From positions 1 through 31,714 of the IMG/VR virus record IMGVR_UViG_3300030450_000934: a stretch of DNA of 31,714 bases; one strand, written 5' to 3'. The notes beneath the pieces were generated by a model. The model saw only the letters and a list, made by a program, of their open reading frames with translations. It made no database searches and was not told the DNA's origin. Shown piece after piece: positions 1 to 31,714 of this stretch. How positions within the stretch are numbered: position 1 is the first letter of the stretch; each line of letters begins with the position of its first letter. The translations under genes were made by a program, and so were the position numbers. This stretch comes from a virus.

Positions 1-2148
1 ATGTTAAGGGCAGTTGCTAATGGTGCTGTTGAATTAATGTATGATAATTCTAGTAAATTAGCAACTACAGTTCACGGGGTAGCTATTAGAAATGACCAAG
101 GTGCTACTAATGATGCAGTATTAAGATTAAGAGGTCAAAATACAACTAATAGAATAACAAGATTACAATTTGAAGATTATAGTGGTGCTTTAGCAGATGG
201 TTTAATTCAATTTAGAGTACCAACATCTGGTACGGCATCTAGTGCTATTTTAGAATTGGGTGTTAATTCAGCATCTTTAACATTAGACCATAGTAGTAAT
301 GCACAGTTTGAAGGAAATATAAATATGACCAATGGGGATATTGATTATATTAATCAATTACACTTTCAAGATAATGTAAGGTTGTATGATAATGGGAATG
401 ATAGTGATTTAAATTTCAAATATGGAGATACAGGTTATGGGCATTTTAGATTTATAGATGGTAATGGTACTTTTCAAGGTGGTGTATATGCTGAAAGTGG
501 ATATTTTGGAACACTATCTCCTGATGGAAGTTGGGCAGTACAAAGTAGCAATACAGTAACAAACATTTCTCACAATCTAAATGTAACAGGAAATGTATCT
601 TTAACAAGTGGTGCTTTATCAATTACAGGAGATGGCTCAAATGCTGCAACCTTAACAGAAAGTTCAGCAGGTCTTTTAACAATAGCAACAGTTGATGATT
701 TAGTATTAGATTCAGACAATGATTTAATATTAGATGCAGGTGGAAATGATATAAGGTTAAAAGTTGATGGAGTTGAATATGGTAAATTCAAAGATGATTC
801 TGATGACTTAGCAATATTCGCATCAATACAAGACAAAGATATTTTATTTAAAGGAAATGATGGAGGTAGTACAATAACTGCTTTAACCTTAGATATGTCA
901 AATGGTGGCTCGGCAACCTTTAGAGATGATATTGATTTAGGTGGAAATATCAATATGACTGGAACAAGTAAAAAAATTAACATTTCTGGTTTAGCAGATA
1001 ATCAAACCTTTTTGACAGTTACACAAGTAGGAAATGAAACTTGGAATTTTAAAGGCGAATCAATAGGTGGTGGCACAGCAGATTATATTACAATAGGCAC
1101 TACTTCTGGCAAAGTTGCCTTTCACGAAACTGGAGGAGCAATTTTTGAAGGAGATGTATATGCTCCTATATACAAAGTAGAACAAAGTAATACAAGTACT
1201 AATATAACTGCTAGTAGTAGTTATGGGATTTGGTTAAAAAACACAAGTGATACTGATGGTAATTTTATGCCAATAAGTTTTTCAAATTCAACTGGTTATG
1301 AAACAGCAAGAATAGGTGCAGAATTTCAAAATGCAGGAGATAGAAATACAGATTTGTTTTTCTGTACAAGAGCAGATAGTGGTTCTTTAACTGAACAAAT
1401 GCGTATTACAAGTGCAGGATATATTGGAATAGGAAGTGGAAGTCCATCTTCTTATAATTCAAGAGGTAGGGATTTAGTTATTAAAAAGACAGGTAGTGAT
1501 GTAGGTATAAGTATTGTAGCTGAGGCAAGTGGTGGTACAGATTATTCAAGTTCAGTAATGTTTGCAGATGGAACAAGTGGAACAGCAGGTTATAGAGGTA
1601 GTATAGAATATGACCACGCTACTGATGTTATGAAATTTGGAGTTGCAGCATCACAGGATATGACATTATATGATAGTGGAAGATTACACCCAGCAGGTGG
1701 TGTATTTTTAGGGAGTTCTAACAATAGTAATTTATTAGATGATTACGAAGAGGGAACTTGGACACCTACAATTAGAGATTTAGGAGATAATGCAGCAACT
1801 CTTGCAACGGCACAGGGTACTTATACAAAAATAGGTAGGCAAGTTATTCTAAATTATCGTATAGAGTTGAGTAGTAAGGGTTCTATGACAGGGAATTATG
1901 TTCTTTTGGGAGGAATACCTTTCAACCATCCTACAGAATCTTATAATGGTACAGGTATAGTAGATAAGTTTAATAATATGGCAAGTAATATGAGTTGGTT
2001 AGGGTGGGATACTTCTTCAACAGCTACTGTTTTTTGGCTTACTGGAGTTGTAGGAACAGAGGCAACAAGTTCATCTTATATTACAGTTGCACAAATAAGC
2101 GATACAACAAAAATTAAAGGGTCAATAATTTATGTAACAGATGTTTAA
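1..2148 (+). CDS. Tail fibre / receptor-binding protein, C-terminal part (5' truncated by window edge)
   Basis: This is a large part (715 codons) of a repetitive beta-rich fibre protein. It opens inside a typical fibre module (MLRAVANGAVELMYDNSSKL) rather than at a natural N-terminus, so the ATG at base 1 is probably internal. Modules of the type GDGSNAATLTES and DKDILFKGNDGGSTITALTL recur and also occur in the gene beginning at 30798. Residues from about 580 carry the YEEGTWTPT motif common at the C-terminal end of marine phage fibres. No S74 intramolecular chaperone motif is seen. It likely forms the host-recognition fibre at the tail tip. The gene ends at TAA 2146-2148 and small accessory genes follow. 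Fibre identity rests on repeat style and position; the receptor is unknown. Confidence 0.85.
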   Translation: MLRAVANGAVELMYDNSSKLATTVHGVAIRNDQGATNDAVLRLRGQNTTNRITRLQFEDYSGALADGLIQFRVPTSGTASSAILELGVNSASLTLDHSSNAQFEGNINMTNGDIDYINQLHFQDNVRLYDNGNDSDLNFKYGDTGYGHFRFIDGNGTFQGGVYAESGYFGTLSPDGSWAVQSSNTVTNISHNLNVTGNVSLTSGALSITGDGSNAATLTESSAGLLTIATVDDLVLDSDNDLILDAGGNDIRLKVDGVEYGKFKDDSDDLAIFASIQDKDILFKGNDGGSTITALTLDMSNGGSATFRDDIDLGGNINMTGTSKKINISGLADNQTFLTVTQVGNETWNFKGESIGGGTADYITIGTTSGKVAFHETGGAIFEGDVYAPIYKVEQSNTSTNITASSSYGIWLKNTSDTDGNFMPISFSNSTGYETARIGAEFQNAGDRNTDLFFCTRADSGSLTEQMRITSAGYIGIGSGSPSSYNSRGRDLVIKKTGSDVGISIVAEASGGTDYSSSVMFADGTSGTAGYRGSIEYDHATDVMKFGVAASQDMTLYDSGRLHPAGGVFLGSSNNSNLLDDYEEGTWTPTIRDLGDNAATLATAQGTYTKIGRQVILNYRIELSSKGSMTGNYVLLGGIPFNHPTESYNGTGIVDKFNNMASNMSWLGWDTSSTATVFWLTGVVGTEATSSSYITVAQISDTTKIKGSIIYVTDV

Positions 2149-2166
2149 AATTAAAAAATAATTAAA

Positions 2167-2418
2167 ATGAGTTTATCAAAAAAAAGAATACAAGATAAAA
2201 TAGAAATAGTTGGCGAGTTTAAAACTATTCAGGTAAGATACCAAGACCAGATTATAGAAAATGGTAAGGTTATATCTTCAACTGCTCACAGGGATAGTGT
2301 TTTGTGTGGAGATGTAGAAAAAGCTAAAGAGCATAATGTGGATAAAATAGGGGAAGTAGTTTGGACTTCTGATATTAAAAAAGCATATCAAGAAGCAATT
2401 AAAGAATTACCAGAATAA
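2167..2418 (+). CDS. Conserved small phage protein of unknown function
   Basis: This 83-residue protein follows the fibre gene by 18 bases. It is hydrophilic with mixed charge, has no signal peptide or membrane segment, and contains one cysteine in the stretch DSVLCGDVEKA. I do not recognise a named domain. Its place directly after the fibre suggests co-transcription with it and a possible role as a fibre accessory or assembly protein, but this is inference from position only. The ATG start is preceded by an A-rich stretch, as is usual for translation starts in this genome, where no clear Shine-Dalgarno sequences are seen. Confidence 0.6.
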   Translation: MSLSKKRIQDKIEIVGEFKTIQVRYQDQIIENGKVISSTAHRDSVLCGDVEKAKEHNVDKIGEVVWTSDIKKAYQEAIKELPE

Positions 2419-2459
2419 AAATTATTATATTTGTAATTATTAATTAAATTTTAAAAAAA

Positions 2460-2708
2460 ATGAGTAAAATAACAAAAGAAGAACTCAAAGACTTACAAGA
2501 ACAAGAACAAAAGAAAAATGCAATTAAACACGATTTGGGAGTTTTAGAAACTCAAAAACATAGTTTGTTGCATTTATGGGCAGATATTGTTAGTCAACAA
2601 GAGGGTGCTAAAAAAGAGTTAGAGGAAAAATACGGAAAAGTTAATATTGACCTCAAAGATGGCTCTTATGAAAAAATAGAGGAACAAGAAAATGAATCTA
2701 AAGAATAA
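2460..2708 (+). CDS. Small coiled-coil protein, unknown function
   Basis: The 82-residue product is almost entirely charged and helical. Residues about 5-60 have heptad-like spacing of hydrophobic residues with many E, K and Q, which suggests a coiled coil. A conserved-looking tail, EEKYGKVNIDLKDGSYEKIEE, follows. It overlaps the next gene by 17 bases and sits between the fibre and lysis genes. No enzymatic motif is present. I recognise the general pattern (coiled coil followed by GKVxIDxxDGSY) from other flavobacterial phage proteins of unknown role. A structural or scaffolding function is possible but not shown. Confidence 0.6.
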   Translation: MSKITKEELKDLQEQEQKKNAIKHDLGVLETQKHSLLHLWADIVSQQEGAKKELEEKYGKVNIDLKDGSYEKIEEQENESKE

Positions 2709-2877
2709 CATATTTGGAATGACCTTAACTGATTTAAAAATATATGGTTTAAACCTAACGACATTTGGTATAAGTTTCACAGATATCGATATTTTATTGA
2801 AAATCGTTTTGGTCGGAATTTCAATAGGTTATACGATTCATAAATGGATAATAATGTATGAAAAAAACAAAAAGTAA
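2692..2877 (+). CDS. Small single-span membrane protein in the lysis region
   Basis: This 61-residue protein has one clear hydrophobic helix at about residues 33-55 (DILLKIVLVGISIGYTIHKW) followed by a short basic end (YEKNKK). It overlaps the upstream coiled-coil gene by 17 bases and the downstream M15 peptidase by 20 bases, so it is translated together with the lysis genes. Small size, one membrane helix and position beside the endolysin make a holin-accessory, pinholin or spanin-like role plausible. A separate 3-TM-type holin candidate lies at 3635. An internal methionine at residue 10 could be the real start. Function is inferred from context. Confidence 0.55.
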   Translation: MNLKNNIFGMTLTDLKIYGLNLTTFGISFTDIDILLKIVLVGISIGYTIHKWIIMYEKNKK

Positions 2878-3343
2878 GAAAGCGAGTAATAGTATTAGTG
2901 CGAATATAAGTTTTAAAGAAGCTACATATTCACAAACTGCAAATAGATTAGAAATAGAAAATAAACCTAATGATACGCAGTTAAAAAATATGAAAGTAGT
3001 TGCTGAAAAAGTTTTTCAACCTTTGAGAGAATGGGCAGAACACCCTATTCGAGTAAACTCATTTTTCCGTAGCAAAGAATTAAATTCTGCGATTAACGGA
3101 AGTCAGTCCAGTCAGCATATGAACGGACAAGCGATTGACATTTCTTCTTTAGGAGATAAATCTAATGGAGAATTATTTGAATGGATTAGAGAAAATTGTC
3201 AATTTGACCAATTAATATGGGAATTTGGTAATGATAAAAATCCAAATTGGATACATATATCTTATGTTAATCCAAAAACAAACAGAAACAGGGTTTTAAA
3301 GGCGAAAAAAAGAGGAAGTCAAACTACTTATTTTGTTATTTAA
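2858..3343 (+). CDS. M15-family peptidase, probable endolysin
   Basis: This 161-residue protein is a zinc peptidase of the M15 type (D-Ala-D-Ala carboxypeptidase / L-Ala-D-Glu endopeptidase fold) that cuts peptidoglycan stem peptides during lysis. The family motifs are visible: RVNSFFRS at 65-72, SQHMNGQAIDI at 85-95 with zinc ligands H87 and D94, and WIHISY at 131-136 with the third ligand H133. No signal peptide is present, so export would depend on the holin. About 45 basic and polar residues precede the catalytic domain. The gene starts inside the membrane-protein gene, and its TAA overlaps the next ATG. Substrate specificity cannot be read from sequence. Confidence 0.85.
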   Translation: MKKTKSKKASNSISANISFKEATYSQTANRLEIENKPNDTQLKNMKVVAEKVFQPLREWAEHPIRVNSFFRSKELNSAINGSQSSQHMNGQAIDISSLGDKSNGELFEWIRENCQFDQLIWEFGNDKNPNWIHISYVNPKTNRNRVLKAKKRGSQTTYFVI

Positions 3344-3504
3344 TGCCCTTAAAAAGATATGAAGTTGCTATTGTAGATAGAAGCCAAAATGGTTATTCAT
3401 TTATTTTAGGAGTTTCAGTTCACCCAAAAGATGATGAAAATGATTTTTTAGAAATTAATTTTTATTTTCTTTTTATAGTATTACATATTAAATTATTTTA
3501 TTAA
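3343..3504 (+). CDS. Small protein with hydrophobic C-terminus, lysis cluster
   Basis: This is a 53-residue reading frame. It begins at an ATG that shares a base with the stop of the endolysin gene and ends in a TAA that shares a base with the next ATG. Residues 1-36 are polar (MPLKRYEVAIVDRSQNG and on). Residues about 38-53 are very hydrophobic (FYFLFIVLHIKLFY) and could be a short membrane anchor. The perfect start/stop coupling on both sides is the best evidence that it is translated. I do not recognise the family. A minor membrane role in lysis is possible but unproven. Confidence 0.45.
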   Translation: MPLKRYEVAIVDRSQNGYSFILGVSVHPKDDENDFLEINFYFLFIVLHIKLFY

Positions 3505-3638
3505 TGCCGATACCAAAACCAAAAGATAAAGAAAGTCAAAAAGATTTTATGATGAGGTGTATTCCTCAACTCAGTAAATATCACGACAGAGAACAAGCGA
3601 CTGCAATCTGCTATAAAACTTATAGAGAAAAAAAATGA
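3504..3638 (+). CDS. Small conserved phage protein with RCxPxLxxxxDxxQAxAICY motif
   Basis: The 44-residue protein starts MPIPKPKDKESQKDFMMRC and continues with IPQLSKYHDREQATAICYK. This proline-rich start, an RC pair, then a D-Q-A-x-AICY stretch is a pattern I recognise from small phage proteins and from the ends of some portal or protease proteins. Its function is unknown. The two cysteines (C19 and C36) could hold a fold together or bind a metal. It is coupled on both sides: its ATG overlaps the previous TAA, and its TGA overlaps the ATG of the holin gene. Confidence 0.6.
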   Translation: MPIPKPKDKESQKDFMMRCIPQLSKYHDREQATAICYKTYREKK

Positions 3639-4090
3639 GTAAGAAAAAATTTAAAGATACAACAGTAGGTAAAATGCTTTTAGGTGCGGCAGGGTTAATT
3701 AATCCAACCTTGGGTAGTGTGTTACAAGGTATTACTTCTCCTACAGATGCAATAGCTGAAATTACAAAATCAGATATAAGTCAAGATGACAAGATTAAAT
3801 TACAACAACTTATATACGAACAACAAAATAAAGAGATAGAAGAAATTAGTTCAAGATGGAAAGCTGATTCAATGTCAGATTCTTGGTTAAGTAAAAATGT
3901 AAGACCTTTGGTTTTAGTTTGGTGTATATGTATTTTTTCTTTAGCAGGTATTTTAGATAGTGTTGAAAATATACCATTTCAAATAAATACTCTTTGGAAT
4001 GATACTTTTGAAAAAGTTATGATGGCAGTTGTATTAGCATACTTTGGAGGAAGAACAACAGAAAAGGCAACTAGCTTATTTAAAAAATAA
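3635..4090 (+). CDS. Holin of the GTA/3-TM superfamily type
   Basis: This 151-residue protein resembles the gene-transfer-agent-type 3-TM holins. A small-residue, weakly hydrophobic N-terminal segment (about 13-31) is followed by an acidic helical linker (about 45-75). Next come the family-like stretch SRWKADSMSDSWLSKNVRP and two membrane helices at about 91-107 and 125-138, ending in YFGGRTTEK. Such holins form inner-membrane lesions that let the endolysin reach peptidoglycan. The gene overlaps its upstream neighbour by four bases (ATGA) and is followed without a gap by a tiny basic gene. Position next to the M15 peptidase supports the call. Confidence 0.75.
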   Translation: MSKKKFKDTTVGKMLLGAAGLINPTLGSVLQGITSPTDAIAEITKSDISQDDKIKLQQLIYEQQNKEIEEISSRWKADSMSDSWLSKNVRPLVLVWCICIFSLAGILDSVENIPFQINTLWNDTFEKVMMAVVLAYFGGRTTEKATSLFKK

Positions 4091-4215
4091 TGCCAAGAAA
4101 AATTATATCTGCTTATATAAAGAGGAAAAGAAAATCACATCCTCATAGTAAAAATGCTAGTAGATTAAAGACATCAAAACAATACAAAAAAAAATATAGA
4201 GGTCAAGGACGTTAG
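4090..4215 (+). CDS. Very small, highly basic phage protein
   Basis: This 41-residue frame begins at an ATG overlapping the holin stop codon and ends at TAG 4213-4215. The product is extremely rich in lysine and arginine (MPRKIISAYIKRKRKSHPHS and on, ending YKKKYRGQGR) with no hydrophobic core. The ending KKKYRGQGR looks familiar from tiny flavobacterial phage proteins of unknown function. Possible roles include nucleic-acid binding or virion minor protein. The start/stop overlap argues for translation; the composition alone could mislead in an AT-rich genome. Confidence 0.55.
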   Translation: MPRKIISAYIKRKRKSHPHSKNASRLKTSKQYKKKYRGQGR

Positions 4216-4404
4216 AGTTAAAAAAATTTTTTATATTTATAAAACTGCTGCAAATCAGTATAAGTTGCTACACTTCAGGTAATCACTCCTGTTGGTTCGG
4301 GTAAATTAAATTAGTTCTTTTTCAGGGGGGGTTTTTCTTTCTTTTTTCTTTTTGTCTACTTTTTCTTTTTTCTTTCTTTATTTATAAATTTATATCTTTA
4401 TATT
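4216..4404. other. Intergenic region with G7 tract and long polypyrimidine run
   Basis: This 189-base gap separates the lysis block from the early genes. It contains short possible hairpins: ACTG...CAGT around 4243-4259, and CAGG with CCTG around 4276-4292. A run of seven G at about 4325-4331 follows, which is striking in such AT-rich DNA. After it comes roughly 50 bases of almost only T and C on the + strand up to about 4380. No gene, tRNA or clear promoter is seen. Strand-asymmetric tracts like this occur at replication origins or packaging sites, but nothing here proves either. Confidence 0.5.
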
Positions 4405-4635
4405 ATGAAATATTCAAATCAATATGTTGACAAAGTAGTTGATTATACATATACTATTAAAAAAAAGATAGATATCTTACTTGAACTAGATGCTACTCAA
4501 TATTGTAATTTAGGAATTGATTCAACTAAACAACAAAAAGAAGAAGTTAAAAAAAATAGCAGATATATCTACAAGGCAATAGCAAAACTAAATTCCTCTA
4601 TGGGAAAAAGATTTCTATACCATCAAGATAAATAA
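4405..4635 (+). CDS. Hypothetical protein at the start of the early gene block
   Basis: The 76-residue product is polar and helical, with many lysines and tyrosines and no recognised motif (MKYSNQYVDKVVDYTYTIKK and on). It is the first gene after the 4216-4404 gap, and its stop overlaps the ATG of the NinG-like gene by one base, so the two are probably translated together. The N-terminal part shows amphipathic helix spacing. No signal peptide or membrane segment is seen. A role linked to recombination is possible only by association. Confidence 0.55.
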   Translation: MKYSNQYVDKVVDYTYTIKKKIDILLELDATQYCNLGIDSTKQQKEEVKKNSRYIYKAIAKLNSSMGKRFLYHQDK

Positions 4636-5021
4636 TGCCTCGTAAAAAAACTCGAAGTCAAGTAGTTAAAAAACTTGACAAAATATTCAGTATATATATT
4701 AGGACAAGATTCTCAATAAATGAAGTTGCTCAATGTTTTACTTGTGGTAAAAAAGACCATTGGAAAAAATTACAATGTGGTCATTTTCAAAGTCGGCGAC
4801 ATTATTCAACAAGATGGGATACGGTAAATTGTCAAGTTCAATGTAGTGGCTGCAATGTGTTCAAATCTGGAGAACAATTTTTATTCGGAAGAAGATTAGA
4901 TGCTAAATACGGACACGGAACGGCAGACAAATTATATCAAAAAGCTAGAAAAACAGTCAAGTTATCTACAATAGACCTTGAAATGTTGATAAATAAGTAT
5001 AAGGACTTGACAAATATTTAA
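4635..5021 (+). CDS. ninG: NinG/Rap-like recombination protein
   Basis: This 128-residue protein matches the lambda NinG (Rap) type, a small zinc-containing protein that acts on recombination intermediates. Visible features are a basic N-terminus, a CFTC pair (C34, C37), then LQCGHFQSRR (C48, H50) and TRWDTVNCQVQCSGCN (C66, C70, C73). The CxxC, CGHF, TRWD and QCxxCN series is the hallmark of the family and resembles a treble-clef/HNH arrangement. The C-terminal part is helical. It is coupled to the gene before it and followed by a promoter and terminator. In the phage it probably processes branched DNA together with the exonuclease and the annealing candidate downstream. Confidence 0.8.
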   Translation: MPRKKTRSQVVKKLDKIFSIYIRTRFSINEVAQCFTCGKKDHWKKLQCGHFQSRRHYSTRWDTVNCQVQCSGCNVFKSGEQFLFGRRLDAKYGHGTADKLYQKARKTVKLSTIDLEMLINKYKDLTNI

Positions 5022-5038
5022 AAATTATTCTATATTTG
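5007..5038 (+). promoter_or_regulatory. Bacteroidetes-type promoter at the end of the ninG-like gene
   Basis: TTG at 5007-5009 and TATATTTG at 5031-5038 fit the TTTG / TAnnTTTG promoter of Bacteroidetes with 21 bases between. Transcription would begin near 5045. A strong terminator lies only about 25-60 bases downstream (5067-5104), so this promoter would either make a tiny RNA or be attenuated. Confidence 0.5.
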
Positions 5039-5066
5039 TGTAGTTCTGTTCATTTGTCTTTGTAAG

Positions 5067-5104
5067 AAAGGGGATAATTTTTTATAAAATTGTCCTTTTT
5101 TTTT
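5067..5104 (+). terminator. Intrinsic terminator after the ninG-like gene
   Basis: The stem 5069-5081 pairs with 5086-5098 around a four-base loop, with three G-U pairs. GGGGATAATTTT faces AAAATTGTCCTT. It is followed by a run of T to 5104. It ends the 4405-5021 transcript or attenuates transcription from the promoter at 5007. Confidence 0.7.
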
Positions 5105-5136
5105 GTCTTATATTTTTATTTATTAAATTTTTTGTT

Positions 5137-5144
5137 TATATTTG
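5137..5144 (+). promoter_or_regulatory. Candidate -7 promoter element before the 5166 operon
   Basis: TATATTTG at 5137-5144 is a perfect Bacteroidetes -7 box just downstream of the terminator at 5067-5104 and 22 bases before the ATG at 5166. No good -33 TTTG is seen at the expected distance, so the element is incomplete. It would drive the 5166-6208 genes. Confidence 0.4.
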
Positions 5145-5165
5145 TTCTAAATAAAATTATTAATT

Positions 5166-5369
5166 ATGACAGAACATACATTTGAATTTAAAGGAAAACA
5201 CATTAAATCACCAGAGGATTTAGAACGATTAATTAAAGATGCCGAATGGCAAGTTGAGTACTACGAACGAGAAGTACAAAGAGCAAAGGATAATTTATAT
5301 ACAAGACAATTAGCTTTAGAGTCTTTAAAAAATGAATTTGAAATTACTAGCAATGTATCACGATTATAG
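5166..5369 (+). CDS. Small coiled-coil protein of the recombination operon
   Basis: The 67-residue product begins with a short beta-like stretch (MTEHTFEFKGKHIKSPEDLE). A long amphipathic helix rich in E, K and R follows (about 20-60). It is the first gene of a transcription unit that holds the annealing candidate and the SSB-like protein. It overlaps the next small coiled-coil gene. No enzymatic motif is visible. A role as partner or regulator of the recombination proteins is inference from position. Confidence 0.55.
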   Translation: MTEHTFEFKGKHIKSPEDLERLIKDAEWQVEYYEREVQRAKDNLYTRQLALESLKNEFEITSNVSRL

Positions 5370-5496
5370 TTCCTCAATGATAAAATATTATCAAGACAGA
5401 ATTGAAGCTATGTCAAAACACATAAAAAAACTTGAAGATAAAATAGAGTTTTTAGAAGCTGAAATAGAAATAAATAAAGAATCTTATTATGAATAA
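5332..5496 (+). CDS. Small coiled-coil protein, overlaps both neighbours
   Basis: This 54-residue frame starts within the end of the previous gene and ends eight bases into the next. An alternative start at residue 8 (5353) would shorten the overlap. From residue 18 on (KYYQDRIEAMSKHIKKLEDK) the sequence has clear heptads typical of a coiled coil. The coupling to both neighbours suggests translation as part of the 5166-6208 operon. I do not recognise a family. It resembles the preceding gene in style, so the two might pair. Confidence 0.5.
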   Translation: MNLKLLAMYHDYSSSMIKYYQDRIEAMSKHIKKLEDKIEFLEAEIEINKESYYE

Positions 5497-5899
5497 AGAC
5501 AAATTAAATGAATTATATAGTAAATACAATTTAGCCAAAGACACAGATTTTTGGTCTAAAAAAATGGGTGGTAGAACATTCACTATTGTAACTAGAAGTG
5601 GAATAGAAAAAATACAAAATCAAGAACAGATTAATGTAAGCTACGATGCTTTAGTTACAGAAAAAGATTTTGCAGTTGTCAAAGCAATTGCAGAAAAAGA
5701 AAACAAACGAATAGAAACTTATTCATCAGCACTTAAAGGTACTGGTGGTAACTGCTTCACTTCCTATGTGGTTGAGATGGCAGAAAAAAGGGCATTTGCC
5801 AGAGCAGTATTAAAGCTGACAGATTTTTATCAAGAAAATGTTTTTGGTGAAGATGAATCAGATGATTTTAAACAGAAAATTAATGTAATAAAACAATAG
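5489..5899 (+). CDS. Conserved phage protein, possible single-strand annealing/recombination protein
   Basis: This 136-residue protein starts MNKDKLNELYSKYNLAKDTD, has a mixed alpha/beta middle (TFTIVTRSGIEKIQ), and ends in a helical segment, MAEKRAFARAVLKLTDFY, followed by an acidic EDESDD tail. I recognise it as a conserved early protein of flavobacterial phages, usually beside an SSB-like gene. The helical MAEKRAxxRAVL stretch recalls the helix of Rad52/RecT-like annealing proteins, but the likeness is weak. It lies immediately upstream of the SSB-like gene and in the same operon. Annealing or recombination is therefore an informed guess, not an assignment. Confidence 0.5.
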   Translation: MNKDKLNELYSKYNLAKDTDFWSKKMGGRTFTIVTRSGIEKIQNQEQINVSYDALVTEKDFAVVKAIAEKENKRIETYSSALKGTGGNCFTSYVVEMAEKRAFARAVLKLTDFYQENVFGEDESDDFKQKINVIKQ

Positions 5900-5902
5900 A
5901 TT

Positions 5903-6208
5903 ATGAGTACACTTATTAATGCGAGTATTAGAGTTGATAAACTTCCAAAGGAAAAATTTATCAAAGGTAAAGATGGGGCAGTTTACTACAACCTCACAAT
6001 TTCAATTCAAGACGAATCAAGGTATGGCAATAATGTCGGAATATTTGATTCACAAACTAAAGAAGAACGACAAGCAAAAAAATCTAGAAATTATCTAGGC
6101 AACGGAAAAGTTGTTTGGACTGATGGCTCGGTTCTTTTAGCTGAAAAAGAAGAAGAAACAGAAGAAGTAGTTGTTGAATCTGAAAATGACAAAGACTTAC
6201 CTTTTTAA
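5903..6208 (+). CDS. Small single-stranded-DNA-binding-like protein with SSB-type acidic tail
   Basis: The 101-residue protein has a beta-rich first part (residues about 3-80). It includes KDGAVYYNLTISIQDESRYG and YLGNGKVVWTDGS, as expected for a compact OB-like fold. A low-complexity acidic stretch follows, and the protein ends in NDKDLPF. The last residues match the DDDIPF-type C-terminal hook through which bacterial SSBs recruit partner proteins. This makes an ssDNA-binding role likely. It sits three bases after the annealing candidate and is followed by a strong terminator. The aromatic ssDNA-stacking residues cannot be assigned with confidence. Confidence 0.65.
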   Translation: MSTLINASIRVDKLPKEKFIKGKDGAVYYNLTISIQDESRYGNNVGIFDSQTKEERQAKKSRNYLGNGKVVWTDGSVLLAEKEEETEEVVVESENDKDLPF

Positions 6209-6249
6209 TATTATGCTACTATTGGAAAGATAGCTTAATATTATTTTAA

Positions 6250-6280
6250 AAGAGGGGTTTAAATTTCCCCTCTTTTTTTT
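6250..6280 (+). terminator. Strong intrinsic terminator after the SSB-like gene
   Basis: AAGAGGGG at 6250-6257 pairs with CCCCTCTT at 6267-6274 around a nine-base AT loop (TTTAAATTT), followed by T to 6280. It closes the 5166-6208 transcription unit just before the ATPase gene. Confidence 0.85.
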
Positions 6281-6293
6281 ATATTTATATTAA

Positions 6294-7130
6294 ATGCAAA
6301 ACAACTTACAGAACGACAATCCTTTGATGCTAAAAATTGAGCAAGAATGCTTAATAACTACAACAGTATCAATGGATTATCCACCTGTTGCATTATCACT
6401 TGGCGAAAAATTATTAAAGTCAAGTAAAGGCGACAAGCTAGTTCCAATACCTATCGGAACATACGGCAACTTTTCATTCGTTCAATCTCCACCAAAGACA
6501 AAGAAAACTTTTTTCATATCTTTGCTAGCAAGTGTGTATCTTAGTGGCACAAATAATTTTGGAGGAGAGATAAAAGGACACAGGGACGGCAGGTGTTTAT
6601 TACACTTTGACACAGAACAGGGCAAGTGGCACGCACAAAGAGTTTTTAAAAGAGCAGTTGATATGGCAGATATGGATGGTAGCGAAAATATATGTTACTA
6701 TACTTACGGCTTGAGAACTTTGGGATTTAAAACGAGGATAGAATTTATAGAACATTGTATTAAAACAAAAAGGCGTTCAGGTCTTGTAGTTATTGATGGC
6801 ATCGCAGATTTGGTTGGAGATGTAAATAATTTAGAGGAATCAAATGCTTGTGTGCAAAAACTGATGGAATGGTCAGCAAAATATAATTGTCATATAATTT
6901 GCGTTATACATTCAAACTTTGGTTCGGACAAACCAACAGGGCATTTAGGTTCATTCCTAGAAAAAAAATGTGAAACACAAATACAACTTGAAGCGAACAC
7001 AGTCAACAAAGATTGGGTCACAGTTAAATGTAAACGAAGCAGAGGTTATGCTTTTGACACATTTAGTTTTGAAGTAAATGGATTAGGACTACCGAGTGTA
7101 GTTGGGGACTTATATGACCCCTTAACCTAA
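6294..7130 (+). CDS. RecA-fold AAA ATPase (RepA/helicase-like) with degenerate Walker A
   Basis: This 278-residue protein is a P-loop ATPase of the RepA/AAA_25 kind found in phage replication modules. The Walker A region reads SPPKTKKTFF (65-74). The catalytic lysine-threonine pair K71 T72 is present, but both glycines of GxxxxGKT are replaced. LLHFDTEQG (102-110) follows. Walker B is LVVIDG with D168, then ICVIHSNFGS (202-211) and GHLGS (216-220), as in hexameric RepA-like enzymes. It probably acts as a replicative helicase or DNA-loading motor in the cytoplasm. It lies just after a terminator, so it either has its own unseen promoter or depends on readthrough. The sigma-factor gene follows after six bases. 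Confidence 0.7.
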   Translation: MQNNLQNDNPLMLKIEQECLITTTVSMDYPPVALSLGEKLLKSSKGDKLVPIPIGTYGNFSFVQSPPKTKKTFFISLLASVYLSGTNNFGGEIKGHRDGRCLLHFDTEQGKWHAQRVFKRAVDMADMDGSENICYYTYGLRTLGFKTRIEFIEHCIKTKRRSGLVVIDGIADLVGDVNNLEESNACVQKLMEWSAKYNCHIICVIHSNFGSDKPTGHLGSFLEKKCETQIQLEANTVNKDWVTVKCKRSRGYAFDTFSFEVNGLGLPSVVGDLYDPLT

Positions 7131-7136
7131 TGATAG

Positions 7137-7610
7137 ATGGTAAAAAAAAATATGCGATTGCTTTTTGAAAAGCATAGCGACTGGATACGGATAGTTAATT
7201 CTTTTGGGGAAGACCCTGCAATATCAGAAGATTTGGTACAAGAAATGTATATCAAAATTCAATTAAAACTTGAAAAGGGATTAGATATATCATACGGCGA
7301 TGAAATCAATTATTATTATATTTTTAAAACTTTGCGTACATTGTTTTTAGATTTAAAAAGGAAAGGAAAAAACATTAAAAGAGTTTCGGCAGACAATATT
7401 AAAGGAGTTGATGATACGATTGATTATGAAAAAAAATATAATTTAGTAAAAGAAGAATTAAAAAAAATGTATTGGTATGACAGAAAAATATTTGAATTAA
7501 TAAATTCTGGAGAAAGTATCGCATCATTATCTAGGAAAACAGGAATACAATATTATTCTTTGTACAATACATACAACAAAGTTAAAAACAAGTTAAAGCA
7601 ATTATTATGA
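7137..7610 (+). CDS. Phage-encoded sigma-70-family (ECF-like) sigma factor
   Basis: This 157-residue protein has the two-domain plan of a small sigma factor. Residues about 27-78 resemble region 2 (SEDLVQEMYIKIQLK, then YYYIFKTLRTLFLDLKRKGK). Residues about 105-157 resemble region 4, with a helix-turn-helix (SIASLSRKTGIQYYSLYNTY) and the closing KVKNKLKQLL. Such proteins redirect host RNA polymerase to phage promoters. The region 4 recognition helix differs from the host housekeeping type. It lies in the early block and overlaps the next gene by four bases. The two-part motif before four late genes is a natural candidate target. The match is by domain pattern; sequence likeness to any named sigma is modest. 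Confidence 0.65.
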   Translation: MVKKNMRLLFEKHSDWIRIVNSFGEDPAISEDLVQEMYIKIQLKLEKGLDISYGDEINYYYIFKTLRTLFLDLKRKGKNIKRVSADNIKGVDDTIDYEKKYNLVKEELKKMYWYDRKIFELINSGESIASLSRKTGIQYYSLYNTYNKVKNKLKQLL

Positions 7611-7927
7611 CACAAAACGAATTTGATAAATTAGTGATAGAATTAAACGAATATTCTTTTAATATTATGAGAAAAAAAAGACCAGAGTATACAAATGAAA
7701 ATGAAGATGTATTAAATAATTTTAAAAGCACAGGCAATAAATTAGATATTTCTGAAATGAAAGTTTGGGCAACTTTTTTTGAAAAGCAAACGCAAAGTAT
7801 TTTTGCACATATTAAAAATGCAAATTTAAAAGAAAGTGAGCCAATAAAATCTAGATTTGCAGATGTAATTAACTATTGTTACCTAGGATATGCGTTATTT
7901 AAAGAGAGGGATAATAAAATTAAATAA
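7607..7927 (+). CDS. DUF1599/MazG-like nucleotide-metabolism protein (tentative)
   Basis: The 106-residue all-helical protein shows a pattern known from DUF1599-type phage proteins: KRPEYTNENEDVLNNFKSTG, then EMKVWATFFEKQTQSIFAHI, then SEPIKSRFADVINYCYLGY. The order R-x-Y ... NF ... K(H/Q) ... SEPI-x-R-x-D-x-(I)NY is what I recall for this group. Members are thought to be related to all-alpha NTP pyrophosphatases or to nucleotide modification. In this phage it could sanitise or adjust dNTP pools, which would fit with the modification cassette further on. Catalytic metal ligands are not certain. It overlaps the sigma gene by ATGA. Confidence 0.5.
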   Translation: MTQNEFDKLVIELNEYSFNIMRKKRPEYTNENEDVLNNFKSTGNKLDISEMKVWATFFEKQTQSIFAHIKNANLKESEPIKSRFADVINYCYLGYALFKERDNKIK

Positions 7928-8063
7928 TTATATTAAAAGGTTTACCAAACCTAAATGGATTTGGTTAAAAATACCAACAGAATATAATTCAAAAAAAGAC
8001 AGGAGTAAATGTATATTATTAACTAAAAAGCAAATTTTAAAAAAAACTAAAATTATTAAATGA
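7911..8063 (+). CDS. Possible small basic protein with non-ATG start
   Basis: A 50-codon open frame runs from about 7911 to TGA 8061-8063, with that stop overlapping the next ATG as ATGA. The product would be very basic with a tryptophan-rich middle (KRFTKPKWIWLKIPTEYN). There is no ATG, GTG or TTG in frame; an ATA at 7911 or 7914 would have to serve. The coupling to the next gene and to the previous stop speaks for it, and the lack of a start codon speaks against it. Confidence 0.25.
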   Translation: MIKLNNYIKRFTKPKWIWLKIPTEYNSKKDRSKCILLTKKQILKKTKIIK

Positions 8064-8197
8064 AGTTAGGAGATTTAATAGAAAAAATTACAACACATAC
8101 AGGGATTAAATGGTTAGTCAAAAAAATATGGGGAGATGACTGCGGATGTGATGAACGCAAAGAAAAATTGAACAAAATAAAAATTAAAAGATGGTAA
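8060..8197 (+). CDS. Small conserved phage protein with DDCGCDERKEKLN motif
   Basis: This 45-residue protein reads MKLGDLIEKITTHTGIKWLV, then KKIWGDDCGCDERKEKLN. The combination GDLIEKxTxxTGIK followed by GxDCGCDxRKxxLN is a pattern I know from small flavobacterial phage proteins and from tails of some virion proteins. The CGC pair could bind metal. The function is unknown. It starts within the stop of the preceding frame and ends seven bases into the next gene, so translation is tightly linked. Confidence 0.6.
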   Translation: MKLGDLIEKITTHTGIKWLVKKIWGDDCGCDERKEKLNKIKIKRW

Positions 8198-8412
8198 AAT
8201 TTAATTCGGAAGATTATGAAAAATGGAAAAAATTTCGAATGGGTAAAAAGTCATACCTATCAAGAACAGAATTTGAAATGGTTGGCGACTTGCACTCACG
8301 ATACTATAAACATAAATATTACTTACCTTGCACCTGTAACCCAAAGACAATCAAACAATGGATAGCTGATTTGAATAAAATTTGGGATAATGACAATAAA
8401 GGAGATTCATAA
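8191..8412 (+). CDS. Small conserved phage protein with CTCNPKTIKQWIADLNKIW motif
   Basis: The 73-residue product is basic in its first half (YEKWKKFRMGKKSYLSRTEF). It then carries YYLPCTCNPKTIKQWIADLN, with a CxCxP pair followed by an amphipathic helix. I recognise the second half as recurring in small flavobacterial phage proteins of unknown role. C47 and C49 could form part of a small metal site. It overlaps the PD-(D/E)XK nuclease gene by 23 bases, so it may be a partner of that enzyme, but this is inference. Confidence 0.55.
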   Translation: MVKFNSEDYEKWKKFRMGKKSYLSRTEFEMVGDLHSRYYKHKYYLPCTCNPKTIKQWIADLNKIWDNDNKGDS

Positions 8413-8800
8413 ATTTGAACAAGCCGTAGTAATGATTCTTAATATAGATGGTTGGGATTTAAAATGGACTGGCGGTACTTTTAAACCTTACGATGCTATC
8501 GGTAAAACTCCAAAAGGAATTGATTGCGTAATAGAAATGAAGTTTAGAGATAAATATTACGAAAAGAAATTGCTAGAAAAAGACAAATACGATTCACTAA
8601 TGAAACTAAATGTAGTCGCTTTATATTTTATAAACGACCCCAAAGGAAACTTTTTATATTGGTTAAATAATATACAAATGCCTGAAATTGAACAACTTTA
8701 TTGTCCTGATACTACAATGTGGACTAAAAAAAGATTAAAAAAACAGGTGTATCTACTCGAAGAAAACCAAGCATCTAGAATAAATCTCAATAAAAATTAG
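8390..8800 (+). CDS. PD-(D/E)XK-fold nuclease (Hjc/VRR-NUC-like)
   Basis: This 136-residue protein has the signature of a small restriction-endonuclease-like fold. An N-terminal helix carries E10, then come YDAIGKTPKG with D35, and CVIEMKFRDKYY with the ExK pair E49 and K51. A helix and the strand VVALYFINDPKGNFLYWL follow. The D...ExK spacing of 14 residues is normal for PD-(D/E)XK enzymes. Size and motif order suggest a Holliday-junction resolvase or a structure-specific nuclease that prepares branched DNA for packaging. It is the last gene before the long non-coding stretch. The exact substrate cannot be decided from sequence. Confidence 0.6.
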   Translation: MTIKEIHKFEQAVVMILNIDGWDLKWTGGTFKPYDAIGKTPKGIDCVIEMKFRDKYYEKKLLEKDKYDSLMKLNVVALYFINDPKGNFLYWLNNIQMPEIEQLYCPDTTMWTKKRLKKQVYLLEENQASRINLNKN

Positions 8801-8820
8801 GTTTTATAAACTTTTTTGTT

Positions 8821-8828
8821 TATATTTG
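8821..8828 (+). promoter_or_regulatory. Host-type -7 box driving the structured RNA
   Basis: TATATTTG at 8821-8828 is a perfect Bacteroidetes -7 element, 20 bases after the end of the nuclease gene. Transcription would start near 8835. At the -33 distance there is TTAG (8797-8800), a weak match to TTTG. Thirteen bases beyond it, AATAATCGTTAAA (8835-8847) repeats the sequence found before the scaffold gene at 25614-25626. Confidence 0.55.
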
Positions 8829-8834
8829 TTATAT

Positions 8835-9216
8835 AATAATCGTTAAAGGTTATTAAGTTCATTGAAATTAAAGAAATTAAAAAAGGAAGTTGAAAGCTAA
8901 AAAGTATTGGTTGAATCAAGAACCCCAAGAACAAGAGCCTTCCTTTTAAAAAATTAGTTGACCTTAATACTTATGCTGAGTACCAAAGGTGGTGTGAAAA
9001 CCTTAACAGAGATTCGTTGGTGAGGAGTTGCAAATCCAATACCCAACGGCTCCAACTATAAAAATATAAAAGTAAAGAATGTCGTTAGCGAGGGGGGCAT
9101 TCCTAACAGGCGTAAATGGGGACATTTACATATCCACCTGAATAAGAAATTTTATAAATGGTCTAGGGGGTCTAGATTAAATAAGTAATCAACTTTACAT
9201 TTATAAAGTTTTTTTT
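8835..9216 (+). ncRNA. Candidate structured non-coding RNA, about 380 nt, unrecognised family
   Basis: No reading frame of note fills this stretch. It is bounded by a promoter element and a terminator, is richer in G and C than its flanks, and holds many stems. AAAAGGAAG (8881-8889) pairs with 8939-8947 and GCT (8896-8898) with 8936-8938. ACCTT (8961-8965) pairs with AAGGT (8986-8990), which could instead pair with a second ACCTT at 9000-9004. CGTTGG (9015-9020) pairs with CCAACG (9043-9048), and AGTTG of its loop is complementary to CAACT 9053-9057. GAATG (9077-9081) pairs with 9098-9102, and GTTAG (9084-9088) with 9103-9107. CAGG (9107-9110) pairs with 9137-9140, enclosing GTAAATG/CATTTAC (9112-9118/9123-9129) capped by a GGGA loop of GNRA type. 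TCTAG (9162-9166) pairs with 9172-9176. I found no match to tmRNA, RNase P, 6S, group I/II intron or retron landmarks. Confidence 0.65.
9191..9216 (+). terminator. Intrinsic terminator of the structured RNA
   Basis: AACTTTA at 9191-9197 pairs perfectly with TAAAGTT at 9204-9210 around a six-base loop and runs into a T tract to 9216. It ends the RNA 14 bases before the next ATG, which suggests that the downstream gene needs readthrough or that the stem also regulates it. Confidence 0.75.
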
Positions 9217-9230
9217 AAAATATTAAAATT

Positions 9231-9482
9231 ATGAATAGACAAAAAATAGATATAGAAATAGACGGAGTTTATTTAGATGTTGAATATAGTTATACTGAAG
9301 CAGAGCCAATGGTTTATAATTATGGCGATGGCTCTGGGTATCCAGGCTGCGCTGCTGAAGTTCACATATACAAAGTAACTGCAGGTGGCGATGTTTGTAT
9401 AATGGATATAGTTACTGATTATGTTTTAGATGAAATAGAAGCAACAATACACAAACATTATGACGAAAATTATGAGGCTTAA
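9231..9482 (+). CDS. Conserved phage protein of unknown function (DGSGYPGxxAEVxI family)
   Basis: This 83-residue acidic protein begins with two beta strands (KIDIEIDGVYLDVEYSYTEA), then YNYGDGSGYPGCAAEVHIYK, and ends in a helix (VLDEIEATIHKHYDEN). The GDGSGYPG-x-(A/P)AEV stretch is one I recognise from many marine phage proteins whose function is unknown. It is the first gene after the structured RNA and its terminator. It overlaps the following gene by 23 bases. No catalytic motif is seen. Confidence 0.6.
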   Translation: MNRQKIDIEIDGVYLDVEYSYTEAEPMVYNYGDGSGYPGCAAEVHIYKVTAGGDVCIMDIVTDYVLDEIEATIHKHYDENYEA

Positions 9483-9675
9483 AAAAATAGTAAAGTTTTA
9501 TAACGAAACTACGCAACACGAAAAATGCCAATTATTATTTATGATGGCAAAAGATATAATGATACCGATTAAAAAAGTAGATGGTATACATTGCGTTGAA
9601 CTAGACAAAGAACTTCCTGTATGTTTAAACGGAACTGCTTTTCAATTTAATATAGAAGATGAAAAAGATTATTAA
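9460..9675 (+). CDS. Hypothetical early protein
   Basis: The 71-residue product is MTKIMRLKKIVKFYNETTQH followed by a helical, then strand-rich part ending FNIEDEKDY. It overlaps neighbours on both sides (23 and 17 bases), which supports translation in a chain. An internal methionine at residue 5 is an alternative start. I recognise no family. Three cysteines are scattered without a metal-site pattern. Confidence 0.5.
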   Translation: MTKIMRLKKIVKFYNETTQHEKCQLLFMMAKDIMIPIKKVDGIHCVELDKELPVCLNGTAFQFNIEDEKDY

Positions 9676-10150
9676 ATATCCAGCATCATTTTGGGTTATT
9701 GCAGAAGAAATAGCAAATGCTAGAACTAGATTAAATAAAAGTAATAGAAAAAACAACCCTAGATTTGACAGAGGTAACAAAAATAATTATGTTGATGTTC
9801 TTGGAGTAGTTGGCGAATTAATAGTTCTTAATTATTTAACTGAAAAGAATATTGATTATACAATGATAAAAATTCTTAATCCCTATCCATCTAAAGAAGC
9901 AGATTTCACAGTAAAAAATAAAAGAATAGATGTTAAAACTAATGAAGATTCTAAATATAAAAGCGTATTAGTAAATGAAGAAGCACATAAAAAAGGATTA
10001 GGTAAAATAGATTTATATTGGTTTGTTTATATAATTGATAAACAAAATTGTGAGTTCTATTTTGCTGATTATAATGATGTAAGTAAATGGGATTGTAAAT
10101 TAATGAAATACACAAACGCATATTATTCTAAAATAAAAAAATTATGGTAA
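9659..10150 (+). CDS. PD-(D/E)XK-like endonuclease, second copy type
   Basis: This 163-residue protein has a restriction-endonuclease-like layout. A helix carries GELIVLNYL with E53, then SKEADFTV with D82, then RIDVKTNED with D91 and K93, and strands (LYWFVYIIDKQNCEFYFADY) close the core. The spacing D82 to DxK at 91-93 fits the PD-(D/E)XK fold. It is not closely similar to the nuclease at 8390. It may cut host DNA, process replication intermediates or discriminate modified DNA; none of these is shown. It overlaps the gene before it and the small gene after it. Confidence 0.5.
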   Translation: MKKIIKYPASFWVIAEEIANARTRLNKSNRKNNPRFDRGNKNNYVDVLGVVGELIVLNYLTEKNIDYTMIKILNPYPSKEADFTVKNKRIDVKTNEDSKYKSVLVNEEAHKKGLGKIDLYWFVYIIDKQNCEFYFADYNDVSKWDCKLMKYTNAYYSKIKKLW

Positions 10151-10293
10151 TTAGCAACGAAATATTTGAAACATATAGGTTACAAGAAAGAGCAAAAGAA
10201 CAAACAAAAGCAATGGAATTATTGCTAAGACAAGGATATACAATTATAGATTTGGAGGGAAATATATTAAGAAAACAAGATGCAAAAAAATGA
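10144..10293 (+). CDS. Small helical phage protein
   Basis: This 49-residue frame begins seven bases before the stop of the nuclease gene and ends in TGATG overlap with the next ATG. The product is a single charged helix (YRLQERAKEQTKAMELLLRQ) followed by GYTIIDLEGNIL, a short beta element. The pattern 'helix then GYxIxDxxGN' is common in tiny phage proteins of unknown role. Overlaps on both sides favour expression. Confidence 0.5.
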   Translation: MVISNEIFETYRLQERAKEQTKAMELLLRQGYTIIDLEGNILRKQDAKK

Positions 10294-10457
10294 TGTATAT
10301 AAATTATAAATTTAACGGAGAAAATGAAACAATAGATTCAGCAGAAACTCATAAGGAAGCATTATACTTATTGACTGAATATCAAATGAGTGACCCTTAC
10401 GGAGACTACTGGATTAGTAAAAGAAAATGTAATGAAAAAAATAAGACAATATCGTAG
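10290..10457 (+). CDS. Small conserved phage protein (YWISKR type)
   Basis: The 55-residue protein reads MMYINYKFNGENETIDSAET, then EALYLLTEYQMSD, then GDYWISKRKC. The sequence order EA-x-YL-x-x-EYQM...WIS-x-R is one I recognise in small early phage proteins; the function is unknown. The ATG overlaps the upstream TGA, and the next frame begins inside this one at 10432. Either of the two adjacent ATGs could be the start. Confidence 0.55.
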   Translation: MMYINYKFNGENETIDSAETHKEALYLLTEYQMSDPYGDYWISKRKCNEKNKTIS

Positions 10458-10566
10458 CAACCAAGGGCGACCACCCAAACAACAACAAACAAATACTAAA
10501 ATGGCTTTTTTCAGTATTATCGGTTTGTTAATAACTTTTATTTTTATATTTTTGTCAAAGAAATGA
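10432..10566 (+). CDS. Tiny membrane-anchored protein
   Basis: The 44-residue product has a basic, glutamine-rich N-terminal part (MKKIRQYRSNQGRPPKQQQT) and a strongly hydrophobic C-terminal helix at about residues 25-41 (AFFSIIGLLITFIFIFL) ending LSKK. It should be a tail-anchored or N-in membrane protein. It ends with an ATGA overlap into the exonuclease gene. Its place among early genes suggests a takeover or superinfection-exclusion role, but that is a guess. Composition bias from AT-rich DNA could create such a helix by chance. Confidence 0.45.
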   Translation: MKKIRQYRSNQGRPPKQQQTNTKMAFFSIIGLLITFIFIFLSKK

Positions 10567-11264
10567 TATTACTAATTGACGCAGATAGTTTAGTTTTTGC
10601 AAGTTGTTATTCTGGAACAGAAGAAAAATACTTCAAGGAAATAGAAGATTCAATTGCAAAGTTTGATGAACAATATATGGAAATTGTGAATCGTTTAGAA
10701 GAAGAATTTAATATACAAAAGGTTATTACTTTCAATGGTAGTCGTGGTAATTTTAGAAAAAAAATTAATCCTACATATAAAGCTAATAGAAAAAAAGCAG
10801 AATTGCCTCCTTTGTTATTTGAAATGCATCAGTATGTCAAAGACCATTACGATAGTGTTTATGGTTATGGTATTGAAACTGATGATTTAGTTGCAAGATA
10901 TTGGCACAACCTACAAGAAGAAGTAGGCAGAGAAAATGTAATGATAGTGAGCATTGACAAAGACTACAAACAATTCCCAGCATTAATTTATAATTATCAT
11001 TATAACCATAAATGTATTTATGACATATCAGAAGAAACTGCATTACATAATTTTTATTGCCAAATGATTGAGGGAGATAGTGCAGACAATGTAAACTACT
11101 TTAAAGGAAAAGGAAAAGCATTTGCTAAAAAACATTACAAAGATTGTAAAACAAAATATCAGTATACTAAAAAATTGTTTGAATTGTTCAGAGAAAAATA
11201 TAAAAGTAAAGCACGAGAAAAATATATAGAGTGCTATAATTTATTAAAATTAAAAACACAATGA
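10563..11264 (+). CDS. 5'-3' exonuclease / flap nuclease (FEN, T5/T4 RNase H type)
   Basis: This 233-residue protein carries the acidic metal-binding set of phage 5' nucleases. LLIDADSL holds D6 and D8, FRKKINPTYKANR (64-76) matches the helical-arch substrate motif, and IETDDLVA holds E105, D107 and D108. SIDKDYKQF holds D132 and D134, and IEGDSADNV holds D172 and D175. It removes RNA primers or 5' flaps during replication, or resects DNA for recombination. Length is slightly short for the family because the C-terminal helix-hairpin region is reduced. It overlaps the upstream membrane gene and the DnaA-like gene by four bases each. Confidence 0.85.
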   Translation: MILLIDADSLVFASCYSGTEEKYFKEIEDSIAKFDEQYMEIVNRLEEEFNIQKVITFNGSRGNFRKKINPTYKANRKKAELPPLLFEMHQYVKDHYDSVYGYGIETDDLVARYWHNLQEEVGRENVMIVSIDKDYKQFPALIYNYHYNHKCIYDISEETALHNFYCQMIEGDSADNVNYFKGKGKAFAKKHYKDCKTKYQYTKKLFELFREKYKSKAREKYIECYNLLKLKTQ

Positions 11265-11749
11265 AAGATTTAAAACCGATTGATGTAGCTAAAAAACTGA
11301 AAGACATTACGAAAATTAATGTCTTTGATGATACAAGGAAAAGGGAAGTAATTGAAATAAGAATGTTACTTTGTTATTTGTTAAGACAAAAACTAGGAAT
11401 GCGATGGGTAAATATTGCTAAATTTTTTAGTAATAATGGTAAAAAAATGACACACGCAACTGCAATACATTGCTACAAAATGTATCCTGTATATAAAAAA
11501 CATAATAACAAACTAACAGAAATAGAAAGAATGTTCTCTTGGAAAAGTGATTTGAATTATGATGAAATAGATAGGATTCATTTTTTAGAAAGTCAAGTTA
11601 AGAGTTTACAAGAAAAACTAGATACACCATTAATTCAATTACTACATAAAATACCAAAAAATAGATATAATGAAACCTATGAAAGATTATGTACCTTTGT
11701 TAAAAGTTGGGAGTGGAAAAGTAGAAAAGAAAAAACTGCCCTCAACTGA
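11261..11749 (+). CDS. DnaA domain IV-like DNA-binding protein
   Basis: The 162-residue protein has, at residues about 26-80, a stretch resembling the DnaA C-terminal DNA-binding domain: RKREVIEIRMLLCYLLRQKL, then WVNIAKFFSNNGKKMTHATA, then HCYK. In DnaA the corresponding parts are the basic loop, a helix-turn-helix and the DHSTV signature; here THATAIH takes its place. There is no AAA+ ATPase domain. The rest (85-162) is helical and basic. Such a protein could mark a phage origin or repress host initiation. It sits between the exonuclease and the modification cassette. The domain match is by motif only. Confidence 0.6.
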   Translation: MKDLKPIDVAKKLKDITKINVFDDTRKREVIEIRMLLCYLLRQKLGMRWVNIAKFFSNNGKKMTHATAIHCYKMYPVYKKHNNKLTEIERMFSWKSDLNYDEIDRIHFLESQVKSLQEKLDTPLIQLLHKIPKNRYNETYERLCTFVKSWEWKSRKEKTALN

Positions 11750-11948
11750 TTTAAAAGAAAGGTCATTAAATAAATTAGACGCAAAAATTTATTTTACAAA
11801 ATTAAAACTAAATAATATTGTAAATCAAATTAATGATTGGCAAAACATAACAGAACTACAGAAAGAGCATTTAGTTATAAGATACGAAGCAACTGATTCC
11901 GAACTGCAAGTCTTAGAATATATGTATAAACAAACAAAAGGAATATGA
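11670..11948 (+). CDS. Hypothetical helical protein overlapping the DnaA-like gene
   Basis: The 92-residue frame overlaps the end of the DnaA-like gene by 80 bases if the first ATG is used; an ATG at 11679 shortens this only slightly. The product has a basic N-terminal part (VGSGKVEKKKLPSTDLKE) and a helical remainder (FTKLKLNNIVNQINDWQNIT and on). It overlaps the ParB-like gene by four bases (ATGA), which supports translation. I do not recognise it. The long overlap is unusual for this genome, so the true start may differ. Confidence 0.45.
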   Translation: MKPMKDYVPLLKVGSGKVEKKKLPSTDLKERSLNKLDAKIYFTKLKLNNIVNQINDWQNITELQKEHLVIRYEATDSELQVLEYMYKQTKGI

Positions 11949-12514
11949 TTAGTAAAAAATTAAAAGTAGGGCAAATAAAAGTAAACCCTAAAAACCCAAG
12001 ATTAATTAAAGACACAAAGTTCAAAAAATTAGTTCAAAGTATTAAGGACTTTCCAGAAATGTTACAATATAGACCGATAGTTATTAATGAAGATAATTAT
12101 ATACTTGGTGGGAATATGAGATACAAAGCAGCAGTTGATGCTGGATTGAAAGAAGTTCACACAATGAAAGTCAATATAAGTAAAAAGAAACAAGAAGAAT
12201 TTATAATCAAAGACAATGCTAGTTTTGGAGATTGGGATTGGGATATACTTGCGAACATTTGGGATAATCAAAAACTTAATGATTGGGGAATAGATGTTTG
12301 GCAACCAGAACAAGAAATTGATTACTCTGTTTTAGATGACATTGATGTTGAAGAAGAAATAAACACAATGTATGAGCAAACAAAAAAATCAATTATACTT
12401 GAATATCCTGCAAAAGATTTTGAGCCTATCAAAAAACTGTATGATGATTTAAAAAATAAGGGAGTTAATTTGCAAGAGTTGTTTTATAAAGCTATGCAAA
12501 ATTATGATTCCTAA
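11945..12514 (+). CDS. ParB/sulfiredoxin-like nuclease-domain protein
   Basis: This 189-residue protein begins with a ParB-like domain: KLKVGQIKVNPKNPRLIKDT (NPR at 17-19), then QYRPIVINEDNYILGGNMRY and KAA, matching the ParB box with GGNMRYKA in place of GERRLRA. The strand-helix stretch IIKDNASFGDWDWDILANIW follows. In many phages this domain is fused to, or next to, an adenine- or cytosine-specific DNA methyltransferase; here no methyltransferase domain follows. The C-terminal 45 residues (SIILEYPAKDFEPIKKLYDD) form a small extra domain. It opens the 11945-14759 cassette and overlaps the glycosyltransferase by 11 bases. It may bind, nick or recognise DNA for modification. Confidence 0.7.
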   Translation: MISKKLKVGQIKVNPKNPRLIKDTKFKKLVQSIKDFPEMLQYRPIVINEDNYILGGNMRYKAAVDAGLKEVHTMKVNISKKKQEEFIIKDNASFGDWDWDILANIWDNQKLNDWGIDVWQPEQEIDYSVLDDIDVEEEINTMYEQTKKSIILEYPAKDFEPIKKLYDDLKNKGVNLQELFYKAMQNYDS

Positions 12515-13226
12515 AATTATACATCAAATTTATTTTGACCTATACGGAAAAAAAGTAGAGGACATTCCTGTTTATAATAAAAGTATAAATGAAATTAAAT
12601 TTCATAATCCAGATTACGAACATAAACTATGGAATGAAAAATCTTCAGCGAAACTTATAAAGAAAAAAATACCAAAGTATTATGACTTTTATATGAATAT
12701 GAGGTATGACGTTCAACGCATTGACTTTATGCGTTTTGTTGTTTTATATTTGTATGGTGGATTTTATGTTGATTTAGATTTAATTAATATTAAAAGTCTT
12801 GACCCTTTGCGTAAGAAAAAATTTGTAGGTTATACTTTAAAAAAATTTATACCGAATCATAAAGAGATAATACAAAATGATTTTTTTGGTTGTGAAAAAA
12901 ATTTTAAATTATTTGATATACTAATGAGATTGTGCAGACCGAATTATGAAATCAAAGCGAACAATAAAATATATGATGATTGGAAAGGCAGATTTGTTTT
13001 GCAAACCACAGGTCCTAGATATGTATCAAAAATATTTAAACTGGTGTTGCCTAAATATAAACCAGAGAATGATTTAATATTTACAAAGTGGCGTAATGAT
13101 AATTGGGTTAGATTTAATAGAGATGATTTTTACTTTGAAAATTATGTAACTGGTGGATGGTTTCAAAACACTAGCAAAAAATTAAAAAACAATGATAACT
13201 TTTATTTGAATGAAGATGAAATATAG
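12504..13226 (+). CDS. GT32-type glycosyltransferase (DXD sugar-binding motif)
   Basis: This 240-residue protein has the GT32/Gly_transf_sug plan of OCH1- and capsule-type enzymes. It opens with IPKIIHQIYFDLYG, then NPDYEHKLWNE (35-45) and DVQRIDFMRFVVLYLYGG (69-86). YVDLDL follows with the metal/nucleotide-sugar DXD at D90-D92. GT32 enzymes transfer a hexose from a nucleotide sugar. It lies between a ParB-like gene and a TET-associated-type glycosyltransferase and overlaps both (11 and 17 bases). Glycosylation of a modified DNA base, or extension of a first sugar, is therefore more likely than cell-surface glycosylation. Substrate and sugar cannot be read from sequence. Confidence 0.8.
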   Translation: MIPKIIHQIYFDLYGKKVEDIPVYNKSINEIKFHNPDYEHKLWNEKSSAKLIKKKIPKYYDFYMNMRYDVQRIDFMRFVVLYLYGGFYVDLDLINIKSLDPLRKKKFVGYTLKKFIPNHKEIIQNDFFGCEKNFKLFDILMRLCRPNYEIKANNKIYDDWKGRFVLQTTGPRYVSKIFKLVLPKYKPENDLIFTKWRNDNWVRFNRDDFYFENYVTGGWFQNTSKKLKNNDNFYLNEDEI

Positions 13227-13971
13227 AATAGCAATACCCTCTTACAATAGGTCTGAAGCTATAAGAAAAAGAACATTAAATTATTTGATTGATGTTTGTA
13301 ATATTAAAACAAACATAATAGATGTATTTGTAGCAAACGATAAACAATATGAGGAATATAAATATTTAGAGGAGTTAGGTATTAATGTGATTGTCGGTGT
13401 TCGTTGGTTACATAAACAAAGAAACTACATACAACAATATTATGATGAGGGAGAATTTATTGTTCAGTTTGATGATGATGTTGATGCACTTAAAATAAAA
13501 AAAGGAAAAAAAACAGAAGTATTAAAAAGTTTAGACCAAATAATTCGTATTGGTTTCAATGAATGTTTAAAACATAAAACAAAATTATTCGGTGTCGGTG
13601 CAGTTGATAATCATTTTTTTATGGATACAAAAATATCTACTAATTTAAAACTTTGCGTTGGTGCTTGTTTTGGAATTATAATAGACCACGATAAAACTTT
13701 GTCATTGACTTTAGAGGAAAAAGAAGATTACGAAAGAACGATAAGACACTTTTTAAAATTTGGTAAGGTAGTTAGATTAAATATGATAGCAACTAAAACT
13801 ACATATTACAAAGGTGCAGGAGGTATGGTTGATGACAGGACTGAACAAGAACAAAATAAATCTGCGTTATATTTATGTGAAAAATATCCAAACTTGATAA
13901 GTATAAATCCACACAGGAAAAGTAAATATTTAGAATTACGATTAAATAGTAGAGCAAAATGGAAAAACTAA
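13210..13971 (+). CDS. TET-associated-type glycosyltransferase (TAGT-like, GT-A fold)
   Basis: The 253-residue protein starts with YRIAIPSYNRSEAIRKRTL (PSYNR at 10-14), has VFVANDKQYEEYK and VRWLHKQRNYIQQYYDEGEF (with R71 N72), and carries the GT-A metal motif VQFDDDVDAL (D88-D90, D92). A C-terminal part contains GAGGMVDDRTEQEQNKSA. This combination (PSYNR, RN before the acceptor strand, DDD) is how I recognise the glycosyltransferases found with TET/JBP dioxygenases in phages, which were proposed to add sugars to hydroxymethylated bases. The next gene is such a dioxygenase and overlaps by 13 bases. The assignment rests on motif order and context; the sugar is unknown. Confidence 0.7.
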   Translation: MKMKYRIAIPSYNRSEAIRKRTLNYLIDVCNIKTNIIDVFVANDKQYEEYKYLEELGINVIVGVRWLHKQRNYIQQYYDEGEFIVQFDDDVDALKIKKGKKTEVLKSLDQIIRIGFNECLKHKTKLFGVGAVDNHFFMDTKISTNLKLCVGACFGIIIDHDKTLSLTLEEKEDYERTIRHFLKFGKVVRLNMIATKTTYYKGAGGMVDDRTEQEQNKSALYLCEKYPNLISINPHRKSKYLELRLNSRAKWKN

Positions 13972-14759
13972 AACTAATAAAACACGAACACGATATCAAA
14001 ATAGGAAAGCGATGTGAGTTTAGACCACCCACTATCACTGAAAGTTGTTTATTAGAATATGAGGGAAAGATAATTGGCTTTTACCTGACAGACTTACCTG
14101 ATAAATTAAAACAATACATCACAATAGCAAACAAAGAGTTCTTAAGTAAGAATGTTCCAAAGTCATTACTTGAAAGGTCTGATGTATATGAGATGCAAAG
14201 AAAGTTAGGCATAAGCAGGAAAGAAGCGAAAGCTAGAAACACAGTACAAATGAGTACAATACTTGGTGCCGTATTAGCAAAGCCACATTTAAGGAGACCC
14301 TACAATTCTGTGTCAGCAGTTCACACAAACACAAAGGCAAAGACATTTATAAAAGCTATGCTACTATCTTGTTTAGAATGTGAAAAGCTGATAGAAAAAT
14401 ATATGCCCGAACAATATAAATCACAAAAGAAACAAATAGAAGAAACTACATTACCTAAATATAGGTTCGGTAATTTATTTACAAGTAGTATATCTAATTT
14501 TAATATCGCTGCTTCTTTTCATCAAGATAGAGGAAACTTAAAAAACACAGTCAATGCAATATTAACCAAAAGGAAAAGCACAGAGGGTGGTGCGTTGTGC
14601 GTTCCTGACTTTAATCATACATTTGAACAGGCAGATAATAGTTTGCTTGTATATCCAGCTTGGTTTAATATTCACGGAGTAACTAAAATAATAAAACACA
14701 ATGAGGAGGGTTACAGAAATAGTTTAATTTTCTACCCACTCGCAGGATTTGATAAATAA
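13959..14759 (+). CDS. TET/JBP-type 2-oxoglutarate- and Fe(II)-dependent DNA base dioxygenase
   Basis: This 266-residue protein carries the double-stranded beta-helix motifs of the TET/JBP group. NIAASFHQDRGNLKNTVNA supplies the iron ligands H188 and D190, followed by EGGALCVPDF (209-218). WFNIHGVTKI supplies the third ligand H239, and GYRNSLIFYPLAG supplies R253, the 2-oxoglutarate anchor 14 residues later. Members oxidise the methyl group of 5-methylcytosine or thymine in DNA. The first 165 residues, helical and basic, include NTVQMSTILGAVLAKPHLRR, which is a likely DNA-contact region. It ends two bases before the small terminase gene, so modification would come just before packaging. No DNA methyltransferase is visible. 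Which base it acts on is open. Confidence 0.8.
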   Translation: MEKLKLIKHEHDIKIGKRCEFRPPTITESCLLEYEGKIIGFYLTDLPDKLKQYITIANKEFLSKNVPKSLLERSDVYEMQRKLGISRKEAKARNTVQMSTILGAVLAKPHLRRPYNSVSAVHTNTKAKTFIKAMLLSCLECEKLIEKYMPEQYKSQKKQIEETTLPKYRFGNLFTSSISNFNIAASFHQDRGNLKNTVNAILTKRKSTEGGALCVPDFNHTFEQADNSLLVYPAWFNIHGVTKIIKHNEEGYRNSLIFYPLAGFDK

Positions 14760-14761
14760 TT

Positions 14762-15121
14762 ATGGACAAAAGTAGACACATAAAAAAGGAGAGTATTTTA
14801 AAAGCACTTGAACAAAGTTTAGGTATAGTTACTGTAGCTTGTAAGAAAGCTGATGTACCTAGAAGCACATTCTACAAATGGTTAAATGAAGATATTGAGT
14901 TTGCTAAAAAAGTTAAGGACATTGAAAACATTGCACTTGACTTTGCAGAAAGCCAACTACATAAACAAATAGGAGATGGTATTCCTAGTTCAACTATGTT
15001 CTATTTAAAAACAAAAGGAAAGAGCAGAGGATATATAGAAAGACAAGAGATAACAGGTGCTGATGGTATGCCTAATAACTTTCAAATAGAAATAATTGAC
15101 AAAACAGAAGATACAGACTAA
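14762..15121 (+). CDS. terS: Terminase small subunit (HTH type)
   Basis: The 119-residue protein has an N-terminal helix-turn-helix (KALEQSLGIVTVACKKADVP then RSTFYKWLNEDIEFAKKV, about residues 13-50). A helical oligomerisation part follows, ending in the stretch SSTMFYLKTKGKSRGYIERQ and EITGADGMP, which is typical of small terminases of Gram-negative phages. It recognises the phage DNA end or pac site and delivers it to the large subunit. It overlaps the large subunit gene by 26 bases and directly follows the TET-like gene, so the modification and packaging genes are probably transcribed together. Confidence 0.85.
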   Translation: MDKSRHIKKESILKALEQSLGIVTVACKKADVPRSTFYKWLNEDIEFAKKVKDIENIALDFAESQLHKQIGDGIPSSTMFYLKTKGKSRGYIERQEITGADGMPNNFQIEIIDKTEDTD

Positions 15122-16259
15122 TGTCGTTTACAAGCATCTTGTTGCAAGCGATAAAAAAATTGTAGTTGAGCAGGGAGGAACTCGTTCAGGAAAAACATAC
15201 AATATACTTCTTTGGTTAATATTTGAATATTGCACTAAACACCAAAAGAAAATAATAACAATATGCCGTAAGACTTTCCCTAGTTTACGAGCAACAGTAT
15301 TAAGGGATTTCTTTGATATACTAAAAAGCAATAATATATATAGCGAAACTTTTCACAATAAGTCAAACTCTGAATATCATTTGTTTGGCAACTTGGTTGA
15401 GTTCATCAGTTTAGATATGCCACAAAAAATTAGAGGTAGGAAAAGAAACCTTTTATTTGTAAACGAAGCAAACGAATTATATTTTGAAGATTGGCAACAA
15501 CTTGTATTTAGAACGCAAGAAAGAATTGTTATTGACTTTAATCCTTCAGATGAATATCATTGGATATATGACAAAGTAATAACTAGAGATGATTGCGACT
15601 TTTTTAAAACAACTTACCTTGATAATCCTTTTATTGAAGATGCTATAAAATTAGAAATAGAAAGATTAAAAGAAACAGACGAACAATATTGGCAAATTTA
15701 CGGACTAGGAGAGAGGTCTAGGAGCCGTTCTACGATATTTACTTTTAGTGAGTGTAACCTTATACCCGATGAAGCAAAATTAATTGCTTACGGAATGGAT
15801 TTTGGATACACTAACGACCCTACTACTTTGGTGTCTGTTTACACAAATGATTACAAACTTTATGTAAAGGAACATTTATACAGAACACAAATGACAACAA
15901 GAGATATACATAATTTTTTAATAAAAGAAAACCTAGAGAAAAGTCCTATCTATGCTGATAGTGCTGAACCTAGATTGATAACAGAATTAAGAACAATGGG
16001 GCATAATATATTCCCAAGTATGAAAGGTAGGGATTCAGTCAATGCAGGTATAGACTTATTAAAAAGATATAAGATACATATTCTTTCAACTTGTGATAAT
16101 GCTATAAGAGAATTTAGAAACTACAAATGGAATGAAGATAAATCAGGTAGGCTTACTAATATTCCTATTGACAAAGACAATCATATTATTGACCCTTGCC
16201 GTTACGCAACTTATAGTATATTATCAAGACCAAACTTCGGTAAATATACAATACAATAA
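15096..16259 (+). CDS. terL: Terminase large subunit (Terminase_3 / PBSX type)
   Basis: This 387-residue protein is the DNA-packaging motor. The ATPase half shows QGGTRSGKTYN (26-36, Walker A with K33 T34), CRKTFPSLRAT, and LLFVNEANEL (119-128, Walker B with E124). The nuclease half shows YGMDFGYTNDPTT with D235, IYADSAEPRLI with D288, and NHIIDPCRYATYSIL with D366, the RNase H-like metal ligands. Length is normal to slightly short. The start at 15096 lies inside the small subunit gene; the ATG at 15121 is in another frame. A terminator follows immediately. PBSX-like terminases fit either cos or headful packaging, so the mode is not settled. Confidence 0.95.
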   Translation: MTKQKIQTNVVYKHLVASDKKIVVEQGGTRSGKTYNILLWLIFEYCTKHQKKIITICRKTFPSLRATVLRDFFDILKSNNIYSETFHNKSNSEYHLFGNLVEFISLDMPQKIRGRKRNLLFVNEANELYFEDWQQLVFRTQERIVIDFNPSDEYHWIYDKVITRDDCDFFKTTYLDNPFIEDAIKLEIERLKETDEQYWQIYGLGERSRSRSTIFTFSECNLIPDEAKLIAYGMDFGYTNDPTTLVSVYTNDYKLYVKEHLYRTQMTTRDIHNFLIKENLEKSPIYADSAEPRLITELRTMGHNIFPSMKGRDSVNAGIDLLKRYKIHILSTCDNAIREFRNYKWNEDKSGRLTNIPIDKDNHIIDPCRYATYSILSRPNFGKYTIQ

Positions 16260-16289
16260 AAAGAGGGTTACTATTATTCGCCCTCTTTT
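16259..16289. terminator. Bidirectional terminator between terminase and the leftward gene
   Basis: AAAAGAGGG at 16259-16267 pairs with CCCTCTTTT at 16281-16289 around a 13-base loop. The stem is flanked by T runs on the + strand side and by A on the other, so it can end both the rightward terminase transcript and the leftward transcript of the gene at 16299-16496. Confidence 0.8.
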
Positions 16290-16298
16290 AGTTTTTGT

Positions 16299-16496
16299 TT
16301 ACACAGTAGCTTTGCAGTCCTCGTGAATTCCAACATTGGAATCTAAGGCATTGCCCTTTTCTACCTCAACTGCTAATGAATGTGAGTAATCTAATTCAAG
16401 AGTTTCTCTGATTTCTTTTTTTAGATAGACACAAACATTTCCGTTTTCATCTTCGGTAGCCGTAAACAAGTTTGTATTAAAATTAACATTTATCAT
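16299..16496 (-). CDS. Small AbrB/SpoVT-like regulator candidate, the only leftward gene
   Basis: This 65-residue protein has, at about residues 19-49, the stretch GNVCVYLKKEIRETLELDYS followed by HSLAVEVEKGN. It matches the swapped-hairpin AbrB/MazE pattern (strand, then PKEIRExLGL, then G-x-x-LxVxVExG) except for the missing proline and glycine. Such proteins bind DNA as dimers and act as repressors or antitoxins. It has its own strong divergent promoter and ends at the shared terminator. No toxin gene is adjacent on its strand. Autoregulation through the 18-bp palindrome before it is a natural hypothesis. The likeness is partial, so it could be an unrelated small protein. Confidence 0.55.
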   Translation of the reverse strand: MINVNFNTNLFTATEDENGNVCVYLKKEIRETLELDYSHSLAVEVEKGNALDSNVGIHEDCKATV

Positions 16497-16500
16497 AAGA

Positions 16501-16532
16501 CAAATATAATAAAAAAAATACTTATAAACAAA
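16501..16532 (-). promoter_or_regulatory. Leftward Bacteroidetes promoter for the AbrB-like gene
   Basis: On the - strand, TTTG (16532-16529) and TATATTTG (16508-16501) are separated by exactly 20 bases, a perfect Bacteroidetes promoter. The -7 box ends only four bases before the ATG at 16496, so the mRNA would be nearly leaderless or start within the coding region; a short leader is certain. Confidence 0.8.
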
Positions 16533-16541
16533 TTTGTTTAT
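16524..16541. promoter_or_regulatory. 18-bp perfect palindrome overlapping both -33 boxes (operator candidate)
   Basis: ATAAACAAATTTGTTTAT is a perfect inverted repeat centred between 16532 and 16533. Its central CAAATTTG contains the -33 TTTG of the leftward and of the rightward promoter back to back. A dimeric repressor bound here would block both promoters at once. The neighbouring AbrB-like protein is a candidate ligand. Confidence 0.65.
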
Positions 16542-16564
16542 TAAATATATTCTTTTTATATTTG
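16533..16564 (+). promoter_or_regulatory. Rightward Bacteroidetes promoter, mirror image of the leftward one
   Basis: TTTG at 16533-16536 and TATATTTG at 16557-16564 are separated by 20 bases, the same spacing as in the leftward promoter. Transcription would begin near 16571 and serve the genes at 16586 and 16774. Confidence 0.8.
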
Positions 16565-16585
16565 TTATAACAAAACAAATGAATT

Positions 16586-16774
16586 ATGACATATATATTA
16601 GATAAATACAAGCAAAACCTCAAAGTCATCGGTGATGATGTTTGGAGTTACAATACTAGAGTTGGTATAATTGCAGGTAGTAAATTGTTTCAATTAGGTT
16701 ATTGGTCACAGACTACACAAAAGCATATCAATTATGTTGCTAACGAATACGACTTAGATTTAATTAAACCATAA
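16586..16774 (+). CDS. Small conserved phage protein (VWSYNTxV ... LGYWSxTTxKHINY family)
   Basis: This 62-residue protein reads MTYILDKYKQNLKVIGDDVW, then SYNTRVGIIAGSKLFQLGYW, then SQTTQKHINYVANEYDLDLI. I recognise the order VWSYNT...LGYWSxTTxKHINY as a recurrent small phage/Bacteroidetes protein without known function. It is the first gene right of the divergent promoter, so it is the natural counterpart of the leftward AbrB-like gene. Its stop overlaps the next ATG. It may be a small DNA-binding or inhibitor protein, but no motif proves that. Confidence 0.65.
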   Translation: MTYILDKYKQNLKVIGDDVWSYNTRVGIIAGSKLFQLGYWSQTTQKHINYVANEYDLDLIKP

Positions 16775-17037
16775 TGGATAAAATACAGAACTTAAAAGAT
16801 TTAGAATATTATGGTAACATTTTATTGGTTACAGAGTTAGTAAGGAAGTATATTAAAATGCGACCTAATAATAAAGAGTTAAAAAAACTAGGCGATGCAT
16901 TACTTAAAGTTTCTTTGTATGTAGTTGGGTTACAAGATGACCTCGCTAAACATAAAGAAGCGATAAGCGATTATCGTTATAGAAAAAACAAAGCATTATT
17001 AGAGTTAGAAAAAATTAAAAAGAAATACACTTTGTGA
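16774..17037 (+). CDS. Small coiled-coil protein downstream of the divergent promoter
   Basis: The 87-residue product is helical with two charged segments. Residues about 5-55 end in LKVSLYVVGLQDDLAKHKEA, and residues 60-87 are strongly basic (DYRYRKNKALLELEKIKKKY). Its ATG overlaps the stop of the gene before it. It is followed by the structured region at 17083-17172. No known family is recognised. A role as partner of the preceding small protein is inferred only from coupling. Confidence 0.55.
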   Translation: MDKIQNLKDLEYYGNILLVTELVRKYIKMRPNNKELKKLGDALLKVSLYVVGLQDDLAKHKEAISDYRYRKNKALLELEKIKKKYTL

Positions 17038-17082
17038 TTCTTCATAGTTTGTTTGGTTAGTTTATGTTTCACAATGTTTGGT

Positions 17083-17172
17083 AGCCGTAAGGCTCAAGAG
17101 GGTTTGATGTAGGGTTTACTTTCGTTAGTGGTTTATTAACGATTAGTAATGTGCGTCTGCCCTCTTTTTTTT
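17083..17172 (+). ncRNA. Structured RNA element / complex terminator before the tail operon
   Basis: AGCC (17083-17086) and GGCT (17091-17094) enclose a GTAA loop of GNRA type. AAGAGGG (17096-17102) pairs over 57 bases with CCCTCTT (17160-17166), which runs into T to 17172 like a terminator. Inside it, TTACT (17116-17120) pairs with AGTAA (17145-17149) and TCGTTA (17122-17127) with TAACGA (17137-17142), forming an 11-bp interrupted stem. The lack of a reading frame and the nested stems suggest a folded 3' end of the 16586-17037 transcript or a small RNA. No clear promoter of its own is seen. Confidence 0.5.
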
Positions 17173-17201
17173 ATTCAATATTTTCTCGTTAATTTGTAGT
17201 A

Positions 17202-17227
17202 TAAAATTCATCAATTAAATCGTTATA
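17202..17227 (+). promoter_or_regulatory. Late two-part motif before the tail assembly chaperone
   Basis: TAAAATT at 17202-17208, 12 bases, then CGTTATA at 17221-17227, five bases before the ATG at 17233. The same arrangement with identical spacing lies before the genes at 24862, 25636 and 27836. It may be a promoter for the phage sigma factor. Confidence 0.55.
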
Positions 17228-17232
17228 CTATT

Positions 17233-17883
17233 ATGAAACTCAAATTGAATATTCCTACAACCCTTGACAATGTTACATTAAGAGCATACAAAAAATATCA
17301 TAAGTTGCAAAATGAGATAGAAGATGTCAAATTATTAAAAGCACAAATGATTCACATATTTTGTAATGTAAGTTTAAAAGATGTTTACAATATGCGTTAC
17401 AATGATAGTGAAGAAGTAATCTCAATTTTGAATAATTTATTTACTGACAAACCAAAGCTAGTAACAAATTTTAATCTCAATGGAATTGATTATGGTTTTC
17501 ATACTAATTTAGATGAAATGAGTTTAGGGGAGTATATTGATTTGGATACATATATCGGTGATTGGGATAATATAGAAAAAGCAATGAATGTTTTATATAG
17601 ACCGATAACTGCTAAATACAAAACAAAATATTCAATTGATAAATACAAAGTTGATACAGTAGAAAATATTTTAGATATGCCTATGTCAGCAGTAACATCA
17701 TCAATTTTTTTTTTGTTGAATTTAGGAATCGACTTATCAAAGACTATGAGGAAATATTTGGAGAGGGGACAAGAGGAGGACTTGATAGAGTATCTCAGCT
17801 TGCATCCAAATGGGGTTGGTATCAATCAGTTTATGAACTCGCTGGAGGAGATGTTACAAGATTTGAAGATATCACTCAACTAG
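17233..17883 (+). CDS. Tail assembly chaperone, short (unshifted) form
   Basis: The 216-residue protein comes two genes before the gp10-like gene and well before the tape measure gene, in the usual neighbourhood of tail assembly chaperones (gpG-like). Residues 1-160 are shared with the predicted shifted form. The unshifted C-terminal part (FLLNLGIDLSKTMRKYLERG, then HPNGVGINQFMNSLEEMLQD) looks like genuine protein, so the last 170 bases are probably read in two frames. A run of ten T at 17705-17714 provides a slippery site. The late motif lies just upstream and would start the tail operon. No enzyme motif is present, as expected for a chaperone. Confidence 0.65.
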   Translation: MKLKLNIPTTLDNVTLRAYKKYHKLQNEIEDVKLLKAQMIHIFCNVSLKDVYNMRYNDSEEVISILNNLFTDKPKLVTNFNLNGIDYGFHTNLDEMSLGEYIDLDTYIGDWDNIEKAMNVLYRPITAKYKTKYSIDKYKVDTVENILDMPMSAVTSSIFFLLNLGIDLSKTMRKYLERGQEEDLIEYLSLHPNGVGINQFMNSLEEMLQDLKISLN

Positions 17884-17972
17884 GAATGCATAAATGTTTT
17901 ACAATGTTAGCATATAAAAAAGAAAGAGCAGAAGTAGAAGCAATTGAATTAAAAAAGAATTTTAAAAAATGA
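17712..17972 (+). CDS. -1 frame extension of the tail assembly chaperone (gpGT-like)
   Basis: In the -1 frame an open stretch runs from 17655 to TGA 17970-17972, overlapping the next ATG as ATGA. It has no ATG of its own until about 17889. If ribosomes slip at T TTT TTT (17706-17712) the product continues as FVEFRNRLIKDYEEIFGEGT and further with ASKWGWYQSVYELAGGDVTR and FEDITQLGMHKCFTMLAYKK. KWGWYxSxYxLAxGDxxxFExxTxLxxHxC is a pattern I recognise from the second part of flavobacterial phage tail chaperones. The fusion would be 160 + 86 = 246 residues. An alternative is a one-base error in the T10 run. Confidence 0.65.
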   Translation, partial: FVEFRNRLIKDYEEIFGEGTRGGLDRVSQLASKWGWYQSVYELAGGDVTRFEDITQLGMHKCFTMLAYKKERAEVEAIELKKNFKK

Positions 17973-18439
17973 GTAATCAAGGCGTAAGAGGTTTTTATCA
18001 AATAACTGAAACAATTAAGGATGAGTTATTACAAGACCAAAATATCAACACAGTCACGACTGGAGATTTAAGTCAGATAAATTTAGGAAAGCAAGACATT
18101 TTTCCACTCGGTCATATATTAATCAATAGTGTCGTTGTTGGAGAACAAACAATGACTTTTAATTTGAATATTTTATGTATGGATATTGTGAATGCATCTA
18201 AAGAAGAAGTAGTTGATATATTTATGGGCAACACAAATGAACAGGATATATTAAATACGCAGTTGAGTGTTTTAAATAAACTTATTCAGGTATTGAAACG
18301 AGGGGATTTATTCACTAACCAATATCAGCTTGATGGCGATGTAACTTGCGAGCCTTTTTTTGATAGGTTTGAAAATAATTTAGCAGGTTGGAATGCGACG
18401 GTTGATGTGATTATTTATAACGATTTAAAAATTTGCTAA
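17969..18439 (+). CDS. Conserved tail-module protein (tail completion/terminator candidate)
   Basis: This 156-residue protein has the order GDLSQINLGKQDIFPLGHIL, then TMTFNLNILCMDIV, then GNTNEQDILNTQLSVLNKLI and a closing CEPFFDRFENNLAGWNATVD. I recognise this set as a conserved virion protein of flavobacterial phages. The beta-rich ending and position between the chaperone and tape measure genes suggest a tail terminator or tail completion protein that closes the tube. That role is inference. Its ATG overlaps the stop of the shifted chaperone frame, which supports that frame being translated. Confidence 0.6.
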   Translation: MSNQGVRGFYQITETIKDELLQDQNINTVTTGDLSQINLGKQDIFPLGHILINSVVVGEQTMTFNLNILCMDIVNASKEEVVDIFMGNTNEQDILNTQLSVLNKLIQVLKRGDLFTNQYQLDGDVTCEPFFDRFENNLAGWNATVDVIIYNDLKIC

Positions 18440-18445
18440 AGAAAA

Positions 18446-18748
18446 ATGGAACTAAACGAGAACACACAAGTAAAACTAGATTTGAAAACTATTGCAATAA
18501 TTGTAGCTGGAGCATTATCAGTTGCTTCAACTTATTTTACATTGCAATCTAAAATTGATGATTTGACTAATAAAATAGAAAACTTTACAGGAGATGAGTT
18601 TGTACAAAAGATGGAGTTTCAACTAAAAGACGAATTAGTTAGAAGCACAATCATACAAATAGAAAAATCTACCGAGGGTTTAAAAGAAGATATTTTAGAT
18701 AATAAGGAACGAATCAAACAAGTAGAAGATAAAGTATATAAAAGATGA
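18446..18748 (+). CDS. Membrane-anchored coiled-coil protein
   Basis: The 100-residue product has a membrane helix at about 14-32 (KTIAIIVAGALSVASTYFTL), then a long charged helix to the end (SKIDDLTNKIENFTGDEFVQ and on, ending IKQVEDKVYKR) with heptad spacing. The layout suits an i-spanin-like or holin-associated (XhlA-like) protein, or a membrane-located virion injection protein. It overlaps the secreted thioredoxin-like gene by four bases, so the two may act at the envelope together. It is not near the main lysis genes. Function remains uncertain. Confidence 0.55.
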   Translation: MELNENTQVKLDLKTIAIIVAGALSVASTYFTLQSKIDDLTNKIENFTGDEFVQKMEFQLKDELVRSTIIQIEKSTEGLKEDILDNKERIKQVEDKVYKR

Positions 18749-19059
18749 GAAAATTAATTTTAATTATATTTTTATTTTTTAGTTATACAAGTTATAGCCA
18801 ACAAATAAGAGTAGTACAAATAAACGCAAAGTGGAATCAAAAGAACACATTATATCTTGATAATTTAAGAGGTTGCAAATATGATTACGCTTGGTTAGAA
18901 GACCAAGGTGCTAAACTTAAAAATCAAATTAAATCTGTTCCTGTTATATTAATAGAAAAAGACGGAAAAATTGTAAGAACTTTTCAAGCAGGATTAGATT
19001 TTAAATTAGCTTTAAAAAAAGAAGATATACAAGAAATTATTTACGAACTTAAAGAATGA
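18745..19059 (+). CDS. Secreted thioredoxin-like protein lacking the CxxC active site
   Basis: The 104-residue protein starts with a clear signal peptide (MRKLILIIFLFFSYTSYSQQ, predicted cleavage near residue 19) and would act in the periplasm. The rest has thioredoxin-like order: VVQINAKWNQKN, a helix, YAWLEDQ, then IKSVPVILIEKDGKIV, where SVPV supplies the cis-proline element. The site usually occupied by WCxxC reads W-N-Q-K-N, so both catalytic cysteines are asparagine. I recognise related phage proteins with the same NAKWN stretch, so the loss looks conserved. It cannot do redox chemistry; a chaperone or binding role is more likely. It overlaps the next tail gene. Confidence 0.6.
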   Translation: MRKLILIIFLFFSYTSYSQQIRVVQINAKWNQKNTLYLDNLRGCKYDYAWLEDQGAKLKNQIKSVPVILIEKDGKIVRTFQAGLDFKLALKKEDIQEIIYELKE

Positions 19060-19628
19060 CATTTAAAGAAATACATAAAGAATTAGCATTATTTGCATTG
19101 ACTGTTCTTAAAGAAGCTAGAAAAAACTTAAGACAAAAAAAGAAAATAACAACAGGTAAACTTCTTAAATCATTACAGGCAAAAATAAAACAAGAGAAAG
19201 ATTATATTATGCTAACTTTCTTGATGGAAGATTATGGTAAGTTCGTTGACAAAGGTGTAAAAGGTGCTGACCCTTATGCTTTACCAGAGGGTGCAAAATG
19301 GTACGGAAGAAATAGAGCACCTGATAGTCCATATCAATTTGGTGCTATGAAAAGTAGAGGATTAAAACAAGCTATAAACAGGTGGACTATACAAAAAGGA
19401 TTAAAAGGAGTTAGAGATAAAAAAGGTAGATTTTTACCAAGAAAGAGTATGCAATTTATGATAAACAGAAGTATATATTTATCAGGTCTTGAAGCGTCAA
19501 TGTTTTTTACAGGTCCATACAATAAATTTTTAGTTCGTTTTATAAATAAGTTTTTTAGAGCATTTACATTTGATGTTGATATGGCTTTAAGGCAACAAAA
19601 AAAGGGAGTTGACTATAATAAAATATAA
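19056..19628 (+). CDS. HK97 gp10-like tail completion / head-tail joining protein
   Basis: This 190-residue basic protein has a helical N-terminal part (ALFALTVLKEARKNLRQKKK) followed by the strand pair LQAKIKQEKDYIMLTFLMED and YGKFVDKGVKGADPY. The 'YGxFVDxGVxG' turn is typical of HK97 gp10-like proteins that complete the neck or tail. Residues about 100-190 are helical and basic. It lies between the thioredoxin-like gene and two large tail/baseplate genes, with four- and one-base overlaps. The family match is by motif. Other minor tail functions are possible. Confidence 0.6.
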   Translation: MTFKEIHKELALFALTVLKEARKNLRQKKKITTGKLLKSLQAKIKQEKDYIMLTFLMEDYGKFVDKGVKGADPYALPEGAKWYGRNRAPDSPYQFGAMKSRGLKQAINRWTIQKGLKGVRDKKGRFLPRKSMQFMINRSIYLSGLEASMFFTGPYNKFLVRFINKFFRAFTFDVDMALRQQKKGVDYNKI

Positions 19629-20614
19629 TGGCAATAATTAAATTAAGAAGTCCGAGATACGAAGTTTTACTAGCACCTGCTAATGCTGTTTCAGCAAAAT
19701 TAGAATTAACTATCGGTGGCACATTAAGATACACAATAGTAAAAGAATGTACGGCAGGTAGTAATGTTGAGTTTGAAATATCTGAATTATGTAGAGATTA
19801 TCTAGATGTAGCAGTAGCAACAGATGATTCACACCCAGCAAACACTATTGCAATTTCAAGAGCAATTAAATTTTACCCACAAGCAAATGCAGATGGCACA
19901 CAAATAGGTAGCACAGATACAGATACACATACAGGCATAGATGGTTACGGAATATTTACAGATGGTGTAAACCCTACAATACATAGTTCACAAGTGTTTT
20001 TAGTTTCTCCTAATTATGTAGGAACTGATAGTTATAAAGTATATGCACCTGTTGGGTGGGAAGGCTCTTTCCCTTATTTAGATACAAATGCTGCCGTACA
20101 ATATAATGATTTTGATGCATCAGAAACTAGCGTAACATTAAGAAGCCAAACAATAACTATTGAAAGATTAGATTGTAGTAAATATACACCAACAAAAGTT
20201 TTATTTTTAAATAAGTGGGGTGCTATACAAGAATTGTGGTTTCAAACTAAATTAGTAGATAACTTAACAACAAAAGAAGAAAAGTACCAAAGAAATTTAG
20301 TCACATTTGCTACAAATAATACTGCTACATTAGACACAAAAGAACATAATATTAAAACTTTAAACAAACAGGGTAAAGCGAAAATAACATTAAGTTCAGG
20401 ATATTACCCAGAGTTTGTGAGTGAATGGTTTGAAGAATTAATGCTTTCTGAATATGTTTGGGTTCGTAGAAAAAATTATGCACAACTAGAAAAAACAATA
20501 CCTGTAAAAATTGTAACGAGTTCATTTACTAAAAAAACAAGTTTAAATGACAACTTAATAGAATATACAATACAATTTGAGGAAGCAAATGATTACATAA
20601 ACAATGTTAGATAA
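19628..20614 (+). CDS. Tail / baseplate protein of flavobacterial phages
   Basis: This 328-residue beta-rich protein begins MAIIKLRSPRYEVLLAPANA. It contains a repeated acceptor-like stretch rich in G, T and D (TDTDTHTGIDGYGIF). It ends with TLSSGYYPEFVSEWFEELML, then SLNDNLIEYTIQFEEANDYI and NNVR. I recognise the ending as conserved in tail genes of this phage group. Adjacency to the long protein at 20615, which starts one base after it, suggests a distal tail or baseplate hub component. There is no enzymatic motif. The precise position in the tail is unproven. Confidence 0.6.
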   Translation: MAIIKLRSPRYEVLLAPANAVSAKLELTIGGTLRYTIVKECTAGSNVEFEISELCRDYLDVAVATDDSHPANTIAISRAIKFYPQANADGTQIGSTDTDTHTGIDGYGIFTDGVNPTIHSSQVFLVSPNYVGTDSYKVYAPVGWEGSFPYLDTNAAVQYNDFDASETSVTLRSQTITIERLDCSKYTPTKVLFLNKWGAIQELWFQTKLVDNLTTKEEKYQRNLVTFATNNTATLDTKEHNIKTLNKQGKAKITLSSGYYPEFVSEWFEELMLSEYVWVRRKNYAQLEKTIPVKIVTSSFTKKTSLNDNLIEYTIQFEEANDYINNVR

Positions 20615-22687
20615 ATGCAAAAATTACAACTTTATATTAGTAACACTAGAATTGATTTATTTAAAGATGAAAGTGTATCAATAACTCAAACAATAAAAAA
20701 TGTAAAAGACATTTCAAAACTATTTACAGAGTTCACTCAAAGTTTTACAATACCAGCCTCAAAAACTAATAACAAAATATTCAAGCATTATTATAACTAT
20801 GATATTACACTTGGTTCATTTGATGCTAGATTTAAAGTATCAGCAAAATTAGAATTGAATAGTATTCCTTTTAAAAAAGGATTCATCAGATTAGAGGGAG
20901 TTGAATTAAAAAAAAATAAACCTTACGCATACAAAATAACTTTCTTTGGCGAAACAGTCAATTTAAAAGACATAGTTGCAGAAGATGATTTAGCAGATAT
21001 ATTTGATGGTATAACAACTTATGATTTGGATTATGATTATTCAACAGTCAGAGGAAAACTAATTGGAAGTCCAGGCGTTGTTGTGTGTCCATTAATAACT
21101 CATACAAGACAATTATATTATCAAACTACAGGAAATGTAGGTGAGGGTAATCTTTATTATGCAGGCTCAACTTCTGCTAATGGTGTTTATTGGAGTGATT
21201 TAAAATATGCTATGCGTTTGTATGAAATTATACAACAAATACAAAATAAATATACAATAGCAAATGGTTATCCTTCAAATTTAGTTTTTTCTACAGATTT
21301 TTTTGCAACAACTAATGCAGATTTTTATAATTTGTATATGTGGTTAAGTAGAAAATCAGGAACAGTCGAACCTGCTGACCAAGTATCAATACAATATAGA
21401 ACGATAGGAACTTGGAATGCAGGTGGTAGCAATAGTGGACCTATAACTTCATCAGGTACTGGTGTAATAGTGCCATCTTCTGCAGTTACTTACCCAGCTT
21501 ATATATCAGAGTTTACTTGTACTATCACACCGAGTGTAAATAATGTTGATTTTAATTATAGGATTAAACGAAACGGATTTATCGTTCAACAAGCTGATGA
21601 TGTTCAAGGGCAACAAACAATTAATCAAACAGATTTTGACCTTTTAACAGGAACTTATACAATTGAAGTTGGCTCTTTAGGAACTATAAGTTGGAACGCA
21701 GGTCAAACAACTTGGTCAATAACAGGACAAGATGACCCAGAGGCAATAGGAACATATACAGATACATTTAGTAGTGTAAACACAATAAGTCAATCAACTA
21801 CTTTTGAATTTAAAATAAGCGAACAAATTCCTAAAATAAAAGTAATTGATTTTCTAACAGGTCTTTTTAAAATGTTTAATCTAGTTGCTTATGTTAATGA
21901 TGCAGGAACAATAGTAGTACAAAAATTATCAGATTATTATGCGGCATCAACGACTGTTTGGGATATTAACGATTATATAGATGTTAAAAAAAGTAAAGTT
22001 GATGTTGCTTTACCTTATAAAGAAATAGATTTAGAATTTAAAGGACTTAAAACATTTTTAGCACAACAATATACCCAACTATATAACAAAGGTTGGGGGT
22101 CAGAAGAATATGTAGGCGATAGGTTTGATGGACCTTCTCCTATTTATAAAGTTCAAGTTCCTTTTGAGCATTTACAATATCAAAGATTAAAGAATTTAAC
22201 AACAGGTAGTAACACAACTATACAATGGGGTTGGTTCGTAAATGAAAATAAAAACAATATAAAAGGTAGTCCGTTGATTTTTTATAATATTTATCAATCA
22301 TCAGTTGCACAGGCAATATCTTTAAAAAATACTGCAAGTTCAAACACAACTGAATCATCATATAATATTCCGTCTAATAGTAGAGCATTATCTGCAAGCA
22401 CAAGCACATCAAATATTAATTTCTATAATGAAACCAATGAATATACCAACACAAGTTCATTCACAGGAACATTATTTAAGAATTATTATGAAGATTATAT
22501 TACTGAAATATTTAGTGTAAAAAGAAGATTAACAAAGATAACTGCATTTTTACCAATGAAAATGATTTATAATATGAAATTGAATGATAAAATTTCGTTA
22601 GATAATAGAACATACAAGATAAATAGTGTCAAAACTAATTTAACAACAGGGAAAAGTGATTTTGAATTATTAAATGTGGTGGTATGA
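20615..22687 (+). CDS. Large tail-tip / baseplate protein
   Basis: The 690-residue protein starts MQKLQLYISNTRIDLFKDES, then VSITQTIKNVKDISKLFTEF and TQSFTIPASKTNNKIFKHYY, a strongly conserved N-terminal stretch of flavobacterial phage tail proteins. The middle (about 160-400) is rich in S, T, G and aromatic residues, as in carbohydrate- or fibre-contacting domains. The end has YKINSVKTNLTTGKSDFELL, which resembles a baseplate hub closing domain. It likely forms the tail tip and carries the fibre. It begins immediately after the preceding tail gene and overlaps the next small gene. No hydrolase motif could be fixed. Confidence 0.65.
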   Translation: MQKLQLYISNTRIDLFKDESVSITQTIKNVKDISKLFTEFTQSFTIPASKTNNKIFKHYYNYDITLGSFDARFKVSAKLELNSIPFKKGFIRLEGVELKKNKPYAYKITFFGETVNLKDIVAEDDLADIFDGITTYDLDYDYSTVRGKLIGSPGVVVCPLITHTRQLYYQTTGNVGEGNLYYAGSTSANGVYWSDLKYAMRLYEIIQQIQNKYTIANGYPSNLVFSTDFFATTNADFYNLYMWLSRKSGTVEPADQVSIQYRTIGTWNAGGSNSGPITSSGTGVIVPSSAVTYPAYISEFTCTITPSVNNVDFNYRIKRNGFIVQQADDVQGQQTINQTDFDLLTGTYTIEVGSLGTISWNAGQTTWSITGQDDPEAIGTYTDTFSSVNTISQSTTFEFKISEQIPKIKVIDFLTGLFKMFNLVAYVNDAGTIVVQKLSDYYAASTTVWDINDYIDVKKSKVDVALPYKEIDLEFKGLKTFLAQQYTQLYNKGWGSEEYVGDRFDGPSPIYKVQVPFEHLQYQRLKNLTTGSNTTIQWGWFVNENKNNIKGSPLIFYNIYQSSVAQAISLKNTASSNTTESSYNIPSNSRALSASTSTSNINFYNETNEYTNTSSFTGTLFKNYYEDYITEIFSVKRRLTKITAFLPMKMIYNMKLNDKISLDNRTYKINSVKTNLTTGKSDFELLNVVV

Positions 22688-22833
22688 TAAAAAATATAAT
22701 TGACTTGTTACAAGTAGCGAATGGCGAAACTGAAAATATAAAAATTGCACAAGGCAAATATGCGTTACCTATAAATTTTAAAGTAGCATACAGACAACTT
22801 AAAAAAGAAATCAAATGGCACAAAACATCATAA
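22684..22833 (+). CDS. Small protein between tail tip and tape measure
   Basis: This 49-residue frame starts ATGATAA, overlapping the stop of the large tail-tip gene, and ends 19 bases into the tape measure gene. The product (MIKNIIDLLQVANGETENIK, then IAQGKYALPINFKVAYRQLK) has a short amphipathic helix followed by a beta element. I recognise similar tiny genes at the same spot in other flavobacterial phages, function unknown. Overlaps on both sides strengthen the call. Confidence 0.6.
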   Translation: MIKNIIDLLQVANGETENIKIAQGKYALPINFKVAYRQLKKEIKWHKTS

Positions 22834-24827
22834 GAGAATATACTTTAAAACTTTCTACAAAAGAGGCTCAAAAAGAGTTGGAGAAAACAACTGAATTGTT
22901 AGACCTGCAGGATGCTGCTATTAATAGAATTAAAAACGATTTAGTAAAATTAGAAAAAATGCACAAAAACGCTGGAGGCGTTATGGAGCAACAAAGAGTA
23001 GCAAAAGCTATTGAAAGAACTAAATTAGAATTAAAAGACGAATTAAATGCTAGACAAAAATTAACTAAACAAAAACAAAAAGACACACAAGCAGTTAGAG
23101 AAGCAAAGAAAAATGCTGCTGATTTCGGTGGTGCAATGCGTGTATTAGATGCACAAACAGGTGGTGCTGCAACTGCTATGACAAATCTTGTCGGTGGTGT
23201 CAAAGGTGCTACAAAAGGTTTTGGTCTATTAAAAATTGCTATGATGGCAACAGGCTTCGGCTTGATATTAACTGCCATAACTGCCGTAACTACGGCTTTA
23301 ACTTCAAATGAAGAGGGGCAGGGCAAACTTGTTAAGATGATGAATAGAGTAAAGGCAGTTGTTCAGACTGTTACTAATACTCTAACAAATTTTGGTAATA
23401 CAATATTAAGTGTAGGAAAATGGTTAGGTGCTAAATTCACAGGCGATGCCGATAAAGCAAATGAGGCTTTAGGCGAAATGAAAGATAATTGGGATAAGAC
23501 TACTGAAAGTGTTAAGAATTTTGGAGAAGAACTAGAAAAAAACACTAAAATAGCAGATAAAATTTCAGATATTCAAAATAAAAATAGTAAACTAGAAAGG
23601 CAATTAATTGTTGAAAGAGGAAAAGCCAATGCTGACATAGCAAAGTTAAGAGAGATTGCCTCAGACAAAGAAAACAATTCTGTTCAAGTTAGGATTAAAG
23701 CATTAAGAGAAGCGTCTGCAATTGAAGATGAAATCGCTGCAAAAGAATTAAATCTAGCAAAACAAAGATTAGAAGCACATCAACTACAAATGTCAATGGG
23801 TGTTTCAACAAAAGAAGATAAATTAGAAGAAGCTAAATTGATTGCCGCAGTTTCAAAAATAGAACAAGATACTGCGACAAGAACTAGAATGTTAAATAGA
23901 ACAATCAATTCTGCAATTAGAGAAGAAGAAGCAGAAATTGCACGAGTGGCAAGAGAAACGGCTGCTACCAAAAAGAAAGAAGATGAAGATGAATTGAAAA
24001 GAAAAAAAGATTTAGCTGACCTTAAAAAACAAATTAGAGAAGCAGAGGCTACAAGCGAAGCAGAAGAAAGAGCATTAGAACTTGAAAAAATACAAGAGCA
24101 TTATGATGCTTTAATATTACAAGCAGAAGAAAATAATTTATTAACTGATGAATTAAAACTTGCTAGAAAAGAAGCATTAGATAACCAACAAGCAGAGTTT
24201 GACCAACAAGATTTAGATAGAGAAAATAAAATTAAAGATGAAAAAGAAAAAATAGAAGAAGCGAAAAGGAAATCTGTAATGGAAACTTTTGACAATGCTG
24301 CAAGAATATTTGGAGAGGAAACTAAATTAGGAAAAGCAATGTTGATAGCCAAACAAATAATGTTGATGAAGCAATTAATAATGGATGCTAAAAGTCAATT
24401 ATCAACTGCAACAAAAGTAGTAGGCGAAGCAGGTATGCAGGGTGGTGAAGCAGGCGTAGAGGTTGCAGGTTCTATAGGTAAAGCTGCCAACACAGCACCA
24501 CCACCTGGTAATATTCCTTTTATAATATCAGCAATTGCTACAGGTGCAGGTATATTAGCTTCAGTAAAACAAGCTATTAAAGGAACTAAAAAAGCAGCAG
24601 CAAAAGTTGGTGCTTCGGTATCAACTCCGACTATTGCTGACCCTGTAGCACCGTCAACATCTAGTCCTATACCTCCTGAAATATCAAGTGTTGGTCAAGG
24701 TGGTGTAAGTCAATTAGCAGAAGCGATTGGAAGCCAACAACCAGTTCAAGCATTTGTAGTAAGTAATGATGTTACAACGGCTCAAGGACTTGAAAGGAAC
24801 ATAGTTGATAGTGCTTCAATCGGATAA
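22815..24827 (+). CDS. Tail tape measure protein
   Basis: The 670-residue protein sets tail length. It has a long N-terminal coiled coil (about 8-95) and a hydrophobic glycine/alanine-rich part at about 110-165 (TGGAATAMTNLVGGVKGATK, then GLLKIAMMATGFGLILTAIT), which is the membrane-active section of tape measures. A very long charged helix (about 225-500) follows, then a small-residue end with A, G, P and S repeats. By the usual rule of thumb a 670-residue tape measure means a short to medium tail. The rest of the tail genes lie before it; head genes follow. Confidence 0.85.
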   Translation: MAQNIIREYTLKLSTKEAQKELEKTTELLDLQDAAINRIKNDLVKLEKMHKNAGGVMEQQRVAKAIERTKLELKDELNARQKLTKQKQKDTQAVREAKKNAADFGGAMRVLDAQTGGAATAMTNLVGGVKGATKGFGLLKIAMMATGFGLILTAITAVTTALTSNEEGQGKLVKMMNRVKAVVQTVTNTLTNFGNTILSVGKWLGAKFTGDADKANEALGEMKDNWDKTTESVKNFGEELEKNTKIADKISDIQNKNSKLERQLIVERGKANADIAKLREIASDKENNSVQVRIKALREASAIEDEIAAKELNLAKQRLEAHQLQMSMGVSTKEDKLEEAKLIAAVSKIEQDTATRTRMLNRTINSAIREEEAEIARVARETAATKKKEDEDELKRKKDLADLKKQIREAEATSEAEERALELEKIQEHYDALILQAEENNLLTDELKLARKEALDNQQAEFDQQDLDRENKIKDEKEKIEEAKRKSVMETFDNAARIFGEETKLGKAMLIAKQIMLMKQLIMDAKSQLSTATKVVGEAGMQGGEAGVEVAGSIGKAANTAPPPGNIPFIISAIATGAGILASVKQAIKGTKKAAAKVGASVSTPTIADPVAPSTSSPIPPEISSVGQGGVSQLAEAIGSQQPVQAFVVSNDVTTAQGLERNIVDSASIG

Positions 24828-24830
24828 ATA

Positions 24831-24856
24831 CAAAATTGTTTAATTAAATCGTTATA
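24831..24856 (+). promoter_or_regulatory. Late two-part motif before the prohead protease
   Basis: CAAAATT at 24831-24837, 12 bases, then CGTTATA at 24850-24856, five bases before the ATG at 24862. AATTAAATCGTTATA is identical to the sequence before the gene at 17233. Confidence 0.55.
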
Positions 24857-24861
24857 AAATT

Positions 24862-25440
24862 ATGAAAATTATAGAACTCATATTAGATGAAGCACAGGAC
24901 ATTATGGGTATAGATGCAATTTCTATTGTTGAAAATCCAGCTATTGAAGAAAATTTTTTAGCATTAAAAAATGAAGAAATTAAATTAGCTGAGATTGACA
25001 AAGAAAAGAAAATATTAATGGGTGCTTTATTAATACCAAATAAACCTATTTATAGAACAAATGCAGAGGGAGAATATTACATTTATTTTTCTCGTGATAC
25101 AGTTGAAAAAGCTAGTCAGTTATATTTAAAAAACGGACATCAAAATAATTCAACACTAGAACACCAACACGAATTAAACGGATTAACTTTAGTTGAAAGT
25201 TGGATAGTTGAAGATACAAAATTTGACAAGTCAAGGAAATATGGATTAAATGTTCCTCTAGGAACTTGGATGGGTTCGGTTAAAGTCAATAATGATGATG
25301 TTTGGAATGAATATGTCAAAACAGGCAAAGTAAAAGGATTCAGTATTGAAGGATATTTTGTTGATAAAATGCAAAACACTAGCAAAGAAGAACAAAATGC
25401 CCAACAATTATTGAGTGAAATTAAAAATATTTTAAGCTAG
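24862..25440 (+). CDS. Prohead (head maturation) protease, XkdF-like S78-type
   Basis: The 192-residue protein matches phage head proteases of the XkdF type. It has an N-terminal part with GIDAISIVENPAIEENFLAL (16-35), and LMGALLIPNKPIYRTNAEGE. STLEHQHELNGLTLVESWIV follows, with the histidine pair H101 and H103. The last stretch, GTWMGSVKVNNDDVW then GKVKGFSIEGYF, holds the likely serine S161. These enzymes cleave scaffold and capsid N-termini during head maturation. The active-site assignment is by family pattern. It is preceded by a late motif and followed without a gap by a cysteine-rich small gene and the scaffold gene. Confidence 0.8.
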   Translation: MKIIELILDEAQDIMGIDAISIVENPAIEENFLALKNEEIKLAEIDKEKKILMGALLIPNKPIYRTNAEGEYYIYFSRDTVEKASQLYLKNGHQNNSTLEHQHELNGLTLVESWIVEDTKFDKSRKYGLNVPLGTWMGSVKVNNDDVWNEYVKTGKVKGFSIEGYFVDKMQNTSKEEQNAQQLLSEIKNILS

Positions 25441-25595
25441 TGAGGAAAAAACCAATTTCAACACCAAGCCGAACAAGTCCAAAAGGAAGTAGGCGTGGGT
25501 GTTTATGTAAAGATACAAATACATACTCTAGAAAATGTTGTGATGGCTCTTTATGGGCACAAGGCATTGGGGTAATAAGTAGAACTGCAAGTTAA
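25440..25595 (+). CDS. Small cysteine-rich virion-module protein, GTG start
   Basis: This 51-residue frame starts with GTG at 25440, overlapping the protease stop by one base. It reads GCLCKDTNTYSRKCCDGSLW then AQGIGVISRT after a basic N-terminal part. The order CLCKDT-x-TYSxKCCDGSxxAQGIG is one I recognise from tiny genes of flavobacterial phages, normally in the structural module. Four cysteines (C21, C23, C33, C34) could bind zinc or form disulfides. Its function is unknown. Confidence 0.65.
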   Translation: MRKKPISTPSRTSPKGSRRGCLCKDTNTYSRKCCDGSLWAQGIGVISRTAS

Positions 25596-25600
25596 AAATG

Positions 25601-25626
25601 CAAAATTTTTTTAAATAATCGTTAAA
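25601..25626 (+). promoter_or_regulatory. Late two-part motif before the scaffold gene
   Basis: CAAAATT at 25601-25607, 12 bases, then CGTTAAA at 25620-25626, nine bases before the ATG at 25636. AATAATCGTTAAA also occurs at the start of the structured RNA at 8835-8847. Confidence 0.5.
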
Positions 25627-25635
25627 TAGTTAATT

Positions 25636-26214
25636 ATGAAAAGTACAGAAATGTTAAATAAAATCAAGACGCTACTAGACATAGAAGTAAAATTTGAAAC
25701 TAGAAAGCTAGACAATGGAACTGTGGTAGAAGCAGAAGCATTTAGTAAAGGCAACGAAGTTTTTATCAAAACAGAAGATGAAAAAGTCGCAATGCCTGTA
25801 GGCGAATACACACTCGAAAGTGGTGATGTATTATTAGTCAAAGAAGAAGGTATGATTGCCGAACTCGGATTACCAAAAAAAGAGGAAGAAGAAGAAGAAG
25901 AAGAAATGAGAGATGATGGCAAAGAAGCTGCTGTTGATGACTGGGCAGGTATGGAAAAAAGAATTAAAAATCTTGAAGATGCCGTAGCTGACTTAAAAGA
26001 AGACAAAGAGCCTCGAAGTGAAGAAGTTAAAGACGAAAAAGATATTGAGGTAGATGCTAAAGAAGAAGTGAAAGAAGAACTTTCTGAGCCTGCAGTTGAG
26101 CCAATCAAACACAGTCCAGAGGGAACTTTTGAGAAAAAATCAAAATCATTTCACTTTAGTAATAAAAGAAAGCTATCTGTTTTAGATAGAGTAATGGAAA
26201 AATTAACAAATTAA
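25636..26214 (+). CDS. Head scaffolding protein
   Basis: This 192-residue protein has a beta-like N-terminal part (LDIEVKFETRKLDNGTVVEA and AEAFSKGNEVFIKTEDEKVA) and a long acidic, low-complexity, helical middle that includes a run of nine glutamates (83-91). The C-terminal end is basic (KKSKSFHFSNKRKLSVLDRV). Acidic coiled-coil middle and basic capsid-contact tail are typical of scaffolds. It lies immediately before the capsid gene, 12 bases apart. It directs capsid assembly inside the procapsid and is removed by the protease upstream. Confidence 0.75.
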   Translation: MKSTEMLNKIKTLLDIEVKFETRKLDNGTVVEAEAFSKGNEVFIKTEDEKVAMPVGEYTLESGDVLLVKEEGMIAELGLPKKEEEEEEEEMRDDGKEAAVDDWAGMEKRIKNLEDAVADLKEDKEPRSEEVKDEKDIEVDAKEEVKEELSEPAVEPIKHSPEGTFEKKSKSFHFSNKRKLSVLDRVMEKLTN

Positions 26215-26226
26215 ATATTAAATAAA

Positions 26227-27153
26227 ATGGCGTTATCAATTACATCAACTTATGCGGGAGAATTTGCTGGAAAGTATATTGCTGCTGCATTATTATCAGG
26301 CGACACTATCGCAAAAGGCGGAATAGAAGTCAAGCCGAACATTAAGTACAAAGAAGTTATCAAAAAAGTTGCTACAAGTGGCTTGATTGCTAATGGTTCT
26401 TGTGATTTTACAAATGCAGGTGATGTTACTCTTACTGAAAGAATTATTCAACCAGAGGAGTTTCAAGTAAACCTACAATTATGTAAGACACCTTTCGTTT
26501 CAGATTGGGAAGCAGTTCAAATGGGATATTCTGCATTTGAAAAAATGCCTCCTAAATTTTCTGATTTTCTAATCGGTCAAATTTCAGCAGAAGTTGCGGC
26601 AAAAAATGAGACAAATATTTGGAATGGTGCAAATGCATCAGCAGGAGAATATGATGGTCTTGTAACTTTGTTTAAAGCAGATGCAGATGTTTCTGACATT
26701 ACAGGAACTACTGTAACTCACGCAAATGTAATAGCTGAAATGGGGAAAGTAGTAGATGCTTGTCCTTCTACAATTTATGGAAAAGAAGATTTAAATCTTT
26801 ATGTTTCACAAAATGTAGCTAAAGCATATGTAAGAGCCTTAGGTGGTTATTCAATTGGTGTCGGTGCGAATGGTATCGGAGACCAAGGGCAAATGTGGTA
26901 CAATGGTCAAGGGTTATCTTTTGACGGAGTGCAAATTTTTATGGCTCCAGGTCTTTCTGACAACCAAATGGTATTAGCACAAAAATCTAATCTTTACTTC
27001 GGTACTGGTCTACTTAATGATATGAACTTGGTTAAAGTTCTAGATATGGCAGACTTAGACGGAAGTCAAAATGTAAGATTCATTATGCGTTATACTGCTT
27101 CTGTTCAATACGGATACGGAAGTGAAGTTGTACTATACGACCCAACAGTATAA
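26227..27153 (+). CDS. Major capsid protein
   Basis: The 308-residue protein is identified by position after the scaffold and by its compact alpha/beta composition. It includes PEEFQVNLQLCKTPFVSDWE, NETNIWNGANASAGEYDGLV, LYVSQNVAKAYVRALGGY and GLSFDGVQIFMAPGLSDNQM, followed by LNDMNLVKVLDMADLDGSQN. These stretches resemble HK97-fold capsid proteins of Bacteroidetes phages: an A-domain-like region, a late SPxGL-type turn, and a strand-rich end. No N-terminal delta domain is obvious. A terminator follows. The capsid fold is inferred. Confidence 0.8.
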   Translation: MALSITSTYAGEFAGKYIAAALLSGDTIAKGGIEVKPNIKYKEVIKKVATSGLIANGSCDFTNAGDVTLTERIIQPEEFQVNLQLCKTPFVSDWEAVQMGYSAFEKMPPKFSDFLIGQISAEVAAKNETNIWNGANASAGEYDGLVTLFKADADVSDITGTTVTHANVIAEMGKVVDACPSTIYGKEDLNLYVSQNVAKAYVRALGGYSIGVGANGIGDQGQMWYNGQGLSFDGVQIFMAPGLSDNQMVLAQKSNLYFGTGLLNDMNLVKVLDMADLDGSQNVRFIMRYTASVQYGYGSEVVLYDPTV

Positions 27154-27163
27154 TAAATTTAAT

Positions 27164-27198
27164 TAGGGGTTGAGTATAAACCCAATCCCTATTTTTTT
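27164..27198 (+). terminator. Terminator after the major capsid gene
   Basis: TAGGGGTTG at 27164-27172 pairs with CAATCCCTA at 27183-27191 (one G-U pair) around a ten-base loop and is followed by seven T. It closes the scaffold-capsid transcript. Confidence 0.75.
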
Positions 27199-27219
27199 AA
27201 CTTTTAAAAATATAATAAT

Positions 27220-27741
27220 ATGGCTTGTGCATTAACAACAGGAAGAAAAGTCCCTTGTAAAAAAGGGTTTGGAGGAATTAAGACTATTTATATGGCTGAC
27301 TTTCCAGTAGTTGCAACGGTAGATGCTGACAATACAATATCTGCGTTTACTGATTCACCTGATTTTTTTCAATGGGATGTGAAAGGAAACTCATCACTTG
27401 AGGTTGCAATTACTAGTTCCAGAGAAAATGGCACAACTTTTTATACACACACACTTAATCTAACATTACCGTATTTAGATAATGCGACAAGAAATGAAAT
27501 TGCACTTATTGTTCACGCAAGACCTGCAATTATTGTCGAAGATTATTACGGAAATCAATTATTATGTGGATATGAAAATGGTTGTGAAGCGACTGGTGGA
27601 ACAATAGTCACAGGTGCTGCAGCAGGAGATTTAACAGGATTCACTTTAGTAATGGAAGCAATTGAAGAAACTGCTCCTTATTTTGTGGATGCAGGAGTTG
27701 TTACATCCTTTGTTTCGGCAACACAAATAGACCCAGCTTAA
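27220..27741 (+). CDS. Probable major tail tube protein
   Basis: The 173-residue beta-rich protein starts MACALTTGRKVPCKKGFGGI, then has SSLEVAITSSRENGTTFYTH and LNLTLPYLDNATRN, and GYENGCEATGGTIVTGAAAG. I know this arrangement from highly conserved flavobacterial phage virion proteins lying next to the capsid. Small size, beta content and its own terminator on both sides (27164 and 27772), implying high separate expression, point to the tail tube. The alternative is a capsid decoration protein. It starts 66 bases after the capsid stop. Confidence 0.55.
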   Translation: MACALTTGRKVPCKKGFGGIKTIYMADFPVVATVDADNTISAFTDSPDFFQWDVKGNSSLEVAITSSRENGTTFYTHTLNLTLPYLDNATRNEIALIVHARPAIIVEDYYGNQLLCGYENGCEATGGTIVTGAAAGDLTGFTLVMEAIEETAPYFVDAGVVTSFVSATQIDPA

Positions 27742-27771
27742 TATTAATCTAAATATTAATTTTCTTAAAAG

Positions 27772-27797
27772 ACCACTCTCAATCAGGGTGGTTTTTT
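27772..27797 (+). terminator. Terminator after the tail tube candidate
   Basis: ACCACTCT at 27772-27779 pairs with AGGGTGGT at 27785-27792 around a five-base loop, with one G-U pair, and runs into T to 27797. It separates the tail tube gene from the next late unit. Confidence 0.85.
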
Positions 27798-27803
27798 ATT
27801 TTA

Positions 27804-27829
27804 CAAATTAAATCTATTTTGTCGTTATA
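27804..27829 (+). promoter_or_regulatory. Late two-part motif before the portal operon
   Basis: CAAATTA at 27804-27810, 12 bases, then CGTTATA at 27823-27829, six bases before the ATG at 27836. It lies just after a strong terminator, so a new transcription start is expected here. Confidence 0.6.
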
Positions 27830-27835
27830 TACGAA

Positions 27836-28285
27836 ATGATTGTAGTCAACACTAATAAAACTCAAACACTAAAAGTAATACCAAGAGATTATCTTGGTGC
27901 GTTTACAATAGATGTTAGGGATACGAGTTTAAATAAAAATTTCACTTATTATAATAGCACATCGACTACGGTAGGTAACTATTTACAATTTGAACAAACC
28001 TATGTAAATAATGCTAGTGATTTAGCAAGTATTTTTAAAGAAGCTAGATACTATGATTTAGAATTATATGCTGATTTTAATTATTGGAATACAAATTTAA
28101 GTTTGTGGGAAATGTATGATGAATTATGGCAAGTAGATTCAAATCAAAAAGAAAAAATTTATAAAGACAGAATATTTTGTACAGACCAAGATATTGACCA
28201 ACTTAATGACAATGAGCATTATGAAATTAATAAAGGAGAATTTACAACTAATAATTCTTATGATAATGAGTATATTGTAGTATGA
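27836..28285 (+). CDS. Conserved structural-module protein upstream of portal
   Basis: The 149-residue protein has a beta-rich part, KTQTLKVIPRDYLGAFTIDV, then YYDLELYADFNYWNTNLSLW and the conserved closing stretch YKDRIFCTDQDIDQLNDNEH, then YEINKGEFTTNNSYDNEYIV. I recognise the closing stretch from flavobacterial phage virion genes placed next to the portal. Its exact role is unknown; a head-completion or decoration protein is plausible. It overlaps the portal gene by four bases, which fits a joint head role. Confidence 0.6.
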   Translation: MIVVNTNKTQTLKVIPRDYLGAFTIDVRDTSLNKNFTYYNSTSTTVGNYLQFEQTYVNNASDLASIFKEARYYDLELYADFNYWNTNLSLWEMYDELWQVDSNQKEKIYKDRIFCTDQDIDQLNDNEHYEINKGEFTTNNSYDNEYIVV

Positions 28286-30198
28286 GAAAATATAATAGAA
28301 ACAAATTAGGGCAATTTAAAAAACCAACAAATCCAGAAATAAGTTTTGTTAATTTAAGCACTTATACAAGTCCAGAGGTCAAAGAAGAGCCTCACAAAGA
28401 ATGGATTGAATATGGAGCAGATAATAATTATTTTCAATATTTAATTGATAGGTATAATGGCAGTCCAACTAATAATGCCGCAATAAATGGTATATCGCAA
28501 CAAATTTTTGGAAAAGGTTTAAATGCAACTGACGCAAACACCAAGCCAAATGAGTATGCTCAAATGGTAACTTTACTAAAAAAAGACACAGTCAGAAAAT
28601 TATGTTACGATTTAAAATTAATGGGACAATGTGCAATACAAGTTGTTTATTCTAAAAACAGAAAAAAAATTGCACAAATAGAACATTTTCCTATTGAAAC
28701 ATTAAGAGCAGAAAAATGTAACGAGGACGGGGTTGTACCTGCATATTATTATTTTAATGATTGGACTAAAATACAACCAAGCGATAAACCGAAAAGAATA
28801 CCAGCTTTTGGCACAAGTAACGCACCGATTGAAATTATGTACATTCAACCGTACAAAGCAGGATTTTATTATTATTCTCCTGTAGATTATCAAGGTGGTT
28901 TACAATATTGTGAACTTGAAGAAGAAATATCTAACTATCATTTAAACAATATAATGAATGGATTATCGCCAAGTATGTTAATTAACTTTAACAATGGTAT
29001 TCCTAATCAAGAAGAAAGACAATTAATTGAAAATAGAATAGCAGAAAAATTTAGTGGCTCTAGTAATGCAGGTAAATTTATTCTCGCATTTAATGATAGT
29101 AGTGATTCACAAGCAGAAATTACTCCTGTTCAATTATCAGACGCACATCAACAATATCAATTTTTAAGTGAAGAAAGTACAAAAAAAATTATGCTTTCAC
29201 ACAGAGTTGTAAGTCCGATGTTATTAGGTATTAAAGACCAAACAGGATTAGGAAATAATGCAGATGAAATTAAGACTGCTTCATTGTTAATGGATAACAC
29301 CGTAATAAGACCTTTTCAGGAACTTTTATTAGATGCCTTTGACCAACTATTAGCCGTAAACGATATAGCTTTAAACCTCTATTTTATAACCTTACAACCA
29401 CTAGAATTTACAGAGGTTGACCCTGATTTACAAGATGACGAAGAAATAGAAGAAGAAACTGGAGTAAAACAAGATGATTCAGTTGAATTAAGCGATGAAG
29501 ATTCTAATACTTTTTTAGGCTCATTAAAAGAAAGTGCGCATAAAATAGGAGATGATTACGAGTTTGTAGCTGAGATGGACGAAAATGAAGATGTTGAGCC
29601 AGAGGATTTTGCAAAACATTTAGTTGAGGAAAAAGAAACTACACTATCTAAAATTAGAAAGATTGTTGGTTTAAAGTCAGCAAGTGAAAATAATGTAGGT
29701 AGTGTTAAAGATGGTGGTGCTTTTTCTTATTTAGATTCCAAAAATGGACTATATAAAATCCGTTATAAATATGCTTATGGTATGAAGAAAGCAGACACAT
29801 CAAGACCTTTTTGTAGGGAAATGATGAAACTATCTGCGCAAGGATTGGTTTGGAGAATAGAAGATATTGATAATGCTAGTTTTGGTAAACTTGAAATAAA
29901 AGACGGCAAAGGTCGTAGAGTTGACCAAGAAGTAAATGTTGAATTTAGACACAGACCAGACCTACCTTACGATATTTTTAAATTAAAAGGTGGTATTTAT
30001 TGTCATCATAAATGGGTTAGAGTTCTTTATAGATTGAAAAAAAGAACAAAAGTGAAAAGCGAAAATTTAAATGATTATACAATAGCTAGAAGCAAAAATG
30101 AGATACCTCAATATATGAGAAATAAAAGACCAGCAGGTACAACTGAAAGTGAAAAGGCTACTGATAAAATGAAAGGTAGAGGGGCATACCCTAAATAA
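28282..30198 (+). CDS. Portal protein with C-terminal extension
   Basis: This 638-residue protein has a portal-like N-terminal two thirds. It includes WIEYGADNNYFQYLIDRYNG, NAAINGISQQIFGKGLNATD, YDLKLMGQCAIQVVYSKNRK, then EERQLIENRIAEKFSGSSNA and the stretch SHRVVSPMLLGIKDQTGLGN, where the clip/stem helices should lie. From about residue 395 an acidic linker leads into a basic extension of about 200 residues. It contains RPFCREMMKLSAQG and KLKGGIYCHHKWVRVLYRLK, resembling a C/H-containing minor head protein. The fusion of portal to this domain is the notable point. The portal forms the dodecameric DNA gate and the terminase docking site. It lies far from the terminase genes. Confidence 0.85.
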   Translation: MRKYNRNKLGQFKKPTNPEISFVNLSTYTSPEVKEEPHKEWIEYGADNNYFQYLIDRYNGSPTNNAAINGISQQIFGKGLNATDANTKPNEYAQMVTLLKKDTVRKLCYDLKLMGQCAIQVVYSKNRKKIAQIEHFPIETLRAEKCNEDGVVPAYYYFNDWTKIQPSDKPKRIPAFGTSNAPIEIMYIQPYKAGFYYYSPVDYQGGLQYCELEEEISNYHLNNIMNGLSPSMLINFNNGIPNQEERQLIENRIAEKFSGSSNAGKFILAFNDSSDSQAEITPVQLSDAHQQYQFLSEESTKKIMLSHRVVSPMLLGIKDQTGLGNNADEIKTASLLMDNTVIRPFQELLLDAFDQLLAVNDIALNLYFITLQPLEFTEVDPDLQDDEEIEEETGVKQDDSVELSDEDSNTFLGSLKESAHKIGDDYEFVAEMDENEDVEPEDFAKHLVEEKETTLSKIRKIVGLKSASENNVGSVKDGGAFSYLDSKNGLYKIRYKYAYGMKKADTSRPFCREMMKLSAQGLVWRIEDIDNASFGKLEIKDGKGRRVDQEVNVEFRHRPDLPYDIFKLKGGIYCHHKWVRVLYRLKKRTKVKSENLNDYTIARSKNEIPQYMRNKRPAGTTESEKATDKMKGRGAYPK

Positions 30199-30206
30199 AA
30201 AAAATT

Positions 30207-30719
30207 ATGGCAACTGCATTATTTATAAATAGAACTGACTTAATTAGAAACTCCATCATTGATGGTAATGTAGATACAGATAAATTTATTCAATTTATTA
30301 AGTTATCTCAAGAGATACACATACAAAATTATCTCGGTACGGAGTTATATAATAAAGTAGGAACATTAATTTCTGACGGAAGCATAGATGACAACGCAAA
30401 TGCGAAATATAAGACATTATTAAATGATTATATAGCACCTATGCTGATTTGGTACGCACAAGTTGATTATATTCCTTTTGCGGCATATCAAATTAAAAAT
30501 GGTGGGATATTTAAACACACATCAGAAACGGCAGAAACTGTGAGCAGAAATGAGGTGGATTATTTAGTTGAAAAAGCTAGAACAAATGCTCAATGGTACA
30601 CAAGAAGATTTATTGATTATATGAGTTTTAATAACTCTAATTTTCCAGAGTACACGAGTAACACAAATGATGATATTAATCCAAGTCACGATGCAACTTT
30701 TAATGGATGGGTGCTATGA
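30207..30719 (+). CDS. Head-tail connector / adaptor protein (DUF6712-like)
   Basis: The 170-residue helical protein begins ALFINRTDLIRNSIIDGNVD and continues KFIQFIKLSQEIHIQNYLGT, then YIAPMLIWYAQVDYIPFAAY and AQWYTRRFIDYMS. These helices match the small gp6-like adaptors that sit under the portal, as in DUF6712-type proteins of Bacteroidetes phages. It comes eight bases after the portal gene, as expected for a connector, and overlaps the next tiny gene by four bases. Family assignment is from pattern memory. Confidence 0.7.
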   Translation: MATALFINRTDLIRNSIIDGNVDTDKFIQFIKLSQEIHIQNYLGTELYNKVGTLISDGSIDDNANAKYKTLLNDYIAPMLIWYAQVDYIPFAAYQIKNGGIFKHTSETAETVSRNEVDYLVEKARTNAQWYTRRFIDYMSFNNSNFPEYTSNTNDDINPSHDATFNGWVL

Positions 30720-30814
30720 GATATAAACCTAAAAAATACAATGTTGAAAAATTAAAAACTTTTCTAAAGAAAATAAATGATAAAAAAAAGATAAAAAATG
30801 GCAACTCTATTTAA
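30716..30814 (+). CDS. Tiny basic protein between connector and fibre
   Basis: This 32-residue frame starts with an ATGA overlap at the connector stop and ends 17 bases into the fibre gene. The product is strongly basic (MRYKPKKYNVEKLKTFLKKI then NDKKKIKNGNSI). The overlaps favour translation. Lysine-rich frames are easily produced by chance in AT-rich DNA, so certainty is limited. Confidence 0.4.
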   Translation: MRYKPKKYNVEKLKTFLKKINDKKKIKNGNSI

Positions 30815-31714
30815 TACTAAAATATCTAATACCTATGTTGGTCTTTTAAAGACAATTGATAATGCAGTTATTAATGCTACTTTAAGAGAATTAACTGATG
30901 GTTCAGGAAACCAATCAGGATTATATATAAATACCGCAGGGGATTTTAAAGCAACAGGAACTTTAGAGTGGGGTACACTTAAGGATACAGGAGAAAATAT
31001 TTCTATTACTAAATTTGTAGATGAATCTGACGGAATAGCTAATAATGATAATGACACTACAATTCCTACAAGTGCCGCAGTCGTTGATTATGTCGCTGCA
31101 AGAATTACTTTAGAAGATTTGGATTTTAGCGGAGATAGTGGTACAGGTTCAGTTGACTTAGATAGCCAAGTATTTGCAATAGTAGGAACAGCAAACGAAA
31201 TAGAAACATCAGGAGGTAGCCAACAGCTTCAAATAGGTTTGCCAGACAATGTTATAATAACAGGTAATTTACAAGTTAATGGACTTTTAAAAGGCAACAA
31301 TAACATAGTAATTAAAGATACATCAGATAGAACAATGGCTGCTTTTTATGGCGGTAATAAAACTGAATTGTATTTTAATGATAGTAAGAAATTTGAAACA
31401 ACAGGAGATGGTGCAACAGTTACAGGGGGATTAACTGCAACAGGTGGTTCAGTATTTACAGGTGCTACATTTAGTAGTAATGTAACTATCACAGGGGTTT
31501 TATCTGTTACAGGGGATGGTTCTAATGCAGCTACTTTTACAGAGAGTGGGGGTGGAGATTTTGATATTGTTTCAGTAGATGATTTAAGATTAACCTCAGG
31601 TGGAAATGATATTGTATTAAAAGGTGCAAGTAGTGCTGAGTTTGGTAGATTATCAAATGATAGTCAAAATTTTGTTATTAAAAATATTACTACTGATAAA
31701 GAAATACAATTTCA
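30798..31714 (+). CDS. Tail fibre, N-terminal part (3' end outside window)
   Basis: The frame starts at ATG 30798 and stays open for 305 codons to the window end. The N-terminal stretch KISNTYVGLLKTIDNAVINA is typical of the attachment part of marine phage fibres. ITKFVDESDGIANNDNDTTI and PTSAAVVDYVAARIT follow, then modules with GDGSNAATFTES and TTDKEIQF. The same modules occur in the fragment at 1-2148, so the two are almost surely one gene across the ends of a circular or permuted genome. Joining the ends directly gives a stop after two codons, so bases are missing or shifted at the junction. It follows the connector gene with a short overlap of the tiny basic gene. Confidence 0.85.
   Translation, partial: MATLFNTKISNTYVGLLKTIDNAVINATLRELTDGSGNQSGLYINTAGDFKATGTLEWGTLKDTGENISITKFVDESDGIANNDNDTTIPTSAAVVDYVAARITLEDLDFSGDSGTGSVDLDSQVFAIVGTANEIETSGGSQQLQIGLPDNVIITGNLQVNGLLKGNNNIVIKDTSDRTMAAFYGGNKTELYFNDSKKFETTGDGATVTGGLTATGGSVFTGATFSSNVTITGVLSVTGDGSNAATFTESGGGDFDIVSVDDLRLTSGGNDIVLKGASSAEFGRLSNDSQNFVIKNITTDKEIQF
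31508..31630 (+). repeat. Fibre module, diverged copy of 628-765
   Basis: The stretch encoding GDGSNAATFTESGGGDFDIV and SVDDLRLTSGGNDIVLK parallels that at 628-765, encoding GDGSNAATLTESSAGLLTIA and TVDDLVLDSDNDLILDAGGN. Base identity is clear but imperfect. This repeat is the probable cause of an assembly break in the fibre gene. Confidence 0.6.

Follow-up and report, generated by a model that had tools for sequence, protein, structure and literature searches.

The window, i.e., the whole stretch of 31,714 nucleotides that was analysed (IMG/VR virus record IMGVR_UViG_3300030450_000934), derives from a small marine virus of bacteria with a gene set that probably oxidises and then sugar-coats bases of its own DNA. 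It contains a cassette of genes for a ParB-like protein, two glycosyltransferases and a TET/JBP dioxygenase with invariant iron-site residues, which lies in a conserved neighbourhood, has swappable decorating enzymes and comes without a methyltransferase. We assume, with a probability of roughly 60%, that this cassette is a methyltransferase-free hypermodification system in which TET hydroxylates thymine and a sugar cap follows, giving a base-J-like phage DNA. As judged by sequence, it is a variant of the ParB-TET type already predicted in actinobacteriophages. We infer that the TET/JBP enzyme would hydroxylate the methyl group of thymine in the phage DNA to 5-hydroxymethyluracil and that the TAGT-like enzyme would put a sugar on the hydroxyl group of this base, which the GT32-type enzyme would probably extend, or to which it would add another one. 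The ParB-like protein would act jointly with TET and probably serve to target it to the DNA or to load it there, and the adjoining terminase would package the modified DNA, which would then resist the nucleases of the host.

The cassette and its proteins

The earlier note had described four overlapping genes in a row, and coordinates, order and overlaps all turned out to be correct (Table 1); consecutive genes overlap by 11, 17, and 13 bases between positions 11945 and 14759 of the + strand. The terminase genes directly downstream of TET are conserved neighbours. The genes in the slot between ParB and TET have a low G+C content of 25-27% (25.3% in the GT32 gene), compared to 33% in the TET gene. 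A small protein encoded at 11261-11749, which matches only a DnaA C-terminal DNA-binding domain and this weakly (26.1 bits, below the cut-off), is kept 5' of ParB in many relatives. In the relatives G001 and G002, two adjoining small genes that belong to the structural region in the window (18446-19059) are located some 15 kb from there, close to the opposite end, which suggests that this pair was relocated between the window and these two genomes.

Table 1. Genes of the cassette and the adjoining terminase genes, with positions in the window.
Feature	Position	Strand	Evidence
ParB_N-domain protein, 189 aa	11945-12514	+	Pfam ParB_N 29.1 bits (cut-off 26.3)
GT32-type glycosyltransferase	12504-13226	+	Pfam Gly_transf_sug (PF04488) 59.7 bits (cut-off 23); DXD motif D90-L-D92
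TAGT-like (TET-associated) glycosyltransferase	13210-13971	+	phrog_842 7e-14; TAGT (PF20691) 23.5 bits (cut-off 27.5); DDD motif at residue 88
Single-domain TET/JBP Fe(II)/2-oxoglutarate dioxygenase, 266 aa	13959-14759	+	Pfam Tet_JBP (PF12851) 40.1 bits (cut-off 34.9)
Terminase small subunit	14762-15121	+	phrog_4044 8e-8; adjoins TET in relatives too
Terminase large subunit, conserved downstream neighbour	15096-16259	+	Pfam Terminase_3 and Terminase_3C

The predicted iron site of the dioxygenase consists of H188 (within H188-Q-D190), D190, and H239, with R253 for 2-oxoglutarate. All four residues are located where they had been claimed to be and are invariant in the homologs, in a family alignment of 35 rows as well as in a wider set, counting the rows that cover each column. 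The AlphaFold2 model of the protein (pLDDT 93) has a predicted TET/JBP fold, for which Foldseek gave the TET2-DNA structure as the top match (E 2.7e-11), followed by CcTet, CMD1, and NgTet1; the single TET protein sequence matched nothing among the solved structures, and TET2 was reached by profile and fold searches. The proposed logic, a thymine hydroxylase plus a glycosyltransferase leading to glycosylated 5-hydroxymethyluracil, is that of kinetoplastid JBP and base J. However, Tet_JBP is the only significant Pfam match in the window TET, with no J-binding or SWI2/SNF2 domain, ParB is a separate protein, the organisms are unrelated and the product is a predicted one. The family phrog_6059 is named “queuine tRNA-ribosyltransferase,” yet its top match in the window is the TET/JBP protein, and many phage TETs in GenBank/RefSeq (NC_020847, mycobacteriophage records) are labelled “queuine tRNA-ribosyltransferase” or “SNF2 DNA repair protein”; these labels are likely propagated misannotations.

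For the ParB-like protein the AlphaFold2 model (pLDDT 85) predicts a ParB fold as well. Foldseek found ParB of M. xanthus and C. crescentus, with a CTP analogue or CDP bound, as the best matches; the N domains of ParB/Noc structures were matched, and sulfiredoxins more weakly. The similarity is that of the N domain, as the full ParB/RepB/Spo0J architecture is absent (TIGR00180, 18.7 bits vs. a cut-off of 58.45). ParB is possibly a targeting or loading factor for TET. A more far-reaching version, which we regard as doubtful, would be that ParB is obligate and loads or targets TET on the DNA via a ParB-like nucleotide switch, that both together make 5-hydroxymethyluracil in situ in virion DNA, that most phage TETs work in this way, with ParB and on thymine, and that the swappable slot yields products that carry one or two sugars, a phosphate or a methyl group, or that are sulfated.

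Partner genes of phage TETs and the oxidised base

Viral contigs were scanned with four TET queries, the scans being non-random, all with near copies, and covering several TET clades. Of the 193 TET loci in the first survey, 101 had ParB nearby and 63 a C5-methyltransferase, but none had both. In a larger set that was assigned with profile models, 249 loci had ParB only, 67 had a C5-methyltransferase only, one had both (L114), and 39 had neither, the latter often being cut by contig ends. ParB without a C5-methyltransferase beside TET is a widespread rule in phages, and ParB is the standard partner of the TET lineage of the window. A lone ParB, which had seemed odd, is thus usual for this lineage, with ParB near TET in those 249 loci, and the lack of a methyltransferase, which had been called unusual, is the rule among ParB-TET phages. 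When whole records were searched with PF00145, all eight C5-type contigs and the isolate Melnitz were positive, with the gene adjoining TET, compared to one of 25 contigs of the window clade (L082, a short protein 6 kb away) and six of 50 further ParB-type contigs of a second set. According to these counts, ParB-type phages can carry a C5-methyltransferase yet need none; a separate one is carried by L114 and L082 as well as by five contigs from the A2 scan. The protein of L082 (L082:1867-2499), which is a ParB-TAGT-TET phage, is divergent and C5-methyltransferase-like, comprises 210 aa with a PPC motif and matches PF00145 only weakly (29 bits).

The cytosine hypermodification systems of phages with C5-methyltransferase and TET (type of Burke et al., 2021; Methylophilales phage Melnitz) share with the window the TET/JBP enzyme and, optionally, TAGT, a kinase and further decorating genes. 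However, they have the C5-methyltransferase directly 5' of TET (Melnitz; 66 of 71 loci in one scan), whereas in the window ParB occupies the upstream position, a methyltransferase is missing, and TET falls on the opposite side of the tree. In this tree, which carries a program warning of long branches, the window clade and the actinobacteriophage TETs are separated from the C5-linked TETs by a branch with a support of 100/99. The residue at D190+3, which is N in the window (N193) and in the actinobacteriophage clades and D in the C5-linked TETs, seemed to be diagnostic for specificity, but was dropped as a substrate marker, since D is also found in the ParB-linked TETs of a third clade (73/73) and the residue therefore tracks the clade and not the partner.

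Clusters of actinobacteriophages such as that of Tonitrus, with ParB, TET, aGPT-PPlase2, and a 5-hmU DNA kinase, are predicted as possible thymidine hypermodification systems (PMC11955845), and the cluster of Gordonia phage CaiB was described as base-modification genes (PMC9302106). Like the window, these clusters (Rhodococcus phage Tonitrus, Gordonia phage CaiB, cluster B mycobacteriophages) have ParB adjoining or close to the 5' side of TET and before the terminase genes, lack PF00145 wherever a complete genome was tested, and share the window's side of the TET tree. They differ in having enzymes of the 5hmU-kinase type (PF18751) and ADDT, or TAGT after TET, whereas the window has GT32 and TAGT between ParB and TET and its cassette contains no kinase, ADDT or aGPT-PPlase; their thymidine chemistry is likewise only predicted (PMC11955845). 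A gene of the ADDT family (PF18724; confirmed in examples) is present in 63 of the 249 ParB-only vs. none of the 67 C5-only loci (Fisher p 6e-8, which is optimistic because the loci are related). None was found among the surveyed loci of the window's own TET clade, ADDT being present in the sister clades. ADDT is the transferase family in this predicted thymidine pathway. P-loop kinases were considered as a thymine marker, too, but are not indicative, since they occur with both partner types (100 of 249 ParB-type vs. 25 of 67 C5-type loci, p 0.78). The sister clades and the lack of any methyl source suggest thymine as the target of TET, and ordinary thymine as the target would explain the missing DNA methyltransferase. 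Direct oxidation of thymine is, by gene neighbourhood and phylogeny, the best supported of the three explanations that had been offered for the cassette.

What counts against thymine is that the known phage TET activity is on 5-methylcytosine, as Burke et al. 2021, cited in PMC12730594, reportedly found. TET could instead oxidise 5-methylcytosine made by the host, with the glycosyltransferases capping 5-hydroxymethylcytosine. The best-characterised activity of TET enzymes is that on 5-methylcytosine, which is also the substrate of TET2, NgTet1, and CMD1, the nearest ones among the solved structures, and the TAGT-like protein in the slot matches the PHROG of the T4-type HMC glycosyltransferase (phrog_842, “beta-glucosyl-HMC-alpha-glucosyltransferase”). 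Terminase and portal of the window point to Flavobacteriia phages, and one Flavobacteriaceae genome that carries a ParB-TAGT-TET-terminase prophage also has a PF00145 gene. However, the host would be an undependable source: PF00145 is absent from 56 of 87 genomes in a genus-wide tally of Prochlorococcus, which is infected by MED4-184, a phage of the window's TET clade, and this weakens the explanation as far as the host genus of this clade phage is concerned. Moreover, fresh copies of the phage DNA would need fast methylation, and the association between ADDT and ParB-type loci would have no explanation. A supply by the host is therefore unlikely. In the Flavobacteriaceae prophage, L284:9477-10256 (-) encodes a protein with a perfect motif I of C5-methyltransferases (DLFCGAGG) at its start, followed by a methyltransferase of the MTS type; it may be a remnant or a fusion.

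The slot between ParB and TET

The genes between ParB and TET were classified in 94 loci, with Pfam run on examples, and decorating genes sit at this position in 93 of them. The slot is filled by a TAGT-type gene alone in 72 loci, by GT32 and TAGT in eight including the window, by a P-loop kinase in place of a glycosyltransferase in six (L053, L058, L059, L061, L083, L099), by TAGT and a sulfotransferase in three, by FkbM in one, by another glycosyltransferase-like gene with or without TAGT in three, and by nothing in one. In L103, L104, and L105 TAGT and TET are separated by the sulfotransferase gene, whose L103 copy matches Sulfotransfer_2; a sulfated sugar on DNA would be unusual. Although the TAGT-like protein of the window itself stays below the TAGT cut-off, slot relatives of the same BLAST cluster exceed it (L002 with 53 bits, L122 with 103 bits). 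It looks as if decorating enzymes were exchanged on a constant ParB-TET core. L053 has the kinase in the slot while its TET is still 79% identical to that of the window; L001 shares ParB and TET at 95% and TAGT at 66%, with GT32 missing; and in L021 GT32, TAGT, and TET are 89, 91, and 85% identical, but ParB only 64% and TerS 56%. The Prochlorococcus phages MED4-184, P-HS2, and MED4-117 have the same order of ParB, slot gene, TET, and terminase, with TETs 44% identical to that of the window, but their slot contains an FkbM methyltransferase instead of glycosyltransferases. Such swapping would be expected if each decorating enzyme acts on one hydroxymethyl handle, and the exchange is also as expected from an arms race with host nucleases. 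The suggestion of the earlier note that two glycosyltransferases make a disaccharide fits the presence of TAGT in all nine GT32 loci of the first survey; this count, however, is not significant, because about 89% of the classified ParB loci have TAGT.

The glycosyltransferases might also act on a polysaccharide of the host surface or on protein, with TET acting alone. Phage glycosyltransferases often change surface glycans, members of GT32 generally use sugar acceptors, and a ParB-TET pair with no decorating gene between the two does exist (L116:7417-8744). Against this stand the nearly constant place of the slot between ParB and TET in overlapping genes, its alternation with P-loop kinase, FkbM, and sulfotransferase genes, and the very name of TAGT, which comes from the link to TET, so that we consider an acceptor other than DNA improbable.

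Absence of a methyltransferase and implications

That no methyltransferase is visible and that the genome is near-complete, both stated before, was confirmed. PF00145 has no match anywhere in the window, and none of its real genes contains a PPC- or DPPY-type methyltransferase motif. The profile is also absent from the nearest relatives G001 (TET 95% identical), G002 (89%), and G003 (TET 42%), the latter being circular with a terminal repeat of 99 bases, and from all 16 complete isolate genomes with other TETs when whole records were searched. The profile search that had been proposed for the genome and its relatives was therefore negative for the window and G001 to G003, with some other ParB-type phages carrying a C5-methyltransferase. 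The first and the last open frame of the window have a tail-fibre-like repeat in common, which shows that the contig breaks inside one tail-fibre-like gene. Since both ends share this gene and the circular relative and the complete isolates lack a C5-methyltransferase as well, the lack is not due to an assembly gap.

It is thus very improbable that TET oxidises 5-methylcytosine made by a methyltransferase of the phage itself that lies off the contig or is too divergent to be detected. The contig is not closed, and divergent methyltransferases such as that of L082 exist; however, a search with the L082 protein gave nothing in the window at E 1, and the findings on the junction, which the earlier note had considered as a hiding place, speak against this explanation. 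Least probable of all is another methylated base such as N6-methyladenine, for although the TET relative CcTet was crystallised with 6mA DNA (7w5p) and some phages have ParB_N joined to a DNA methyltransferase in one protein (phrog_498), the window contains no N6/N4 methyltransferase motif and a 6mA product should not leave a stable hydroxymethyl handle to be glycosylated.

If the thymine reading is true, many phage TET enzymes would act on thymine without a methyltransferase, and the neighbour of TET, either ParB or a C5-methyltransferase, would be a simple rule to predict which base is modified. Cultured relatives, namely phages of Prochlorococcus, Pelagibacter, and Mycobacterium, allow direct tests. 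The cassette would then be the counterpart of base J in bacterial viruses.
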